Source: Allosphingosinicella vermicomposti
GTDB lineage: Bacteria; Pseudomonadota; Alphaproteobacteria; Sphingomonadales; Sphingomonadaceae
Direction: 5' to 3'
Length of the DNA stretch: 64,000 nucleotides
Assembly: GCF_003012815.1 (NCBI RefSeq)
Contig: NZ_PXYJ01000001.1
Coordinates: forward strand, 1,054,001 to 1,118,000
The notes beneath the pieces were generated by a model. The model searched no databases and was not told where the DNA came from. It was given only the letters and a program-made list of their open reading frames with translations. Of this stretch, positions 1 through 64,000 are shown in pieces (position 1 is the first letter of the stretch; each line of letters starts with the position of its first letter). The position numbers and the translations under genes were made by a program.

Positions 1-131
1 TCGGTCAGGTCGCGCAGCCGCTTCGGGCCGCATTGACCGGGCGGGCGACGTCTCCGGGTATTTTCGATGTACTCGTTCTGCTGGGGCGCGACGAAAGCCT
101 CGCCCGTATCGCAGACCGGATGACGAGATAA
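1..131 (+). CDS. gltX: Glutamyl-tRNA synthetase, C-terminal end (partial)
   Basis: Only the last 42 codons are present; the gene enters from the left edge, read in the frame starting at base 3, and ends at TAA 129-131. The visible peptide runs [19 protein letters not shown] and then a stretch with FDVLVLLGR. This is the conserved anticodon-binding end of class I glutamyl-tRNA synthetases, which charge tRNA-Glu with glutamate in the cytoplasm. gltA follows 10 bases downstream, so the two are probably co-transcribed. The identification rests on the tail only, but that tail is well conserved in the family. Confidence 0.85.
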
Positions 132-141
132 GGAGCCCAAT

Positions 142-1425
142 ATGGCCGATAAAGCCAGTCTCTCCCTCAACGGCGACAGCTTTGATTATGACGTGAAACC
201 CGGCACCGTGGGGCCAGACGTCATCGATATCCGCAAGCTTTACGGCCAGACCGGCGCCTTCACCTTCGATCCCGGCTTCACCTCGACGGCGAGCTGCGAA
301 TCCAAGATCACCTATATCGACGGCGACCAGGGCATCCTGCTTCACCGCGGCTATCCGATCGAACAGCTCGCCGAACAGTCGAGCTTCATGGAAGCGGCCT
401 ATCTTCTCCTCCACGGTGAGCTGCCGTCGAAGAGCGAGTTCGACACGTTCACCTACACGATCAGCCGCCACACCATGCTGCATGAGCAGCTGGCGACCTT
501 CTATCGCGGTTTCCGCCGCGACGCGCACCCGATGGCGATCATGTGCGGCGTGGTGGGCGCCCTTTCGGCTTTCTATCATGACAGCACGGACATCACCGAT
601 CCGCACCAGCGCATGGTGGCCTCCCACCGCCTGATCGCGAAGATGCCGACCATCGCGGCGATGGCCTACAAATATTCGATCGGTCAGCCCTTCCTCTACC
701 CGGACAACTCGCTGTCCTACACGGGTAATTTCTTGCGCATGACTTTCGGCGTTCCCGCCGAGGAGTATGTGGTGGATCCGGTGATCGAGCGGGCGATGGA
801 CCGCATCTTCATCCTCCATGCCGATCACGAACAGAACGCCTCGACCTCGACCGTGCGTCTCGCCGGCTCGTCGGGCGCCAATCCGTTCGCCTGCATCGCG
901 GCCGGCATAGCCTGCCTCTGGGGCCCGGCCCATGGCGGCGCCAACGAAGCGGCCCTGAACATGCTGCGCGAGATCGGCACCGTCGACCGCATTCCCGAAT
1001 ATATCGCCCGCGCGAAGGACAAGAACGATCCGTTCCGCCTGATGGGCTTCGGCCACCGCGTCTACAAGAATTACGATCCGCGCGCGAAGGTCATGCAGAA
1101 GACCGCGAACGAAGTGCTCGAAAAGCTCGGCGTCGACGATCCGATCTTTGACGTCGCCCGCGAGCTTGAGCAGATTGCGCTGAAGGACGAATATTTCGTT
1201 GAGAAGAAGCTCTATCCGAACGTCGACTTCTATTCGGGCGTGATCCTCTCCGCGATCGGTTTCCCGACCTCGATGTTTACTGTCCTCTTCGCGCTGGCCC
1301 GCACCACGGGCTGGGTCGCGCAGTGGAACGAGATGATCTCCGATCCCGACCAGAAGATCGGTCGCCCGCGCCAGCTCTACACTGGCGCGACGCAGCGGGA
1401 TTATGTCCCGGTCGGCCAGCGCTAA
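142..1425 (+). CDS. gltA: Citrate synthase, type II
   Basis: Condenses acetyl-CoA and oxaloacetate to citrate, the entry step of the TCA cycle. The 427-aa length is normal for the hexameric, NADH-sensitive type II enzyme of proteobacteria. The catalytic triad is visible at the positions used in E. coli: His264 in GPAHGGAN, His305 in [14 protein letters not shown] and Asp362 in [17 protein letters not shown] (about 226-235) is also a family signature. The ATG is preceded by a good ribosome site (AAGGAG) that overlaps the gltX stop region, so expression is likely linked to gltX. A family A palindromic repeat follows the stop codon and separates gltA from the convergent gene. Confidence 0.97.
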
Positions 1426-1437
1426 CGACTAGTTTTC

Positions 1438-1506
1438 CGCTAGTCCTGATCCTGTCGAAGGACGGTTCCAGGTGGTTCCGTCCTTCGACAAGCTCAGGAC
1501 TAGTGG
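1438..1506. repeat. Family A palindromic repeat
   Basis: Two inverted arms (CTAGTCCTGATCCTGTCGAAG and its near-complement ending CAGGACTAG) flank a short centre containing TTCCAGGTGGTTCC. It lies between the convergent genes gltA and the membrane protein at 1520-2728, a position where it could act as a bidirectional terminator. Confidence 0.85.
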
Positions 1507-1519
1507 AGTGATCTGATTT

Positions 1520-2728
1520 TTAATCCTCATCCCGACTTGGCACTGGGCGGTGCACATGACGCTGCGCCCAGAAGAAGGATCCGGCCGCATAGATGGCCAT
1601 TGCGGACAGGCCGGTGATCCACAATCCGGTGACCGCAAAAGGTAGGAGCAGCCAAGTCAGCCCCTTGCGCTCCGCGAGGAACAGGCGCCCTTCGACGATC
1701 CGCCCCTTTGCCTCGCCATGCAAAGCGGCGAGAAACGCGATGATGGTAAAGGCGAGGACGATGCAGCCCCAACCGCTCGGCTCGCGCAACGCGATACCCA
1801 GTCCGGCGAGCGCCGCGCCCGCACTCCACGGCAACACACGCCGCCAGCGCCGGAGGTTTGCCGGATCAACCATGCGAAGCCGCGCCAGCCGCTCGGCAAT
1901 GCCGTCGAGCGGCGTGACGGCGAGCATCAGCAAGACACCCGGCAGCAGCCAGCCTTGCAGGAAGAAACCGAATGCAATGACGCTGAGCCCGGCTGCCGCA
2001 CCATAAAGCCACTCGGGAACAGCGGGCGTCGGCATTAGAAGTCGCGTCGCGGCATATTCGACCGGTGAGAGTACGAAACGGGAAACCCAATCGCGCCCTT
2101 CAAATGCCGCGCCCTCCACGATCCGCGCCTCGGCGTGAGCGAGATCTTCCGACCTGTGGGCGATTGTGAGACGATCATCGGCAGAAGCGCCCGCCACGGA
2201 GAATTGCCGCGCGCCGCTCTGCACCGCACGTCGAAGAAATGTCGATTGGAGATCCCAGTCGTGCAGAACCGCTGCCGTCTGCCGCAGCAGCGCCCCGTCG
2301 AGCAACGCGAGGCCAGCCCAACGCGATTGTCCATCGATCCGCTCGAATCGGTCATCGGCTCCAAAGTCCGGCAACGTCAGAAGGACAGGCCCACCCGCAT
2401 CGAGGACACGCGTCACATGACTTTCGTCAGCCACCAGGCCATCCGCCATCAACAGCAGTGCCGCATCGGATGGAATGGCGAAGGCCGCCTCCCCGGCATT
2501 GCGGGCCACGGTAATCGCGATCCCGTCGGCCCGGAGCCTTTCCAAGGCCGCGCTTAGAGGGGGCGTCTGCCGGTCGACAACAATAACGATTGGATGCGCA
2601 CCGGCGGCAGCCGCAAGCCGCGCCTGCCGCTCGATTAAAGTACGTCCGGCGAGCTGCAGCGTGGCTCTCAGCCCCTGCCCGTCCGGTTCGCACTCATGAT
2701 AGGCGCAAATCAGCGCTGCCAAAGACAT
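1520..2728 (-). CDS. Nucleotidyltransferase-like / CDP-alcohol transferase-like membrane protein
   Basis: 402 aa with two parts. Residues 1 to about 200 look like a GT-A/nucleotidyltransferase fold: an N-terminal strand LAALICAYHE, then LAGRTLIERQARLAAAAGA, a strand IVIVVDR and an acidic-loop strand ALLLMADGL. From about 235 there are several hydrophobic segments (for example LLPGVLLMLAVTPL). LDGIAERLARLR (about 276-287) resembles the start of the CDP-alcohol phosphatidyltransferase motif DGxxAR, but the later conserved aspartates are absent. This order recalls the bifunctional inositol-phosphate cytidylyltransferase/phospho-inositol synthases, in degenerate form. Substrate and activity are unknown. 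It is divergent from the TipN-like gene and convergent with gltA. Confidence 0.6.
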   Translation of the reverse strand: MSLAALICAYHECEPDGQGLRATLQLAGRTLIERQARLAAAAGAHPIVIVVDRQTPPLSAALERLRADGIAITVARNAGEAAFAIPSDAALLLMADGLVADESHVTRVLDAGGPVLLTLPDFGADDRFERIDGQSRWAGLALLDGALLRQTAAVLHDWDLQSTFLRRAVQSGARQFSVAGASADDRLTIAHRSEDLAHAEARIVEGAAFEGRDWVSRFVLSPVEYAATRLLMPTPAVPEWLYGAAAGLSVIAFGFFLQGWLLPGVLLMLAVTPLDGIAERLARLRMVDPANLRRWRRVLPWSAGAALAGLGIALREPSGWGCIVLAFTIIAFLAALHGEAKGRIVEGRLFLAERKGLTWLLLPFAVTGLWITGLSAMAIYAAGSFFWAQRHVHRPVPSRDED

Positions 2729-2825
2729 CTAAGATCACCCCGCATGAAAGGGTTTGTAGGGTGAGGGCGAACCGGATGCAAAGCGGTTCGGCTGATGCAG
2801 CGGTGCATCGGGCGCTCGTGGTGAC

Positions 2826-2833
2826 ATGGTTAA
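2826..2833 (-). promoter_or_regulatory. CtrA-like motif TTAACCAT
   Basis: ATGGTTAA on the plus strand (TTAACCAT on the minus) lies in the 154-base divergent intergenic region, 50 bases before the TipN-like start. TTAACCAT is the half-site octamer associated with the alphaproteobacterial cell-cycle regulator CtrA. No second correctly spaced TTAA is seen, so this is only a candidate site. Confidence 0.3.
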
Positions 2834-2882
2834 GGCGACTTCAACCTATATTCCGCCCGGCATGTTGTGATAACGAACCTCC

Positions 2883-5150
2883 ATGACAATAGGGGCAGAG
2901 CGCGCCGGGGCGCATTCGCTGACAAGCGAAGACACGACAGAGATCGGCCAGTGGGACGCGGTTAACGAGGACGCCGTCTCAAGCGGCGGGATGTGGGACA
3001 TGCCGATAGCAGATATGGAACAGCCCGCGCCTGGACGACCGATTCTGGGCGGCCTGCTCATCCTCCTTGCCATTGCCTGGACCAGCGCAGCTATCTGGTC
3101 GATCCTTTCCACGGCGCCCGCGGCGGACCTGCCTGCAATCGTCGGTTGGATCGGTACGATCGCGGGGCCCCTGGTCCTCATTGCCCTGATGTGGCTGATC
3201 TTCGGCCGCACTCCCCGGCGCGAGGCGGAGCGCTTTACGCAAGCGGTGACGAAGATGCGCGCCGAAAGCGCCGCTCTCGACGGCTTGCTCGCCGTCGTTA
3301 CGACCCGGCTTGAGGACAATTATGCGCGCATGACCGCCGAATCGGCGAAGCTGATGACGCTTGGAGATGAGGCGGCCGACCGCCTGGGCCGTGTTACGCA
3401 CTATATCGCGAAGGAAACCGAGACGCTCGACCGCAAGGCCGAAGCGCTGGAGGCCGCTGCCAACGCTGCCCGCGTCGATATCGGTATCCTTCTCCAGGAT
3501 TTGCCGCGTGCCGAAGACCAGGCTCGAACCCTCGCCTCCGCTCTGCACGAGGCGGGCGTTTCCGCACATGAGCAGGCTGGCGCACTCGATGCTCAGGTTT
3601 CTTCGCTTGTCACGCGCGGTCGTGAAGCAGAGGATGTGGTGGGCGGCGCGGCGCAGCGTCTTGCAGCTCACCTCGCCCGGATCGAGGGATCGATAGGCGC
3701 GGCGGCGGATCGGCTGGACCAAGCGGCGGGCGGACTTGGCATGACTGTCGATGACAGTCTCGCCCGCGCGTCCGAAGCCTTGGATGCGACGCGATCCGGT
3801 CTTGATGCACAAGGCCAAGCAACGCTGACGATGATCGAAAAAAGCGCCGTGGCTCTCGATAAGGCGGGGTCCGACGCGGCGCGCAGCCTTTCTCGCCGTA
3901 TCGAGACATTGGCCGCCCAACTCGATTCGCTGGCGGCTCAATTGTCCGGACATGACGACAATAGCCAAGCGATTGCAGCGCGTATTGGCCGCGAACTTGA
4001 ACTGCTGGAAGAGCGTCATGCGGCCTTGGCCAGCGGCGGATTGGACGATGCCGCCCGCTATCAGGAGGCGTTGACCGAGATGCGTGCAACCGTCCAAGCG
4101 CTGCATGAAGAGATGGGCAGCAGCGTGCAGCGCGCGGACGGCCTTGTGCATCGCACGCAAATCCTTGCAGCAGCCGTCAACGGGCTTGGCCACACGATGG
4201 GCGAAGCATTGCCCGAATTCCTGACCCGAATCGAAGCGCAGACCAGCCGCGCGCGGGAAGCTGCCGGCACGCTGCAGCCGCAGGTCGAAACGATCGTGGC
4301 GACAAGCAATGTTGCGGGTGAGCGGATGGCAGCGATGGAAGAGGCGCTCGTTCGCCAGCAGAATTTGCTTCACGACCTCCTCGACAGGCTGGAAAGAATT
4401 ACGGGCAATGTCGGCGACCTAGACGGCAATGCGCGGCGACTGATCGCCGAAACCGGACCGGAACTGGTCGACGCGCTTATTCGTGTGCGCGAGACGGCGA
4501 ACCAGGCCGCTGCTTCGGCGCGCGAGGCGATCGCCACCGTTATCCCGGAAAGCGCTGCCGCCTTGGGGCAGGCGGGAGTCGAAGCCGTGCGAGCATCGGT
4601 CGCGCCGCACCTCGCCGCGCAAATGGCCGAGCTCAACGACGCTGCGAAGAGATCCGCCGAAGCGGCTCGCATCGCGTCCGAACGCCTTACCCGCCAGATC
4701 GTTACGATCGGCGAGACCACCGCGGCGATCGAGGCACGGATTACGGAAGCGCGCGAGGAGCAGGAACGGAGCGATAGCGACACGTTCAGTCATCGCGTGG
4801 CATTGTTGATCGACGCGCTCAATTCCGCGGCAATCGACGTCAGCAAATTGCTGTCGAATGAGGTGAGCGACACTGCCTGGGCGGCCTATTTGAAGGGTGA
4901 CCGCGGCGCGTTCACGCGCCGCGCGGTGAAGCTCCTGTCATCCGGCGAGGCCCGCGAGATCGGACGGCATTATGAAAATGATCCGGAATTCCGCGAACAG
5001 GTGAACCGCTACGTCCACGATTTCGAAGCGATGCTCCGCCGCCTCCTCTCCGATCGCGACGGTCAGGCGCTGAGCGTCACCATGCTCTCATCCGACATGG
5101 GCAAGCTTTACGTCGCATTGGCCCAAGCGATCGAGCGGTTGCGAGCTTGA
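2883..5150 (+). CDS. Large coiled-coil inner-membrane protein, TipN-like
   Basis: 755 aa. A polar 50-residue N-terminus is followed by two transmembrane helices (about 53-75 and 83-108, ending LIALMWLIFG). A very long alanine-rich helical region then runs to about residue 630 with heptad-like patterns typical of coiled coils. A compact conserved end follows (about 630-755), including AVKLLSSGEAREIGRHYE and NRYVHDFEAMLRRLL. Two N-terminal membrane spans plus a long cytoplasmic coiled coil is the layout of TipN, the Caulobacter new-pole polarity factor, which is somewhat longer. The assignment is by architecture only. No strong Shine-Dalgarno precedes the ATG, so the start could lie a little downstream. 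A CtrA-like octamer lies upstream. The stop is 3 bases from the end of the convergent DUF1467 gene. Confidence 0.6.
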   Translation: MTIGAERAGAHSLTSEDTTEIGQWDAVNEDAVSSGGMWDMPIADMEQPAPGRPILGGLLILLAIAWTSAAIWSILSTAPAADLPAIVGWIGTIAGPLVLIALMWLIFGRTPRREAERFTQAVTKMRAESAALDGLLAVVTTRLEDNYARMTAESAKLMTLGDEAADRLGRVTHYIAKETETLDRKAEALEAAANAARVDIGILLQDLPRAEDQARTLASALHEAGVSAHEQAGALDAQVSSLVTRGREAEDVVGGAAQRLAAHLARIEGSIGAAADRLDQAAGGLGMTVDDSLARASEALDATRSGLDAQGQATLTMIEKSAVALDKAGSDAARSLSRRIETLAAQLDSLAAQLSGHDDNSQAIAARIGRELELLEERHAALASGGLDDAARYQEALTEMRATVQALHEEMGSSVQRADGLVHRTQILAAAVNGLGHTMGEALPEFLTRIEAQTSRAREAAGTLQPQVETIVATSNVAGERMAAMEEALVRQQNLLHDLLDRLERITGNVGDLDGNARRLIAETGPELVDALIRVRETANQAAASAREAIATVIPESAAALGQAGVEAVRASVAPHLAAQMAELNDAAKRSAEAARIASERLTRQIVTIGETTAAIEARITEAREEQERSDSDTFSHRVALLIDALNSAAIDVSKLLSNEVSDTAWAAYLKGDRGAFTRRAVKLLSSGEAREIGRHYENDPEFREQVNRYVHDFEAMLRRLLSDRDGQALSVTMLSSDMGKLYVALAQAIERLRA

Positions 5151-5153
5151 TCC

Positions 5154-5414
5154 TTAGCGGGCCCAATCGAGCTGTTCGACCCCGATCCAGCCGAAGATGT
5201 AGTTGAGGTAGAAGAGCGTGAAGAGCGCTGCCGAAAGGATAGTGGCGCGTAATGCCGCCCGCCCGAAACTGAAGCGATGCGGCGCGCTGTCCGCATGACC
5301 CGGGATACGATCGACGCCCATTTCCTCGTCCGTCCGCACACCGAATGGGATGACAACGAAAAAGCTCATCACCCAGAAGAGGGCGTAAATAGCGAAGATT
5401 GAGCCGATCTGCAT
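5154..5414 (-). CDS. DUF1467 family membrane protein
   Basis: 86 aa with two predicted transmembrane helices (about 5-25, FAIYALFWVMSFFVVIPFGV, and about 54-75). Between them lies the short loop RTDEEMG, typical of DUF1467, a small alphaproteobacterial inner-membrane family of unknown function. It is the last gene of the minus-strand run birA-coaX-rnj-DUF1467, an order common in sphingomonads, and is separated from rnj by a family A palindromic repeat. The name is well supported; the function is not known. Confidence 0.85.
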   Translation of the reverse strand: MQIGSIFAIYALFWVMSFFVVIPFGVRTDEEMGVDRIPGHADSAPHRFSFGRAALRATILSAALFTLFYLNYIFGWIGVEQLDWAR

Positions 5415-5485
5415 GGGCGTCCCTTAAACTATCGTGAGACACTTACAAACCGGCTCGATTATGGTTCGCCCGTGCTATCGTCTTG

Positions 5486-5565
5486 CCCCGCTAGGGCTGA
5501 GCTTGTCGAAGCCCGTGGGAATCGCACGTTGCTCACGCCCTTCGACAGGCTCAGGGCTAGCGGGG
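5486..5565. repeat. Family A palindromic repeat
   Basis: Arms CCCCGCTAGGGCTGAGC and GGCTCAGGGCTAGCGGGG enclose about 40 bases. It lies between rnj and the downstream DUF1467 gene, both on the minus strand. Confidence 0.85.
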
Positions 5566-5600
5566 TGGGTCGTAACTCGGATCTGGCCCCGTGGTTGCCG

Positions 5601-7235
5601 TCAAACCCGCACGATGAGGACGTTCACCACCGGCTTCTTGCCCGTCCAATCGGTGGCGCAGCGCCGCACCGCGAGGCGGATGGCTTCGCGAAGCTTGTCT
5701 TCCGGCCCGCCCTTGCGCGCGGCTTCTTCCGCCGCCTCGCAGGCTTCTCCGAGGAAGGCTTCGCGATCTTCCTCCACCGGTACGCCGTTAAAGCTGATCT
5801 GCACGTCGCCGACAATCCGATCGTTCGAATCCATCGCGACGGCGACGGAAATAGTGCCGAATGCAGCAATCTTGCGCCGCTCGTTCATCGTCGATCCGTC
5901 GGCCGCGAGGATGACGTCGCCGTCAAGGATCAAGCGCCCCACCCTCTCCTCACCCAATTTCTTCGGGCCGTTGGGTGCGAGGCGGACGAGGTCGCCATTC
6001 TTCTGCATGATGCCGCGCGGCACGCCGCATTGGAGGGCGAAGCGTTCATGCTCGGCCATGTGGCGGATTTCGCCATGGACAGGCACGATGATTTCGGGCC
6101 GGATCCACTGATACATGGCGGCAAGCTCCGGGCGGCCGGGATGGCCAGAGACGTGCACATCCGCCTGACGGTCGGTGATCATGTGGATGCCGCGATGGGC
6201 CAGCTCGTTCTGGATGCGGCCGATCGCGATCTCGTTGCCGGGTATCTGCTTGGACGAGAAGACGACAAGGTCGCCTTCGTCCAGCTTGATCTTGTGCTGA
6301 TCGAAGGCGATGCGGGCGAGTGCGGCGCGGCTTTCCCCCTGCCCGCCGGTGGCGATGATCATGACTTCATGCTTGGGCAGGCCCATCGCCGTTTCAAAGT
6401 CCACGGTTTCCGGGAAATCGGTGAGATAGCCGACGCTCTTCGACACGCGCAGGATCCGGTCGAGCGAGCGGCCCGCGACACAGACCTTGCGACCGGTATC
6501 TTGCGCGACATGGCCGAGGGTCTTCAGACGCGCGGCGTTGGACGCGAAGGTGGTGACGAGCACGCGGCCCTTGGCACCCTGGATCGTCGCGTCGAGCCCT
6601 TCGCGGACCGTCGCCTCCGACCCCGAAGGCTCGGGATTGAAGACATTGGTTGAATCGCAGACAAGCGCGAGCACGCCTTCGTCGCCAATCGCGCGGAGTT
6701 CGGCTTCGGTGCTGGGATCGCCAAGCTGCGGCGCGTCATCCAGCTTCCAGTCGCCGGTATGGAAGATCTTGCCATATGGCGTGTCGATGAGGAGTGCGTT
6801 GCCCTCCGGAATGGAGTGCGCGAGCGGGATGTAACGGAAGCCGAAGGGGCCAACCTGGAAATCCCCCTGCATCTCGATAACGTTAAGCTTTACCTCTTCG
6901 AGGAGCCCCTCCTCTTCCAATTTTCCGGCGATCAAACCGGCGGTGAAGGGCGTGGCGTAGAGCGGCACGCCAAGATCGGCGGCGAGATAGGGAATGGCGC
7001 CGATATGGTCCTCATGCCCGTGAGTCAGCACGATACCGAGCAGATCGTCCTTGCGATCCTCAATGAACTTCAGGTCCGGCAACACCAGTTCCACGCCCGG
7101 ATAGAGCGGATCAGCGAAGGTGAGGCCGAGATCGACCATGATCCACTTTCCCTGGCAGCCATAGAGATTGACGTTCATGCCGATCTCGCCCGAGCCACCG
7201 AGCGCGAGAAAAAGGAGTTCGTTACCGGGCTTCAT
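5601..7235 (-). CDS. rnj: Ribonuclease J
   Basis: 544 aa, the usual size. RNase J is a metallo-beta-lactamase/beta-CASP ribonuclease with 5'-3' exonuclease and endonuclease activity in mRNA decay and rRNA maturation. The start LALGGSGEIGMNVNLYG is the family signature. The zinc motif HxHxDH is THGHEDHIGA at about residue 72, and further metal ligands lie in LAHSIPEG and FHTGDWKLD (about 160-182). The beta-CASP segment includes ATGGQGES and FSSKQIPGNE. The C-terminal domain ends KKPVVNVLIVRV. It lies between coaX (upstream) and DUF1467, with family C and family A repeats in the two gaps. Confidence 0.95.
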   Translation of the reverse strand: MKPGNELLFLALGGSGEIGMNVNLYGCQGKWIMVDLGLTFADPLYPGVELVLPDLKFIEDRKDDLLGIVLTHGHEDHIGAIPYLAADLGVPLYATPFTAGLIAGKLEEEGLLEEVKLNVIEMQGDFQVGPFGFRYIPLAHSIPEGNALLIDTPYGKIFHTGDWKLDDAPQLGDPSTEAELRAIGDEGVLALVCDSTNVFNPEPSGSEATVREGLDATIQGAKGRVLVTTFASNAARLKTLGHVAQDTGRKVCVAGRSLDRILRVSKSVGYLTDFPETVDFETAMGLPKHEVMIIATGGQGESRAALARIAFDQHKIKLDEGDLVVFSSKQIPGNEIAIGRIQNELAHRGIHMITDRQADVHVSGHPGRPELAAMYQWIRPEIIVPVHGEIRHMAEHERFALQCGVPRGIMQKNGDLVRLAPNGPKKLGEERVGRLILDGDVILAADGSTMNERRKIAAFGTISVAVAMDSNDRIVGDVQISFNGVPVEEDREAFLGEACEAAEEAARKGGPEDKLREAIRLAVRRCATDWTGKKPVVNVLIVRV

Positions 7236-7257
7236 TCTTCAAATATTCCAATCTTTT

Positions 7258-7336
7258 CGTCACTCCGGCGAAAGCCGGAGTCCCGTGGAAGTTCCGTGCG
7301 GGCAGAAGGAGATTCCGGCTTTCGCCGGAATGGCGG
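7258..7336. repeat. Family C palindromic repeat
   Basis: CGTCACTCCGGCGAAAGCC at the left and GGCTTTCGCCGGAATGGCG at the right are inverted copies. It sits in the coaX-rnj gap. Unlike the nuo copies it does not form an ORF linking its two neighbours. Confidence 0.8.
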
Positions 7337-7337
7337 C

Positions 7338-8114
7338 CTAAGTCAAAGACCGCTCATAGAGGATGCCGAGCCCGGTGATGGTGAGATCCGGTTCGATCGC
7401 GTCGAAGACCTCGCTATGCTTGTCGAACAAGGTGGCGAGGCCGCCGGTCGCGACGACCTTGGCCTGGCGCCCGATCTCCGCCTTGATCCGCGCGACGAGC
7501 CCCTCGATCATCGAGACATAGCCCCAATAAATGCCGCTGTGCATCGCTTCCTCGGTAGAGCGGCCGATCACCTGCGCGCCTTCCGGCGCCTCGATCGCGA
7601 TTCGCGGGAGCTTCGCCGCCGCGGCGACGAGGGCGTCGAGCGACAGGTTGATACCCGGCGCGATCACGCCGCCTTTGTAAGTGCCGCTATAATCGATCAC
7701 GTCAAACGTGGTCGCCGTGCCGAAATCAATGACGATGAGGTCGCCGGGATGAGCCTCATGCGCGGCAATGGCGTTGACGAGCCGATCGGCGCCAACCGCT
7801 TCGGGCTGGGGCAAGTCGACCGCGATGCCGAATTCCACCGGCGCGCGGCCCGCGACGAGCGGCGTCACGTTGAAATATTTTTCGGCCAGCACTTCCAGAT
7901 TATGGAGCGCGCGCGGGACGACCGTCGCGATGATCACGGCTTCCACATCATCCAGGCCATAGCCTGAAAGGTCGAGCAGCTGCCGCAGCCACACCGCATA
8001 TTCGTCCGCCGTCCGTCTGGGATCGGTCGCGATCCGCCAGCGCGCGCGAATCTCGCGGCCCTTCATCAGGGCAAAGACGATGTTGGTGTTTCCGGCGTCG
8101 AGGGCGAGGAGCAT
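7338..8114 (-). CDS. coaX: Type III pantothenate kinase
   Basis: 258 aa. Phosphorylates pantothenate, the first committed step of CoA synthesis. The ASKHA-fold phosphate-binding motif [11 protein letters not shown] opens the protein (residues 5-15). The family motif GADRLVNA (about 107) and the second ATP-site motif [12 protein letters not shown] (about 124-135) are present. The protein is cytoplasmic and forms a dimer in this family. It follows the cupin gene by 12 bases and lies in the birA-GNAT-cupin-coaX-rnj run. In many sphingomonads birA is directly followed by coaX, so the two genes upstream may be a local insertion. Confidence 0.96.
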
Positions 8115-8126
8115 GAGGCGTTCCGA

Positions 8127-8459
8127 TCAGTCCACGATGAACAGCTTGGCCCCAACTTCAGTCGAGGATCGGTGAGCTGCATCGCCAAAATCGGATACGT
8201 GATAACTCATTCCAGCCTTGAGGTGAAATGTGCGTCCGTCCTTCAGCTCGGATACGAGTTCGCCTTCGAGAACGAACAGAACATGGCCCCGGTCGCACCA
8301 ATGGTCGGCGAGATAGCCGGGTGAATATTCGACCATTCTGATCCGCGTGTCGCCGACCATCACGGTCCGTGAGACGACCGTTCCATTTTCCCCCGGCTTA
8401 TCCGAGGCTGGCTCACGCGTCCAGTCAACACATGTGAACGCGACTTCCGGTAACTTCAT
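8127..8459 (-). CDS. DHCW-motif cupin protein
   Basis: 110 aa, a single cupin barrel. The expected core is visible: LADHWCDRGHVLFVLEGEL (about 50-68) with the two metal-site histidines and the glutamate, then LKAGMSYHVSDFGDAAHRS (about 80-98). The order is a variant of the family's DHCW signature (DHWC here). The substrate is unknown. The start is fixed by an ATGA overlap with the stop of the upstream GNAT gene (TGA at 8456-8458), so the two are probably translationally coupled. A longer reading is open upstream but would run through the GNAT gene. Confidence 0.75.
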   Translation of the reverse strand: MKLPEVAFTCVDWTREPASDKPGENGTVVSRTVMVGDTRIRMVEYSPGYLADHWCDRGHVLFVLEGELVSELKDGRTFHLKAGMSYHVSDFGDAAHRSSTEVGAKLFIVD

Positions 8460-8935
8460 TCTCCATCTCCCCCCTTCGGCACGACCAACGCCATTTCCGC
8501 CGTATCCTCCCAGCCGAGCGCCTCGTAGAGCGGTCGCCCCTGTGCGGTGGCGTGGAGGATCATGAACTGGAGGCCGCGCCGCTGCGCCTCGCGGGTTGCT
8601 TCGGCCATTAGCTTCTTGGCGATACCCTGCCCGCGAAAGTCGGGCTCGACATAGACGTTGAGGATATAGCCGCGCCGGTCCATTAGCGGGTGAGCGGGGT
8701 GCGGCGGCCAATCGATCTCCATCATGCCAAGGCCGGCGACGGAACGCCCTTCATAGTCCGCGGCCCAGCCAAAATAGCGGCCATCGGCAAGCCGCGGTTC
8801 GAGCCAAAGGCAGAAGGGCTCGCCCATCGACGCGATCACATTCTCGCTCCGCCCGGAATCGCGGAACATGGATTCGCGATGATGGCAGACGAGGTCGCGG
8901 TCTTCAGGCGTGAGAGGGCGGATAAGCATGGCCAT
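8456..8935 (-). CDS. GNAT family N-acetyltransferase
   Basis: 159 aa. A single acetyltransferase domain: IRPLTPEDRDLVCHHRESMF at the start, strand VAGLGMMEIDWPP, then ILNVYVEPDFRGQGIAKKLM (about 90-109). The last segment holds the acetyl-CoA pyrophosphate motif RGQGIA. It ends with LHATAQGRPLYEALGW, the usual C-terminal motif B. The acceptor is unknown. It starts just after the birA stop (TAG GGC ATG) and overlaps the cupin gene by four bases, so it belongs to the same transcript. A second ATG two codons in is equally possible. Confidence 0.85.
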   Translation of the reverse strand: MAMLIRPLTPEDRDLVCHHRESMFRDSGRSENVIASMGEPFCLWLEPRLADGRYFGWAADYEGRSVAGLGMMEIDWPPHPAHPLMDRRGYILNVYVEPDFRGQGIAKKLMAEATREAQRRGLQFMILHATAQGRPLYEALGWEDTAEMALVVPKGGDGE

Positions 8936-8938
8936 GCC

Positions 8939-9640
8939 CTAAATCAGAAATACGTCACCGGCATTAACAATGCGCGTGGAGCCATCCGCGATCCGCAGGC
9001 GCAGCGCGCCTGTTTCGTCCAACCCATCGAACAGCCCTTCCACCTTCTCGCCCGCAGCAGCGGCGGTTAGGGCGGTGCCGATTGGGTGGGACGCAGCAAG
9101 CCAGCGGTCACGGATGACCCGCAGGCCTTCATTGCGCCAGCGCCCGAGCCAGCGCGCAAACGCATCGGCCAGCGCGTCGAGGAAGGTGGCGGGATCTGGC
9201 GCGACACCCGCGAGGGCCGCGACGCTGGTGGTCGGCCGCTCCAGCGTCTCCGGATGATGAGCGAGGTTGACGCCGAAGCCGATCACCACGGCATCGCCCG
9301 ATCGTTCGAGGAGGATACCGGAAAGCTTCGCGCCGCTCGCCAATATGTCGTTCGGCCACTTGATGAGCAGAGGCGCGTCTGGCGCATAGAGGCCGATAAT
9401 TTCGTGAAGCGCGACAGCGGCGGTCAACGCCAGCGTATGTGCAGGCGGGTCGCCGGGCTGCACGCGCACCAGGGTGCTGGCGTAGAGATTGCCCGGCGGC
9501 GATTGCCATTCGCGGCCCTGGCGTCCCCTGCCCCCGGTCTGCCGGTCGGCGCGCAGCCAGGTGCCCTCCGGCGCGCCATCCCGGGCGAGCGCGGCGACAT
9601 CGTCGTTGGTGCTGCGCGTCTCCGGGACGGAGCGGATCAG
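8939..9640 (-). CDS. birA: Biotin--[acetyl-CoA-carboxylase] ligase, probable CTG start
   Basis: Attaches biotin to the carrier protein of acetyl-CoA carboxylase. In this frame the biotinyl-AMP loop GRGRQGREW, the substrate-binding KWPNDI and the C-terminal SH3-like domain are all visible, and no N-terminal DNA-binding domain is present (a monofunctional ligase). The first ATG/GTG/TTG in frame is GTG at 9467-9469, which would remove the essential GRGRQGREW loop. The reading frame above that holds only CTG or ATC candidates up to a stop. I chose CTG at 9638-9640 because it gives MIRSVPETRSTND, the usual family start, and overlaps the nuoN stop as CTGA. The length is 233 aa, normal for the short form. 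Confidence 0.85.
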   Translation of the reverse strand: MIRSVPETRSTNDDVAALARDGAPEGTWLRADRQTGGRGRQGREWQSPPGNLYASTLVRVQPGDPPAHTLALTAAVALHEIIGLYAPDAPLLIKWPNDILASGAKLSGILLERSGDAVVIGFGVNLAHHPETLERPTTSVAALAGVAPDPATFLDALADAFARWLGRWRNEGLRVIRDRWLAASHPIGTALTAAAAGEKVEGLFDGLDETGALRLRIADGSTRIVNAGDVFLI

Positions 9641-11073
9641 AAGAGGGCTCCAGCGGCGTTCAGCGAAGCCGTGCCGAGTGGCTCAAGCGCGAACCAGCCC
9701 AAAGGCGACACGAACAGGGCCGCGGCCAGGATCACCGCACTGCTCACGAGATCGCGCCGTGCCTCGAAGGCCGGGGCCGGATCGTCGAAATACATGACCT
9801 TGATGATGCGCAGATAATAGAAGGCGCCGATCACCGAGGTCGCGATGCCGACTGCCGCGAGCCAGGTGAGGTTCGCCGCCACCGCAGCTTCGAAGACGTA
9901 GAATTTCGGCCAGAAGCCCATGAGCGGCGGAATGCCCGCGATCGAGAACATGAACATCGCCATGGCCGCCGCGAGGGCCGGACGCGTGCGCGACAGGCCG
10001 GAGAGCGACACGATGGTTTCTACCGGCTGGCCTGCCTCGTCACGCATCCGAAGCACGACGAAGAAGGTACCGAGCGTCATCACGACATAAACCGTCATGT
10101 AGAACAGCACCGAGGCGACGCCTTCGGGCGTTCCGGCGGCGAGCCCGATGAGCGCGAAGCCGACATTGTTGATCGAGCTATAGGCAAGCAAGCGCTTGAT
10201 ATTCTGTTGCCCGATTGCCGCGACGCCGCCAAGGATGGTCGAGGCCAATGCCATGAAGATGACGATCTGGCGCCATTCGAACGTGGCCGCGCCCAACGCC
10301 TCGATCGTCACGCGGGTGAGGAGCGCCATGGCGGCGACCTTCGGCGCGGAGGCGAAGAATGCGGTGACCGGCGTCGGCGCGCCTTCGTAGACGTCCGGCG
10401 TCCACATGTGGAACGGTACGGCACTGACCTTGAAGGCCAATCCTGCGAGGACGAAGACGATGCCGAACAATTCGCCGGTCGAGATGCCGTCCGTCGCGAT
10501 CGCCGCCGCAATGCCTTCAAAGCTCGTGGAGCCGCTAAAGCCGTAGAGAAGCGAAACGCCGTAGAGCAGGATGCCGCTCGCCAGCGCGCCCAGCACGAAA
10601 TATTTGAGGCCTGCTTCGGCCGAGCGGCTGTCCTTGCGCTGGAAGGAAGCGAGGACGTAGGCGGCAAGGCTCTGAAGCTCCAGGCCGACATAGAGGGTGA
10701 TGAGATCGCCCGCCGAGGCCATCATGCCCATGCCGACCGAGGACAGCAGGATCAGCACCGGATATTCGGTGCGATAGACGCCGTCGCGCGCAAACCAGCT
10801 CATCGCCGAAAGCATGGCGATGGCGGCCGCGACATAGATGAGGATCTTGGCGAAGGCGGCGAAGCTGTCGGCGACGAACAGGCCGTTAAAGGCGATGCCG
10901 CCAGGGCCCGTCACGCCCGGCACGACAAGGGCCGCGCCGATGAAGGCGAGGACGGCGAGCCAGGTCGACAGGCGTGCAGCCTTGTCGCCCGCAAAGGCCG
11001 CGACCATCAAAAGGGCGATGGCGCTCGCCGAAAGGATGATTTCCGGCAGCGTCAGGACAAGCGAATAACCCAT
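9637..11073 (-). CDS. nuoN: NADH-quinone oxidoreductase subunit N
   Basis: 478 aa, about 14 transmembrane helices. One of three antiporter-like proton-pumping subunits in the membrane arm of complex I. The proton-antiporter domain is recognisable from LYVGLELQSLAAYVLASFQR (about 127-146) with its conserved glutamate, KVSAVPFHMWTPDVYEGAPT (about 237-256) and NIKRLLAYSSINNVGFALIG (about 293-312). It is the last nuo gene. It starts on the nuoM stop (TAATG) and ends on the birA start (CTGA), so translation is linked on both sides. Confidence 0.96.
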   Translation of the reverse strand: MGYSLVLTLPEIILSASAIALLMVAAFAGDKAARLSTWLAVLAFIGAALVVPGVTGPGGIAFNGLFVADSFAAFAKILIYVAAAIAMLSAMSWFARDGVYRTEYPVLILLSSVGMGMMASAGDLITLYVGLELQSLAAYVLASFQRKDSRSAEAGLKYFVLGALASGILLYGVSLLYGFSGSTSFEGIAAAIATDGISTGELFGIVFVLAGLAFKVSAVPFHMWTPDVYEGAPTPVTAFFASAPKVAAMALLTRVTIEALGAATFEWRQIVIFMALASTILGGVAAIGQQNIKRLLAYSSINNVGFALIGLAAGTPEGVASVLFYMTVYVVMTLGTFFVVLRMRDEAGQPVETIVSLSGLSRTRPALAAAMAMFMFSIAGIPPLMGFWPKFYVFEAAVAANLTWLAAVGIATSVIGAFYYLRIIKVMYFDDPAPAFEARRDLVSSAVILAAALFVSPLGWFALEPLGTASLNAAGALF

Positions 11074-12623
11074 TAGTGCGCTCCCCCTTCACCATGGGCG
11101 GGCGCGGCATGCGCTTGCGGCATCACGCCTTTTCCTTCCGTAACCTGTGCATCGCTCATCGGTGTTGCGCGCTCGATCCGCTCAAGAAGGCGGGTCACGT
11201 CGTCGCGCATCGGCGCCATGAAGCTTTCGGGATAAACGCCCATCCACAGCACGACGGCGGCAAGCGGTGCGAGCATCGTGATTTCCCGCTTGGTCAAATC
11301 GGGGAGACGCGCCACCTCTTCATTCGGCGCGCTGCCATAAGCGACGCGGCGATAGAGGTAGAGCATGTAAGCGGCACCAAGGATGATGCCCGTCACCGCG
11401 ACGAAGCCGACCCAGCTATTGGCCTGATAGACGCCCATCATCGCGAGGAATTCGCCGACGAAGCCCGACGTGCCGGGCAGGCCGACCGAGGCCATGGTGA
11501 AGAGCAGGAACAGCAAAGCATAAGCCGGCATATTGTTCGACAGGCCGCCATAAGCCGAGATTTCACGGGTGTGCAGGCGGTCGTAGATGACGCCGACGCA
11601 CAGGAAGAGCGCGCCCGACACGATGCCGTGGCTGAGCATGACGACAAGGCCGCCCTCAATCCCCTGCCGGTTGAAGGCGAAGAGGCCGAAGGTGACGAAC
11701 GCCATGTGCGCGACGGACGAATAAGCGATGAGCTTCTTCATATCCTGCTGCACCAATGCCACGAGCGACGTGTAGACGATGGCGACCATCGACAGGCCCA
11801 TGACGAGCCAGAAATATTCCGCCGAGGCTTCCGGGAACATCGGCAGCGAGAAACGGACGAAGCCATAGCCACCGAGCTTCAGGAGCACGCCCGCCAGGAT
11901 CACCGAGCCCGCGGTCGGCGCCTGAACGTGCGCATCGGGCAGCCAGGTGTGGACCGGCCACATGGGCAGCTTCACCGCGAAGGAGGCGAAGAAGGCGAGC
12001 CATAGCCAGGTCTGCGCGGAAACCGGGAAGTCGTAAGCCATCAACGCCGGGATCGACGTCGTACCAGCCGTGAACACCATCCACAGCATCGCGATCAGCA
12101 TCAGCACCGATCCCAAGAGCGTGTAGAGGAAGAATTTATAGGAGGCGTAAATCCGGTTCGCGCCGCCCCAGATGCCGATGATCAGGTACATCGGAATAAG
12201 GCCAGCTTCGAAGAATACGTAGAACAGGAACAGATCCTGCGCCATGAACACGCCGAGCATCAGCGTTTCCATGAACAGGAAGGCCGCCATATATTCGGGC
12301 ACGCGCTTGTCGATCGCTTCCCAGGACGCGAGGATGCAGATCGGCATCAGGAAGACCGACAGGACGATCAGCATCAAGGCGATGCCATCGATCCCAAGCG
12401 CCCAGGCGAACGGCCCGAAGCCGCCCAGATTTTCAACGAACTGCCACTGCGCGCCGCCAATATCGTAATTGACCCATAGCAGGATGCCGAGCGCCAGTTC
12501 GACAAGCGTCGCGATGAGCGCGAGCCAGCGGGCGCCATTTGCGCTCAAGAAGAGACAGGCGGCGGCGGCCAGCGTAGGGACCGCCAGCATCAAAGTCAGA
12601 ATGGGAAAGCCGAATTCGTTCAC
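11073..12623 (-). CDS. nuoM: NADH-quinone oxidoreductase subunit M
   Basis: 516 aa, antiporter-like proton-pumping subunit of complex I. Visible motifs are LFLFYVFFEAGLIPMYLIIG (about 135-154) with the conserved membrane glutamate, KLPMWPVHTWLPDAHVQAPT (about 221-240) and MKKLIAYSSVAHMAFVTFGL (about 296-315). The start is GTG. The C-terminus is rich in His and Gly (AHAAPAHGEGGAH). It lies 34 bases after nuoL and shares one base with nuoN. Confidence 0.96.
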   Translation of the reverse strand: MNEFGFPILTLMLAVPTLAAAACLFLSANGARWLALIATLVELALGILLWVNYDIGGAQWQFVENLGGFGPFAWALGIDGIALMLIVLSVFLMPICILASWEAIDKRVPEYMAAFLFMETLMLGVFMAQDLFLFYVFFEAGLIPMYLIIGIWGGANRIYASYKFFLYTLLGSVLMLIAMLWMVFTAGTTSIPALMAYDFPVSAQTWLWLAFFASFAVKLPMWPVHTWLPDAHVQAPTAGSVILAGVLLKLGGYGFVRFSLPMFPEASAEYFWLVMGLSMVAIVYTSLVALVQQDMKKLIAYSSVAHMAFVTFGLFAFNRQGIEGGLVVMLSHGIVSGALFLCVGVIYDRLHTREISAYGGLSNNMPAYALLFLLFTMASVGLPGTSGFVGEFLAMMGVYQANSWVGFVAVTGIILGAAYMLYLYRRVAYGSAPNEEVARLPDLTKREITMLAPLAAVVLWMGVYPESFMAPMRDDVTRLLERIERATPMSDAQVTEGKGVMPQAHAAPAHGEGGAH

Positions 12624-12657
12624 AGCTTGTTGCCCCCAAATTCGTTCATCGCGGCCC

Positions 12658-14712
12658 TCATCGCGCCATCACCCAGGTGGTGGCCGCGGCAAGGCCGATC
12701 AGCATGACGAAGGCGTAGGAATAAAGATAGCCGGACTGGAGCCGCGTGAAGAGACGATTGCCCGCCACTGCCACCGCCGCGACGCCGTTCGGACCGAAGC
12801 GGTCGATCGTTGCCTCATCGCCCTTCTTCCAGAACAGGCGGCCGAACCAGAAGGCCGGGCGGACGAACAGCAGATTGTAGAGTTCGTCGAAATACCACTT
12901 GTTCAGCAGGAACTTGTAGAGAACGCCGAACTGGCCGACGAACCGGTCCGGGATCGACGTGTCGCGGATATAGGCCGCAAACGCGATCAGGAAGCCAAGG
13001 ATCATCACGGCCGCGGGCGACAATTTCACCCAGAGCGGCACTTCGTGAATGGCGTGCATCAGATGCTCGTCGAACGCGATCGATCCGGCCCAGAAAGCGG
13101 TGCCCTCACCCGGCTCCAGGAACGGGCCGTGGAAGACGAAACCGGCAAAGATCGCACCGATGGTCAGGACAATGAGCGGCACCAGCATCGGCCACGGGCT
13201 TTCGTGCGGGTGATGGCCGCCCGTGCCTTCCTTGATGGCGTGCGCGGGCGCTTCATGCCCGTGCGGATCATGGCCCGCATCTTCGTCCGAGGGATGATCG
13301 TGATGATCGCCGTGAAGCGCATGCTGGATGTGCTCGGACGCCGCCCAGCGCGGCTTGCCGAAGAAGGTGAGGAAGACAAGGCGCCAGCTGTAGAAGCTGG
13401 TGAGCAAAGCCGCGAACACGCCGACGAAGAAAGCGATGCCGCCCGCTGTCGTTCCGGCCGCGAACGCGCCCTCGATGATCGCGTCCTTCGAATAGAAGCC
13501 CGCAAAACCGAACACGCCGATCACGCCCACGCCGGTAATGGCGAGCGTCCCCGCCATCATCGCCCAATAAGTGAGCGGGATGGATTTCCGGAGGCCGCCA
13601 TAGAAGCGCATGTCCTGTTCATGGTGCATGGCGTGGATGACCGAGCCCGCGCCAAGGAACAGCAGAGCCTTGAAGAAAGCGTGCGTGAAGAGGTGGAACA
13701 TCGCCGCGCCATAAGCGCCGACGCCAGCCGCGAAGAACATGTAGCCCAATTGCGAGCAGGTCGAATAAGCGATGACGCGCTTGATGTCGTTCTGCACCGT
13801 GCCGACGGTCGCCGCGAACAGGGCCGTGGCGGCGCCGACGAAGGTGACGACGGTGAGCGCCGTGTCGCTCGTCTCGAACATTGGCGACAGGCGGCAGACC
13901 ATGAACACGCCCGCCGTGACCATCGTCGCGGCGTGGATGAGCGCGGAGACCGGCGTCGGGCCTTCCATAGCGTCCGGAAGCCAGGTGTGGAGGCCGAGCT
14001 GCGCCGACTTGCCCATCGCGCCGACGAAGAGCAGCAGGCAGAGGACGGTCATCGTGTCGAAACGCGTCCCGAGGAAGCCGATCGTCGAACCGGTCATGCC
14101 GGGAGCTGCTGCGAGGATTTCCGGAATGGAAACGGTGCCAAAGATCAGGAAGGTGCCGAAGATGCCGAGCGAGAAGCCGAAATCGCCGACGCGGTTCACC
14201 ACGAACGCCTTGATCGCGGCCGCATTGGCAGACGGCTTCTGATACCAGAAACCGATGAGGAGGTAGGAAGCGAGGCCCACCCCTTCCCAGCCGAAAAACA
14301 TCTGGATGAGGTTGTCGGCCGTCACCAGCATCAACATCGCGAAGGTGAAGAGCGACAGATAGGCGAAGAAGCGCGGCTGGCTGTCGTCCTCCGCCATATA
14401 GCCCCAGCTATAGAGGTGGACGAGGCTGGATACGGTGGTCACGACGATGAGCATCACCGCCGTCAGCGTATCGACGCGGAGCGACCAATCGACGACAAGA
14501 TCGCCCGAGCGGAGCCACGGCAGGACCGTGACGACCTGTTCCTGAAGGCCGCCCGACAGGAAGCCGAGAAAGACGGGCCAGGAAAGCGCGCAGGACACGA
14601 ACAGGGCGCCGGTCGTGATGGCCTTGGCGGCCGTGTTGCCGATGGCCCGGTTGCCGAGCCCTGCGATGGCGGCTGCCAGAAGCGGCAGGAAGACGATGAG
14701 CTGGATATTCAT
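12658..14712 (-). CDS. nuoL: NADH-quinone oxidoreductase subunit L
   Basis: 684 aa, the distal antiporter-like subunit with the long lateral helix that couples proton channels in complex I. Signatures are [20 protein letters not shown] (about 138-157), [20 protein letters not shown] (about 240-259) and [20 protein letters not shown] (about 306-325). A polar His/Asp-rich loop lies at about residues 462-506 ([20 protein letters not shown] and onward) between two membrane segments. It starts one base after the nuoK stop. Confidence 0.96.
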
Positions 14713-14713
14713 G

Positions 14714-15019
14714 TCAGCCCTTCATCTGGTTGACGTCGTCGACCGCGATGGTGCCGCGGCCACGGAAGTAAATGACGAGGATGGCGAGGCCGATGGCGGC
14801 TTCGCCAGCGGCGACGGTCAGCACGAACATCGCGAACACCTGCCCCACCATATCGCCGAGATAAGCGGAGAAGGCGACGAGGTTGATGTTCACGGCGAGC
14901 AGGATCAGCTCGATCGCCATCAGGATGACGATGATGTTCTTCCGGTTGAGGAAGATACCGAGCACGCCGAGCACGAACAAGATCGCGCTAACAACGAGAT
15001 AGTGGCCAAGGCCGATCAT
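14714..15019 (-). CDS. nuoK: NADH-quinone oxidoreductase subunit K
   Basis: 101 aa with three transmembrane helices, the normal size. NuoK is a small membrane subunit of complex I that contributes conserved glutamates to the proton path, here in [20 protein letters not shown]. It has its own ribosome site (GGAGG). The ATG overlaps the end of a 43-aa ORF formed by the family B repeat between nuoJ and nuoK. The first nine bases, ATGATCGGC, are identical to the nine bases that overlap the nuoJ stop. Confidence 0.96.
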
Positions 15020-15048
15020 GCCCGTCCTCCGCTATAGAGTGTACCAAT

Positions 15049-15123
15049 CCCGTTCGTGTCGAGCGTAGTCGAGACACGCATCTGCCGGGTGGGCCGCTTC
15101 TCGACTTCGCTCGAAGCGAACGG
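15049..15123. repeat. Family B repeat inside the nuo operon, forming a nuoJ-nuoK linking ORF
   Basis: CGTTCGTGTCGAGCGTAGTC and its inverted copy flank a short centre. On the minus strand an unbroken ORF (15016-15147, 43 aa, beginning MIGISSAQPFASSEVEKR and ending LYSGGRA) starts at an ATG overlapping the nuoJ TGA and stops at a TGA overlapping the nuoK ATG. It therefore links the two genes with ATGA at both ends. Whether the peptide is made or stable is unknown. Confidence 0.75.
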
Positions 15124-15143
15124 TTGTGCAGAGGAAATGCCGA

Positions 15144-15755
15144 TCATAGCTCCACCCCCTGCCCGATACCGGGGTTCATGTTGCGGGTCGCCTCTTCCGG
15201 ACGGCGGCGGTTCTGCTCAGACGGGTTTTGCGGACGAAGGCCGCTGCGGGTGCGATGCGTCAGAACGATCGCGCCGATCATCGCGACGAGAAGAACGAGG
15301 CCAGCCGCCTCGAAGATGTAGAGATAGCGCGTGAAGAGGACCGTCCCAAGTGCCTCGATATTCGGGACAGAAGGATCGACCGGCGCCGCCTTGGAAGCGA
15401 CCGAGACGCCGCCCGCATTCCAGGCGGCCACCGCGAAGATCATCTCGGCGAGTAGGACGACCGCCATCAGGGCGCCGAAGCCCGCATAGCGCGCGAAGCC
15501 CGCCCGCATCTCCGCGAAATCGACGTCGAGCATCATGACGACGAAGAGGAACAGCACCGCGACCGCGCCGACATAAACGATGACGAGCAGCATAGCGATG
15601 AACTCGGCGCCGAGGATCAGCATCAAGCCCGCCGCGTTGAAGAAGGCGAGGATCAGCCACAGCACGCTGTGCACCGGGTTGCGCGACAGGATCGTCAGCG
15701 CACCGCTGGCGATCACGATCGTCGCAAACAGGTAGAATGTGAACGTCTGTATCAC
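15144..15755 (-). CDS. nuoJ: NADH-quinone oxidoreductase subunit J
   Basis: 203 aa, five transmembrane helices; membrane subunit of complex I. IQTFTFYLFATIVIASGALT opens the protein. IVYVGAVAVLFLFVVMMLDV (about 64-83) is the family hallmark, including the pi-bulge helix. The start is GTG at 15753-15755, preceded by an AAGGGG-type ribosome site; a longer in-frame reading upstream has no support. The stop TGA overlaps the ATG of the linking ORF described under the adjacent repeat. nuoI ends 35 bases upstream. Confidence 0.95.
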   Translation of the reverse strand: MIQTFTFYLFATIVIASGALTILSRNPVHSVLWLILAFFNAAGLMLILGAEFIAMLLVIVYVGAVAVLFLFVVMMLDVDFAEMRAGFARYAGFGALMAVVLLAEMIFAVAAWNAGGVSVASKAAPVDPSVPNIEALGTVLFTRYLYIFEAAGLVLLVAMIGAIVLTHRTRSGLRPQNPSEQNRRRPEEATRNMNPGIGQGVEL

Positions 15756-15790
15756 GTTTCTATCGTGCCCCTTCAGATTCGGCTGGCGGC

Positions 15791-16273
15791 TTAACGGTAA
15801 GGCGCATCGGCGGCAATGTTCGCGGCCAAGACCCGCTCCCATTTGTCGCCGTTTTCAAGGAGCTTCGCCTTGTCGTAGATAAGCTCCTCGCGCGTTTCGG
15901 TCGAAAATTCGAAATTCGGTCCTTCAACGATGGCATCGACCGGGCAGGCTTCCTGACAGAGGCCGCAATAGATGCACTTCGTCATGTCGATGTCGTAGCG
16001 CGTGGTGCGGCGGCTGCCGTCCTCGCGCGGTTCGGCCTCGATGGTGATGGCGAGCGCCGGGCACACCGCTTCGCACAATTTGCACGCGATGCAGCGTTCC
16101 TCGCCATTGGGATAGCGGCGCAGCGCATGTTCACCGCGGAAACGGGGCGACAGCGGGTTCTTCTCATAAGGATAGTTGATCGTCGCCTTGGGCTTGAAGA
16201 AATATTTCAAGGTTAGCCAATGCGCCTTCACGAACTCCCAGAGGGTGAAGGATTTGATCCAGTGCGCGATCAT
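15791..16273 (-). CDS. nuoI: NADH-quinone oxidoreductase subunit I
   Basis: 160 aa. Carries iron-sulfur clusters N6a and N6b in the hydrophilic arm of complex I. Two classical 4Fe-4S motifs are present: [16 protein letters not shown] and [16 protein letters not shown]. The N-terminus [19 protein letters not shown] is the alphaproteobacterial form. The start is set by the four-base overlap with the nuoH stop (ATGA). Confidence 0.97.
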
Positions 16274-17316
16274 GCGAGCGCTCCGTAACGGGTGATCATA
16301 AGGTAACCGGACACGATCGCCACCCAGAGAAGGGCGAAGGGCAGGAAGATCTTCCAGCCCAGCCGCATCAGCTGGTCGTAGCGGAAGCGCGGCACGGTCG
16401 CCTTCACCCAGGAAAAGATGAAGAAGAAGATGAATATCTTGGCAAACAGCCAGATGATGCCGGGCACCACATAGAGCGGCGCCCAGTCGATAGGCGGCAA
16501 CCACCCGCCCCAGAAGAGCGTAGCGTTCAATGCGCACATCAGCAGCACGTTGCCATATTCGCCGAGCCAGAAGAGCGCGAAGCTCATCGAGCTATATTCG
16601 GTCTGGTAACCGGCAACGAGCTCGGATTCCGCCTCCGTGAGGTCGAACGGCGCGCGTGCGGTTTCGGCCATGGCGGAGATGAGAAAGATCACCGCCATCG
16701 GGAACAGCAGGGGATTGAAGCCGAAGCCGTTCAAGAAGAACACGTGGCTCTTCTGCATGGCGATAATGCCCTGCAGGTTGAACGTGCCTGCCCATAGGAT
16801 CACCGTGATGAGGACGAAGCCGATCGAGACTTCATAGCTCACCATCTGCGCGGCCGCGCGGAGCGCCGAGTAGAAGGGATATTTGGAGTTGGACGCCCAG
16901 CCCGCGATAATTACGCCGTAAACGCCGAGCGAGGAAGCCGCGAGGATATAGAGCAAGCCTACGTTGATGTCGGCGAGCACCATGTCCGGCCCGAACGGGA
17001 TCACCGCCCAGGCGATGAGCGCGATCGTAAAGGTGATGATTGGCGCCAAGAGGAACAGCCCGCGATTGGCCGAGGACGGGATGATGGTTTCCTTGAGGAA
17101 CACCTTCAGGCCATCCGCGAAGCTCTGCAGCAGGCCAAAGGGGCCGACCACGTTCGGCCCGCGCCGCAGCGCCATCGCCGCCCAGATCTTGCGATCGGCA
17201 TAGATGATCATAGCGACCGCCAGCATCAGCGGCAGCGCGATCATCAGGATGAGGATGAGGGTCGAGACGAACCAGCCGAAGCCGTAGCCAAGCTGACCCT
17301 GGAACCATTCGGTCAT
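16270..17316 (-). CDS. nuoH: NADH-quinone oxidoreductase subunit H
   Basis: 348 aa, eight transmembrane helices; forms the quinone chamber at the junction of the two arms of complex I. Visible family motifs are [20 protein letters not shown] (about 52-71), the acidic loop [20 protein letters not shown] (about 214-233) and [19 protein letters not shown]. Its ATG overlaps the stop of the ORF formed by the upstream family B repeat, and its stop overlaps the nuoI ATG. Confidence 0.97.
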
Positions 17317-17331
17317 GCTTGTGCCCCCTCT

Positions 17332-17404
17332 CCGTTCGCTTTGAGCGAAGTCGAGAAGCGTGGCGCAGTCACAAACGTGTCTCGACTACGCTCGACACGA
17401 ACGG
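17332..17404. repeat. Family B repeat inside the nuo operon, forming a nuoG-nuoH linking ORF
   Basis: Inverted arms TCCGTTCGCTTTGAGCGAAG and GACTACGCTCGACACGAACGG-type. On the minus strand an ORF at 17313-17426 (37 aa, beginning [17 protein letters not shown] and ending [11 protein letters not shown]) begins on the nuoG stop (ATGA) and ends on the nuoH start (ATGA). Confidence 0.75.
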
Positions 17405-17422
17405 CGTTTGTGGAAAGCGCCA

Positions 17423-19444
17423 TCATTCCGCGGCCTCCGCAAAGTCTTCCCCGTGCAGGATTTCAGCCGAGCAGCGCCGCAGCGTGGGCGAGGATCGTGC
17501 GATCGGGTTGGTGAGGTAGAAATCCTTGATCGGATAGGCGACTTCCGTGCCCTGCGCGATCGCTTCAGCCTTGAGCGCGGGCGGCGCCCAATCGAAGCGG
17601 ACAAGGCCTGCTTCTGCAAAGGCCGGATATTCCGCGAACAAAGCCGTGCGAAGCTCGCCGAAGCTGTCGAACGGCAGCGGCTTACCGAGCACCGCCGAAA
17701 GCGCGCGGAAGATCGACCAATCCTCGCGGGCATCACCCGGCGGGAAGATCGCCCGTTCGCTATATTGCACTCGGCCTTCGAGGTTCACGTAGATGCCGTG
17801 CTTCTCGGTATAGGCCGCGCCCGGCAGGATCACGTCGGCACCATGCGCGCCCTTGTCGCCATGATGGCCGACATAGACCTTGAAGCTCTTGTCGAAGGGC
17901 GAAAGGTCCGCCTCGTCCGCGCCGAGCAGGAAGAGCAATTTCGGCGCCTTCTCCGCCAGCGCCGCCATGCCCCCGGCAAGCGCATAGCCGAGCATCAGCC
18001 CGGCCGTGCGCGCAGCGACGGTGTGGAGGACGTTATAGCCGTTCCAGTCGCCCCGGATGAGGTTGAGGCTGTCGACCAGCGCGAGGCTCGCGGCCTGGCC
18101 GCCCGGCACCTTCAGCGCCGAACCGCCGACGATCATCGCCGGACGCTCGGCCTTCGTCATCGCGTCCGCCGCCGCCTTTGGCAGCTTGGCGAGCAGCGAC
18201 ATGTCATTGCCCAGCCATTCCACCGGATAGGTGAGATCGACTTCCGGCCCGATCGCAAAGACCTTCGCACCCTTCTTCACCGCCTTGCGGATGCGGGTAT
18301 TGACGAGGCTTGCTTCCCAGCGCGGATTGGTGCCGACGAGCAGGATCGCATCGGCCGTCTCGATGCCAGCGATGGTCGTGTTGAAATTGACCGCCGCGAT
18401 GTTGGTCGCGTCATAGGCAAGGCCAGTCTGGCGGCCTTCGATGAGGTTCGAGCCGAGCGATGCGAGCAGCTTCTTCGCCGCATACATGGTCTCGACGTCC
18501 ACGAGATCGCCCGCGACGGCCGCGACGCTGTCACCCGCCTTCTTGGCGACTTTGGCGATGGCATCGAACGCCTCTTCCCAGGTCGCGGCCTGGAGCTTGC
18601 CGCCCTTGCGCACCCACGGCCGGTCGAGCCGGTTCCGGGTAAGGCCATCGACCATGTGGCGCGTCTTGTCGTGCGCCCATTCCTCATTCACCTCTTCCGA
18701 GATGCGGGGAACGACGCGCATCACTTCGCGCAGGCGGCTGTCGATGCGGATATTGGTGCCGACGCCGTCGCTGACGTCGATGCCCGGCACCTTGGAAAGC
18801 TCCCACGGCCGCGCCTCGAACGAATAAGGCTTCGAAACGAGCGCGCCCACGGGGCAGAGATCGACGACATTGCCCGAAAGCTCGGACGTCACCGCGCCTT
18901 CGAGGTAGGACGTGATCTGCATATTCTCGCCGCGATAGATGGCGCCGATTTCCTCGACGCCCGCCACTTCCTCGGCGAAGCGCACGCAGCGCGTGCACTG
19001 GATGCAGCGGGTCATGATCGTCTTGACGACCGGACCCATATATTTCTCGGTCACCGCCCGCTTATTCTCGGCGAAGCGGCTGTGGCCCCGGCCATAAGCG
19101 ACTGCCTGGTCCTGCAGGTCGCACTCGCCGCCCTGGTCGCAGATCGGGCAGTCGAGCGGGTGGTTGATGAGCAGGAACTCCATCACCCCTTCCCGCGCCT
19201 TCTTGACCGCCGGAGACATGGTGGTGATTTCCTGGCCGTCGGAAGCGGGCAGCGCACACGAGGCCTGCGGCTTGGGCGGCCCCGGCTTCACCTCGACCAG
19301 ACACATGCGGCAATTGCCCGCGATGGTCAGCCGTTCGTGATAGCAGAAACGCGGAATCTCCTTCCCCGCCGCCTCGCACGCCTGCATCACAGTGGCGCCA
19401 ACGGGAACCTCGACCTCGATACCGTCTACTTTGACCTTGGGCAT
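17423..19444 (-). CDS. nuoG: NADH-quinone oxidoreductase subunit G
   Basis: 673 aa, the largest subunit of the hydrophilic arm, carrying several iron-sulfur clusters. The N-terminal 2Fe-2S ferredoxin domain shows CYHERLTIAGNCRMCLVEV (about 34-52). The His-ligated cluster motif is HPLDCPICDQGGECDLQDQA (about 94-113). A 4Fe-4S segment is MTRCIQCTRCVRFAEEVAG (about 144-162). A molybdopterin-oxidoreductase-like domain without cofactor follows to the end, as usual for NuoG. It starts three bases after the nuoF stop. Confidence 0.97.
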   Translation of the reverse strand: MPKVKVDGIEVEVPVGATVMQACEAAGKEIPRFCYHERLTIAGNCRMCLVEVKPGPPKPQASCALPASDGQEITTMSPAVKKAREGVMEFLLINHPLDCPICDQGGECDLQDQAVAYGRGHSRFAENKRAVTEKYMGPVVKTIMTRCIQCTRCVRFAEEVAGVEEIGAIYRGENMQITSYLEGAVTSELSGNVVDLCPVGALVSKPYSFEARPWELSKVPGIDVSDGVGTNIRIDSRLREVMRVVPRISEEVNEEWAHDKTRHMVDGLTRNRLDRPWVRKGGKLQAATWEEAFDAIAKVAKKAGDSVAAVAGDLVDVETMYAAKKLLASLGSNLIEGRQTGLAYDATNIAAVNFNTTIAGIETADAILLVGTNPRWEASLVNTRIRKAVKKGAKVFAIGPEVDLTYPVEWLGNDMSLLAKLPKAAADAMTKAERPAMIVGGSALKVPGGQAASLALVDSLNLIRGDWNGYNVLHTVAARTAGLMLGYALAGGMAALAEKAPKLLFLLGADEADLSPFDKSFKVYVGHHGDKGAHGADVILPGAAYTEKHGIYVNLEGRVQYSERAIFPPGDAREDWSIFRALSAVLGKPLPFDSFGELRTALFAEYPAFAEAGLVRFDWAPPALKAEAIAQGTEVAYPIKDFYLTNPIARSSPTLRRCSAEILHGEDFAEAAE

Positions 19445-19447
19445 GAC

Positions 19448-20740
19448 TTACTCCGCGGCCTCGAGGGCGCCGCCCTGCTTTTCGATGATGCGCCGCTCGA
19501 TTTCGGGGCGGAAATGGCGGACGAGGCCCTGGATGGGCCAGGCGGCTGCGTCGCCAAGGGCGCAGATGGTGTGGCCTTCAATCTGCTTCGTCACATCGAG
19601 CAACGTGTCGATTTCGCCGATATCGGCGTCGCCGGTGCGCAGGCGCTCCATGACACGCCACATCCAGCCGGTGCCTTCGCGACACGGCGTGCACTGGCCG
19701 CAGCTTTCATGCTTGTAGAAATAGGAGATGCGGCTGATCGCGCGGACGATGTCGGTGGACTTGTCCATGACGATGACGGCGGCGGTGCCGAGGCCGGAGC
19801 CAAGCGCGCGCAGGCCGTCGAAGTCCATCGGCGCGTCCATGATCTCCTTGGCCGGGACCAAGGGAACCGAGGAGCCGCCCGGAATGACGGCGAGGAGATT
19901 GTCCCAGCCGCCGCGGATGCCCCCGGCGTGCTTTTCAATGAGTTCGCGGAACGGGATCGACATGGCTTCTTCGACCACGCACGGCTTGTTCACATGGCCG
20001 CTGATCTGGAAGAGCTTGGTGCCGTGGTTGTTCTCGCGGCCGAAGCCCTTGAACCAGGCCGCGCCGCGCCGAAGGATGGTCGGCGTGACGGCGATCGATT
20101 CCACATTGTTGACGGTCGTCGGACAACCATAGAGGCCCGCGCCCGCCGGGAAAGGCGGCTTGAGGCGCGGCTGGCCCTTCTTGCCCTCCAGGCTTTCGAG
20201 AAGCGCCGTTTCCTCGCCGCAAATATAGGCCCCCGCCCCGCGATGGACGAAAACGTCGAAATCATAGCCCGAGCCCGCGGCATTCTTCCCGAGCAGGCCC
20301 GCATCATAAGCTTCCTGCACGGCGGCGAAGAGCGTCTCGGCCTCGCGGATGAATTCGCCGCGAATGTAGATGTAGGCGGCCCGCGCGCGCATCGCGAAAC
20401 CGGCGATCAAAGCGCCTTCGATCAGCTTGTGCGGATCGTGGCGGATGATCTCGCGGTCCTTGCAGGAACCGGGCTCGGATTCGTCGGCGTTGATGACGAG
20501 GAAGTTCGGACGGCCGTCCTTCGATTCCTTGGGCATGAAGCTCCACTTCATGCCGGTCGGGAAGCCCGCGCCGCCGCGGCCGCGAAGGCCGCTATTCTTG
20601 ATTTCCTCGATGATCTGGTCCTGCCCAAGCGCCATCAGGGCCTTGGTATTGTCCCAATCACCGCGCTTCTGCGCCGCCTTCAGGTTCCATGGCTGGAACC
20701 CGTAGACGTTGGTGAAGATGCGATCCTTGTCAGCGAGCAC
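19448..20740 (-). CDS. nuoF: NADH-quinone oxidoreductase subunit F
   Basis: 430 aa; binds NADH, FMN and the N3 4Fe-4S cluster. Motifs are [20 protein letters not shown] (FMN/NADH, about 52-71), [20 protein letters not shown] (about 167-186) and [11 protein letters not shown] near residue 345 (cluster N3). I place the start at GTG 20738-20740 because GGGGAGG lies just upstream; an in-frame TTG further up would fall on that ribosome site. The linking ORF from nuoE ends ten bases inside this gene. Confidence 0.95.
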
Positions 20741-20765
20741 GGGCCGCCTCCCCAAAGTTCAAAAC

Positions 20766-20847
20766 CCGTTCGGGCTGAGCTTGTCGAAGCCCTGCCTTTT
20801 CCCCCTTAAAAGAAGGGCAGCCCTTCGACAGGCTCAGGGCGAACGGT
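20766..20847. repeat. Family A repeat inside the nuo operon, forming a nuoE-nuoF linking ORF
   Basis: CCCGTTCGGGCTGAGCTTG and its inverted copy flank an AT-richer centre. On the minus strand the ORF 20730-20864 (44 aa, beginning MISSPAPFALSLSKG and ending FGEAARAR) starts at an ATG overlapping the nuoE TGA. It stops at a TGA inside the first codons of nuoF. Confidence 0.75.
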
Positions 20848-20860
20848 GCGGGTGACGAGA

Positions 20861-21535
20861 TCATTTCCACTCACCCCGATAATCGTGGTTTTCGGTCGCC
20901 ATTTCCTTGAGGCTGGTTGGGCCGCCTTCCGGGCAGCTCGTCTGGCGATCGATCTGCGGGCCGGCTTTCGGCATTTCGCCCTTCGCCATGGCTTCGAGGA
21001 TCGCGGTCATGCTCTCGAAGGTCAGGTCTTCGTAATTGTCGTCGTTGATCTGCACCATCGGCGCATTGGCGCAGGCGCCGAGGCACTCAACTTCGGTCAG
21101 CGTAAAGAGGCCGTCCGGCGTCGTCTGCCCCTTCTTCAGCCCCTTGGCATAGCAAGCGGCGAGCACATCATCCGATCCGCGAAGCATGCAGGGCGTGGTG
21201 CCGCAAACCTGCACGTGATGACGGCCGACCGGCTGAAGGTTGTACATGGTGTAGAAGGTCGCGACCTCGTAAGCCCGGATATAGGGCATATCGAGATATT
21301 TCGCGACATATTCGATCACCGGGACGGGCAGCCAGCCCTGTGTGTTGGTCTCCGCGCCCACTTGGCGCTGGGCGAGGTCGAGCAACGGCAGAAGCGCCGA
21401 ATGCTGACGACCCAGCGGATAGCGGCCGACGATGATCTTGGCCTGCGCCTCATTCTCCGAAGACCAGGCAAAGCCGCCCCAACGGGCGCGCAGTTCCTCG
21501 ATATCGGGAAGGCTGTTTGGAAGAATATCAGCCAT
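20861..21535 (-). CDS. nuoE: NADH-quinone oxidoreductase subunit E
   Basis: 224 aa, the 24-kDa thioredoxin-like subunit holding the N1a 2Fe-2S cluster. Ligand motifs are VQVCGTTPCMLRGSD and LGACANAPMVQIND. The ATG at 21535 ([11 protein letters not shown]) is preferred over a TTG three codons upstream. It overlaps the stop region of the preceding 58-aa ORF by eight bases. The C-terminal tail beyond the domain is polar, as in other alphaproteobacteria. Confidence 0.95.
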   Translation of the reverse strand: MADILPNSLPDIEELRARWGGFAWSSENEAQAKIIVGRYPLGRQHSALLPLLDLAQRQVGAETNTQGWLPVPVIEYVAKYLDMPYIRAYEVATFYTMYNLQPVGRHHVQVCGTTPCMLRGSDDVLAACYAKGLKKGQTTPDGLFTLTEVECLGACANAPMVQINDDNYEDLTFESMTAILEAMAKGEMPKAGPQIDRQTSCPEGGPTSLKEMATENHDYRGEWK

Positions 21536-21704
21536 TCTTGGCAACCTTCAATTTACGAGCGGCGGCTGCGACCACGACACCCGAGCCGACAAGAACGGCA
21601 ATCGTGTTCAAATCCACGCTGCGAAATAGCGCCATAGCTACGATCACCAGCGCACTGACAGCATAAATAGCAACCCAGAAGGCAATCGAATTAAAGCTCG
21701 TCAC
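21528..21704 (-). CDS. Small membrane protein encoded between nuoD and nuoE
   Basis: 58 aa with two hydrophobic segments ([20 protein letters not shown] and [15 protein letters not shown]) and a basic tail RKLKVAKNG, so probably a small inner-membrane hairpin. It starts with GTG overlapping the nuoD TGA (GTGA). Its TGA lies inside the start of nuoE (ATGGCTGA, eight-base overlap). Such tight packing on both sides argues that it is translated. I recognise no family. It could be an accessory or assembly factor of complex I, or simply an operon passenger. Confidence 0.7.
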
Positions 21705-22936
21705 CGGTCGCACTCCCCGAAAACGATGTCCATGGCGCCGAGGATCGCGGTGGCGTCGGCGAGCATGTGGCCCTTGGTCATGAAATCCATGGCCTGAAGG
21801 TGGCTGAAAGCGGTCGGGCGGATCTTGACGCGGTACGGTTTGTTGCTGCCGTCGGAGACGAGATAGACGCCGAATTCGCCCTTGGGGCTTTCGGTCGCGA
21901 CATAGACTTCGCCCGCGGGCACGTGGAAACCCTCGGTATAAAGCTTGAAGTGGTGGATGAGCGCTTCCATCGACTGCTTCATCTCGGCGCGCTTGGGCGG
22001 CACCACCTTGCGGTCGAGCGAAGCGATCGGGCCTTCCGGCATATCCTGAAGGCATTGCTTCATGATCCGCGCGGACTGACGCACTTCCTCGACGCGCACC
22101 ATCATGCGGTCGTAGCAATCGCCCTTGGTGCCGACCGGCACGTCGAATTCGACGCGGTCATACACGTCATAAGGCTGCGCCTTGCGGATATCCCACGGAA
22201 TGCCGGACGCGCGGATCATCGGGCCGGAGAAGCCCCAGGCGAGCGCATCTTCCTTCGACACCACGGCGATATCGACGTTGCGCTGCTTGAAGATGCGGTT
22301 GTCGACGACGAGGCTCATCGCATCCTCGAACAAAACCGGCAGACGCTTGTCGAGCCAGTCGGCAATGTCGGTGAGGAGCTTTAAGGGCACGTCCTGATGG
22401 ACGCCGCCGGGACGGAACCAGGCCGCGTGCATGCGCGCGCCCGACGCCCGCTCGTAAAAGTTCATCAGGTCTTCGCGCAGCTCGAACAGCCAGAGGTTCG
22501 GCGTCATCGCGCCGACGTCCATGACGTGCGAACCGATGTTGAGGAGGTGGTTCGAAATGCGCGTCAGTTCCGCGAAGAAGACGCGGAGATATTGGGCGCG
22601 GAGCGGCACTTCGAGGTCGAGCAATTTCTCGACGGCCAGCACATAGCTATGTTCCTGGCAGAGCGGCGAGACGTAATCGAGGCGGTCGAAATAGGGCAAC
22701 GCCTGCAGATAAGTCTTATATTCGCATAGCTTTTCGGTGCCACGGTGGAGCAGGCCGACATGCGGGTCCACGCGCTCGACAATTTCGCCGTCCAGCTCCA
22801 GCACAAGGCGAAGGACGCCGTGCGCCGCCGGGTGCTGCGGGCCGAAATTGATCGTGTAGTTCGCGATCTGCGATTCCGTCGCGCCGGTGCGGGCGACATC
22901 TTCTTCGCGGGCAAGCTGGTTCTGATCGGTATCCAT
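21701..22936 (-). CDS. nuoD: NADH-quinone oxidoreductase subunit D
   Basis: 411 aa, the 49-kDa subunit that forms the quinone-binding site with NuoB. The start of the domain [20 protein letters not shown] (about 29-48) holds the conserved HPAAHG loop. [33 protein letters not shown] and the C-terminal [14 protein letters not shown] are all family signatures. NuoC and NuoD are separate genes here, unlike the fused form of E. coli. The ATG overlaps the TAA of the linking ORF from nuoC (TAATG). Confidence 0.97.
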
Positions 22937-22951
22937 TACATCGCACCACTG

Positions 22952-23030
22952 TCGTTCGTGCCGAGCGCAGTCGAGGCGCGCACCGCGATCGTGCCAACGC
23001 CCCTCGACTTCGCTCGGGACGAACGGAGAA
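22952..23030. repeat. Family B repeat inside the nuo operon, forming a nuoC-nuoD linking ORF
   Basis: TCGTTCGTGCCGAGCGCAGTC and an inverted arm ending GGGACGAACGGAG. The minus-strand ORF 22936-23049 (37 aa, beginning [17 protein letters not shown] and ending LGTNDSGAM) starts on the nuoC stop (ATGA) and ends on the nuoD start (TAATG). Confidence 0.75.
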
Positions 23031-23045
23031 TGGAAAGGCGTGCCA

Positions 23046-23708
23046 TCATTTCTTCACCTCGCCCGCCTTGGCTGGTGTCGGCGCGCCCGGGGCCTCGCCC
23101 TGCACCTTTTCATCGCCCGGCGGGATATATTCCGCGCCCTCCCAAGGAGAGAGGAAGTCGAAGCTGCGGAAATCCTGGGCGAGCTTCACGGGTTCGTAAA
23201 CCACGCGTTTCTGCTCTTCGGAATAGCGCAACTCGATATAGCCGGTCAGCGGGAAGTCCTTGCGCTGCGGATGCCCCTTGAAGCCATAATCGGTGAGGAT
23301 ACGGCGCAAGTCCGTGTTGCCGCTGAACAGCACGCCGTACATGTCGAACACTTCGCGCTCCAGCCAGCCCGCGACCGGGAAGAGGCCCGTCACCGACGGC
23401 ACCGGCTTCTCATCGTCCGTCATGACGCGGACGCGGATGCGGTGGTTCTTCGTCACCGAAAGCAGGTGATAGACGACCTCGAACCGCTCTTCGCGCTCCG
23501 GATAGTCGACGCCGGCGATTTCCATCAGTTGCTGATAGTCGAACTGGTCGCGAAGCGTGCGGATCACGTCGACGATGCTCTCGCGCTGGACGGTGATGGA
23601 CACTTCATCCACCTCGTCCTTCGCTTCGATGAAGGCGGCGCCGATCGCGGCCTTTACCTCGTCGATGATGCCTTCGCGAGCAGCGATCCTGGGTGCGCTA
23701 TTGTTCAT
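23046..23708 (-). CDS. nuoC: NADH-quinone oxidoreductase subunit C
   Basis: 220 aa, the 30-kDa subunit of complex I. The family signature is visible as [20 protein letters not shown] (about 117-136) followed by [20 protein letters not shown]. The C-terminus is a Pro/Gly-rich tail ([16 protein letters not shown]). It starts three bases after the nuoB stop. Its stop codon lies in the ATGATGG that opens the nuoC-nuoD linking ORF. Confidence 0.96.
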
Positions 23709-23711
23709 GAC

Positions 23712-24269
23712 TTAACGCTCAATCGTACCAGCGCGGCGGATTTTCCGCTGCAACTGCATGATGCCGTAAAGCAGCGCCTCGGCGGTCGGCGGACAGCCGG
23801 GGACGTAAATGTCCACGGGCACGATCCGGTCGCAGCCGCGCACGACGCTGTAGCTATAATGATAATAGCCGCCGCCATTGGCGCAGCTGCCCATCGAGAT
23901 CACGTAGCGCGGCTCCGACATCTGATCGTAGACGCGGCGGAGCGCGGGGGCCATCTTGTTGCAGAGCGTGCCCGCTACGATCATCACGTCGCTCTGGCGC
24001 GGAGAGGCGCGCGGCGCGGCGCCAAAGCGCTCCAGGTCGTAGCGCGGCATATTCACATGGATCATCTCGACCGCGCAGCAAGCGAGGCCGAAGGTCATCC
24101 ACCAGAGCGAACCGGTGCGGGCCCACTGGAATAGTTCCTCCGTCGAGGTGACGAGGAAACCCTTGTCCGACACCTCATTCTGGATGTCGTTGAAGAAGCC
24201 GGCATCGGGCTGGCGGATGGCGTCGCCACCCGTCATCGGATTGCCGCTCGCGTCCAGGATCACTCCCAT
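23712..24269 (-). CDS. nuoB: NADH-quinone oxidoreductase subunit B
   Basis: 185 aa; carries cluster N2, the terminal 4Fe-4S cluster that reduces quinone. The adjacent-cysteine motif [28 protein letters not shown] and the last ligand region [19 protein letters not shown] are present. The start [10 protein letters not shown] at 24269 overlaps nuoA by ten bases. Upstream in-frame codons lie within nuoA and are not needed. Confidence 0.97.
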
Positions 24270-24637
24270 TCGAGCGCCCCTTTCTTCCAGGCATAAACAT
24301 AGCCGAGCGTCAGTTCGGCGAGGAAAATCATCATCGCGGTCCAACCGGCAATGCCGATCGCGCCGAGCGACACCGCCCACGGAAAGAGGAAGGCCGCTTC
24401 AAGGTCGAAGATGATGAAGAGAATGGCGACGAGGTAGAAGCGCACGTCGAATTGCGAACGCGAATCCTCGAAGGCCGGGAAGCCGCACTCATATTCGGCG
24501 AGCTTGTCCGCATAAGGCTTATGCGACCCCGTGAAACGGGACGCGATCATCGGCAGAGCGACGAACGCCGCTGACAAGGCCAACGCGACGCCCAGGAACA
24601 ATAGGATCGGCAGATATTCGGCGGCTTGAGGCGCCAT
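24260..24637 (-). CDS. nuoA: NADH-quinone oxidoreductase subunit A
   Basis: 125 aa, three transmembrane helices; membrane subunit near the quinone site of complex [21 protein letters not shown] (about 45-64) and [20 protein letters not shown] (about 67-86) are diagnostic. It is the first gene of the 14-gene nuo operon, so the promoter should lie in 24638-24838, where a family C repeat also sits. Confidence 0.96.
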
Positions 24638-24752
24638 CGAGAGTCTCCGGGAGCTTCAGTTGAGGCGGCTTCTAGGACTGCCTCCGTCGAGAGGCAAGGC
24701 GAGAAGCAGTGAGAATGAATCGCAAGAACGAGGTGCGCCGACCCGCTCCCAC

Positions 24753-24831
24753 CGTCATTCCGGCGAAAGCCGGAATCTCTTTTCACTTTAGAGCAAAAGG
24801 CAGTGAGATTCCGGCTTTCGCCGGAATGACG
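24753..24831. repeat. Family C palindromic repeat
   Basis: CGTCATTCCGGCGAAAGCC and GGCTTTCGCCGGAATGACG form a perfect inverted pair around a 40-base AT-richer centre. It separates the suhB-like gene from nuoA and could terminate the former. Confidence 0.85.
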
Positions 24832-24838
24832 CAGTTAA

Positions 24839-25639
24839 TTAACGCAAAGCCTGCGCCACCAATTTATGCAGTTTGGAATGGAGCTGGTCGTTGGCTGCCA
24901 ACACCTGCCCCGTCTCCTGCGCGCGGTCCGCGCCCTTATAGTCGGAGACGAACCCGCCCGCTTCGCGCACCATCAGGATGCCTGCGGCGGTGTCCCAGGG
25001 CTTCAGCCCCTCTTCCCAGAAGCCGTCAAAGCGCCCGGCGGCAACCCAGGCGAGGTCGAGGGCGGCCGAACCGAAGCGGCGGATGCCCGCCACTTCCGGC
25101 GCCACAGCCTGAAGGATGGCAGACCAGCGGCCGAGATCGCCATGGCCGAAGAAGGGAATGCCGGTCGCGATCAGCGCATCGGCCAGATCGCGGCGTGCGG
25201 AAACGCGCAGGCGGCGGTCCTGAAGCCAGGCGCCCCTGCCCTTTTCCGCCCAGAAGCTTTCATCGGTGAGCGGCTGATAGACGAGCCCCTGCGTCACGCC
25301 GACGCGCGGTTCTTCCACCGCGATGGAGATGGCGAAATGCGGGATGCCGTGAAGGAAGTTCGACGTGCCGTCGAGCGGATCCACGATCCAGCGCGGCTTC
25401 GAAGGATCGCCCTCGATCACGCCGCCTTCTTCTAGGACCAGGCCCCAGTCCGGGCGGGCATGGCGCAATTCCTCGACGACCGTCTGTTCGGCGTGCTTGT
25501 CGGCCATGGACACGAAGTCTGCCGGCCCCTTGCGGCTGACCTGAAGCAGCTCCACCTCGCCGAAATCGCGGCGCAGGCGTGGCGCCGCCTTCCGCGCGGC
25601 GCGCTGCATGACGGTGATAAGGCCGGAATGAGAAACCAC
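24839..25639 (-). CDS. suhB: Inositol monophosphatase family protein (SuhB-like)
   Basis: 266 aa. A Mg-dependent phosphomonoesterase of the inositol monophosphatase family. The metal-site motif is WIVDPLDGTSNFLHGIPHFA (about 84-103), and the second family motif is LKPWDTAAGILMVREAGGFV (about 214-233). In bacteria such proteins act on inositol-1-phosphate and in some species assist rRNA transcription. The actual substrate here is not shown. The start is GTG with GGAGAA upstream. efp lies upstream, separated by a family B repeat. Confidence 0.9.
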   Translation of the reverse strand: MVSHSGLITVMQRAARKAAPRLRRDFGEVELLQVSRKGPADFVSMADKHAEQTVVEELRHARPDWGLVLEEGGVIEGDPSKPRWIVDPLDGTSNFLHGIPHFAISIAVEEPRVGVTQGLVYQPLTDESFWAEKGRGAWLQDRRLRVSARRDLADALIATGIPFFGHGDLGRWSAILQAVAPEVAGIRRFGSAALDLAWVAAGRFDGFWEEGLKPWDTAAGILMVREAGGFVSDYKGADRAQETGQVLAANDQLHSKLHKLVAQALR

Positions 25640-25649
25640 TTACATTCTC

Positions 25650-25716
25650 CGTTCGTATCGAGCGAAGTCGAGATGCGACTGCGCAGGCGCCCCTCGACTT
25701 CGCTCGGGACGAACGA
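25650..25716. repeat. Family B palindromic repeat
   Basis: CGTTCGTATCGAGCGAAGTC and GACTTCGCTCGGGACGAACG are inverted. It lies between efp and suhB on the minus strand. I see no ORF linking the two genes here. Confidence 0.8.
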
Positions 25717-25731
25717 TTCACATCTTGGGAC

Positions 25732-26295
25732 TTAGTCCGCGCGGCGGACGTAGGTCTGTTCGTAAACGTCGACGACGATCCGGGTTCCGCTGCCGATATG
25801 CGGCGGCACCATGACGCGGACGCCATTGTCGAGGATAGCGGGCTTGTAGGAAGACGAAGCCGTCTGCCCCTTCACCACCGCGTCCGCCTCGACGATCGTC
25901 GCTTCGATCGTGTCGGGCAGTTGCACGCTGATCGCTTCTTCGTCGTAAAGCTCCATCATCACGTCCATGCCGTCCTGAAGGAAGGCCGCGGCGTCGCCGA
26001 GAAGGTCGCGCGGGAGCGTGGTCTGCTCGTAAGTTTCCTTGTCCATGAACACGAGCATGTCGCCTTCCGGATAAAGGAACTGGAAGTCCTTCGTGTCGAG
26101 ACGCACGCGTTCCACGGTTTCGGCCGAGCGGAAGCGGACATTGTTCTTGCGGCCGTCGCGCAGGTTCTTGAGTTCAACCTGCATATAGGCGCCGCCCTTG
26201 CCCGGCTGCGTGTGCTGAATCTTGACGGCGCGCCAGATGCCGCCTTCATATTCGATGATGTTGCCGGGACGAATGTCCACGCCGCTGATCTTCAT
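25732..26295 (-). CDS. efp: Elongation factor P
   Basis: 187 aa, the standard length. Relieves ribosome stalling at polyproline. The protein starts [19 protein letters not shown]. The loop that carries the modified residue reads [17 protein letters not shown] (about 29-45). The C-terminal OB domain ends [18 protein letters not shown]. The ATG at 26295 is chosen from the family alignment; the frame stays open upstream without a reason to extend it. Confidence 0.96.
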
Positions 26296-26333
26296 GTGCG
26301 TCTCACAGATTTGGAAAAGAGCCGGACGCGCCT

Positions 26334-26963
26334 TTAGCGGGCTGTGCGGTTCCCGGCAAGCAGGGGGTAAGGATTGACCGGTGCGCCCTGATACCAGCTT
26401 TCGCCGGGCGCAGTGCGGCTCACCGCGAAATGAAGATGCGGGCCGTCCGGCGAAGCGTTGCCCGTCGATCCCACGAAGCCGATCGGGCTCCCCCGCTCCA
26501 CTTTCTCCCCCTCGGCAAGGCCCGGCGCATAACGATCGAGATGGGCGTAATAATAGATCCAACGCGCGTCAGGCGAGCGGACATAGGCCGTGACCCCGCC
26601 CCCGCCCTCGCTGAAATAGAGCTTCTCAACCGTTCCCGGCGCCGCCGCGACCACCGGCGTGCCGCGCGGCGCCATTATATCGATCGCGTCGTGCACCCGC
26701 TCTCCGCCCGCCCGAGCCTGCGTGAAGGTATCGGCCAGCTGCTCCGGCTTCACCCCCGCCACGGGTATGGCGAGGCCGGACGCCCCGACGGCCGGAGCAA
26801 GAGTCACGTCTGCGGAGCTGGAAAGCGGCCGCGCGGCCGGAACGTCCGCCGCTTCGACCTGTCGCGTGCCGTTGCCATAGGCGCCGATCCAGAACAGGCT
26901 GGTCCCCGCCCCCACCAAAGCGGCGGTCAGGATATTCGATCCGATAAGGGCGATCTTGCCCAA
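26334..26963 (-). CDS. M23 (LytM/peptidoglycan endopeptidase) family protein
   Basis: 209 aa, probable murein endopeptidase or activator of amidases. An N-terminal hydrophobic helix ([20 protein letters not shown]) anchors it or serves as a signal. The LytM domain follows, with intact zinc ligands: [19 protein letters not shown] (HxxxD) and GPHLHFAVS (HxH). I place the start at TTG 26961-26963 because AGGAG lies just upstream and the hydrophobic segment follows at once. The 5' end overlaps nothing; a divergent DUF72 gene begins 76 bases away. Confidence 0.85.
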
Positions 26964-27039
26964 GGCAGGGCTCCTGTCGTTGTTCGGGCGAAACAACGCG
27001 CATATCGCAACTTCTTTCCCTGCCCTCCGTTCGCCGTTC

Positions 27040-27780
27040 ATGGCGCGAGGCAAGATCCGCATCGGCTGTTCCGGCTGGAACTACAAACATTGGCGCGGCC
27101 TGTTCTACCCCGAGAAGATGGCGGCGAAGAACTGGTTCGCCTTTTACGCGCAGCATTTCGATACGGTGGAAATCAATAACAGCTTCTACCGCCTCCCCTC
27201 GTCCGAGACGTTTGAAAAGTGGCGGGATCAGGCCCCTGAAGGCTTTTGTTATGCCGTGAAAGCCAACCGCTTCCTCACCCAGGCCAAGAAGCTGACGGAC
27301 GGCGCGGAAATGCTGGACTGGATGCTGCCGCCCATCCGCCATTTGCAGCCAAGGCTCGGCCCGATCCTTTTCCAGCTGCCGCCACGCTTCAAGATCAACC
27401 TCGAACGATTGGAGGAGTTCTTAAGCGCGCTTCCAAAAGACCTCATCCACGTCTTCGAATTTCGCGAGAAAAGCTGGATCACGGACGAGACGCTGGCGCT
27501 CCTCGACCGTCACGGCGCGTCCTTCTGCATCCATGACATGCCCGCCTCCACTACGCCGCGCTGGGCCTCCGGCAAAATCGCCTATGTCCGCTTCCACGGC
27601 GGCACCGGCAAATATTGGGGCCGCTATTCCGACGAAGCCCTGTCCGACTGGACCGACTGGATGGCCGATCAGGCCCGCCAGGGCCGCGACGTCTGGGCCT
27701 ATTTCAACAACGACATCGACGCCCACGCCATCCACGACGCGCAGACACTGAAGGCGATGGTCCGGCAGGTGGTGCGCTAA
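27040..27780 (+). CDS. DUF72 (YecE-like) family protein
   Basis: 246 aa, a TIM-barrel family of unknown function widespread in bacteria. The opening RIGCSGWNYKHWRGLFYP (about 6-23), the central YAQHFDTVEINNSFYRLPS (about 35-53) and the C-terminal VWAYFNNDIDAHAIHDAQTL (about 220-239) are family signatures. The ATG at 27040 is preferred because the DUF72 domain starts four residues later. It is convergent with thiE, with a family D repeat between them. Confidence 0.88.
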   Translation: MARGKIRIGCSGWNYKHWRGLFYPEKMAAKNWFAFYAQHFDTVEINNSFYRLPSSETFEKWRDQAPEGFCYAVKANRFLTQAKKLTDGAEMLDWMLPPIRHLQPRLGPILFQLPPRFKINLERLEEFLSALPKDLIHVFEFREKSWITDETLALLDRHGASFCIHDMPASTTPRWASGKIAYVRFHGGTGKYWGRYSDEALSDWTDWMADQARQGRDVWAYFNNDIDAHAIHDAQTLKAMVRQVVR

Positions 27781-27795
27781 CTTAAAAATCAAAAT

Positions 27796-27880
27796 CGTCA
27801 CCCTGAACTTGTTTCAGGGTCCATCGACGAAGAGGCGTGTTGCCCACAGGATGGATGCTGAAACAAGTTCAGCATGACCA
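27796..27880. repeat. Family D palindromic repeat
   Basis: Outer inverted arms GTCACCCTGAAC...CAGGGT and GCTGAAACAAGTTCAGCATGAC enclose a centre of about 40 bases; each arm is itself a small hairpin around TTGTTTC. It lies between the convergent DUF72 gene and thiE, a likely bidirectional terminator. Confidence 0.8.
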
Positions 27881-27916
27881 CTTCGGGGTGTAGAGGCGGT
27901 CCGGGTGCCGATGGCG

Positions 27917-28600
27917 CTAGCGTTTCAGCACGTCCCGAAACGCCGCCACCGCCGCACCCGGCCCTTGCGGATGATTCCACACCGCTCCGCACACCGCGAG
28001 GAAATCCGCACCAGCTTCGACGAGTACGCGCCCATTGTCCGGCGTGATGCCCCCGATCGCGACGCAGGGTATTTCGAACAAAGTGCTCCACCAGCCCAGG
28101 ATTGACGGTTCCGGCCGGTGCTGCGTGTCCTTCGTAATCGTCGGAAAGAATGCCCCGAAGGCGACATAGTCCGCTCCCGCTTCCCCCGCTTCCATGGCGA
28201 GGTGGCGGCTGTCGTGGCAGGTTACACCGATCTGCGCATTGGGTCCGAGCAGCGCCCGCGCCTCGCGCGGATCGCCGTCGCCCTGCCCCAAATGCACACC
28301 GTCCGCGCCAAGCCGCTTGGCGAGCCCCATATCGTCGTTGACGATGAAAGCCACCTCATGCTTCGCGCAGATGCGCTGCAGCGGCTCGGCGAGCTTGGCC
28401 GCCTCATGCTGATCGGCCCCTTTTACGCGGAACTGGAATGCCGCGACAGGCCCACCCTCCAAAGCCGCGCGCAGCCGATCCGGGAAATCCCCGCCCACGT
28501 CGAGCGGCGAAATCAGATAGAGTTGGCAGTCCGGCCGCCCCCGCGCCTCGAAGCGCTGGGCAAAACCGGGATCGAGGGTAAGATCGTCTTCGTCCATCAT
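27917..28600 (-). CDS. thiE: Thiamine-phosphate synthase
   Basis: 227 aa. Joins the thiazole and pyrimidine phosphates in thiamine synthesis. Family motifs are FQFRVKGADQHEAAKLAEPL (about 55-74), FIVNDDMGLAKRLGADGVHL (about 85-104) with the pyrophosphate-binding segment GQGDGD, and CVAIGGITPDNG (about 180-191). The 30-residue N-terminal extension beyond the usual start is acidic. The ATG at 28600 overlaps the TGA of the upstream small membrane-protein gene. No TPP riboswitch-like leader is visible. Confidence 0.88.
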   Translation of the reverse strand: MMDEDDLTLDPGFAQRFEARGRPDCQLYLISPLDVGGDFPDRLRAALEGGPVAAFQFRVKGADQHEAAKLAEPLQRICAKHEVAFIVNDDMGLAKRLGADGVHLGQGDGDPREARALLGPNAQIGVTCHDSRHLAMEAGEAGADYVAFGAFFPTITKDTQHRPEPSILGWWSTLFEIPCVAIGGITPDNGRVLVEAGADFLAVCGAVWNHPQGPGAAVAAFRDVLKR

Positions 28601-29094
28601 CCCGCCTTAGCGGCAGCCGGAGCCGGACGAAAGCGGTTCACGGCCTCCACGAATCCTGCCGGGTCGTCGAGGCGGTGCGCAATCGCACTTATCAACCGGC
28701 CTCTTTTGCTCCGTGTCGGTTCGACAAGGGAGATCAGCACATTGGGATAAGCAAGCAGCGAAAGGTTGAGGACGCCCTCCTCTTTCAAGGCCGTGCCCGG
28801 CCAGTTCGTGCGAATATCTGCCACGTTGGACGGCATCAGCCGGACTTCGGACAGATTGCCGAGCCGAAGAAGGACAGCGTCAGGTCCAGCCTCGACCGGG
28901 CGAAGCCGGAGCGACCGGATCAAATGCAGGATCCAGGCGATTGTCAGAAGGCTTAACCCCGAAAGGATCCAGGCGGCCTTCGCGCTCCAAAGCGAAACGA
29001 GCAGATGCACGGCGAACAATTCGATGCTCGCCAGCACCAGGAACACCCAGAGCATGGGTGCCTGGCTCCGATAATAAGAGAAGACGAGTGGCAT
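28597..29094 (-). CDS. Small membrane protein, PH-like domain, unknown function
   Basis: 165 aa with two transmembrane helices near the N-terminus (about 12-32 and 38-58). A soluble domain of about 100 residues follows, with alternating strands (LLRLGNLSEVRLMP, VLNLSLLAYPNVLISLV). It resembles bacterial PH-like membrane proteins, but I cannot name a family. The start at 29094 is chosen from GGAGGAG seven bases upstream. It is coupled to thiE by an ATGA overlap, so the two are co-transcribed. Confidence 0.65.
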   Translation of the reverse strand: MPLVFSYYRSQAPMLWVFLVLASIELFAVHLLVSLWSAKAAWILSGLSLLTIAWILHLIRSLRLRPVEAGPDAVLLRLGNLSEVRLMPSNVADIRTNWPGTALKEEGVLNLSLLAYPNVLISLVEPTRSKRGRLISAIAHRLDDPAGFVEAVNRFRPAPAAAKAG

Positions 29095-29126
29095 GCCGCT
29101 CCTCCACATTCCCCTCCCTCTCCGCC

Positions 29127-29207
29127 CGTCACCCCGGCGAAAGCCGGGGTCTCAGGACAGAAAGACACCTCTTTCGTCACGAGATTCCGGCTTTCGCCGG
29201 AATGACG
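29127..29207. repeat. Family C palindromic repeat
   Basis: CGTCACCCCGGCGAAAGCC and GGCTTTCGCCGGAATGACG, inverted. It lies between fda and the downstream small membrane protein on the minus strand. Confidence 0.85.
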
Positions 29208-29210
29208 TGT

Positions 29211-30107
29211 TTAGGCGGCCTTTACGGTCGAAGCCTGATTGATTTCATCAATGGCCTCGCCCAGCGCCGCGTCGAAATCCGCATCGCTCATCTGGTGGCG
29301 CAGGTCCGACAGCAAAGCGCGGGAGAAGCTGGCGATCATGCCTTCATTCTTGGCAAGCTCGGCGCAGGCTTCGCTGCGGGAAAAGCCGCCGGAAAGCGCC
29401 ACGACGCGCAGGACGCGGGGATGATCGACGAGCGGCTTGAAGAGGTTCGGCTCGGCGGGAATGGAGAGCTTCAGCATCACCTTGTCATCGCCCGGAAGGG
29501 CATCGAGGGCCTTGGTGATTTCTTCAAGCAGGATCGCGTCCGCTTCCGCCCGCTCCGCGCTCTTGATATTCACTTCCGGCTCGATGATCGGAACGAGGCC
29601 CGCCGCGAGCACCTGGCGCGCGACATCGAACTGCTGCGCCACCACAGCGGCAATGCCCTCGCGATTGGCGAGATTGATGACGGAGCGTTCCTTGGTGCCG
29701 AACACGCCAAGGCTCTTGGCCCGCGCAAGGAGCGTGTCGAGACCCGGCATCGGCTTCATCAATTGAACGCCGTTCGCCTCGTCTTCGAGACCCTTGTCGA
29801 TCTTGATGAACGGCACGACGCCCTTGTCGATCAGCGCCTGAGGCGTCGCCTTACCGTTCACCTGCCCATCCATGGTCTTTTCAAAGAGGATCGCGCCAAT
29901 CACCTTGTCGCCGGTGAAGGCGGGCGAGCTGATGATCCGGCTGCGCATCTGATGGATGAGGCCGAACATTTCATCGTCATTCGACCACGCGTCTTCCTCA
30001 ATTCCATAACCCTTCAGCGCCTTGGGCGTCGATCCGCCGCTCTGGTCCAAAGCGGCGATGAAGCCTTTGCCGCTGGCGATCTTCGTCATCATGTCCTGAT
30101 CCTGCAT
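29211..30107 (-). CDS. fda: Class I fructose-bisphosphate aldolase
   Basis: 298 aa, close to the 296-aa monomeric class I aldolases of Gram-positive type (Fda). Cleaves fructose-1,6-bisphosphate to triose phosphates through a Schiff base. KGFIAALDQSGGSTPKALKG (about 14-33) and the strand DKVMLKLSIPAEPNLF (about 194-209), holding a likely Schiff-base lysine, fit the family. The ATG at 30107 (MQDQDMMTK) is chosen from the family start. It is downstream of pgk and the VOC gene, so it is probably part of the tkt-gap-pgk-VOC-fda carbon-metabolism transcript. Confidence 0.9.
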   Translation of the reverse strand: MQDQDMMTKIASGKGFIAALDQSGGSTPKALKGYGIEEDAWSNDDEMFGLIHQMRSRIISSPAFTGDKVIGAILFEKTMDGQVNGKATPQALIDKGVVPFIKIDKGLEDEANGVQLMKPMPGLDTLLARAKSLGVFGTKERSVINLANREGIAAVVAQQFDVARQVLAAGLVPIIEPEVNIKSAERAEADAILLEEITKALDALPGDDKVMLKLSIPAEPNLFKPLVDHPRVLRVVALSGGFSRSEACAELAKNEGMIASFSRALLSDLRHQMSDADFDAALGEAIDEINQASTVKAA

Positions 30108-30121
30108 GGCTATCCTCTCGA

Positions 30122-30562
30122 TTATGCGGCGTCTTGCGCGCCTTTGGATTCTGGAACCGGCGCCCATGGCGGTCCCTTGAGCTCAAGGCCGTTTCCTTCC
30201 GGATCGGCCAGATAGATGGATGGGCCGTCCCCTTCCGCGCCGTAGCGGGAGACGATTTCGCTTTCGATGCCGTGCGTCCTCAGTTCCTCGACAATGGCCG
30301 CGCCGTCCCAAGGGAGGACGCGAAAGCAGATGTGATCGACATTGCGGCCCTCCCGGCCCGGTGCCGCGCCTCCCATCGCTCCGATTTTTCCATCGACAGG
30401 TACGAGGTCGATGAGGGCCGTGCCGACGCGCAATTGATAGAGGCCGAGTGCCTCTTGCTTCTTTTCCCAGCGCGCGCCCAGAATGTCGATGTAGAACCGC
30501 ACCATGGTGTCGAGATCGGTCACGCGCAATACGACGTGATCGATCGCCTGGATGGTGATCAT
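30122..30562 (-). CDS. VOC family protein (glyoxalase/bleomycin-resistance fold)
   Basis: 146 aa. A single vicinal-oxygen-chelate domain: two beta-alpha-beta-beta-beta repeats, starting [20 protein letters not shown] with a first metal histidine. [20 protein letters not shown] (about 79-98) and [14 protein letters not shown] (about 121-134) give further metal ligands. The substrate is unknown; members include glyoxalase I and dioxygenases. The start overlaps the pgk stop as ATGA, so it is translated together with pgk and lies between two glycolytic genes. A methylglyoxal-related role would suit the position but is inference. Confidence 0.82.
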
Positions 30563-31764
30563 TGTTGTTCCAAGGCTTTGACGCCCGGCAGCTCCTTGCC
30601 TTCCATCCATTCGAGGAAGGCGCCGCCCGCCGTCGAAACGAAGGTGAAATCGTCCGCCACGCCTGCATGGTTGAGGGCCGCCACAGTATCGCCGCCGCCC
30701 GCGACGGAAACAAGCGAACCGCTGACTGTCAGCGCCGCTGCCGTCCTGGCGAGCGCCACGGTGGCTTCGTCGAAGGGCGGGATTTCGAAGGCGCCCAAGG
30801 GGCCGTTCCACACCAAAGTGCGGCAGGTCTTGAGCGCATCGGCCAAGGCCTCGACGGCAGCCGGGCCGATGTCCAGGATCATCTCGTCCGCCGCGACTTC
30901 GTGGACGTTGACGGTGCGGAGCGAGGCCGGATTGGGCGCGAATTCCTTGGCGACAACCACGTCATACGGCAGGTGCACGGTGCAGCCCGCATGATCGGCG
31001 GTGTCGAGGATGCGGAGCGCGGTCTCCTTCAGATCATGTTCGCACAGCGACTTGCCGACATCGACCCCGCGCGCGGCGAGGAAGGTATTGGCCATGCCGC
31101 CGCCGATAATCAGGTGATCGACCTTGGTGACAAGGTTCTGTAGCACGTCCAATTTGGTCGAGACCTTGGCGCCGCCGACAACTGCCGCGACCGGGCGTTC
31201 GGGGTTGCCAAGGGCGGCTTCCAGCGCCCTCAATTCCTTTTCCATCGCGCGGCCCGCATAAGCGGAAAGCAGATGCGCCAGCCCCTCCGTCGACGCATGC
31301 GCGCGATGGGCTGCGGAGAAGGCGTCGTTCACATAGAAGTCGCCAAGCTCCGCCATCGCAGCGGCGAGCGCTGGGTCGTTCTTCTCCTCACCTGCATGAA
31401 AGCGCGTATTTTCGAGGATTGCGATGTCGCCCGGATTCATCGTGGCGATGGCGTCCTTGGCACCCTGCCCCTGGCAATCCTCCACGAACCGCACCGGCCT
31501 GCCAAGCACCTGCCCATAAGCCCGCGTCACGAGCGAAAGCGACATGTCAGGCCGCTGCACGCCCTTCGGACGCCCGAAATGCGCAAGCATGAGTACGATG
31601 GCGCCGCGGTCCGCCAATTCGGTGACGGTCGGGAGCGTGGCACGAATTCGGGTGTCGTCGGTGACCGAACCGTCTGCCATCGGCACATTGAGATCGACGC
31701 GAACAAGCGCGCGCTTGCCGCGGACGTCGCCCAGATCGTCGAGGGTTTTAAAAGCTGCCATCAT
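30559..31764 (-). CDS. pgk: Phosphoglycerate kinase
   Basis: About 401 aa. Transfers phosphate from 1,3-bisphosphoglycerate to ADP. Signatures are [20 protein letters not shown] (about 17-36), [11 protein letters not shown] (about 58-68), [19 protein letters not shown] (about 195-213) and the nucleotide-binding [12 protein letters not shown] near residue 366. The start falls in TTG-ATG-ATG; I chose the first ATG (31764). The ribosome site is weak and lies in the edge of a family B repeat that separates it from gap. Confidence 0.95.
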
Positions 31765-31770
31765 CAATTC

Positions 31771-31848
31771 CCGTTCGTCCCGAGCGAAGTCGAGGGGCGT
31801 GCGTCATAAGGCCGTGCCAGCGCCCCTCGACTTCGCTCGGGACGAACG
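31771..31848. repeat. Family B palindromic repeat
   Basis: CCCGTTCGTCCCGAGCGAAG and CTTCGCTCGGGACGAACG, inverted. It lies in the gap-pgk gap; its edge forms the pgk leader. No linking ORF joins the two genes here. Confidence 0.85.
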
Positions 31849-31870
31849 AAATGAGAGGCGCTGGACAGGA

Positions 31871-32878
31871 TCAGATCAGCTTCGCGATCGCGCCGGCCGT
31901 GTCGACCATGCGGTTCGAGAAGCCCCATTCATTGTCGTACCAGGAAACGACGCGGACGAGTTTGCCTTCCAGCACGGCGGTTTCGAGGCTGTCGACTGTC
32001 GACGACGCCGGATTGTGGTTGAGGTCGATCGAAACCAGCGGCTCGTCGGTATAAGCGAGAACGCCTTTCAGCGGGCCACTTTCCGAAGCCGCCTTCAGCG
32101 CCCCGTTCACTTCCTCAAGCGTGGTGTCGCGCTTCGGCGTGAAGGTGAGGTCGACGAGGCTGACGTTCGGCGTAGGAACGCGGACGGCCGAACCATCGAG
32201 CTTACCCTTCAATTCGGGAAGCACCTCGCCTACGGCGCGGGCGGCGCCCGTCGTGGTCGGGATGATCGACATGCCGGCGGCGCGGGCGCGGCGCATATCG
32301 GGGTGGATCTGGTCGAGGATTTTCTGATCGTTCGTGTAAGCGTGGATCGTCGTCATCAGGCCGCGCTCGATACCGATCACGTCGTTCAGCACCTTGGCGA
32401 CCGGCGCAAGGCAATTGGTCGTGCAGGACGCGTTGGAAACGATCCTGTGCTCCGCAGTCAGCTTGTCGTGATTGACGCCATAAACGACGGTCAGGTCCGC
32501 GCCCTTGGCCGGGGCCGAAATGAGCACGCGCTTGGCACCGGCTTGCAGATGCTTCTCGCCGCCCGCACGGTCGGTGAAGAAGCCGGTGCATTCGAGCGCG
32601 ATGTCGATATTGTTTTCGGCATGCGGCAGGTTCGCCGGATCGCGTTCGGCGGTCACCTTGATGCGCTTGCCATCAATGACGATGTCGTTGCCGTCGGCCT
32701 TCACGTCGCCCGGATAGGGACCATGGACGCTGTCGCGCTTGAACAGCATCGCGTTCGACTTGGCGTCGGCGAGATCGTTGATCGCGACCAGTTCGAGGCC
32801 GCAATCGGGACGCTCCAGGATTGCCCGCGCCACAAGACGGCCAATCCGCCCAAAACCGTTGATTGCAACTCTGGTCAT
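31871..32878 (-). CDS. gap: Glyceraldehyde-3-phosphate dehydrogenase
   Basis: 335 aa. Phosphorylating GAPDH. The NAD site [16 protein letters not shown] opens the protein. The active-site motif [12 protein letters not shown] (about 151-162) holds the catalytic cysteine, and the C-terminal [15 protein letters not shown] is intact. The ATG at 32878 follows a GGAGAG ribosome site. It lies downstream of tkt and upstream of pgk. Confidence 0.97.
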
Positions 32879-32900
32879 TCCCACTCTCCGTTTTTTGCCT

Positions 32901-32969
32901 CGCTAGTCCTGAGCTTGTCGAAGGACGGTTCCAGCTGGTTCCGGGCTTCGACAGGCTCAGCCCTAGCGG
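32901..32969. repeat. Family A palindromic repeat overlapping the tkt stop
   Basis: CGCTAGTCCTGAGCTTGTCG and the inverted arm ending CTCAGCCCTAGCGG. The right arm contains the TAG stop (32963-32965) and the last Arg codon of the tkt gene, so the repeat supplies that gene's 3' end. Confidence 0.85.
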
Positions 32970-34945
32970 TTGTTTAGTTTTTCCAAAATCTGCGGCACGA
33001 TGGCCTCGGCAGTGAAGCCGAAGCGCTCGAACAGGTCCTCCGCCGGGGCCGACGCGCCGAAGCGGTCGAGGCCGATGCGGAGGCCGCTCACCATCGTATA
33101 GCGTTCCCACCCGAGCGTCGTTCCAGCCTCGATCGACACGCGAAGGATCTCCTCCGGCTGCGCGTCAGGCAGAATGTCGGCGCGGTAAGCGGCGTCCTGC
33201 GCATCGAACAGTGTCCAGCAAGGCATGGACACGACATCGGCGCCGATACCTTGGCCTTCAAGTGCGTCGGCAACTGCCACGGCGGTTTCGACTTCGGAGC
33301 CCGTTGCCATAAGAATGACCTTGCGGGCGGCCTTTGCGGCGCGGAGGCGGTACGCGCCCTTCGCCGAGAGGTTTTCTCCTGCATTATCGCGCAATTGCGG
33401 GAGGTTTTGACGGCTGAGTGCGAGGAGCGAAGGACCGTTCTTGCGCTTCAAGGCAAGCTCCCAGCATTCGGCGGTTTCGACCGCATCGGCGGGCCGGAAG
33501 ACATCGAGGTTCGGGATCATGCGCAGGCTCATGACATGCTCCACCGGCTGGTGGGTAGGGCCGTCCTCGCCAAGGCCGATGCTGTCATGCGTCATCACAT
33601 AGACTGCACGCACTTCCTGCAACGCCGACAGGCGGATGGCCGGGCGGCAATAGTCCGCGAAGACGAGGAAGGTGCCCCCATAAGGGATGACGCCGCCATG
33701 CAGCGCCATGCCGTTCATCGCGGCGGCCATGCCGAATTCGCGGATACCGTAATAGATGTAGCGGCCGGAATAATCGTCCGCCGTCAAAGGCTTCTGCGCC
33801 TTTGTTTTGGTATTGTTGGAACCGGTCAGGTCTGCCGATCCACCGATCGTTTCCGGCAGCAGATCGTTGATCGCGCCCAGCGCCAGTTCCGAAGCCTTGC
33901 GGCTCGCCACCTTCTGCGGATTGGCGATCAGACCCGCGACATGATCGCGGAGTGATAAGCCTTCGGGCAGGCGCCCTTCCATGCGGCGCACGAACTCGAC
34001 GCGCTCCGGATGGGCGGCGAGGCGGACGCGCCAATCCTCATGCACCTTCTGGCTGCGGCGGCCTGCTTCACGCCAGGCATCGATGATCGGCTGGGGAAGA
34101 TCGAACGGCTCGCTGTCCCAGACGAGCTGCAGGCGGGCGGCAGCGACTTCGTCCTTGCCCAGCGCCGCGCCGTGCGTCGCGGACGTGCCCTGCTTGTTCG
34201 GTGCGCCATAGCCGATAATCGTCCGGCAGGCGACGAGCGAGGGGCGCGGATCGGCCTTGGCTTCGGCAAGCGCCTTGCGGATGCTGTCATAGTCATGACC
34301 TTCGCAGGCAACCGTGTGCCAGCCGCTCGCGGCATAGCGGGCGAGAATGTCTTCGGAAGTCGAAAGATCGGTCGCGCCGTCGATGGTGATGCGATTGTCG
34401 TCCCACAGGACGTTGAGGCGGCCGAGCTTCAGATGTCCGGCAAGGCCCACGGCTTCGTGATTGATGCCTTCCATCAGGCAGCCGTCGCCGGCGATTACCC
34501 AGGTATGGTGGTCGACGAGATCGTCGCCGAATACCGCGTTCAAATGCCGTTCGGCCACCGCCATACCGACCGCCATTGCGAAACCCTGGCCAAGCGGGCC
34601 GGTCGTCGCCTCGACGCCATCGAGCAGGAAGTTTTCCGGATGCCCGGCGCAGGGGCTGCCGAGCTTCCGGAAGTTGCGGATATCCTCCATCGTCGGCCGT
34701 TCGTAGCCGGTGAGATGGAGAAGCGCGTAGATCAGCATCGATCCATGGCCCGCCGACAGCACGAAGCGGTCACGGTCGTGCCACTTGGGATCGGCCGGAT
34801 CATATTTCAGATATTCGGTGAACAGCACCGTCGCGACGTCCGCCATACCCATCGGCATACCGGGATGGCCCGAATTGGCGGCCTCCACCGCGTCCATGGA
34901 AAGTGCGCGGATGGCATTGGCCAGCAATTTCGGTTCGGCGGACAT
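32963..34945 (-). CDS. tkt: Transketolase
   Basis: 660 aa. Thiamine-diphosphate enzyme of the pentose phosphate pathway. Motifs are NSGHPGMPMGMADVATVLF (about 23-41), GDGCLMEGINHEAVGLAGHL (about 153-172, the ThDP motif GDG...N) and YVMTHDSIGLGEDGPTHQPV (about 450-469). The last residues EKLNNR run into a family A repeat that provides the stop. The start MSAEPKLLANAIRALSMDAV is standard. It is divergent from zauP; the 153-base gap should hold both promoters. Confidence 0.95.
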   Translation of the reverse strand: MSAEPKLLANAIRALSMDAVEAANSGHPGMPMGMADVATVLFTEYLKYDPADPKWHDRDRFVLSAGHGSMLIYALLHLTGYERPTMEDIRNFRKLGSPCAGHPENFLLDGVEATTGPLGQGFAMAVGMAVAERHLNAVFGDDLVDHHTWVIAGDGCLMEGINHEAVGLAGHLKLGRLNVLWDDNRITIDGATDLSTSEDILARYAASGWHTVACEGHDYDSIRKALAEAKADPRPSLVACRTIIGYGAPNKQGTSATHGAALGKDEVAAARLQLVWDSEPFDLPQPIIDAWREAGRRSQKVHEDWRVRLAAHPERVEFVRRMEGRLPEGLSLRDHVAGLIANPQKVASRKASELALGAINDLLPETIGGSADLTGSNNTKTKAQKPLTADDYSGRYIYYGIREFGMAAAMNGMALHGGVIPYGGTFLVFADYCRPAIRLSALQEVRAVYVMTHDSIGLGEDGPTHQPVEHVMSLRMIPNLDVFRPADAVETAECWELALKRKNGPSLLALSRQNLPQLRDNAGENLSAKGAYRLRAAKAARKVILMATGSEVETAVAVADALEGQGIGADVVSMPCWTLFDAQDAAYRADILPDAQPEEILRVSIEAGTTLGWERYTMVSGLRIGLDRFGASAPAEDLFERFGFTAEAIVPQILEKLNNR

Positions 34946-35098
34946 TCGGCTTCCTTGGGCTTGGCCCGGCTGAGCAATGGGAGACTCGTTACGCGCGTTT
35001 CCGGCTCCTTTAAGGGCGGGGGCGCGGGCGTCAACCTTGGCCCCGCTTTCGCGGGAGCAGCCCTTGCAGCCGCGCCATCTCATGCTATCTCGGCTACC

Positions 35099-35302
35099 AT
35101 GCAGGATGAACGGACTTCCGTCGCACTCGCGAGGATCGAAAACGCATTGAGCCGGATCGAAACGGCCTCGACGCGGCTGCCCGCGTCCGAATTCGATAAT
35201 GAGGAGCTCGCCCGTCTCCGCACCGCACACCAGACCTTGCGGGGACGCGTCGAGCAGGCGGTGAGCCAGATCGACCGGCTGCTTGCCGGACAGGAGGCCT
35301 GA
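35099..35302 (+). CDS. zauP: ZauP-like coiled-coil protein upstream of ZapA
   Basis: 67 aa, almost wholly helical with heptads (ALARIENALSRIETASTRL, then RLRTAHQTLRGRVEQAVSQI). Directly upstream of zapA (5-base gap). In Caulobacter a short coiled-coil protein encoded at this place, ZauP, forms a pair with ZapA and tightens the Z-ring. Position, size and composition match, but a sequence comparison would be needed for certainty. Confidence 0.7.
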   Translation: MQDERTSVALARIENALSRIETASTRLPASEFDNEELARLRTAHQTLRGRVEQAVSQIDRLLAGQEA

Positions 35303-35307
35303 AAACC

Positions 35308-35646
35308 ATGGCAAGCGTCGAAATCCAGATCGCCTCCCGCAAATATCACATCGCCTGCCGCGACGGTCAGGAAGAACATTTCCGCATGGTTGGCGCGCTT
35401 GTCGACCAGAAGGCTCAGGAAGCCGCCGCCGCACTCGGCACCCTGCCCGAGGCACGGCAATTGCTGTTCGCCGCGCTGCTTCTTGCCGACGAAATCAAGG
35501 AGCTTCGCGCAGGCAAAATGCCGCCCGCCCCGCCGCCACCTGGCCGCGTCGAACCCGACCCAGCCATCGCCAATGCGCTCGAGCAACTTGCCGAACGGAT
35601 GGAAAGCCTTGCGGCAAGGCTTGAGGAAGAGCGCGCGAGCGCCTAG
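35308..35646 (+). CDS. zapA: Cell division protein ZapA
   Basis: 112 aa. FtsZ-associated protein that bundles protofilaments. The N-terminal globular part VEIQIASRKYHIACRDGQEE (about 4-23) and VGALVDQKAQEAAAALG fit the ZapA fold. A Pro-rich linker (PPAPPPPGR) and a coiled coil (ALEQLAERMESLAARLEEER) follow. The order zapA-6S RNA-fthC is conserved across proteobacteria. Confidence 0.9.
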   Translation: MASVEIQIASRKYHIACRDGQEEHFRMVGALVDQKAQEAAAALGTLPEARQLLFAALLLADEIKELRAGKMPPAPPPPGRVEPDPAIANALEQLAERMESLAARLEEERASA

Positions 35647-35654
35647 ATTGAGAT

Positions 35655-35815
35655 CGACGGGTACTGCCCGGTACGAGCTTTTGAGAACATCCCTGAGGCG
35701 ATAAAGACATCCTCGGGGGCTGTCCCTGCCCGGGCCCTGGCCCGACGTATATGGCCCCCACCTGACGTTGAGGCGTCAGAGGATATTCCAGCAAACGGCC
35801 ATGGCGGTCCCGTCA
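35655..35815 (+). ncRNA. ssrS: 6S RNA
   Basis: The gap between zapA and fthC is the standard site of 6S RNA, the sigma70-polymerase regulator. The sequence folds as one long hairpin. GACGGG (35656-35661) pairs with CCCGTC (35809-35814). Internal helices include CCCTGAGGCG against CCTCGGGGG and GGGCC against GGCCC, and an open central region is possible around ACATCC. The ends are approximate. The 3' closing strand overlaps the first codons of fthC. Confidence 0.72.
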
Positions 35816-36490
35816 CACCCCCCTTCCAAGGCGCAGATGCGCGAAGAGGCCCTGAAACGGCGCCGCGATTATGCACGCTCGCTCGGGGCCGAGATGCGCA
35901 ACCGGCTGGAAGCGCAATTGGCCGAGCATCTTACCGATTTCCTCACCACACGCACCGTCAGGGCTGAACCTGTCGAAGCCCGGTCAAGCAGGCTGGAACG
36001 CCCTTCGACAAGCTCAGGGCTAGCGGGGATGGGGATTGAGAATGAATTCAATAGTGCCGAGGTCATTGCGGGCTACCATCCAATGCGGGACGAAATCAGC
36101 CCACTACCCTTGCTTGAAGCGCTACGGGATCATGGCCGCATCACTGCCCTTCCCTGGTTCGAAGACCGGGATGCCCGCATGATCTTCCGCGAAAATCCCG
36201 CGACGGAGGTCGGGCCTTGGGGCGTGCTCCAGCCGAGCGCGGACGCCCCGGTCGCGCTGCCGAACCTCGTCTTCGTCCCGCTCGTCCTCATCGACCGCAG
36301 GGGCACGCGCATCGGCCACGGCAAGGGCCATTATGACCGCGCCCTCTCCCATTTGCGGCAAAGCGGGCCAGTCCGCACGATCGGAATATGCTGGGATATT
36401 CAGCTCAGCGATGCATTGATTCCGGCTGACCCGTGGGACATTCCGCTGGACGCTATCGCAACCCCCACACAATGGATCATGACGCAATGA
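35801..36490 (+). CDS. fthC: 5-formyltetrahydrofolate cyclo-ligase with an in-frame repeat insertion
   Basis: 229 aa. Converts 5-formyl-THF to methenyl-THF using ATP. The N-terminal SKAQMREEALKRRRDY holds the ATP-contacting Lys/Arg. The fold continues with VIAGYHPMRDEISPLPLL (about 88-105), NPATEVGPWGVLQPS and the P-loop-like RIGHGKGHYDRALSHL (about 169-184). Residues about 52-77 (VRAEPVEARSSRLERPSTSS and onward) are a translated family A repeat, inserted between the first helix and the first core strand. Without it the protein would be about 200 aa, the family norm. I kept the ATG at 35801 because the next one (35837) would lose the ATP-site lysine. Confidence 0.88.
   Translation: MAVPSHPPSKAQMREEALKRRRDYARSLGAEMRNRLEAQLAEHLTDFLTTRTVRAEPVEARSSRLERPSTSSGLAGMGIENEFNSAEVIAGYHPMRDEISPLPLLEALRDHGRITALPWFEDRDARMIFRENPATEVGPWGVLQPSADAPVALPNLVFVPLVLIDRRGTRIGHGKGHYDRALSHLRQSGPVRTIGICWDIQLSDALIPADPWDIPLDAIATPTQWIMTQ
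35956..36028. repeat. Family A palindromic repeat inside the fthC coding sequence
   Basis: Arms GTCAGGGCTGAACCTGTCG and GACAAGCTCAGGGCTAGCGG. It is read through in frame by fthC as VRAEPVEARSSRLERPSTSS plus a few residues, with no stop. Confidence 0.85.
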
Positions 36491-36705
36491 ACCCTTCCTG
36501 GCGCAAACCCGCGGGCATCTTCATGATCCTGGCCCTGATCGCAGTGTGGGCGGTGATCGTCGCGAGCGTCGCCGATTTGCTCGACGGCATGCCGGATGTC
36601 GTTCACATCATTTATTATCTGGTTGCGGGAATTATCTGGATCCTGCCCCTGAAGCCGCTTTTGCTTTGGTCGGAAACAGGGCGCTGGCGGCTGCCGAAAG
36701 AGTAG
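36487..36705 (+). CDS. DUF2842 family small membrane protein
   Basis: 72 aa with two transmembrane helices (about 10-31, IFMILALIAVWAVIVASV, and about 40-60, IIYYLVAGIIWILPLKPLLL). It fits DUF2842, a small alphaproteobacterial family with the WILPLKPLL and C-terminal W motifs; its function is unknown. The start overlaps the fthC stop (ATGA), so it is coupled to fthC. A longer in-frame reading inside fthC is not supported. Confidence 0.8.
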   Translation: MNPSWRKPAGIFMILALIAVWAVIVASVADLLDGMPDVVHIIYYLVAGIIWILPLKPLLLWSETGRWRLPKE

Positions 36706-36713
36706 CCCTATTT

Positions 36714-36786
36714 CCCGCTAGGGCTGAGCCTGTCGAAGCCCGCTCCAGCGCGCGCGAACGTCCTTCGACACGCTCAGGACTAACGG
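36714..36786. repeat. Family A palindromic repeat
   Basis: CCCGCTAGGGCTGAGCCTGTC and GACACGCTCAGGACTAACGG, inverted. It lies between the DUF2842 gene and the convergent tRNA-Asp. Confidence 0.85.
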
Positions 36787-36852
36787 TGGAAGGAGTGTAG
36801 AAAACATCCAAACGCGATGCGCGCCATTTCCCGATCTAAAATCCAAGGAAAA

Positions 36853-36929
<77 letters not shown>

Positions 36930-36995
36930 GTGGTGTGGTGGAGGGCGCACTAAGCGGCGCACTCCGGACTGTCAACAACCCAAAAGCGCCCTTTT

Positions 36996-38177
36996 TCAAC
37001 TTTGCTGTGGATTATCTTCCGCGTGGTGCCCCGTCAGCGTCCCTTCCTCGAAGAGGAAACCGGCAATATCGGGCTTCCCCGCCGCATCCAGCACCGTCTT
37101 CATGATGATGAGCAAAGGCACGGCCAGCAACGCGCCGGTCGTCCCCCACACCCACGCCCAGAAGCTTAAGGCGATCAGGATGAGCAGCGGATTGATCGTC
37201 AGCCGCCGCCCCACCACCGAAGGCGTGATAACGTTCGCCTCGATCAGATGGATGACGGCAAAGCTCAGCGCTGGAAGCAGCGCATACCAAGGATCGGCAA
37301 AGGTCATCAGGCCGCCCAGGGCAAGCAGCGCGGCCGATGCGATCGGGCCAAGATAGGGAATGTAGTTCAGCACCGCGATGATACCGCCCCACATCAGCGG
37401 CGTCGGCATGTCGAGCAGATAAAGAACGAGTGCGACGACCAGGCCCATGGCGATATTCACCACGGTGATGGTGCCCAAGTAGGTGGAGGTAGAATCCACG
37501 ACCTGCTGGATGGCGCGGGCCGTGGTCATCGCGCCGTCAAAACTCGTCCGCGTGGTAATCGTCCGCTTCCGCATGCGCGTCCATCCGCGCAGGAAGAAGA
37601 AGATGACAAGGATCGCAAAGAACATCTGAATAATCGCGAACGGCGCCGATGTGGCGATCAGATCGAGCAGCGAGTTCGGCGTTTCCACGGTCACCGTCGG
37701 GGGCGCGGCAGGCGCTTCGCGGCCGAATTCCTTCACGACATCGTCGATGAACCGCTCCAGGCTCTGATAGACTTCGAGCAATGGGGCCAGCGTCTGCTGG
37801 ATACGGCCGATCCTTTCGGGCAGCAATCGCACCCACTCGGTCGCCGGAAGAACGATGGCCGCAACCACGATATTGGCAACAGCGATCAGCAGCAGGATGC
37901 AGGTGAAGGCCGCCAGCGCTGACGGCAGGCGATGCCGCTCCAGCCACTCGAGGATCGGCACAAGCGCAATCGCGATGACCAGCGCCGCGGTGACCGGCAG
38001 GAAAAATTCCGCTCCCGCTCGCAGCGCAAAGGGAAAAGCAATGGCAAGGCCGATGCCCGCGATCAGCGTTAGCGCGGCCAACAAGCGGTCCCGCGCATGT
38101 GCCGTTTCCGGCGCCTCTTGAGGCCCGGTGGTTCGCGATTCGCAATCGTCCCGCTCCGGGACATATCTTTCGGTCAT
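36996..38177 (-). CDS. AI-2E family transporter (PerM/YdiK-like)
   Basis: 393 aa, about seven or eight transmembrane helices; an integral inner-membrane permease family with members linked to autoinducer-2 export or to ion transport. Typical order: a helix pair (FFLPVTAALVIAIALVPILE), a soluble domain of about 90 residues, then IGPIASAALLALGGLMTFAD and the family motif ANVITPSVVGRRLTINPLLI (about 319-338). The real substrate is unknown. ATG at 38177. It is divergent from the DUF11 locus; the 176-base gap holds CtrA-like motifs. Confidence 0.85.
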   Translation of the reverse strand: MTERYVPERDDCESRTTGPQEAPETAHARDRLLAALTLIAGIGLAIAFPFALRAGAEFFLPVTAALVIAIALVPILEWLERHRLPSALAAFTCILLLIAVANIVVAAIVLPATEWVRLLPERIGRIQQTLAPLLEVYQSLERFIDDVVKEFGREAPAAPPTVTVETPNSLLDLIATSAPFAIIQMFFAILVIFFFLRGWTRMRKRTITTRTSFDGAMTTARAIQQVVDSTSTYLGTITVVNIAMGLVVALVLYLLDMPTPLMWGGIIAVLNYIPYLGPIASAALLALGGLMTFADPWYALLPALSFAVIHLIEANVITPSVVGRRLTINPLLILIALSFWAWVWGTTGALLAVPLLIIMKTVLDAAGKPDIAGFLFEEGTLTGHHAEDNPQQS

Positions 38178-38246
38178 GGCCAACCTATATCTTTCGTTAT
38201 CCCATTCAAAAACATTGGTTAGTGCTCAGTGTCTCTTTGTTGGACA

Positions 38247-38254
38247 TTAACCAC
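38247..38254 (+). promoter_or_regulatory. CtrA-like motif TTAACCAC
   Basis: A one-mismatch version of TTAACCAT about 100 bases before the first DUF11 gene, in an AT-rich stretch (ACATTAACCACATAAATTAG). Candidate only. Confidence 0.22.
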
Positions 38255-38288
38255 ATAAATTAGTTTTCGGGGGCGATTTCGTTTGATC

Positions 38289-38296
38289 TTAACCAT
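38289..38296 (+). promoter_or_regulatory. CtrA-like motif TTAACCAT
   Basis: Exact octamer 58 bases before the start of the first DUF11 gene, 42 bases from the preceding TTAACCAC. Together with the site near the TipN-like gene this hints at cell-cycle control. Not proven. Confidence 0.3.
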
Positions 38297-38353
38297 GTTT
38301 TTCCTACAGAGCGGACCTACAACATCAACAACGGCTCGTGGGGGGCCAATCTG

Positions 38354-39367
38354 ATGCACATGACAAACGACCGGGCGGCAATTTCGTCGCGCCCAGCCTT
38401 GAAGCATATCCTGGCCGCGGGCACCATCATTGCCAGCCTGTTTGCCGCGTCGCCTGTCTTTGCCCAGGGCACAGTCGCCGGCACGCTGATCGATAACAAG
38501 GCAACGGCGTCTTACGATACGCCGCAGGGTGAAACGACGATTGAATCAAACACCGTTTCCCTGCGCGTCGATGAACTGCTGAACGTCACGGTCGCATCGG
38601 CGGATTCCGGCGATGTTTCGGCAACGCCTGCCGTCACGAACCGCGTGCTTCGCTACACGGTCACCAATTCGGGCAATGGTAGCGAGGCGTTCAGCCTGGC
38701 GGCGGACGGTAATGTCGGCGGCGACGATTTCAACCCGACGATCACCTCGATCGTGCTCGATACGAATGACAACGGCGTTTATGACGCGGGTGTGGACACG
38801 GTCTATGTGCCGGGTTCGAACGATCCGGTGCTGGCGCCCGACGCGACCATTCGCGTCTTCGTTCTCGCGACCATTCCGGGCAGCGCAACCGATGGACAGC
38901 GCGGCATTGTCGACCTGACGGCGACCACCCTCACCGGATCCGGAACGCCGGGCACGACCTTTGCAGGCCAAGGCCAGGGCGGCGGCAATGCCGTTGTCGG
39001 GGCGACCACCGCGACGGCAACCGACGACGGCCGCTTCGTGATCAGCCAGGCGACCGCGGCTCTCGTCAAGTCGGCGAGTGTGATCGATCCGTTCGGCGGC
39101 GCGACCCAGGTGCCCGGATCGATCATCACCTACAGCATTGCTGCGACGGTCAGCGGCTCGGGCAGCCTGACCAACTTGCGCGTCGGCGACGTCATTCCGG
39201 ACGGCACGACCTATCAGACCAACAGCATCACGCTCGACGGCGTAGCACTTACCGATGCGGCCGATGCCGATGCGGGCCGCTTCTCGGCCGGCGCCATCGC
39301 CGTTTCGCTCGGCAACGTCAGTGCTGGAACGACCCGCACGGTGGCGTTCCGCGTGACGATCGATTGA
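38354..39367 (+). CDS. Secreted DUF11-type protein with calcium-like loop (first gene of surface locus)
   Basis: 337 aa. Signal peptide about 1-37 (hydrophobic core ILAAGTIIASLFAA, cleavage after VFA). Then an N-terminal beta module (GTVAGTLIDNKATASYD, then ESNTVSLRVDELLNVTV). A middle domain holds the acidic loop LDTNDNGVYDAGVD (about 135-148), like EF-hand/thrombospondin calcium loops. A C-terminal DUF11-like domain (about 231-337) has VPGSIITYSIAA and ends AGTTRTVAFRVTID. No cysteine, anchor or LPXTG is seen, so it is probably periplasmic, surface-assembled or released. It is a paralogue of the third gene in the locus. Function unknown. Confidence 0.75.
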   Translation: MHMTNDRAAISSRPALKHILAAGTIIASLFAASPVFAQGTVAGTLIDNKATASYDTPQGETTIESNTVSLRVDELLNVTVASADSGDVSATPAVTNRVLRYTVTNSGNGSEAFSLAADGNVGGDDFNPTITSIVLDTNDNGVYDAGVDTVYVPGSNDPVLAPDATIRVFVLATIPGSATDGQRGIVDLTATTLTGSGTPGTTFAGQGQGGGNAVVGATTATATDDGRFVISQATAALVKSASVIDPFGGATQVPGSIITYSIAATVSGSGSLTNLRVGDVIPDGTTYQTNSITLDGVALTDAADADAGRFSAGAIAVSLGNVSAGTTRTVAFRVTID

Positions 39368-39378
39368 GGATTTCCGAC

Positions 39379-39837
39379 ATGAAATATGCATTAGCTCTTT
39401 TGGCCGCGCTCCTGCCGGCCAGCGCCTTCGCGAACAATGTGCAGCTGGAAAGCCAGGTCTTTGTCGAACGCATCGTGACAGGACCGGACGGCAAGGAACA
39501 GACAGCGCTTCAGGAACCGAAGGTCGTGACGCCGGGCGAAAAGCTCGTCTTTGAATTGAACTACAAGAATACCGGTTCGAAGCCTGCGGACGATTTCGTC
39601 GTCACCAATCCAATGCCGGCCGCCGTCTCCTATGCGGGCGGCGAAAGCGACGGTTCTGTCGTGTCCGTTGACGGGGGAAAGACTTGGGGCCCTCTCGCCA
39701 GCCTGAAAGTCGCCGGGACGGACGGCGTCGAGCGGGCGGCGCAGGCAAGCGATGTAACCCATGTCCGCTGGACGTTCGCGCAGGCCATTCCGGCTGGGGC
39801 GCAGGGCAAACTGACCTTCCGTGGTACGGTCAAATGA
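39379..39837 (+). CDS. Small secreted single-domain DUF11-like protein
   Basis: 152 aa. Signal peptide MKYALALLAALLPASAFA. One domain: VTPGEKLVFELNYKNTGSKP (about 54-73), VVTNPMPAAVSYAGGESDG, VSVDGGKTWGPLASLKV and a last strand IPAGAQGKLTFRGTVK. The segment from SVDGGKTW to the end matches, pattern for pattern, the C-terminal end of the 796-aa protein of this locus (SNDSGATWTY and onward). ATG at 39379, 11 bases after the previous stop, with GAGG upstream. Probably part of the same assembly; function unknown. Confidence 0.75.
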   Translation: MKYALALLAALLPASAFANNVQLESQVFVERIVTGPDGKEQTALQEPKVVTPGEKLVFELNYKNTGSKPADDFVVTNPMPAAVSYAGGESDGSVVSVDGGKTWGPLASLKVAGTDGVERAAQASDVTHVRWTFAQAIPAGAQGKLTFRGTVK

Positions 39838-39926
39838 CCGCGTACCGATTGAATATCTGAAGTCCCGCTCTGGCGCCTGCGGGTGGGGAATGGCGCCGCT
39901 CAACGATAACAGAGAACGGGAAGATT

Positions 39927-40982
39927 ATGATTTTCAAGACGAAGCTTCTGACCGCGGCCAGCTTCATCGGCGGCCTCGCGATCGCTGCTACGCCTGCTTA
40001 TGCCGAAGGCACGAGCGCGGGCGCGCAGGTTACCAACACGGTGACCCTCAACTACAAAGTGGACACCGTGCAGCAAAATGCGGTGACCGCGACGAACACG
40101 TTCACCGTCGACCGCAAAGTCAATCTCACGGTTACCGAAGAAGGCACGACGACGACGAGCGTGGCACCCGGCGTGACCAATGCTGTCACGACCTTTACCG
40201 TCACCAACAATTCGAACGCGCCGCTCGATTTCGCACTCGCCGCCTCGCAGCTTGCGGGCGGCACGGCTGCGCATGGCGGCACAGATAATTTCGATGTGAC
40301 CAACGTTCGCATTTTCGCCGATACGAACAATAACGGTACGTTCGACAGCGGTACGGATCAGGTTATCACTTACCTCGACGAAATCGCTGCCGACGCCAGC
40401 CGGCGCATATTCGTCGTGGCGGACGTTCCGAATACCCGCGTGAATGGCGACGTTGCCGGTGTGCGCCTGACCGCCACGGCCCGTGAGGCCGGCGCCGCGA
40501 ACACGCAGGGTGCCGCCATCACGCAAACCACGGGTGCGAATACGAACGGCGTCGACACCGTGTTCGCCGACACCAACGCCAATGGCAACACCGCGCGCGA
40601 CGGCGCCCATTTCGCGGGCGACGATTACACCGTCAGCGCCGCCACGCTGACCGTGACCAAGGCGAGCCGTGTGATCAGCGATCCGGTCAACAATACGACC
40701 AATCCAAAGATGATCCCGGGCGCGATCGTCGAATATTGCATCGTTGTCGCCAACGGCGCAGGCGCCGCGACCGCCACCGATATTGCCATCAGCGATATTC
40801 TGCCCGCTCAGACCGCCTATCAAACCTCTTATGGCATCAAGACCAACGGCACGATGACTGGCTCGACGTGCAACGAAGGCGCTGGCAGCGGCACGTTCGC
40901 GAATGGAACGGTCAGTGGAACGATCGCCAACGTAGCGGCGGGCGAGGCACGCAACCTCCTCTTCCGTGTCACGGTGAACTGA
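39927..40982 (+). CDS. Secreted DUF11-type protein with calcium-like loop (third gene of surface locus)
   Basis: 351 aa. Signal peptide about 1-26 (ending TPAYA). It has the same three-part layout as the first gene. The N-terminal module contains EGTSAGAQVTNTVTLNYKVD, then FTVDRKVNLTV. The acidic loop is FADTNNNGTFDSGTD (about 130-144). The C-terminal DUF11-like domain (about 241-351) contains KMIPGAIVEYCIVVANGAGA, a cysteine pair (YC; STC) and ends AGEARNLLFRVTVN. Paralogue of the gene at 38354. An 89-base gap precedes it with GGGAAG as ribosome site. Function unknown. Confidence 0.75.
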   Translation: MIFKTKLLTAASFIGGLAIAATPAYAEGTSAGAQVTNTVTLNYKVDTVQQNAVTATNTFTVDRKVNLTVTEEGTTTTSVAPGVTNAVTTFTVTNNSNAPLDFALAASQLAGGTAAHGGTDNFDVTNVRIFADTNNNGTFDSGTDQVITYLDEIAADASRRIFVVADVPNTRVNGDVAGVRLTATAREAGAANTQGAAITQTTGANTNGVDTVFADTNANGNTARDGAHFAGDDYTVSAATLTVTKASRVISDPVNNTTNPKMIPGAIVEYCIVVANGAGAATATDIAISDILPAQTAYQTSYGIKTNGTMTGSTCNEGAGSGTFANGTVSGTIANVAAGEARNLLFRVTVN

Positions 40983-40989
40983 GCCTGTT

Positions 40990-41019
40990 GGGGCGGGAGC
41001 GGTTCGCCGCTCCCGCCCC
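40990..41019 (+). terminator. Perfect 13-bp hairpin between small-subunit and barrel genes (attenuator-like)
   Basis: GGGGCGGGAGCGG, loop TTCG, then CCGCTCCCGCCCC. It lies 8 bases after the stop of the third DUF11 gene and 12 before the ATG of the barrel gene. No T-run follows, so it is not a standard intrinsic terminator. It could attenuate, protect the upstream mRNA 3' end or hinder translation of the next gene. Confidence 0.6.
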
Positions 41020-41031
41020 GACCAGCGCCTC

Positions 41032-44000
41032 ATGCGGCGGCCATTCCACCTCTCAGGGTTCATCTGGATTACCCTCCTTGCGCTTCTCGCGGCGTTCGCG
41101 CCCGCTTATGCGGATGCGAATGGTGGATATTCGCGTATCGTCACCAACATCGCGTCGCTGGAATGGGATGTTGGCGATACGCTCGTGCGCCAATGGTCGA
41201 ACCGCGTTGATCTTACCGTCCGCATCGAAGAGCCGCAGAACAACCTCAAGACCTATCGCCTTGCTCGCGGCGACGGTGCGGGCAGCAGCCCGGTTTCTCT
41301 TGAAGGCGCAAGCTGCAAGGGATCGGGCGGCGACGTCCCGTTCCGTTTCGAAGGCCTGTGGTCCGACATCCCGGGCGATGCCGCGCCGGTCGTTGAAACG
41401 AAACAAATCCGGCCCGGCGAACCGCTTCTCCTAGGCGTCGAACGTCCTGACGCCAACCGCAACTTTTCCGCCGCCGACACAGTGACGATCACCTTCGAGA
41501 TGGATGGCGACCGCGAAGAGGTCACCCTGATCGAAACCGGGGCGAATACCGGCTTCTTCATGGGCGCAATCGCCACCCGCGCGACCCCACCCGCGGCGGT
41601 TCACGGCGATTGCCGCATGTCTTTGCATCCGGGCTCCGTCGCTCCGGCAACCGCCGCGACGTCCGCTGGCCAGGCGCCCTTTGCCGACGCTCAGTTAAAC
41701 GTGCTGATCGACCCTTATGGCATCGTTTTCGACAGCGCGGACGGCGCGCCGATCGATGGCGTTACCATCACCATCTTCGATGCCGTCACGGGTCAGGTGG
41801 CCGACGTGTTCGGCGACGATGGTGTATCCCGCTATCCATCAGTTGTCGTGTCCGGTCAGCGCGTCGTCGATGAGGGCGGCCAAATCTACGAATTTCCCGA
41901 GGGCGAATATCGTTTCCCCCTGATGCGGCCGGGCACCTATCGCCTCGTCTTCGAACCGCCCGCGCCATATTCCGGTCCGTCGGCGCGCACCGCTGCCGAT
42001 ATGGCTAGCCTGCTGCGCCCGGACGGTCATCCGTTCGAGATTGTCGCCGGCTCCTATGGCGGCGACATCCTCCTAGACGATCCCGCACCCGTTCGCGTGG
42101 ATATTCCCCTCGATCGGCCGGGCGGGCAGATGCAGCTCACCAAGATCGCGTCGAGTGGCGTGGCGGGGGCGGGCGATCTGGTCCAGTACCGGCTCGTGGT
42201 TCGCAATCCGGACCCAACCCGGTCGACCGCCGAAATCACCGTAACCGATCTCATTCCTCCTGAGATGCGACTGCGGAGCGATACCATCCGGCTGAACGGA
42301 GAGGAAATTGGCGCCGATGTGGCCGCAAGCGGCCGAACCCTGATCCTCAAGGTTCCGCCGGTCGCGGCCAACGCTTCGGCCACGATCACCTACGCCCTCG
42401 AAGTGCGCCCGGATGCCAAAGCCGGTGACAGCGTCAATCGCGCCAGCGCTGTCGACGCGCTCGGCAACACCAGCAACGCCGCCGACGCAACCGTGCGCAT
42501 CACCCGCGACACGATTGCCGACAAGATGACGATCATCGGCCGTGTGATTGATGGCGATTGCTCGATCGATCCGGAAAAGGCCGCCGGTATTCCAGGCGTG
42601 CGTGTCATGCTGGAAGACGGAAGCTACTCGGTCACCGACGAGGATGGTCGCTATCATTTCGAAGGCGTGACGCCGGGCCTCCACGTCGTCCAGATGGACG
42701 ATCTCACCCTCCCCTCCTCCCACGCCGCCGTTGACTGCGCGCAAAACAGCCGTTCGGCAGGCCGCGCTTTTTCCCGCTTCGTCGAAGGTCAGGGCGGATC
42801 GCTGAAGCGCGTCGATTTCCATGCGGCCAAATCCAACACCCCCCGTGCCGAAGCTGCCGAGGCCGCCCCTGCCCGCCCGGCCGCGATGACCGACGCCGCC
42901 GCAGCAGGCGCGGAGCGCGATTGGCTGACGGGGCGCACTCCGGGCATCGAATGGATCTTTCCGGAAGCCGATCACAATCCCCGCGCGCCCGTCGTCCGGG
43001 TGGCAATCAAGCATGCAACTGGCCAGACAGTAACCTTGTTCAATGACGGCAAGCCGGTCGATAAGGTCGCCTTTGACGGCACGCAGAAGAGCGGGGACGG
43101 CACGGTTGCGGTCAGCCTGTGGCGCGGCATTCCGATCCAGACCAAGGCCATCGCGACAAAGCTTACCGCCGAAGTCCGCGATGCCAACGGCACCCTGGTT
43201 GAAACGCTGAAGCGCGACGTCCATTTCGCAGCAAGCCCGATGAGCGCACAGCTCCTGCGCGACAAATCGGTGCTGGTCGCCGACGGCGTCACACGTCCGG
43301 TCATCGCGCTTCGCCTCACCGACCGTCAGGGCCGCCCGGTCCACCATGGCCTTGTCGGCGACTTCGAAGTGCCCGCGCCTTATTATCCGGCGATCGAGGC
43401 GGACGCTCAGCAGGCCCGGCAGCTCGCCGGTCTCGAGCGTGGGCAACCCGTGTGGCGCGTGATCGGCGATGAAGGCATCGCCTATATCGAGCTCGAACCC
43501 ACCACCGCTTCGGGAAGCCTCAGCCTTCGCTTCAACTTCCGCGACGGCGACACCGAGCGCGAGCAGCGCGTTGAAGCCTGGCTCTCGCCGGGCGAGCGCC
43601 CCTGGACCGTCGTCGGCCTCGCCGCCGGTACCGTCGGCTTCAACAAATTGAAGGATCGCATGGAAGATCTGGGCGACGGCAAGGACAATGATGTCCTGAC
43701 CGACGGCCGCCTCGCCCTCTATGCCAAGGGCAAGATCAGCGGCAAATGGCTGATGACGCTGGCCTACGACACGGACAAGAAGGAAGATGAAGGGCGCCTC
43801 GGCGGTATCATCGATCCAACGGCTTATTATACCGTCTATGCCGACCGCTCCGAGCGCCGTTACGACGCCGCCTCCGTCCGGAGACTCTATTTGAAGCTCG
43901 AGCGTCCACAATTCTACGCTTTGTTCGGCGACTATGAAACCGGCATCGATGAGCCCGAGCTCGCCCGCTACGTCCGCTCATTGAATGGCGTGAAGGCGGA

Positions 44001-46128
44001 ATATCGCTCCGAGCAAATGTCCGCGACCGCCTTTGCCGCCGATACGCCGACCCGCCACCGCCGCGACGAAATCCAGGGCAACGGCCTCACCGGGCCTTAC
44101 GCGCTTGGCGCCCGCGACATTCTCGCAAATAGCGAGCGTGTGTCGATCGAGGTGCGCGACCGTGAACGTTCAGACCGGATCGTTTCGACCAAGCTCCTGA
44201 CCCGCCACATCGACTACGATATCGACTATCAGGCGGGCATCCTTCGCTTCAAGGAGCCGATCCTCAGCCGCTCGCCAAACCTTGATCCGCAATTCATCGT
44301 CGCCGATTATGAAGTCGACGGCATCGGCGGACGCGAAATCAATGCGGGCGGCCGCGTCTCGGTCCGCACTGCCGACCAGAAGCTGCAAGTGTCCGCCACT
44401 GCGATCCGCGACGAGGATGGACAGAGCGAATCCATGCTCGGCGGCGCCGACATTCGCTATCGCCCCAATGCCGCCACCGAAATCCGTGCCGAGATCGCCG
44501 TTTCGGACAGCAAGGCAAAGGATGGGGCCACCGGCGATGGCGGCTCCGCCACCGCCTGGCTCGTAGAGGCCGAGCATCATGGCTCGCGCATCGATGTCTT
44601 GGCTTATGCCCGGGAGCAGGAAGGCGGCTTCGGGCTCGGACAACTCAACGCTTCTGAAAATGGCACGCGCAAGATCGGCATCGACGCCCGGGCGCGGATC
44701 ACTGATGCCCTGTCATTGACCGCAAGCGGCTGGCATGAAGATTATCTGGCCAGCGATGCGCGCCGCATCGCTGGCCGCACGCTCCTCGAATATCGCGCGG
44801 GCGATCTTTCAGCCCGGGCCGGCTTGGTCTTCGCAGACGATCGCACGCGTGATGGACGCACCAATCAGTCGCAGCTTCTCCAGTTCGGCGCTACCAAGCG
44901 GCTGTTCGACAATAAGCTGGAATTGGATGCGCAGACCGAACTGCCGATCGGCGGCAAGAATGAGAGCATTGACTTCCCGGCCCAGCACCGCTTCGGCGCC
45001 CGTTACGCGCTGTCGAACGACATCCAGCTGATCGGTGCCTACGAAATCGCCGATGGCGACAAGATCGACGCCCGCACTCTCCGCGCCGGTTTCGACGTGA
45101 AGCCCTGGGCGGGTGGCCGCATCGCAATCACTGGAAACCTTCAGGACATCGCCGAATATGGCCCCCGCAGCTTCGCGGCTTATGGCCTGTCGCAATCCTT
45201 CGTGCTTGACGAACATTGGTCGATCGATTTTTCGATCGACGGCAACAAGACGCTGCGCGGTATCGACCCGGCCGATGTGCTCAACCCCGAACATCCAGTA
45301 ACGAGCGGCGGGTTCATCGGCGGCGGCGCGTTGACCGAAGACTTCATGGCCATCACCGGCGGCGCGACCTATCGCGCCGATGTGTGGAGCGTCACCGGCC
45401 GCGCCGAATATCGTGATGGCGAAAATGACAATCGCTACGGCTTCACCGCCGCTGCGCTTCGCCAGATCGGTGAAGGCCGCGCGGTGGGTGGCGCCCTTTC
45501 CATGTTCAAGGCAAAGGCGGAAGGCGGCACCGAAACCACGACAGCCAACCTGCAATTGTCCTGGGCGCACCGCCCGGCAGACAGCGAAATCGCCTTCCTC
45601 GACAAGCTTGAGCTGCGTTTCGATGAAGTGACGGGCGCACTAGCAGGCATCCCGGGTCCGCTTGGCACCCCGCTCAGCATCATCGGCGATGCGCGTTCGC
45701 GGCGGATCATCAATCACTTGTCGTTAAACTGGTCACCGAACGGTCTGGCAGACGATTGGCTGAGCCGCAGCGAATTCTCGCTCTATTGGAGTTCGCGCTA
45801 TGTCTCCGATCGCTTCGGCGCGGATGATATCGGCGGCTGGAGCAATGTGATCGGCCTCGATGCACGTTACGATATCAGCGACAAGATCGATCTTGGCCTG
45901 TCGGGCAGCGTTCGCGGCGGCATTGGCGGCCGAGCATACAGCTATTCCGCCGGTCCCAATATCGGCATTAGCCCGTTCGAAAACGGCTGGCTGTCTCTGG
46001 GATACAATCTGGTCGGCTTTTATGACCGCGATTTCAGCGACGATCGCTACACCCGGGCTGGCCCCTATGTGACCATTCGCCTGAAGTTTGACCAGGCGAC
46101 TTTGCAAGGTCTCGGCCTTTCCCGGTGA
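41032..46128 (+). CDS. Giant outer-membrane DUF11/Cna-B-like protein with C-terminal beta-barrel
   Basis: 1698 aa. Signal peptide 1-27 (AFAPAYA). Residues 28-75 resemble the N-terminal module of the small proteins of the locus (IVTNIASLEWDVGD, then WSNRVDLTVRIEE). A Cna-B/SdrD-like domain starts near 224 (DPYGIVFDSADGAPIDGVTI). A DUF11 domain spans about 366-493 (VQYRLVVRNPDPTRSTAEIT). A carboxypeptidase-regulatory-like domain lies at about 502-556 (GIPGVRVMLEDGSYSVTDED). A linker and mixed beta domains follow to about 940. From about 947 to the end there are long amphipathic strands (ALFGDYETGIDEPELARYVR and onward) typical of an outer-membrane barrel. It ends TIRLKFDQATLQGLGLSR rather than in a terminal aromatic. 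Probable anchor or exporter for the small proteins; not demonstrated. Confidence 0.75.
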   Translation: MRRPFHLSGFIWITLLALLAAFAPAYADANGGYSRIVTNIASLEWDVGDTLVRQWSNRVDLTVRIEEPQNNLKTYRLARGDGAGSSPVSLEGASCKGSGGDVPFRFEGLWSDIPGDAAPVVETKQIRPGEPLLLGVERPDANRNFSAADTVTITFEMDGDREEVTLIETGANTGFFMGAIATRATPPAAVHGDCRMSLHPGSVAPATAATSAGQAPFADAQLNVLIDPYGIVFDSADGAPIDGVTITIFDAVTGQVADVFGDDGVSRYPSVVVSGQRVVDEGGQIYEFPEGEYRFPLMRPGTYRLVFEPPAPYSGPSARTAADMASLLRPDGHPFEIVAGSYGGDILLDDPAPVRVDIPLDRPGGQMQLTKIASSGVAGAGDLVQYRLVVRNPDPTRSTAEITVTDLIPPEMRLRSDTIRLNGEEIGADVAASGRTLILKVPPVAANASATITYALEVRPDAKAGDSVNRASAVDALGNTSNAADATVRITRDTIADKMTIIGRVIDGDCSIDPEKAAGIPGVRVMLEDGSYSVTDEDGRYHFEGVTPGLHVVQMDDLTLPSSHAAVDCAQNSRSAGRAFSRFVEGQGGSLKRVDFHAAKSNTPRAEAAEAAPARPAAMTDAAAAGAERDWLTGRTPGIEWIFPEADHNPRAPVVRVAIKHATGQTVTLFNDGKPVDKVAFDGTQKSGDGTVAVSLWRGIPIQTKAIATKLTAEVRDANGTLVETLKRDVHFAASPMSAQLLRDKSVLVADGVTRPVIALRLTDRQGRPVHHGLVGDFEVPAPYYPAIEADAQQARQLAGLERGQPVWRVIGDEGIAYIELEPTTASGSLSLRFNFRDGDTEREQRVEAWLSPGERPWTVVGLAAGTVGFNKLKDRMEDLGDGKDNDVLTDGRLALYAKGKISGKWLMTLAYDTDKKEDEGRLGGIIDPTAYYTVYADRSERRYDAASVRRLYLKLERPQFYALFGDYETGIDEPELARYVRSLNGVKAEYRSEQMSATAFAADTPTRHRRDEIQGNGLTGPYALGARDILANSERVSIEVRDRERSDRIVSTKLLTRHIDYDIDYQAGILRFKEPILSRSPNLDPQFIVADYEVDGIGGREINAGGRVSVRTADQKLQVSATAIRDEDGQSESMLGGADIRYRPNAATEIRAEIAVSDSKAKDGATGDGGSATAWLVEAEHHGSRIDVLAYAREQEGGFGLGQLNASENGTRKIGIDARARITDALSLTASGWHEDYLASDARRIAGRTLLEYRAGDLSARAGLVFADDRTRDGRTNQSQLLQFGATKRLFDNKLELDAQTELPIGGKNESIDFPAQHRFGARYALSNDIQLIGAYEIADGDKIDARTLRAGFDVKPWAGGRIAITGNLQDIAEYGPRSFAAYGLSQSFVLDEHWSIDFSIDGNKTLRGIDPADVLNPEHPVTSGGFIGGGALTEDFMAITGGATYRADVWSVTGRAEYRDGENDNRYGFTAAALRQIGEGRAVGGALSMFKAKAEGGTETTTANLQLSWAHRPADSEIAFLDKLELRFDEVTGALAGIPGPLGTPLSIIGDARSRRIINHLSLNWSPNGLADDWLSRSEFSLYWSSRYVSDRFGADDIGGWSNVIGLDARYDISDKIDLGLSGSVRGGIGGRAYSYSAGPNIGISPFENGWLSLGYNLVGFYDRDFSDDRYTRAGPYVTIRLKFDQATLQGLGLSR

Positions 46129-46207
46129 TCGCCGCCTTCCCCCTATTTATTTCCCGCCGTCGCGTTATGATGAACGCCAAAGTCTTTTGGGGGGATAAAA
46201 GTAGCCG

Positions 46208-48598
46208 ATGATCCGGCGCTTCCTGGCAGCCTGCATAGCCTTTGCGCTCGGAGCTCAACCGGTGGCGGCGAATTGGTGCGCCATTCCTGCTCGTGACGGC
46301 AGTGTGTCCCTCAGCGGCGTCGTCAATACCTATTTTGCGGGAGAAGCATCTGTTTCCGCAGGCGCGACGAGCATCCCGCTCAGTTATGCGCGCGGTGCGC
46401 CACAGGATATTCGCGAGGGCGATCTCCTTCTGGTCATCCAGATGCAGGACGCCGAATTCTCGTCGGCCAATGACGACCGCTATGGCAGTGGCACATCGGG
46501 CGGCTATGGCAACGGATACACGGCGATCAATCAGGCTGGCCGCTACGAATTCGTGCGGGCCGCGAGTGACGTGGGCTTGTTCGGCGGCACCGTGACGATC
46601 GTGGGAGCGACGGGCGGCGGGCTTCTCAACAGCTATGTCAACGCCCCATATAGCGACGCGAGCTATCGCCAAAGCTTTCAGGTCGTTCGCGTACCGCAAT
46701 ATGACACGGCGCAGGTTTCGGGCACCGTGACCGCCGCTCCTTGGGATGGCGGTGCGGGCGGCATCGTTGCGATCGATGTGGCCAGAAGGCTTACATTCTC
46801 CGGCGGAAGAATTAGTGTTGCAGGTCTTGGCTTTCGTGGCGGAGCCGGCCGCAACCTTGGCGGCGGCGGAGACGGATCAAAAACAGATTTCGCCAGAACG
46901 TTCTGGGCCGGCATGCACGGCCAGAAAGGCGAAGGTATAGCCGGAGCGCCTTGGTTCCTGCGTCAAGGAAATGACGTCGTCGAAAATCGCGCGGAAGGCT
47001 ATCCCGGCGGCGGATCGGGCCGGGGCGCGCCGGGCAATGCGGGCGGCGGCGGCACGGACGGCTTTCCCTATTTCAACTTTGAAAATAGCGGCGGCGGCGG
47101 TGGCGGGAATGGCGGCGAAGGCGGCCAGGGCGGGCACGCCTGGTGCAGCGTGGTCGAAAGCGGGTGCAATAACGATCAGGATAATCCTTCCCAATCCGGC
47201 GGCCATCCGGGCGCGCGCGTGGCCGAAGCAGGAGCGGACAGAATCGTCATGGGTGGTGGTGGCGGCGCAGGCTCCAATAATGATTCGACGGGCGATCTTC
47301 CCGGCGGGCTGTCGTCCAGCGGCGCGGCAGGCGGCGGCCTCATCCTCATCCGGGCAGGCGAGATTGCGGGCAGCGGCACGATCGATGCCGATGGCGCGCG
47401 AGCGGACAGTTCGGCGCTAAACGACGCGAGCGGCGGCGGCGGAGCGGGCGGAACGGTGGTCATCTCAGCTGTCCGCCAGATAGACGGCGCCACGCTTTCC
47501 GTATCTGCAAGGGGCGGTGAAGGGGGCAGCAATACGGGCGGCGGAACGGCCCATGGTCCGGGCGGCGGCGGCGGTGGCGGGTTCATTGCGGCATCCATTC
47601 CAATCATCGCCTCTATTTCTGGCGGAAACCCCGGAACCACACAAAATACGCCGCCAAGATTCGGCGCATCTTATGGCGCGACGAGCGGCAGTGCAGGACG
47701 AGCGATCACGATCGACGGCGCCGAAATCCCCGGCACCTCGAGCGGTGGTGAATGTACGCCGACGATCCTCAAAAGCTTCGATCGCGCCGAAACGACGCCG
47801 GGCGTTCCCGTGCGCCTCCGCGTTGAGGTTCGAAACAACAACCCCACGCTCCCGCTCACCAGCGCCGCTTTCACCGACAGCTATCCGGCGGGGCTGACCA
47901 ACGCTCCCTCACCCGCCGCGACCAATAGTTGTGCGACCGGGAATTTAGGCGCTGCGCCTGGGGGGAACAGCCTGTCCGTGTCCGATGCGTCCATCCCTGC
48001 GGGCGGGAGTTGCACCTATTCCGCCGCCGTTGCCTCGCCCGCTGCGGGAGAAAAGAAAAATGAGATTGAAGCCGGCGCGCTGACGGCGAGCTATGGGCTG
48101 CCGAACGGTGTATCCAATCTCGATCCGGCCGTTGCGGTCTTGCGAATCTTCCCGCCGATGACGATTGTGAAGGCGGGACAAGTGGAGCGCGACCCGCTCC
48201 ATGGGGAGAGCAATCCGACGGCGATTCCAGGTGCGCTCTTTGCCTATCGGATCACGCTCGCGAATTTTGGCGGCACAGTGAACCCGGATAGTGTGATCGT
48301 ATACGACGCGACGCCGCCTGGCTTGAGTTTGTTCCTCGGTGCGCTGCCGGGGGGAGATACGCCGATCCGTTTGCTCGACGGCACGACGCCGTCCGCACTT
48401 TCCCTCAACTATGGCGGGCCGTCCGATACGGGCGACGACGTATCCTTCTCGAACGACAGTGGCGCGACATGGACCTATTCACCGGTGCCGGATGCGAATG
48501 GTGTGGACCCCGCCGTCACCAATATCCGTTTCAGCCTGAAAGGCACGATGGCGCCGGGCAGCACCGCCACCATCTATTTCGGATATATCCTGCAATAG
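46208..48598 (+). CDS. Glycine-rich secreted surface protein with C-terminal DUF11 domains
   Basis: 796 aa. Signal peptide 1-21 (ending QPVAA). A beta-rich N-terminal domain comes first (WCAIPARDGSVSLSGVVNTY). Then a low-complexity, very Gly-rich region (about 205-450, for example FENSGGGGGGNGGEGGQGGH). A first DUF11-like domain starts near 517 (TILKSFDRAETTPGVPVRLR) and a second near 651 (MTIVKAGQVERDPLHGESNP), ending ATIYFGYILQ. The last part resembles the small single-domain protein of the locus. It looks like a surface fibre or adhesin. A GGGGGGAT ribosome site precedes the ATG. It converges with tRNA-Leu 6 bases after the stop. Confidence 0.75.
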   Translation: MIRRFLAACIAFALGAQPVAANWCAIPARDGSVSLSGVVNTYFAGEASVSAGATSIPLSYARGAPQDIREGDLLLVIQMQDAEFSSANDDRYGSGTSGGYGNGYTAINQAGRYEFVRAASDVGLFGGTVTIVGATGGGLLNSYVNAPYSDASYRQSFQVVRVPQYDTAQVSGTVTAAPWDGGAGGIVAIDVARRLTFSGGRISVAGLGFRGGAGRNLGGGGDGSKTDFARTFWAGMHGQKGEGIAGAPWFLRQGNDVVENRAEGYPGGGSGRGAPGNAGGGGTDGFPYFNFENSGGGGGGNGGEGGQGGHAWCSVVESGCNNDQDNPSQSGGHPGARVAEAGADRIVMGGGGGAGSNNDSTGDLPGGLSSSGAAGGGLILIRAGEIAGSGTIDADGARADSSALNDASGGGGAGGTVVISAVRQIDGATLSVSARGGEGGSNTGGGTAHGPGGGGGGGFIAASIPIIASISGGNPGTTQNTPPRFGASYGATSGSAGRAITIDGAEIPGTSSGGECTPTILKSFDRAETTPGVPVRLRVEVRNNNPTLPLTSAAFTDSYPAGLTNAPSPAATNSCATGNLGAAPGGNSLSVSDASIPAGGSCTYSAAVASPAAGEKKNEIEAGALTASYGLPNGVSNLDPAVAVLRIFPPMTIVKAGQVERDPLHGESNPTAIPGALFAYRITLANFGGTVNPDSVIVYDATPPGLSLFLGALPGGDTPIRLLDGTTPSALSLNYGGPSDTGDDVSFSNDSGATWTYSPVPDANGVDPAVTNIRFSLKGTMAPGSTATIYFGYILQ

Positions 48599-48604
48599 GG
48601 AAAG

Positions 48605-48689
48605 TGGTGCCCCTGGCCCGAGTCGAACGGGCACTCCTTGCGGAACTCGATTTTGAGTCGAGCGCGTCTACCAATTCCGCCACAGGGGC
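48605..48689 (-). tRNA. tRNA-Leu (anticodon CAA)
   Basis: An 85-base class II tRNA on the minus strand. The acceptor GCCCCTG pairs with CAGGGGC and the anticodon loop is CTCAAAA (CAA). A long variable arm (GTTCCGCAAGGAGT region), the T-arm CCCGTTCGACTCGGG and encoded CCA are present. Confidence 0.97.
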
Positions 48690-48837
48690 AACGCAGCGCC
48701 GTGCCTAGCCGCGAAGTTGCGCCGCCGCAAGCGGGGAACGACGTGCGCTGTTCCGTTACCTTCCGGAAACGATCGGAGATGCGTGGATGGACAGGGCCGC
48801 ACCGGAACCGCGCAAGGGGATGCCCGGGGTCTAATTG

Positions 48838-49478
48838 GATGAAACGGAGGTCAAAGCCCGCTTCCAATCACAATATGTCGACCCAGCTTTTGACGGCATT
48901 CAAACGGCACTCGATGCGGTGACCGAAGCCGTTTGGCAGGGCTATTCCAATCACCGCAAGGCGCCGCATGCGGAAAAGTCGGTGCTGGCCGTGCCGATCC
49001 CGATTACGATCTCGCCTGGATTGGATCGCAGCGGAAGCGGCGATCGCGCGGGCTCAACATGAATATGAGGATCCAGCTGAGCCACTGGCAATCCCGACCC
49101 CAGTTCGACCCACGGCAAGGACGCGAAAAAGGCGAAGGTGCTCGAATTGGCGGGTTGGCCTTATCCGCGCCATCGAAAGGGTCGGCTGTTCTCGGTCGTC
49201 GTGTATGGCGATGTCGAAGGTGCTGAAAATGTGCGCAGAAGCTTGGTCGACTGGCTGCGCTTCATGCACCTTGTTCCCGCAGGCGTTCCGGCCGAACGCG
49301 ATCGCTATATCGGCTATTGGGAGCCCTATGCGACGCGCCATGAGGCGCTGGACAAAGACAAGGCGATCAGGAGGAGGTGCGCAATGCCGCGCGGACCTTG
49401 CTCGAAGCAGTGCAGGCGCGCCGGTCGGGGCACATAGTCAGCGCTGGCAACGACCTCGATTCGCCGCGGGAGAAATAG
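48838..49478 (+). pseudogene. Decayed flavodoxin-family NAD(P)H-dependent oxidoreductase
   Basis: Pieces of one protein family appear in order but in different frames. They are ETEVKARFQSQYVDPAFDG, then ADPDYDLAW, then DWIAAEAAIARAQHEYEDP, then HGKDAKKAKVLELAGWPYPR with GRLFSVVVYGDVEGAENVRR, and last EEVRNAARTLLEAVQARRSG ending SPREK at TAG 49476-49478. At least three frameshifts separate them. The whole flavin-binding core between EDP and HGKD is missing. No usable start is visible. The remains lie between tRNA-Leu and the convergent comM gene. The stretch from 48690 to 48837 holds nothing I can identify. Confidence 0.7.
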
Positions 49479-50987
49479 TCAGTTTCGCGGCGCCTGCCGC
49501 CGGTAGCTCAATGCTTCGGCGACGTGGATGCGGCTGACGGTCTCGCTACTCGCAAGATCGGCGATGGTCCGCGCGACGCGCAGCACCCTGTGGTAACCGC
49601 GTGCGCTGAGCCGCATCGCTTCGGCGGCCTGTGCCAAAAGTTTGCGACCGGCGTCATCAGGGGTGGCGATAGCGTCGAGCAATTCCCCATCGGCCTCGGC
49701 ATTGGTGCGGATGCCTTGCCCTTCGAAGCGCACCGTCTGGATATTGCGGGCTGCGCGGACGCGGGCAGCGACTTCGGTCGATCCCTCGGCAGGGGGTGGG
49801 AGGACGAGATCGGCGGCGGTTACCGCCTGAACTTCGACATGCAGGTCGATGCGGTCGAGAAGCGGGCCGGACACCTTCGCCTGATAGTCGAGCGCGCATT
49901 TGGGCGCGCGGGAACATGCCAAGGCGGGATCGCCAAGATGGCCGCACCGGCATGGGTTCATGGCGGCGACGAGCTGAACCCGTGCCGGGAAGGTAACGTG
50001 GGCATTGGCCCGTGCAACGCTGACCGTTCCGGTTTCCAATGGCTGACGAAGGGAATCGAGCACTGCACGTTGAAATTCGGGCAATTCGTCGAGAAATAGT
50101 ACCCCAAGGTGCGCGAGGCTGACCTCTCCGGGCTTCACCTTCAACCCGCCGCCAACCAAGGCCGCCATCGAGGCTGAATGATGCGGGGCGCGGAAGGGCC
50201 GCTCGCGCATCAGTCGCCCGTCAAGCAGCGATCCGGCGACGCTCGCCACCATCGACACTTCCAGCGCCTCCGACGGCGTCAGTTCGGGCAGGATGCCCGG
50301 CAGGCAGGCCGCCATGAGCGATTTGCCTGCCCCCGGCGGGCCGCTCATCAGGAGATTATGGCCGCCTGCCGCCGCGATTTCCAGCGCGCGCTTGGCGGTT
50401 TCCTGGCCCTTCACCTGAGCAAGGTCGGGCCCCTTGCCCATCGGCTCCATCTCGCCCGCTTGCGGCGGAGAGAGGATGGCATTGCCCTTGAAGTGATTGA
50501 TGAGGGACAGGAGATCTGGCGGCGCGATGACTTCGATATCGCCAGCCCATGCTGCCTCCGGTCCCTGCTGTGCCGGACAAATAAGACCAAGACCGCGCGA
50601 CGAGGCGTGGATGGCCGCAAGGAGGACGCCCGGCGATGGCGTCAGCCGTCCATCCAGACCGAGCTCGCCCACGACGGCATAGCCCGCGATCGTTTCCGCA
50701 TCGACCGCGCCCATTGCGGCGAGAAGCCCGAGCGCGATGGGAAGATCGTAATGCGATCCTTCCTTCGGAAGGTCGGCGGGCGACAGGTTCACCGTGATGC
50801 GCTTGGGCGGCAGGGCAAGGCCGATCGCGGCAAGGGTTGCGCGTACGCGTTCCCGGCTTTCAGCCACCGCTTTATCGGGAAGGCCGACGACCACGAATGC
50901 GGGAAGCCCGGCCGCAACCTGCACCTGCACCTCGACAGCCCGCGCCTCAAGCCCCAAAAACGCCACCGTGGCGACATGCGCGACCAT
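49479..50987 (-). CDS. comM: YifB/ComM family Mg chelatase-like AAA ATPase
   Basis: 502 aa, standard length. ComM proteins are hexameric helicases that promote branch migration during natural transformation. An N-terminal LonC-like domain (GLPDKAVAESRERVRATLAA, about 38-57) is followed by the Mg-chelatase AAA domain. Walker A is SGPPGAGKSLMAACLPGIL, Walker B is LGVLFLDELPEFQRAVLDSL. There is a zinc-like Cys cluster (CRCGHLGDPALACSRAPKC) and a C-terminal helical domain ending SYRRQAPRN. The start at 50987 (MVAHVATVAF) follows GGGAGG; upstream in-frame codons are not needed. Confidence 0.93.
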   Translation of the reverse strand: MVAHVATVAFLGLEARAVEVQVQVAAGLPAFVVVGLPDKAVAESRERVRATLAAIGLALPPKRITVNLSPADLPKEGSHYDLPIALGLLAAMGAVDAETIAGYAVVGELGLDGRLTPSPGVLLAAIHASSRGLGLICPAQQGPEAAWAGDIEVIAPPDLLSLINHFKGNAILSPPQAGEMEPMGKGPDLAQVKGQETAKRALEIAAAGGHNLLMSGPPGAGKSLMAACLPGILPELTPSEALEVSMVASVAGSLLDGRLMRERPFRAPHHSASMAALVGGGLKVKPGEVSLAHLGVLFLDELPEFQRAVLDSLRQPLETGTVSVARANAHVTFPARVQLVAAMNPCRCGHLGDPALACSRAPKCALDYQAKVSGPLLDRIDLHVEVQAVTAADLVLPPPAEGSTEVAARVRAARNIQTVRFEGQGIRTNAEADGELLDAIATPDDAGRKLLAQAAEAMRLSARGYHRVLRVARTIADLASSETVSRIHVAEALSYRRQAPRN

Positions 50988-51118
50988 CAACCCTCCCCCA
51001 TTTTGGCGCCATTTTGGATGGAGGCGCCAAAGGTGTCGAGTTCTATTTTTGTACTTCACGCCCCCGGACATTCGGGTGGTGACTTGCAAGCCCGCCAGAG
51101 CCTTCCCAAATCGCCGTC

Positions 51119-51436
51119 ATGACATTGCGCGAAAGATGGCGGGCTTTGGGACAGGTTCCTGCGATACGCACCGGCCTGTTCATCCTTGGCATCATCCTGA
51201 TGATCGCGGCGCCGGTAGTCGGGATATTACCGGGCCCGGGCGGTATCATCGTCTTCGCCGCCGGGCTCGCGCTGACGCTTAAATATAGCGAATGGGCCAA
51301 GCGTAGATATGTGCAGTTTAAACGCGCGCATCCGAACAAGGGCCGCTGGACGGATTGGGGGCTGCGCCGCTCAAGCGCACGGCGTCGGGAGGCGCTTCGC
51401 AAGAATCCTCACTCTGCCCCTACTCTAGACGATTGA
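51119..51436 (+). CDS. Small membrane protein of unknown function
   Basis: 105 aa. Two close hydrophobic segments (TGLFILGIILMIAAPVVGIL and GGIIVFAAGLALTL) are joined by the turn PGPGG. A very basic C-terminal tail follows (AKRRYVQFKRAHPNKGRWTD and beyond). The two-helix PGPG layout recalls the PGPGW-type membrane family, but I cannot assign it firmly. It is the first plus-strand gene before rpmH and is divergent from comM (131-base gap). Confidence 0.6.
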   Translation: MTLRERWRALGQVPAIRTGLFILGIILMIAAPVVGILPGPGGIIVFAAGLALTLKYSEWAKRRYVQFKRAHPNKGRWTDWGLRRSSARRREALRKNPHSAPTLDD

Positions 51437-51461
51437 CTTGAACCGAGCCTTTCCCTATCGG
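51433..51461 (+). promoter_or_regulatory. rpmH: Candidate rpmH promoter
   Basis: TTGACT at 51433-51438 with TATCGG 17 bases later (51456-51461), 59 bases before the rpmH ATG. Plausible sigma70-type elements by inspection only. The -35 overlaps the stop of the preceding gene. Confidence 0.3.
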
Positions 51462-51472
51462 ACCCCCAACGA

Positions 51473-51494
51473 GGCCGCCCTGCGCGGCCCTTTT
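51473..51494 (+). terminator. Hairpin with short T-run before rpmH
   Basis: GGCCGC and GCGGCC form a 6-bp stem with a 5-base loop, followed by CTTTT. It could terminate the upstream gene or, if the promoter at 51433 is real, act as a leader attenuator for rpmH. Confidence 0.5.
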
Positions 51495-51519
51495 CATTAG
51501 ATTTATTTGAGGATGAGCG

Positions 51520-51654
51520 ATGAAGCGCACCTTCCAGCCGAGCAATCTGGTCCGCAAGCGGCGTCACGGCTTCCGCGCCCGCAAGGCGACTGTCGGCGGC
51601 CGCAAGGTTCTGGCCGCTCGCCGCGCGCGCGGCCGCAAGACGCTGTCGGCCTGA
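51520..51654 (+). CDS. rpmH: 50S ribosomal protein L34
   Basis: 44 aa, the full length of bL34: [20 protein letters not shown] and then a basic tail ending RGRKTLSA. It is a structural protein of the large ribosomal subunit. GAGG lies 7 bases upstream of the ATG. It opens the conserved rpmH-rnpA-yidD-yidC-engB cluster. Its TGA (51652-51654) overlaps a CTG that may start rnpA. Confidence 0.97.
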
Positions 51655-52118
51655 GCCAACCTAAGCTGACGACGCTTTCGCGTCGTTCCGATTTCCTTGC
51701 CGCCAATCGGGGCCTTCGCGCCCCGATGCCCGGCTTCGTCTTGCTCGTCCGGCCGAGGGAAGATGGCGGCTCCGCCATGCGCCTTGGCATTACCGTCACG
51801 AAGAAGATCGGCAACGCCGTTATCCGCAACCGGATGAAGCGGCGCTTTCGCGCGCTTGCGCGGGATGTACTGCCGGAACAGGGATTCGCGGGCGCGGACC
51901 ATGTGCTGATCGGGCGCGCGGGGGGAATCGAGCGTGATTTCTCCGCGCTTCGATCCGAACTTCTCAAAGCTCTAAAAAAAATCAAAACCGCTAATCCTGA
52001 GCCTGTCGAAGGACGGAACCAGCTGGAACGGGGTAGGCCTGCGGCCGCCTGCGGCTCGACAGGCTCAGCCCTAGCGGGGGTTAGGGTTGATACAGAGATT
52101 GGTGCGAAGAGAGCATGA
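51651..52118 (+). CDS. rnpA: Ribonuclease P protein component, repeat-extended, probable CTG start
   Basis: About 155 aa. Protein subunit of RNase P (5' maturation of tRNAs). The core is clear: [20 protein letters not shown] (about 7-26), then [20 protein letters not shown] (RNR motif) and [10 protein letters not shown]. After ALKKIKTA the chain runs into a translated family A repeat ([20 protein letters not shown] and onward) and ends [10 protein letters not shown], overlapping the yidD ATG (ATGA). The family is normally about 120 aa. No ATG/GTG/TTG lies before the core except codons inside or before rpmH. CTG 51651-51653 (CTGA overlap with the rpmH stop) or CTG 51666 are the best candidates. 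Confidence 0.85.
51989..52078. repeat. Family A palindromic repeat inside the rnpA 3' end
   Basis: Arms CGCTAATCCTGAGCCTGTCG and CGACAGGCTCAGCCCTAGCG; the centre carries an extra GGCCTGCGGCCGCCTGCGG stretch. Translated in frame as the C-terminal part of RnpA. Confidence 0.85.
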
Positions 52119-52339
52119 TAGCCCGCCTCCTCATCCTCCTCGCCAAGGGCTGGCAGAGGGGCCCTTCCCTCATTCTTCCGCCCACCTGCCGCTATTCGCC
52201 GAGCTGCTCGGCCTATGCAATTACCGCTTTTGAGCGCTATGGAGCGCTGAAAGGCGGTTGGCTGGCCGTCAAACGCATATCCCGCTGCCATCCCTGGGGG
52301 GGCTCGGGCTACGATCCGGTACCGACGAAGGACGCTTAA
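52115..52339 (+). CDS. yidD: Membrane protein insertion efficiency factor YidD
   Basis: 74 aa. A small amphipathic membrane-associated protein that aids YidC-dependent insertion. The conserved cysteine-rich core is [20 protein letters not shown] (about 26-45) followed by [19 protein letters not shown]. It overlaps rnpA by four bases and is immediately followed by yidC. Confidence 0.95.
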
Positions 52340-54037
52340 GTGAACGAGCAACGCAACCTGATTTTCGCCGTCATCCTGTCGGCCCTGATCCTGTTCGGCT
52401 GGAGCTTCGTCGCCGAGCAATATTTCCCGACGGCGAACGAGCCTTCGACGAAGGTCGTTGATGGAAAGCAGGTGCCTGCAACCCAAACGGCGCCGTCAGC
52501 GGGTACTGCTGCCGCGATCCGCAACCGCGATCTTGTCCTTCGCGAAACCCCGCGTGTTCGCGTCGAAACGCCGCGCCTGCAGGGCTCGATCAACTTGAAG
52601 GGCGCGCGGATCGACGATCTCGTCCTCGTCACGCATGGCGAGCATTTGGTGACCGATTCGGCGCCGATCCGTATCCTGTCGCCCGCCGGCGCGCCGGATG
52701 CCAATTTCGCAAGTTTCGGCTGGACCGGCGAAGGCGTCGCCCTCCCCGGCCCGGAGACCGTCTGGACGGCGAGTAGCGATCGTCTCGCGCCCGGAACGCC
52801 TCTCACGCTCAGCTGGTCCAATCCGCAGGGTCAGGTCTTCCAGATCCGCCTGTCGGTGGATGACGGCTATATGTTCGACGTCCAGCAGAATGTCGCCAAT
52901 CGCGGCGGCGGTGCAGTCGCCGTCAAGCCCTACAGCCTGATCAGCCGCGTCGGCGAATCGAAGGATCCGGACAGCTGGACGATCCACACCGGCCCAATCG
53001 GCGTGTTCGGCGGCAAGGCCAATTACGATGTCGATTTCAGCACCTTGCGTGAAGATGGCGATCAGCGCTTCACGTCGAATGGCGGCTGGCTCGGCTTCAC
53101 CGACAAATATTGGCTGACCGCCCTCGTTCCCGCGCAGGATGCCGGGGTCGAGGCGGCATTCCGCGCGGGGACCAACAATAGTTATCAGGCGGATCTCACA
53201 ACCGCGCCGGGTATCGTTGCCCCGGGTAAGGCTGTCTCCTACCAAAGCCGCCTGTTCGCGGGCGCCAAGGAAGTCGCTTTGCTCGACCGCTACGAGAAGG
53301 ATCTCGGCATTCGCCAGTTCGACAAGGCGATCGACTGGGGCTGGTTCTATTGGTTCGAGCGGCCGATCTATTCCGTGCTCCACTGGCTCTTCGAAATGAT
53401 CGGCAATTTCGGCTTCGCGATCATGGGCCTCACCCTCCTCGTCCGCCTCATCATGTTCCCGATCGCGCAGAAGCAGTTCGCGTCCATGGCCGCGATGCGC
53501 GTCGTCCAGCCCAAAATGAAGGCGCTTCAGGAACGCTACAAGGATGACAAGGCGAAGATGCAGCAGGAAATCCTGAAGCTGTATCAAGCCGAGAAGGTGA
53601 ACCCGATGGCGGGCTGCCTTCCGATCGTGATCCAGATCCCGATCTTCTACGCTCTCTACAAAGTGCTGCTGCTGTCGGTCGAAATGCGTCACCAGCCCTT
53701 CGTGCTGTGGATCAAGGATTTGTCGGCACCCGATCCACTGACCCCGGTCAACCTGTTCGGCCTGCTACCCTTCACGCCTCCGTCGATCATCGCCATCGGC
53801 ATCCTGCCGATCCTGGTGGGCTTCACGAGCTGGCTGCAGTTCAAATTGAATCCGGCCCCCACCGATCCGGTGCAGAAGCAGGTCTTCTCGATCATGCCGT
53901 GGGCCTTCATCTTCATCATGGCGCCCTTCGCGGCTGGCCTGCAGCTTTACTGGGTGACGAATAACGTCCTCACCATCCTGCAGCAAAAGTGGCTCTACAG
54001 CCGCCATCCCGGCATGAAGGCGGCGGTGGACGCGTGA
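52340..54037 (+). CDS. yidC: Membrane protein insertase YidC
   Basis: 565 aa. Inserts and folds inner-membrane proteins, alone or with Sec. One N-terminal helix (NLIFAVILSALILFGWSFVA), the large periplasmic domain (about 60-340) and the five-helix conserved Oxa1 core (from about 355) are present. Core segments include YSVLHWLFEMIGNFGFAIMG, PMAGCLPIVIQIPIFYALYK and LQLYWVTNNVLTILQQKW. The start is GTG directly after the yidD stop. The stop TGATG overlaps the start of an ORF formed by the next repeat. Confidence 0.96.
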   Translation: MNEQRNLIFAVILSALILFGWSFVAEQYFPTANEPSTKVVDGKQVPATQTAPSAGTAAAIRNRDLVLRETPRVRVETPRLQGSINLKGARIDDLVLVTHGEHLVTDSAPIRILSPAGAPDANFASFGWTGEGVALPGPETVWTASSDRLAPGTPLTLSWSNPQGQVFQIRLSVDDGYMFDVQQNVANRGGGAVAVKPYSLISRVGESKDPDSWTIHTGPIGVFGGKANYDVDFSTLREDGDQRFTSNGGWLGFTDKYWLTALVPAQDAGVEAAFRAGTNNSYQADLTTAPGIVAPGKAVSYQSRLFAGAKEVALLDRYEKDLGIRQFDKAIDWGWFYWFERPIYSVLHWLFEMIGNFGFAIMGLTLLVRLIMFPIAQKQFASMAAMRVVQPKMKALQERYKDDKAKMQQEILKLYQAEKVNPMAGCLPIVIQIPIFYALYKVLLLSVEMRHQPFVLWIKDLSAPDPLTPVNLFGLLPFTPPSIIAIGILPILVGFTSWLQFKLNPAPTDPVQKQVFSIMPWAFIFIMAPFAAGLQLYWVTNNVLTILQQKWLYSRHPGMKAAVDA

Positions 54038-54069
54038 TGTCCATCCGCCTCCTCCGTCTCCTCTCCTCA

Positions 54070-54150
54070 CGTCACCCCGGCGAAAGCCGGGGTCTCGGGA
54101 CGACGAAGGCGCTTTCACGTCATAACACCCCGGCTTTCGTCGGGGTGACG
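54070..54150. repeat. Family C repeat forming a yidC-engB linking ORF
   Basis: CGTCACCCCGGCGAAAGCC and GGCTTTCGTCGGGGTGACG, inverted. The plus-strand ORF 54037-54168 (43 aa, beginning MSIRLLRLLSSRHPGESRG and ending FVGVTEVGDE) starts at an ATG overlapping the yidC stop (TGATG). It stops eight bases into the engB gene. Confidence 0.75.
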
Positions 54151-54160
54151 GAGGTGGGTG

Positions 54161-54802
54161 ATGAGTGAAGCGGAAGACTCCAATCTCGACGAGATCGCCC
54201 GAAAGCTGTTTTCCGGGCCGATCACGTTTCTGAAATCCGCGCCGGGCCTTCAATTCCTGCCGGACGCCGATGTGCTCGAAGTGGCTTTTGCGGGCCGTTC
54301 GAACGTCGGCAAATCATCACTCATCAACAAGCTTACCAACCGCAACGGCCTTGCCCGCACGTCGAACACGCCGGGGCGGACGCAGGAGCTGAATTTCTTC
54401 GACGTCGGTGAGCCGCTGCGCCTGCGCCTCGTCGACATGCCGGGTTATGGCTTTGCCAAGGCGCCCAAGGATATCGTCCGCAAGTGGCGATACCTGGTCA
54501 ACGATTATCTGCGCGGCCGCGCAGTGCTGAAGCGCGCAATGGTGCTGATCGACGCGCGCCATGGCATTAAGGAAATCGACCGCGAAATCATGAAGATGCT
54601 GGATGAGGCTGCGGTGAGTTATCACCTCGTCCTCACCAAGGCGGACAAGATCAAGGCGTCCGAACTCGCCGCAGTCACCGCCGCGACCGAGGAGGAAGCG
54701 CGCAAGCGCCCTGCGGCCCATCCGGAAATTATTCCCACATCCAGCGAAACCGGGCTGGGGATCGACCAGTTACGCAAGGCAGTGGTTGAAGCAGTAAGTT
54801 GA
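54161..54802 (+). CDS. engB: Ribosome biogenesis GTPase EngB (YihA/YsxC)
   Basis: 213 aa. A GTPase for late 50S subunit assembly. G1 FAGRSNVGKSSLINKLTN (about 43-60), the G2 region TSNTPGRTQELNFF, G3 LVDMPGYGFAKAP (about 89-101) and G4 LTKADKIK (about 157-164) are intact. ATG at 54161 with GGAGGT five bases upstream; this ribosome site lies at the edge of the family C repeat. Confidence 0.95.
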   Translation: MSEAEDSNLDEIARKLFSGPITFLKSAPGLQFLPDADVLEVAFAGRSNVGKSSLINKLTNRNGLARTSNTPGRTQELNFFDVGEPLRLRLVDMPGYGFAKAPKDIVRKWRYLVNDYLRGRAVLKRAMVLIDARHGIKEIDREIMKMLDEAAVSYHLVLTKADKIKASELAAVTAATEEEARKRPAAHPEIIPTSSETGLGIDQLRKAVVEAVS

Positions 54803-54811
54803 CCCCATTCC

Positions 54812-54885
54812 CGCTCGTCCTGAGCCTGTCAAAGGACGGTTAAGGCCGAACGATATACATGGGCTTCGACAGCCTCAGCCCCCGC
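54812..54885. repeat. Family A palindromic repeat, degenerate
   Basis: CCGCTCGTCCTGAGCCTGTC at the left and GGGCTTCGACAGCCTCAGCC at the right; the arms carry several mismatches. It lies between engB and the GST gene, both plus strand. Confidence 0.65.
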
Positions 54886-54931
54886 AGCAGTGGGAGAGCT
54901 GTGGTGGTGGTGAGACGTTAAGGAGGATCAG

Positions 54932-55594
54932 TTGCTCAAGCTCATCATCGGCAACAAGGCCTATTCCTCCTGGTCCCTGCGCGGCTGGCTGGCGGTGAAG
55001 CAGTCCGGTCTACCGTTCGAGGAAATTACCGTCCCCATGTTCGACGACGAATGGGACAAACGCACCAAGGGCAACGAATTCGCACCATCGGGCGGCAAGG
55101 TGCCGATCCTGTGGGACGATACGGCAGTGATTTGGGATTCGCTCGCCATTATCGAATGGCTCGCGGACAAAACCGACAAGGCGCGTTACTGGCCTGATGA
55201 CGATGCAGCGCGGGGCATGGCGCGGTCGATGACGGCCGAAATGCATTCAAGCTATCAGCATCTGCGCAACGAATGCGGGATGAATGTGCGCAAGCAATTC
55301 CCGGCCAGGACGCTGTCCGAACCCGTTCGGCAGGAGGTCTCACGTATCCTCCAGCTTTGGGCGCAGGCCCGTGCGCGCTGGGGCAGCGGCGGCCCTTATC
55401 TGTTCGGCGAATTCGGCGCGGTCGACATCATGTTCGCGCCGGTGGTCACCCGTTTCGTCACCTATTCAATCCAAGTGCCGCCCTTCGCCGCTAATTATAT
55501 GGAGGCGATCCTCAGCCACCCCTGGATGCAGGAATGGATTTCAGCGGCTCAGGACGAGCCTTGGGTGATCGAGCATTACGAACAATCGGCGTAA
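54932..55594 (+). CDS. Glutathione S-transferase family protein
   Basis: 220 aa. Two-domain GST layout. A thioredoxin-like N-terminal domain contains LIIGNKAYSSWSLRGWLAVK (about 4-23, catalytic Ser/Tyr region) and GKVPILWDDTAVIWDSLAII (about 55-74, the cis-Pro and GSH-binding motif). An all-helical C-terminal domain follows. The target is unknown. The start is TTG with AGGAGG nine bases upstream. It is convergent with the cupin gene across a family A repeat. Confidence 0.87.
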   Translation: MLKLIIGNKAYSSWSLRGWLAVKQSGLPFEEITVPMFDDEWDKRTKGNEFAPSGGKVPILWDDTAVIWDSLAIIEWLADKTDKARYWPDDDAARGMARSMTAEMHSSYQHLRNECGMNVRKQFPARTLSEPVRQEVSRILQLWAQARARWGSGGPYLFGEFGAVDIMFAPVVTRFVTYSIQVPPFAANYMEAILSHPWMQEWISAAQDEPWVIEHYEQSA

Positions 55595-55607
55595 TGATAC
55601 CCAACAC

Positions 55608-55687
55608 CGCTAGTCCTGAGCCTGTCGAAGGACGGTCCCAGTTGTAATGGGGTTGGCCTGCGGCTCGACATGCTCAGCCGGGGCGGC
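55608..55687. repeat. Family A palindromic repeat, partly degenerate
   Basis: CGCTAGTCCTGAGCCTGTCG and CGGCTCGACATGCTCAGCCG. It lies between the convergent GST and cupin genes. Confidence 0.7.
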
Positions 55688-55699
55688 GATGGGGATCAG

Positions 55700-56149
55700 T
55701 CAGTAAGGCGCTCCATCCTTATGCCGGTAAGTCTTAGCCTCTGAGTCCCATTCCAGATCCACATCCGGATAGTGGCAGTGCCCACGGTCCGGTGTTCCCA
55801 TCACGACGAAAGTGCAATCCTCGCCCGCGCGGTTGACGAGATGATGGCCGTTGGCGACGCCTTTGGGGAACGCCGCGCAATCGCCGGGGCGAAGCACGGT
55901 TTCAGCCCCCTCCTCCACCAGCACCGCCTCGCCCGACGTCATGACGAGGAATTCGTCAATCTCGTCATGCCAATGGCGCTGGCTGGAAATCGCGCCCGGC
56001 TCCAACCTCACATGGCTCGCCCCGAAATCAGTCAAGCCCGAAGGTGGGCCGAGCCGCCGGAACCAGCGCCCGCCCATCTCCGCCGCGAACGGCATCGGAT
56101 AGGTCGTGCGGTTGGTCGCTTCGATGGCGTCGAGATCGATCTTCGGCAT
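55700..56149 (-). CDS. Cupin domain protein
   Basis: 149 aa. One cupin_2 barrel: ISSQRHWHDEIDEFLVMTSG (about 54-73) with the HxH...E metal motif and LRPGDCAAFPKGVANGHHL (about 85-103). It is preceded by LTDFGASHVRLEPGA. The C-terminus (DVDLEWDSEAKTYRHKDGAP) resembles the short tail of stand-alone cupins. Function unknown. ATG at 56149 with GGAG upstream. It is divergent from dapE by 47 bases. Confidence 0.82.
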   Translation of the reverse strand: MPKIDLDAIEATNRTTYPMPFAAEMGGRWFRRLGPPSGLTDFGASHVRLEPGAISSQRHWHDEIDEFLVMTSGEAVLVEEGAETVLRPGDCAAFPKGVANGHHLVNRAGEDCTFVVMGTPDRGHCHYPDVDLEWDSEAKTYRHKDGAPY

Positions 56150-56196
56150 GTCAGTCTCCGCTGGGCAGGGCGCGCCTTGCTTGCTACGCGAGCGCA

Positions 56197-57327
56197 ATGA
56201 CCGCCGCAATCGATCCTATCGACCTCACCCGCCGCCTCATCGCCTGCCCGAGCGTTACGCCGTTGGAAGCCGGCGTGCTGGACGTGCTGGAAGCGGAGTT
56301 GCGCGCCATCGGGTTCGACGTTCACCGTTTCACGGTTGGCGAGGCGCCGGACGGCCCGGTCGAAAATCTGTTCGCAACGCGCGGATCGGGCGGCCCGCAT
56401 TTCGCCTTTGCCGGGCATGTCGACGTCGTCCCGGCAGGCACGGGCTGGTCCTCCAACCCGTTCGAGGCCGAGGTCAGGGGCGATCTCCTCTATGGGCGCG
56501 GCGCGGTGGACATGAAAGGCGCCATTGCCGCTTTCATCGCCGCTTGCGAGCGGACCGCAGGGCACCAAGGCACATTGAGCCTCATCATCACCGGCGACGA
56601 GGAAGGGCCCGCCGTCTACGGCACGGTCGCGCTGATGGACTGGATGGCGGCGCGGAATATCCGACCGGACATGATCCTGGTCGGCGAGCCGACATCCGAA
56701 CATCGCCTCGGCGACACGGTGAAGATCGGGCGGCGGGGATCGGTCAATATCTGGATCGATCTGCCGGGCACGCAGGGGCATGTCGCCTACCCTCACCTTG
56801 CCGACAATCCGATCACCAGGCTTGGCGCGCTCATCCAGGCATTGGGCGCCATGCCGCTCGACGAGGGCAGTGATTGGTTCCAGCCATCAAACCTCGAAAT
56901 CACCGAAGTGTCCGGCGGCTCAACGGCCTGCAACGTCATTCCCGGTACTGCCCAGGCGCGGCTCAATATCCGGTTCAACGATTTGCATATGGGCGCCGAT
57001 CTCGTCGAACGAGTGCGAACGGTAGCCGAAAGCGTTGCTCCGGGCGCAAAGGTCGAGGCTAAAATTTCGGGCGAGGCTTTCCTGACGACGCCGGGGCTTT
57101 TGTCGAGCATCGTCGCGGACGCGATCCGTGTTGAAACGGGTGTCGAAGCCGCCCTGTCAACCGGCGGCGGCACGTCCGATGCGCGTTTCCTCTCGAAGCT
57201 CTGCCCGGTGGTGGAATTCGGCCTCCCCAACGCTACGATGCATAAGCTGGACGAAGCTGTTGCCGTCGAAGATTTGACCGTGCTCACCGCAATTTACGAG
57301 CGGATCATATTGGCGGCGCTCAGCTAG
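56197..57327 (+). CDS. dapE: Succinyl-diaminopimelate desuccinylase
   Basis: 376 aa. A di-zinc M20-family amidase in lysine/diaminopimelate synthesis, needed for peptidoglycan. Metal-site motifs are FAGHVDVVPAG (about 70-80), YGRGAVDMKGAIAAFIAACE (about 99-118), TGDEEGPAVYGT and STGGGTSDARF (about 326-336). The dimerisation domain lies in the middle. ATG at 56197 (MTAAIDPIDLTRRLIACPSV). Confidence 0.94.
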   Translation: MTAAIDPIDLTRRLIACPSVTPLEAGVLDVLEAELRAIGFDVHRFTVGEAPDGPVENLFATRGSGGPHFAFAGHVDVVPAGTGWSSNPFEAEVRGDLLYGRGAVDMKGAIAAFIAACERTAGHQGTLSLIITGDEEGPAVYGTVALMDWMAARNIRPDMILVGEPTSEHRLGDTVKIGRRGSVNIWIDLPGTQGHVAYPHLADNPITRLGALIQALGAMPLDEGSDWFQPSNLEITEVSGGSTACNVIPGTAQARLNIRFNDLHMGADLVERVRTVAESVAPGAKVEAKISGEAFLTTPGLLSSIVADAIRVETGVEAALSTGGGTSDARFLSKLCPVVEFGLPNATMHKLDEAVAVEDLTVLTAIYERIILAALS

Positions 57328-57331
57328 CCGA

Positions 57332-57396
57332 TCGCTAAGGCTGAGCCCGTCGAACCCGGGGTGAGCTGGAACCGTCCTTCGACAGATTCACGACGG
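57332..57396. repeat. Family A palindromic repeat, degenerate
   Basis: CGCTAAGGCTGAGCCCGTCG and CCTTCGACAGATTCACGACGG-type arms with mismatches. It lies between the convergent dapE and GGDEF-EAL genes. Confidence 0.6.
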
Positions 57397-57411
57397 AATT
57401 AAATGCACGGA

Positions 57412-59109
57412 TCAGGCGATCAGCGCGAGGCGTTCGTGCCGAGGCTGCCCAACCCACGCCCGCATTTCAGCCTCCGGCATCGGATAGGCGAAGGCATAGC
57501 CCTGGATCGTGTCGCAGCCGATCATACGAAGGACGGCGAGCTGCTCACGCCTCTCCACACCTTCGGCGACAACTTCGCAGCCAAGGCCATGGCAGAGGTG
57601 AATGATGGCGCTGACGATCGTCCGCGCATTTTCGGACGTATCGACGTCGTGGATAAGGCTCCGGTCGAGCTTCACGCGGTCGAGCGGCACGTCCTTCATG
57701 CGCGACAAGTTGGAATAGCCCGCGCCAAAGTCGTCGAGCGTGATCGCGACACCGAGCGCCCGCAACGCGTTCAATTCCGCGACGATCAGGTCGTCACATT
57801 GCAGGACCATGGTTTCCGTGAGTTCAAGTTCCAGCATATGCGGCGGCACGCCGGAGCGATCCAGGCATTCACGGAAATGTTCGAAGAAATCCGAGCGTTC
57901 GATCTGCGACGGACTGACATTGATCGTAAGCCGATGGTCAAGGCCGTCGGCCTGCCACGCCTTGACGGTATCCATGGCCGCTTCGACAACCCATTCGCCG
58001 ACCGCGACGATCAGCTTGGTATCTTCGGCGACTGGAATGAAGCTATCGGGCATCCGCACACCGTCGGTCGGATGGTTCCAGCGTAGCAGCGCCTCGACTG
58101 CCACAACGCCGCCGGTCCGCGCGCATATCTGCGGTTGGTAGACCAGGTTGAACTGGCCCTGTGCCACGGCCTCCCGCAGCGCGCGCTCGGTCCGCGATTT
58201 CTGCTCGAACGCGGCGGCCAAGTCGGCATTGAATGTAAACACCTCACCGCCGCCCAAGGCCTTGGCATGATACATCGCCATATCGGCGGCCTTCATGAGA
58301 TCGGTGAGCTCGATGCCGTGTACGGGGTGGAGGGCGATCCCAACAGACGCCCCCATCGTGATTTTCTGCCCCATATGTTCGAAGCGTTCGGACAGGCGAT
58401 CGCGCACCTTGCGGGCCGCTTCATCGGCCTGTGCCTGGCTTTTCGCCGGGAGCAGCATGGTGAATTCATCGCCCGCCAATCGCGCGAGAAGCGGTTGCCA
58501 GTGGTTTTCGCTGGCTGCCAGCTCACCAACCACTTCGCGAAGACGCTCCGCCACGCGGATCAACACCTCGTCGCCATGGGCGTGACCAAGCGTGTCGTTA
58601 ACTTCCTTGAAGCGATCGAGATCGATGAAAAGCAATGCCGCCGGCTCGCCCGCCTGAAGCTTCAGGATGCGGTCAGCCTCACGCTTGAAGTGAAGCCGGT
58701 TAGGCAATTGTGTCACCGGATCGAACATCGCGATACGCTGCACCTGGTCGATATTCGAGCGCACCTGTTCGAACAGGCCGTCCACCGCCATGGCAAGGCG
58801 CGGCATTTCAGAGCGCAAAATTGGTGGCGCAGGAGAAGAAAGGTCGCCGCTTTCAACGGCAAGCAACCGATCGATCAGCGCCGACACGGCACGTGCGTGA
58901 CCGCTATTTGGCTTTTCCGCAGCCACCCAGACGACCAGCAAGGCAAAAAGGCCAATACCGATGGATGCCGCGATTTGTTCGTCCAAATTGCGCAGCACGA
59001 CAAAACCGCACAACGTCAAAATGAACGACGAAATACCCGCGCACCACGAAATCACGCGACTGCTAAGCCAGCCGACTTTGTCCCAATAATTTGCCACGTT
59101 AAGCCCCAA
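57412..59109 (-). CDS. GGDEF-EAL domain membrane protein (cyclic di-GMP signalling)
   Basis: About 565 aa. Two N-terminal transmembrane helices (VISWCAGISSFILTLCGFVV and IAASIGIGLFALLVVWVAA). Then a diguanylate cyclase domain (about 145-310) whose core reads LARLAGDEFTMLLP, AGDEF in place of GGDEF. An EAL phosphodiesterase domain follows (about 320-560) with EALLRWNHP, ELTETMVL, LDDFGAGYSNLSRMKDVPLD and AEGVERREQL, so the catalytic EAL residues look intact. It could make, degrade or do both to cyclic di-GMP. The start is uncertain: I chose TTG 59107-59109 behind GAGGAG; GTG 59095-59097 is the alternative. The frame is open further but would enter the smr gene. Confidence 0.88.
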   Translation of the reverse strand: MGLNVANYWDKVGWLSSRVISWCAGISSFILTLCGFVVLRNLDEQIAASIGIGLFALLVVWVAAEKPNSGHARAVSALIDRLLAVESGDLSSPAPPILRSEMPRLAMAVDGLFEQVRSNIDQVQRIAMFDPVTQLPNRLHFKREADRILKLQAGEPAALLFIDLDRFKEVNDTLGHAHGDEVLIRVAERLREVVGELAASENHWQPLLARLAGDEFTMLLPAKSQAQADEAARKVRDRLSERFEHMGQKITMGASVGIALHPVHGIELTDLMKAADMAMYHAKALGGGEVFTFNADLAAAFEQKSRTERALREAVAQGQFNLVYQPQICARTGGVVAVEALLRWNHPTDGVRMPDSFIPVAEDTKLIVAVGEWVVEAAMDTVKAWQADGLDHRLTINVSPSQIERSDFFEHFRECLDRSGVPPHMLELELTETMVLQCDDLIVAELNALRALGVAITLDDFGAGYSNLSRMKDVPLDRVKLDRSLIHDVDTSENARTIVSAIIHLCHGLGCEVVAEGVERREQLAVLRMIGCDTIQGYAFAYPMPEAEMRAWVGQPRHERLALIA

Positions 59110-59213
59110 TCCCCAGCGCTCCTCTAGGACAAAGCGGACCGTTTCGGCAACGGATAAGGCTAACGGGTTAATAATCTTTTGCTGAATCGGGATTCTGTTC
59201 AGATTCCGGACAC

Positions 59214-59759
59214 TTATTTGCGCCGACGCAAGATGATGTAGAGCGCCCCCGTTCCGCCGTGCCGCTGATGGGCACCGCGCACCGCCGCGATTGCCGACGC
59301 GTGGCGGGACGCGTGCAGCCAATCGCCCACTGCCGCGCGAATGGCGCCGCGCGCGACGGGCCAACGCTCGCCCTTGGGCGGCTTTCCGGTGACAAGGAGG
59401 ATCAACCGGTCACCCTTATGGATGGCATCGTCCAGCCGGCTGTCGAGCACGGCATAAGCTGTCGCGAGATTATGACCATGAAGGTCGACGATCATATCCG
59501 GCGAGACGAGCCCGCGGGCAAGCTTCTTGTCCCAGCTGGCATCCAGCGTCGTTCCCGGACCTGCGGACGGCGGCGGGGACGGCGAAGCGGCGGGTAGCCG
59601 GGGGGACGGACGCCGTCCCTTGGCTGCAACCGGTTTGGCTGGAACGGCCGGCGCTACCACGGCATCCAAAGGCTTCGCATACGCCTCATGGAGCGGCCGC
59701 ACGCTCGCGACCACCTTATCCCACAAAAGCCGTTCTTCAGCGCTGAGTTTGCGCGGCAT
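59214..59759 (-). CDS. Smr/MutS2 domain protein
   Basis: 181 aa. A Pro/Ala-rich N-terminal half (for example PRLPAASPSPPPSAGPGT) and a C-terminal Smr domain. The Smr motifs are DMIVDLHGHNLATAYAVL (about 88-105), LLVTGKPPKGERW and HQRHGGTGALYIILRRRK at the very end. Smr domains are DNA/RNA nucleases or binders; this single-domain type resembles SmrA/SmrB. The 5' end overlaps the mltA 3' end by 23 bases, so the two are co-transcribed. Confidence 0.88.
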   Translation of the reverse strand: MPRKLSAEERLLWDKVVASVRPLHEAYAKPLDAVVAPAVPAKPVAAKGRRPSPRLPAASPSPPPSAGPGTTLDASWDKKLARGLVSPDMIVDLHGHNLATAYAVLDSRLDDAIHKGDRLILLVTGKPPKGERWPVARGAIRAAVGDWLHASRHASAIAAVRGAHQRHGGTGALYIILRRRK

Positions 59760-60897
59760 TGCGTCCGGCCAGCAGGCGCGCCACCGCAGCGTTCGGCAAC
59801 ATCACATAGGCCCTGCCCCGTGCTTGCAGGCCGCCCGATATCGCGGCTGCGCCCTGCCCCGCGCCCCAGAAGGTGTCGAAGCGGTTTGCCCCCTTGATCG
59901 CGCCGCCCGTATCCTGCGCTACCCAAAAGCCATCCGCCTGATCGTAATCGAGATCGAGGAGCACCGGGGCGCCCAAGGGTATGAAACGAGGGTCGGCGGC
60001 AACACTGCGTTTCGGGGTCACCGCGACGCCCATCGCGCCTAGCGGCCCCGGGCCGGTCAGTTCGCGGAAGAAGACATAGCTCTTATTCTCCCGCATCAGG
60101 GCCCTGCCCTGCTCCGGGTTGGCGCGAAGCCAATCGGTGATCGCCTGCATCGATACTGCCCCGGTGATCAGCCCGCGTTCCTTCAGAAGCTTGCCGATCG
60201 CGACATATTCGCGGCCATTCTGATCGGCATAGCCGATCCGCATGACCCCGCCGTCCGGCAGCAGCAATTGGCCGGAACCCTGGATTTGAAGGAAGAAAAG
60301 ATCGATCGGGTCGGCCGCCCAGGCGATCTCCAAGCCCTTGCCGGCCAACGCTCCATCCTCGATCGCAGCGCGGTCGTGATAGAGAACATAATTGCCCCCT
60401 TTATCCACCCGTCCCCGTCCTTTTTCCCCGGTCGCAGGGTTGGCGGCGAGGAGATCTGCAGGCTTGGCGTAGACCGGAACCTCAAACCCGGCCGCCTTCA
60501 CACGCGATCCGGAAATCTGGGGTTCGTAATAGCCGGTTGCAAAGGCGCTGCCGTCGCCGACTTGGACGAGCTGGAACCCGGAGTGGAAAAATTCGACAAC
60601 GCCTTCAGGACTTTCGAAATCAAGCGGCTGGCAAAGTGCCTGCCAATCTTCCGGGCGTGTCAGCCCGCTCGTGTCGGCCCGTTTCAGCATCGCCGGGCAG
60701 CTGGCGATGAAGGCATTGTAGAGGCGTTGTGCGTCACTCGGCTGTATAGTGATCGCCGGGCCGGCCGTGACGCCGACCGCGACTGCATTTTCGGGAGGCG
60801 GAGGCGCAGGCGGCACCTTCGGCTTCGGTGCCGGAACGCAGGCGGCAATAACCGCAATAGAGGCGGCAAGCGCCAGCCTTGAACAAAAACGCATCAT
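59737..60897 (-). CDS. mltA: Membrane-bound lytic murein transglycosylase A
   Basis: 386 aa. A lytic transglycosylase that cleaves peptidoglycan glycan strands, probably lipid-anchored. The signal ends in a lipobox-like VIAAC (Cys about 19) after MMRFCSRLALAASIA, followed by a Pro-rich spacer. The MltA domain contains ATGYYEPQISGSR and IQGSGQLLLPDGGVMRIGYA. The 3D domain contains QDTGGAIKGANRFDTFWGAG, with the catalytic aspartate. ATG-ATG at 60897. It lies 121 bases downstream of the Tim44-like gene. Confidence 0.92.
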   Translation of the reverse strand: MMRFCSRLALAASIAVIAACVPAPKPKVPPAPPPPENAVAVGVTAGPAITIQPSDAQRLYNAFIASCPAMLKRADTSGLTRPEDWQALCQPLDFESPEGVVEFFHSGFQLVQVGDGSAFATGYYEPQISGSRVKAAGFEVPVYAKPADLLAANPATGEKGRGRVDKGGNYVLYHDRAAIEDGALAGKGLEIAWAADPIDLFFLQIQGSGQLLLPDGGVMRIGYADQNGREYVAIGKLLKERGLITGAVSMQAITDWLRANPEQGRALMRENKSYVFFRELTGPGPLGAMGVAVTPKRSVAADPRFIPLGAPVLLDLDYDQADGFWVAQDTGGAIKGANRFDTFWGAGQGAAAISGGLQARGRAYVMLPNAAVARLLAGRNAAQTQR

Positions 60898-61018
60898 CCT
60901 CGCTTCATAGCGCGGCAAGAGGTGAAGGGAACACCCGTCCTTACGAGCGAAGCAGTCCATCAAGCATCGAGTCTAGAGACAAGCCGCCGCGTCGCCATGT
61001 TCCTCGTAATGGCGACGA

Positions 61019-61660
61019 TCAGGCTGCGTCGGTTTCGACGAGCATCCAATTTGGGTCGCGACTCGAAAGGTCGCGCTGGAACGTCCAGATGTCGTGAGTT
61101 TCGACGGCATCGCTCAGCGAGCCGGCGATGACATTGCCGTCCCGGTCGCGCGTGACGGCCGCGATATCCGCGTCGAAACGAACTGCGACGAAAGCGGTGC
61201 GGCCTTCCAGCTCGACGGATTCGATCATGGCCTTCTCGATCGCGATCAGACGGTTGTCGAGCGTGACGCCTTCGGCCTCGCGATCGGCAATTGCGCCCGC
61301 AAAAACGTCTTTCGCTTCCCCGGCAACCAATTCGCCAAGCTCGACCCGATCACCTTTCCAGAAGGCGTCGAGGATCATGCGATAGGCGGCCTGCGCGCCT
61401 TCAAGAAAGCGACCGGTGTCGAAGGACGGGTCGGCGGCGATCAGGGCGCGAACGCCCGCTTCGGCGCTCTTTTCGTAAACATGCCCGGCAGCCAGAGCGG
61501 GCTCGGACGATACATCCGTCAGCGGCTTTCCGGCATCGGTCGTCGGCATCGGGCGAAGGACGGGTTGCTGCTCATGCCCCGTGCGGCGGCCGAGGACGGC
61601 ATAAAGGCGCAGCCCCGCGAAAAGGGCGACCATCGCCAGCAACACGATCTCGACAGTCAC
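61019..61660 (-). CDS. Tim44/TimA-like membrane protein
   Basis: 213 aa. An N-terminal transmembrane helix (EIVLLAMVALFAGLRLYAVL), a linker, then a Tim44-like domain: AYRMILDAFWKGDRVELGEL (about 101-120) and a beta sheet ending DIWTFQRDLSSRDPNWMLVE. In alphaproteobacteria this family (TimA) is an inner-membrane protein related to mitochondrial Tim44. It is divergent from secB, a pairing that suits a link to protein translocation. The start is GTG at 61658-61660 with GGAG upstream; the longer in-frame reading toward secB lacks support. Confidence 0.85.
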   Translation of the reverse strand: MTVEIVLLAMVALFAGLRLYAVLGRRTGHEQQPVLRPMPTTDAGKPLTDVSSEPALAAGHVYEKSAEAGVRALIAADPSFDTGRFLEGAQAAYRMILDAFWKGDRVELGELVAGEAKDVFAGAIADREAEGVTLDNRLIAIEKAMIESVELEGRTAFVAVRFDADIAAVTRDRDGNVIAGSLSDAVETHDIWTFQRDLSSRDPNWMLVETDAA

Positions 61661-61826
61661 GAAAGCACACTCCGTCCTTAATTCAGTGCTCAACATAGGC
61701 GGGAAGCGGCCCGGTTTCAAATCCCCCACGCATGTTGCGCCTCCCCCGCGCTCCTGCTACCCGCGCCATCGGACCGGCGGCATAGTTTTGCCGACCGTCA
61801 TCAGACACATTTTCAAGGTACTCAGC

Positions 61827-62348
61827 ATGTCCGAAGAACTAGGCGCGACCGATGCGAACGAGCAGGCAGTGAATGGCAGCGACACCTCGCCCGCCATCGC
61901 GATCCTTTCCCAATATGTGAAGGATCTGTCCTTCGAAAATCCGAACGCACCGGCCGTTTATCAGTGGCAGGGCCAGCCGCAGATCGACGTGCAATTCAAC
62001 ATCGGCTCACAGAAGCTCGGCGACGACGTTTATGAAGTCGGCCTCAAGATCGACGTCGTTGCAAAGCACGACAATGGCACCGCCTTTGCGGTCGACCTGC
62101 TCTATGCCGGTCTCTTTGGCCTGCGCAACATTCCGGAAGAGCAGCTCCAGCCCTTCCTGCTCGCCGAAGCGCCGCGCCTTCTCTTCCCCTTCGCGCGTCA
62201 GATCGTCGCTGAATCGGTGCAGAATGGCGCTTTCCCGCCGCTGATGCTCGATCCGATCGATTTCGGTGCCCTCTACATGCAGCAGGCGGCGCAGGCCCAG
62301 GCTGCGGGCGGAGCGGGTCAGGCTCCGGAGATTACGGGGCAGGCTTAA
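61827..62348 (+). CDS. secB: Protein-export chaperone SecB
   Basis: 173 aa. A tetrameric chaperone that holds precursors for SecA. Core segments are YVKDLSFENPNAPAVYQWQG (about 31-50), KIDVVAKHDNGTAFAVDLLY and the signature LFPFARQIVAESVQNGAFPP (about 124-143), MLDPIDFGALY. ATG at 61827 behind AAGG. The frame is open upstream but without homology. Confidence 0.95.
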   Translation: MSEELGATDANEQAVNGSDTSPAIAILSQYVKDLSFENPNAPAVYQWQGQPQIDVQFNIGSQKLGDDVYEVGLKIDVVAKHDNGTAFAVDLLYAGLFGLRNIPEEQLQPFLLAEAPRLLFPFARQIVAESVQNGAFPPLMLDPIDFGALYMQQAAQAQAAGGAGQAPEITGQA

Positions 62349-62406
62349 CCCTTACCGCCATTCTCGCGCGGGCGGGACTCCAGACAGGTGGATGGTGCCG
62401 ATAGTG

Positions 62407-62435
62407 GCTGGATACCCGCTTTCGCGGGAATGACG
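62407..62435. repeat. Family C repeat remnant
   Basis: CCCGCTTTCGCGGGAATGACG matches the right arm of the family C repeats (the core is CCCGCTTTCGCGGG). The left arm is not clear. It lies between secB and murJ. Confidence 0.5.
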
Positions 62436-62456
62436 TAGTTTGAGAGGCGGACGGGC

Positions 62457-64000
62457 ATGAACCTCCATAAGGCGATCGGTACGATTGGCGGCCTCACCAT
62501 GGTCAGCCGCGTGTTCGGCTTCGCGCGCGAGATGCTGATGTCCCGTATCATGGGGGCTAGCGGCGCGGCCGACGCCTTCCTGGTCGCATTCCGCCTCCCC
62601 AACACCTTCCGCCGCCTGTTCGGGGAGGGCGCCTTCTCGGCGGGCTTCGTGCCCCTGTTCAGCCAGCGCTACCATGGCCCGGGCGGCCTTGAGGAAGCGA
62701 AGAAATTCTCCGAAGAGGTGTTGGCGGTTTTCCTGCCCACCCTCTTCGTTTTCACCGTCATCTTCGAACTCATCATGCCGGCCTTCGTCTGGGCGATCGC
62801 GTCGGGCTATGCCGACGAACCCGGGAAATTCGACCTGACCGTTTTTCTGACCCGGATCACCTTCCCTTACCTACTGCTGATCAGCCTCGTCTCGCTCTTT
62901 TCGGGCGTCTTGAATTCGTTGACGAAGTTCGCTGCGGCGGCGTTCGCGCCCGCGCTTCTCAATATCGCGATGCTGGCCGCGCTCATCCTTGTGCCCGTCG
63001 GCGGCGAGAAGACGGCGCTGGCGCTCGCCATCGGCGTCACGATCGGGGGCGTCATGCAGCTCGTTCTGGTCTGGAACAGCGCGCGTAAGGCGGGCGTATC
63101 ACTGCGCCTCCGCAAGCCCGAAATCACGCCGAGCGTGAAGCAGTTCTTTGTCGTGGTGATCCCGGCGACGCTGGGCGCGGGCGTCTATCAGATCAGCCAA
63201 TTGATCGACACATTCTTCGCGACGCGGCTTCCCGAAGGATCGATGTCCTATTTGAATTATTCGGATCGCCTCAATCAGCTGCCCCTTTCCGTGATCGGCA
63301 CCGCGCTCGGCACGGCGATCCTGCCGCAGATCAGCCGCTTCATCGCGAAGGGAGAGCCGGACGAGGCCGCGCGCGTGCAGGGGCAAGCGGTGGAGCTTTC
63401 CATGCTCCTCTGCATCCCCGCGGCCCTCGCCCTCGCCGTCGTGGCGGGCCCGCTGGTCGCGGCGATGTTCCAGGGCGGACGCTTCACGGCTGAAGACGCC
63501 GCGATCACCGGTAACGTGCTGGCGATCATCGTCATGGGACTTCCCGCTTATGTGCTGGTGAAGGTCATCACCCCGGGCTTCTATGCACGCAACGACACCA
63601 AGACACCGGTCAAGACGGCCGTGGTGGTCCTTGCCGCCAATATCGCGCTCAACTTCGCCTTGATTCCGCCCTTCGGAATCTACGGCCTCGCCGCAGCCAT
63701 CGCGCTCTGCTCGTGGATCAACTGCGTCCTCCTCTACGTCATCCTGCGCCGCCGGGGGCATTTCCGGATCGAGGGCTGGCTCTGGGGCCGGATCGCGCGA
63801 CAGTTCGCGGCGGGCCTCGCCATGGGCGCGGCACTCTGGGGCGCGCGCACCTTGCTCGCCGGTTTCTTCGACGGATCGGTCATCGAGCGCCTGTTCGGTG
63901 TCATGGCGCTCGTCGGCGTGGGCGGCATCGTCTATTTTGCCGTCGCCTGGACTATCGGCGCGATGAACCGCGACGACATCCTTACCCTTCTGAAGCGCAA
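62457..64000 (+). CDS. murJ: Lipid II flippase MurJ (3' end beyond the window)
   Basis: 514 codons visible and still open at the right edge; the family is about 500-530 aa, so little is missing. Flips lipid II across the inner membrane for peptidoglycan synthesis. The MATE-like start is RVFGFAREMLMSRIMGASGA (about 18-37), with AFRLPNTFRRLFGEGAFSAG (about 44-63) and GFYARNDTKTPVKTAVVVLA (about 379-398). About 14 transmembrane helices. ATG at 62457. Confidence 0.95.
   Translation, partial: MNLHKAIGTIGGLTMVSRVFGFAREMLMSRIMGASGAADAFLVAFRLPNTFRRLFGEGAFSAGFVPLFSQRYHGPGGLEEAKKFSEEVLAVFLPTLFVFTVIFELIMPAFVWAIASGYADEPGKFDLTVFLTRITFPYLLLISLVSLFSGVLNSLTKFAAAAFAPALLNIAMLAALILVPVGGEKTALALAIGVTIGGVMQLVLVWNSARKAGVSLRLRKPEITPSVKQFFVVVIPATLGAGVYQISQLIDTFFATRLPEGSMSYLNYSDRLNQLPLSVIGTALGTAILPQISRFIAKGEPDEAARVQGQAVELSMLLCIPAALALAVVAGPLVAAMFQGGRFTAEDAAITGNVLAIIVMGLPAYVLVKVITPGFYARNDTKTPVKTAVVVLAANIALNFALIPPFGIYGLAAAIALCSWINCVLLYVILRRRGHFRIEGWLWGRIARQFAAGLAMGAALWGARTLLAGFFDGSVIERLFGVMALVGVGGIVYFAVAWTIGAMNRDDILTLLKR

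Follow-up and report, generated by a model that had tools for sequence, protein, structure and literature searches.

Palindromic repeats inserted between overlapping nuo genes of sphingomonads have probably been retained as stop-free mini-cistrons, lying in the phase that would allow ribosomes to be handed over from one gene to the next. In 109 loci, 67/71 palindromic inserts at tight nuo junctions have an open linking phase, compared with 29 and 26 for the other two phases. Shuffled inserts give an expectation of 36.5/71 for the linking phase (P about 5e-17 on the assumption that inserts are independent). The first-pass annotation had proposed that such repeats act as translated spacers. Sequence comparison supports this proposal, because the phase bias is present at tight junctions and absent at nuoI/J, and because openness is conserved without conservation of the peptide.

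The stretch of DNA analysed (the window) comprises 64,000 nucleotides of Allosphingosinicella vermicomposti. Four repeat-derived ORFs on the - strand link nuo genes in it, at the coordinates and with the anatomy first described for them. They encode 37, 44, 37 and 43 aa, within the 37-44 codons originally given, and all four upstream stops read ATGA, placing the ATG of the ORF over the TGA of the preceding gene. The distal ends overlap the next start or the first codons of the next gene, and two repeat families, A and B, are involved, again as first described. The nuoC/nuoD ORF (22936..23049; 37 aa, family A) runs from ATGA at the nuoC stop to TAATG at the nuoD start. The nuoE/nuoF ORF (20730..20864; family B) begins with ATGA at the nuoE stop, and its own stop begins 8 nt past the initial G of the nuoF start codon, GTG. 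Its 44 aa are counted from the ATG; the ORF listing puts the start at a GTG two codons upstream. Both the nuoG/nuoH ORF (17313..17426; 37 aa) and the nuoJ/nuoK ORF (15016..15147; 43 aa) belong to family A and have ATGA at both ends, and the ends of the nuoJ/K insert share a 9-nt match, ATGATCGGC. The inverted cores, listed without strand, lie at 22961..23017 (family A, nuoC/D), 20775..20837 (family B, nuoE/F), 17341..17395 (family A, nuoG/H) and 15059..15114 (family A, nuoJ/K). At gathering thresholds a tRNA was the sole Rfam match in the window, with no known RNA family at the repeats. The 35-nt nuoI/nuoJ spacer (15756..15790, - strand) is repeat-free in the window, and its junction class was used as the uncoupled control. 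A non-repeat small ORF of 58 aa sits between nuoD and nuoE (21528..21704, - strand), with a GTGA start on the nuoD stop and a stop within the first nuoE codons. It is hydrophobic by eye and has a coupled architecture like that of the repeat ORFs. All three phases of the nuoC/D and nuoJ/K inserts score as open, and taken by themselves the four window cases do not exceed chance (P about 0.11 for all four linking phases open, given the open phases).

The comparison retained 109 nuo loci of sphingomonads, one of them (L079) labelled only as Alphaproteobacteria. Some loci are fragments, and 108 yielded at least one junction. L051 was dropped as ≥99% identical to L048 across 19.5 kb, and other Alphaproteobacteria (L080-L130) were left out. 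Inserts of 40-250 nt were tested. Because small accessory genes sit at nuoD/E, nuoE/F and nuoF/G, these junctions were left out of the pool, and with them one of the four window cases, that at nuoE/F. Most nuo junctions in the group are stop/start overlaps, often ATGA, at which a ribosome ending one gene could start the next. A -4 gap is found at 71/108 nuoG/H and 84/108 nuoJ/K junctions. From this frequency in relatives we infer that the overlap is the ancestral state, and these -4 junctions probably use translational coupling.

The bias at tight junctions persists when kinship among inserts is reduced. With one insert per same-junction homology cluster, 33/36 are open in the linking phase (P 1.3e-7), and random picks from each of the 36 clusters give a mean of 33.5 and a minimum of 32; the clusters were made by blastn, which may lump distinct insertions of a family together or divide a single event. 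Two of the four inserts that fail openness follow TAG stops. Among homologous same-junction pairs of unequal length, 31/43 differ by a multiple of three. At the junctions kept out of the pool, the linking phase is open in 28/28 inserts of 40-250 nt at nuoD/E (other phases 4 and 14), 41/47 at nuoE/F (9 and 29) and 12/12 at nuoF/G (3 and 2). At nuoB/C only 7/12 inserts of all kinds are linking. Simple ribosome cover, in which any open frame over the insert prevents Rho-type polarity and exact hand-over is incidental, needs no fixed phase, yet gap length mod 3 equals 1 in 58/71 palindromic inserts (30/36 with one per cluster, P 9e-10), and 63/71 have their linking-phase stop at -5..+8 relative to the next start (1 and 5 for the other phases). 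Where the downstream gene opens with NTGA, a stop on the start follows in part automatically, and a non-linking phase at nuoI/J scores 13/21 by this measure; openness and phase are therefore the stronger test. A linking ORF covers the insert too, and cover and hand-over are not fully separable here. We consider cover alone an unlikely explanation.

The bias is absent at the uncoupled junction. At nuoI/J, where gene overlap is rare and all 21 upstream stops are TAA or TAG, the linking phase is open in 9/21 palindromic inserts and the other phases in 13 and 15, these inserts forming only 5 blastn clusters. Stop-to-start ORFs are thus not equally frequent at non-coupled repeats, a comparison on which the first-pass annotation had staked its proposal. 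The count of repeat ORFs it had also called for was run on a sample of the source genome, picked around family A hits and excluding single-core repeats and gaps >160 nt. Outside nuo, the linking phase is open in 15/16 repeats that follow NTGA stops, compared with 12/22 that follow other stops, where the three phases score 12, 9 and 15 of 22. The linking-phase stop lies at -5..+8 relative to the next start in 12/16 and 3/22, respectively (Fisher P 2e-4). When gaps up to 260 nt are admitted, 20/22 and 14/30 are open. Gap length mod 3 equals 1 in just 9/16 after NTGA stops.

The same architecture could arise from the insertion reaction itself, without selection, if the repeats target NTGA overlaps and carry a built-in ORF. 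Such a model has been given for mycobacterial interspersed repetitive units (MIRUs), which, according to a review (PMC12548453), lie at start codons, their internal ORF being coupled, at -4 spacing, to the gene that follows. Insert ends at nuoJ/K lend it some support, as those of linking inserts share 3-8 nt from the TGA on, 8 in one case. Across all linking inserts, palindromic or not, mean end identity within species is 2.59, 3.13, 4.47, 3.57 and 2.86 nt at nuoC/D, nuoG/H, nuoJ/K, nuoK/L and nuoL/M, respectively, and between species 2.51, 3.11, 4.37, 3.27 and 2.79 nt. The within-species excess is only 0.02-0.30 nt at these five junctions, giving no clear general sign of target-site duplication, a trait of MITEs. 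Such duplication, suggested by ATGATCGGC at the two ends of the nuoJ/K insert, was not adopted as a general source of the upstream ATG. Palindromic inserts of differing sequence and many lengths (41-238 nt) yield the same architecture, and the same families occur in our sample at convergent and divergent sites and within genes. The unbiased phases after non-NTGA stops between same-strand genes (12, 9 and 15 of 22) also argue against this model. Insertion specificity as the source of the pattern seems to us quite improbable.

Empty nuoK/L junctions are usually non-overlapping, the commonest gaps being 7, 4 and 6. NTGA precedes 11/12 palindromic inserts there vs 18/91 empty junctions (P 1.7e-6, kinship ignored). 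An SD-like motif precedes the next-gene start at 43/60 palindromic-insert junctions (nuoC/D, nuoG/H, nuoJ/K and nuoK/L), compared with 15-25% at random positions within inserts. Such motifs are commoner still at empty junctions (271/337). The linking start lacks one in 12/12 cases at nuoK/L and 8/12 at nuoJ/K.

Of the 82 matches to the family A core in the source genome, 59 are exact and 23 carry a single mismatch. Chance openness, in which GC-rich repeats are stop-poor and any phase is usually open, fits family A (4.8/6 frames open over about 80 nt, compared with 4.0 in shuffles) and the four window cases; it is very improbable, since families B and C do not share this scarcity of stops (2.7 and 2.8 of 6 frames open, compared with 2.8 and 3.6 in shuffles) and the bias affects a single phase, at tight junctions only. 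In the closest relative, G008, the gaps and open ORFs at nuoC/D (109 nt), nuoG/H (106 nt) and nuoJ/K (124 nt; GTG start in G008) are the same as in the window, and nuoE/F holds a different 381-nt stretch. The three shared inserts are equal in length and differ by 49 substitutions, distributed 15/20/14 over codon positions 1/2/3; in nuoK the distribution is 2/1/16. By this comparison of one species pair, the linking peptide sequence is unconserved while openness is conserved. Functional small proteins, for which the non-repeat small ORFs with the same overlaps at nuoD/E and nuoE/F might speak, are accordingly disfavoured and hardly credible, as the ORFs show no third-position bias between the window and G008, neither Pfam nor NCBIfam yields a match to the four peptides at E 0.1, and other repeats occupy the same junctions in other species.

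Some repeats lie within protein genes. In the sample, 9/39 paired copies of family A and 4/28 of family B are inside called genes. Multi-core elements in called genes number 13, spread over 11 genes, one of them doubtful, and repeats are kept in frame in genes with Pfam matches to ValS, RNB exoribonuclease, PutA, CoaBC/Dfp and others. The ValS repeat sites are empty in G008 by alignment (rows L226, the source genome, L237, L238, L240 and L241 being ignored because the wrong ORF was taken). In the RNase R-like gene of G008, abutting stretches match residues 1-245 and 284-831.

Rickettsia palindromic elements are palindromic repeats in frame within protein genes, reportedly described by Ogata in 2000 and 2002. 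The repeats in ValS, RNB exoribonuclease, PutA and CoaBC/Dfp resemble them in placement, whereas the nuo repeats are intergenic and form separate mini-cistrons. MIRUs were reportedly described by Supply in 1997. Rickettsia elements had been named the nearest precedent, and judged by the review (PMC12548453) MIRUs are closer, though repeats here also lie in frame within valS and rnr. Like MIRUs, the nuo repeats occupy the type of gene overlap at which translational coupling occurs, and their ORFs overlap the neighbours' stop and start; the review reads MIRU placement as insertion with minimal effect on expression. The likeness is one of architecture: here several unlike palindromic repeats are involved, in Alphaproteobacteria; copies of these families after non-NTGA stops show no phase bias, and some copies are intragenic. 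Literature searches found nothing on sphingomonad repeats of this kind or on MIRU with DTGA. The repeats also resemble REP/BIME elements in being short, multicopy palindromes that are often arranged as inverted pairs. A RAYT Y1 transposase was ruled out as resident mobiliser by the lack of any PF01797 match in the source genome; PF01797 is present in 11/26 genomes of the genus set and 5/14 control genomes.

The near-constant stop-to-start open frame points to a need for ribosomes to cross the repeat. Under the translated-spacer reading, several unrelated-looking families of short palindromes would have entered sphingomonad nuo junctions many times, and the insertions kept would be those that produced a correctly phased mini-cistron free of internal stops. 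A ribosome would end the upstream gene, resume on the NTG that overlaps its stop, read through some 15-80 codons of repeat and flanking sequence, terminate at or next to the following start and begin again there; which peptide results would be irrelevant. We infer that the linking ORFs are translated, that re-initiation occurs at both ends and that purifying selection is the filter.

These junctions offer dozens of natural experiments on translational coupling, in which dissimilar inserts that share a junction almost all adopt one phase, and the same operon supplies a non-overlapping junction without such bias as a contrast. Annotators should note that a mini-ORF derived from a repeat at such a junction could be translated without encoding a functional protein. 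If the reading is true, selection acts strongly on hand-over between overlapping genes in a natural operon, and MIRU-like behaviour requires a filter, not a special element. Tentatively, sphingomonads may harbour an ecology of translation-transparent mobile palindromes, with unlike families kept only where ribosomes can pass, either in frame in the essential valS and rnr or as start-on-stop mini-cistrons. Where the upstream gene had no start to offer, a silent change would accompany insertion, such as the last nuoK glycine codon changing from GGC to GGG to give GTGA.

The nuo (complex I) operon lies on the minus strand of the window, from nuoA at 24637 to nuoN at 9637, in a genome of 2.51 Mb. 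At four of its junctions a repeat-bearing stretch of 106–124 nt separates the genes. Family A, with core TCGAGCGNAGTCGAG in inverted pairs, occupies nuoC/D, nuoG/H and nuoJ/K, and family B, with core CTGAGCCTGTCGAAG, occupies nuoE/F. The first-pass annotation had read these repeats as stop-to-start ORFs formed by two unlike families, and this was seen in all four. In each insert an open frame begins at the ATG of an ATGA on the upstream stop. This linking ORF stops on the next start at nuoC/D, G/H and J/K, and 8 nt after the nuoF start at nuoE/F. Taken by themselves the four cases are weak evidence (P 0.11) because all three phases are open in two of them. Elsewhere in the window, a family B repeat pair (36715–36788 and 36856–36929) lies 67 nt from a minus-strand tRNA, the sole Rfam match of the window at gathering threshold.

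The same junctions were compared in relatives, where C/D, G/H and J/K are mostly stop/start overlaps. The gap is −4 in 71/108 loci at nuoG/H and in 84/108 at nuoJ/K, and −4 or −1 in 69/102 at nuoC/D, and the repeats therefore probably went into a former direct overlap. The closest relative by NuoD (96%), G008, carries inserts at C/D, G/H and J/K equal in length to those of the window (109, 106 and 124 nt) and an unlike stretch of 381 nt at nuoE/F. In other species different palindromes fill the same junctions. The nuoJ/K junctions of loci L035 and L045 hold short inserts (60 and 28 nt) resembling a duplicated start region; in L035 two mini-ORFs, by eye, are chained through ATGA overlaps. Small ORFs that are hydrophobic by eye and coupled start-on-stop, as linking ORFs are, occur at nuoD/E of the window (21528–21704) and, in variable form, at nuoD/E, E/F and F/G of relatives.

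Phase was examined in 109 sphingomonad nuo loci (110 less one duplicate, L051 of Sphingomonas deserti GL-C-18, whose nuo region matches that of G015/L048 in the genus set at 99% identity or more over 19.5 kb). The linking phase is that of the NTG overlapping the upstream stop, and the two remaining phases were read as comparison. An insert of 40–250 nt was scored as open if no stop occurred in the frame until 15 nt or less from the next start. Over all inserts the linking phase was open in 17/18 at C/D (other phases 7 and 9), 30/31 at G/H (15, 11), 6/6 at H/I (3, 4), 15/16 at J/K (8, 6), 14/15 at K/L (4, 3), 7/7 at L/M (4, 4), 3/3 at M/N (1, 2), 1/1 at A/B (1, 1) and 7/12 at B/C (4, 8), and in 29/55 (35, 29) at the uncoupled control I/J. 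Relatives' nuoD/E inserts were open in 28/28.

Palindromic inserts (arms of at least 8, folding energy of −0.4 kcal/mol per nt or lower) numbered 71 at tight junctions, from 33/108 loci. Their linking phase was open in 67/71 (other phases 29 and 26), and shuffling each insert gives an expectation of 36.5/71. With one insert per same-junction homology cluster, 33/36 were open and the gap modulo 3 was 1 in 30/36. Palindromic inserts at nuoI/J showed no linking-phase bias (9/21; other phases 13 and 15); they form only 5 clusters, so the 21 rows of this control overstate its number of independent events. Gap length was divisible by three in 14/21 of these I/J inserts. A linking-phase stop fell within −5 to +8 of the next start in 63/71 tight-junction inserts (other phases 1 and 5). 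At I/J one non-linking phase reached 13/21 (linking 4, other 5) because a next gene beginning with NTGA itself supplies such a stop. Since this measure is partly self-supplied, weight was placed on openness and phase.

Repeats elsewhere in the genome were sampled in 36 stretches (444.5 kb) picked around family A matches plus the window, not at random. The genes were placed by a simple codon-usage caller, which recovered each of the 14 nuo genes at the start assumed in this analysis. The 158 core clusters placed relative to genes belong to families A, B and C; family C, a third palindromic family (core CCGGCGAAAGCCGG; window 7248–7335, 24743–24831, 29117–29207 and 54060–54150), is not stop-poor, and after NTGA stops it forms linking ORFs in 6/6. 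Among multi-core repeats that lie between two genes of one strand no more than 160 nt apart, the linking phase was open in 19/20 after NTGA stops, nuo included (other phases 10 and 7), and a stop lay within −5 to +8 of the next start in 16/20 versus 3/22 after other stops. Excluding the four nuo cases left 15/16 open (8, 5), with a stop near the start in 12/16; the gap modulo 3 was 1 in 9/16 versus 8/22. The first-pass annotation had set against its own reading the case in which non-coupled repeats link equally often. In a close version of that comparison on this sample, repeats after non-NTGA stops were open in 12/22 (9, 15), against the 15/16 after NTGA. Its view that the repeats may act as translated spacers is thus supported, also by the 67/71 versus 9/21 of the nuo loci.

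The same families also lie in frame within housekeeping genes. In the sample, 11 called genes contain between them 13 multi-core repeats of family A or B; ten of these genes were scanned and each had Pfam matches, our reading of which supplies the names. Two repeats each lie in valyl-tRNA synthetase (valS; L201:3531–6398) and an RNB exoribonuclease (L199:3733–6231). The remaining eight (stretches L197, L207, L210, L214, L202, L219, L191 and L192) are a PutA-type proline dehydrogenase, CoaBC/Dfp, two 2-oxoacid dehydrogenase E2 proteins, a class V aminotransferase, an ABC ATPase, an MFS protein and YbeY. The eleventh, in L208, is doubtful, its repeat overlapping only the called start. Among 23 readable relatives a long insert at ValS site 1 is absent in G008 and 19 others, and aligned rows L227, L228 and L244 have other sequence there. 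The site 2 insert is absent in G008; a similar one, resembling family B, is present in L232, and long inserts of other kinds occupy the site in L227 and L242. In RNase R of G008, matches to residues 1–245 and 284–831 abut, which shows that G008 lacks the first insert; around the second (residues ~421–448) matches break in G002, G004 and G009 and run through in G003 and G007. These in-gene repeats behave like Rickettsia palindromic elements, and the families responsible also form linking ORFs.

The three linking ORFs that the window shares with G008 are equal in length and differ by 49 substitutions (15/20/14 over codon positions), and nuoK by 2/1/16; judged from these alignments, the linking peptide can vary freely. 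At nuoK/L an NTGA stop precedes 11/12 palindromic inserts versus 18/91 empty junctions. Among the loci inspected, nuoK ends in GGG-TGA in all four inserted ones and GGC-TGA in 13/16 empty ones; inserted loci (e.g. L034, L039, L044, L046) differ from empty ones there in the synonymous last glycine codon. An SD-like motif precedes the next start at 43/60 inserted junctions versus 15–25% of random positions within inserts; empty junctions score higher (271/337). At the linking start it occurs in 10/12 at C/D, 24/24 at G/H, 4/12 at J/K and 0/12 at K/L. Taken together, the free peptide, the NTGA at K/L inserts and the SD-like motifs point to selection for a ribosome path across inserts, with hand-over at both ends of a presumably translated frame.

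In E. coli, ribosomes are said to stall at REPs that lie no more than 15 nt from a stop (PMC12306157); a linking ORF would instead carry ribosomes through the hairpin. Some in-frame MITEs are described in another bacterium (PMC5896051). In the open-access literature searched, which leaves out most subscription journals, no sphingomonad repeats of such kind were found in print. A 2025 review (PMC12548453) describes mycobacterial interspersed repetitive units (MIRUs) as apparently mobile repeats that insert at start codons and carry an ORF with coupling at −4, an arrangement it takes to keep the effect of insertion on expression minimal. The working principle described there appears common to both. 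Sphingomonad inserts differ in host group, in comprising varied palindromic repeats and in lacking phase bias after non-NTGA stops. The absence of bias in the same families speaks for selection as the filter rather than for an element of a special kind. On the evidence of their frames, the sphingomonad linking inserts, putatively translated, are a variant of the MIRU-type arrangement that is additional to those in the literature searched.
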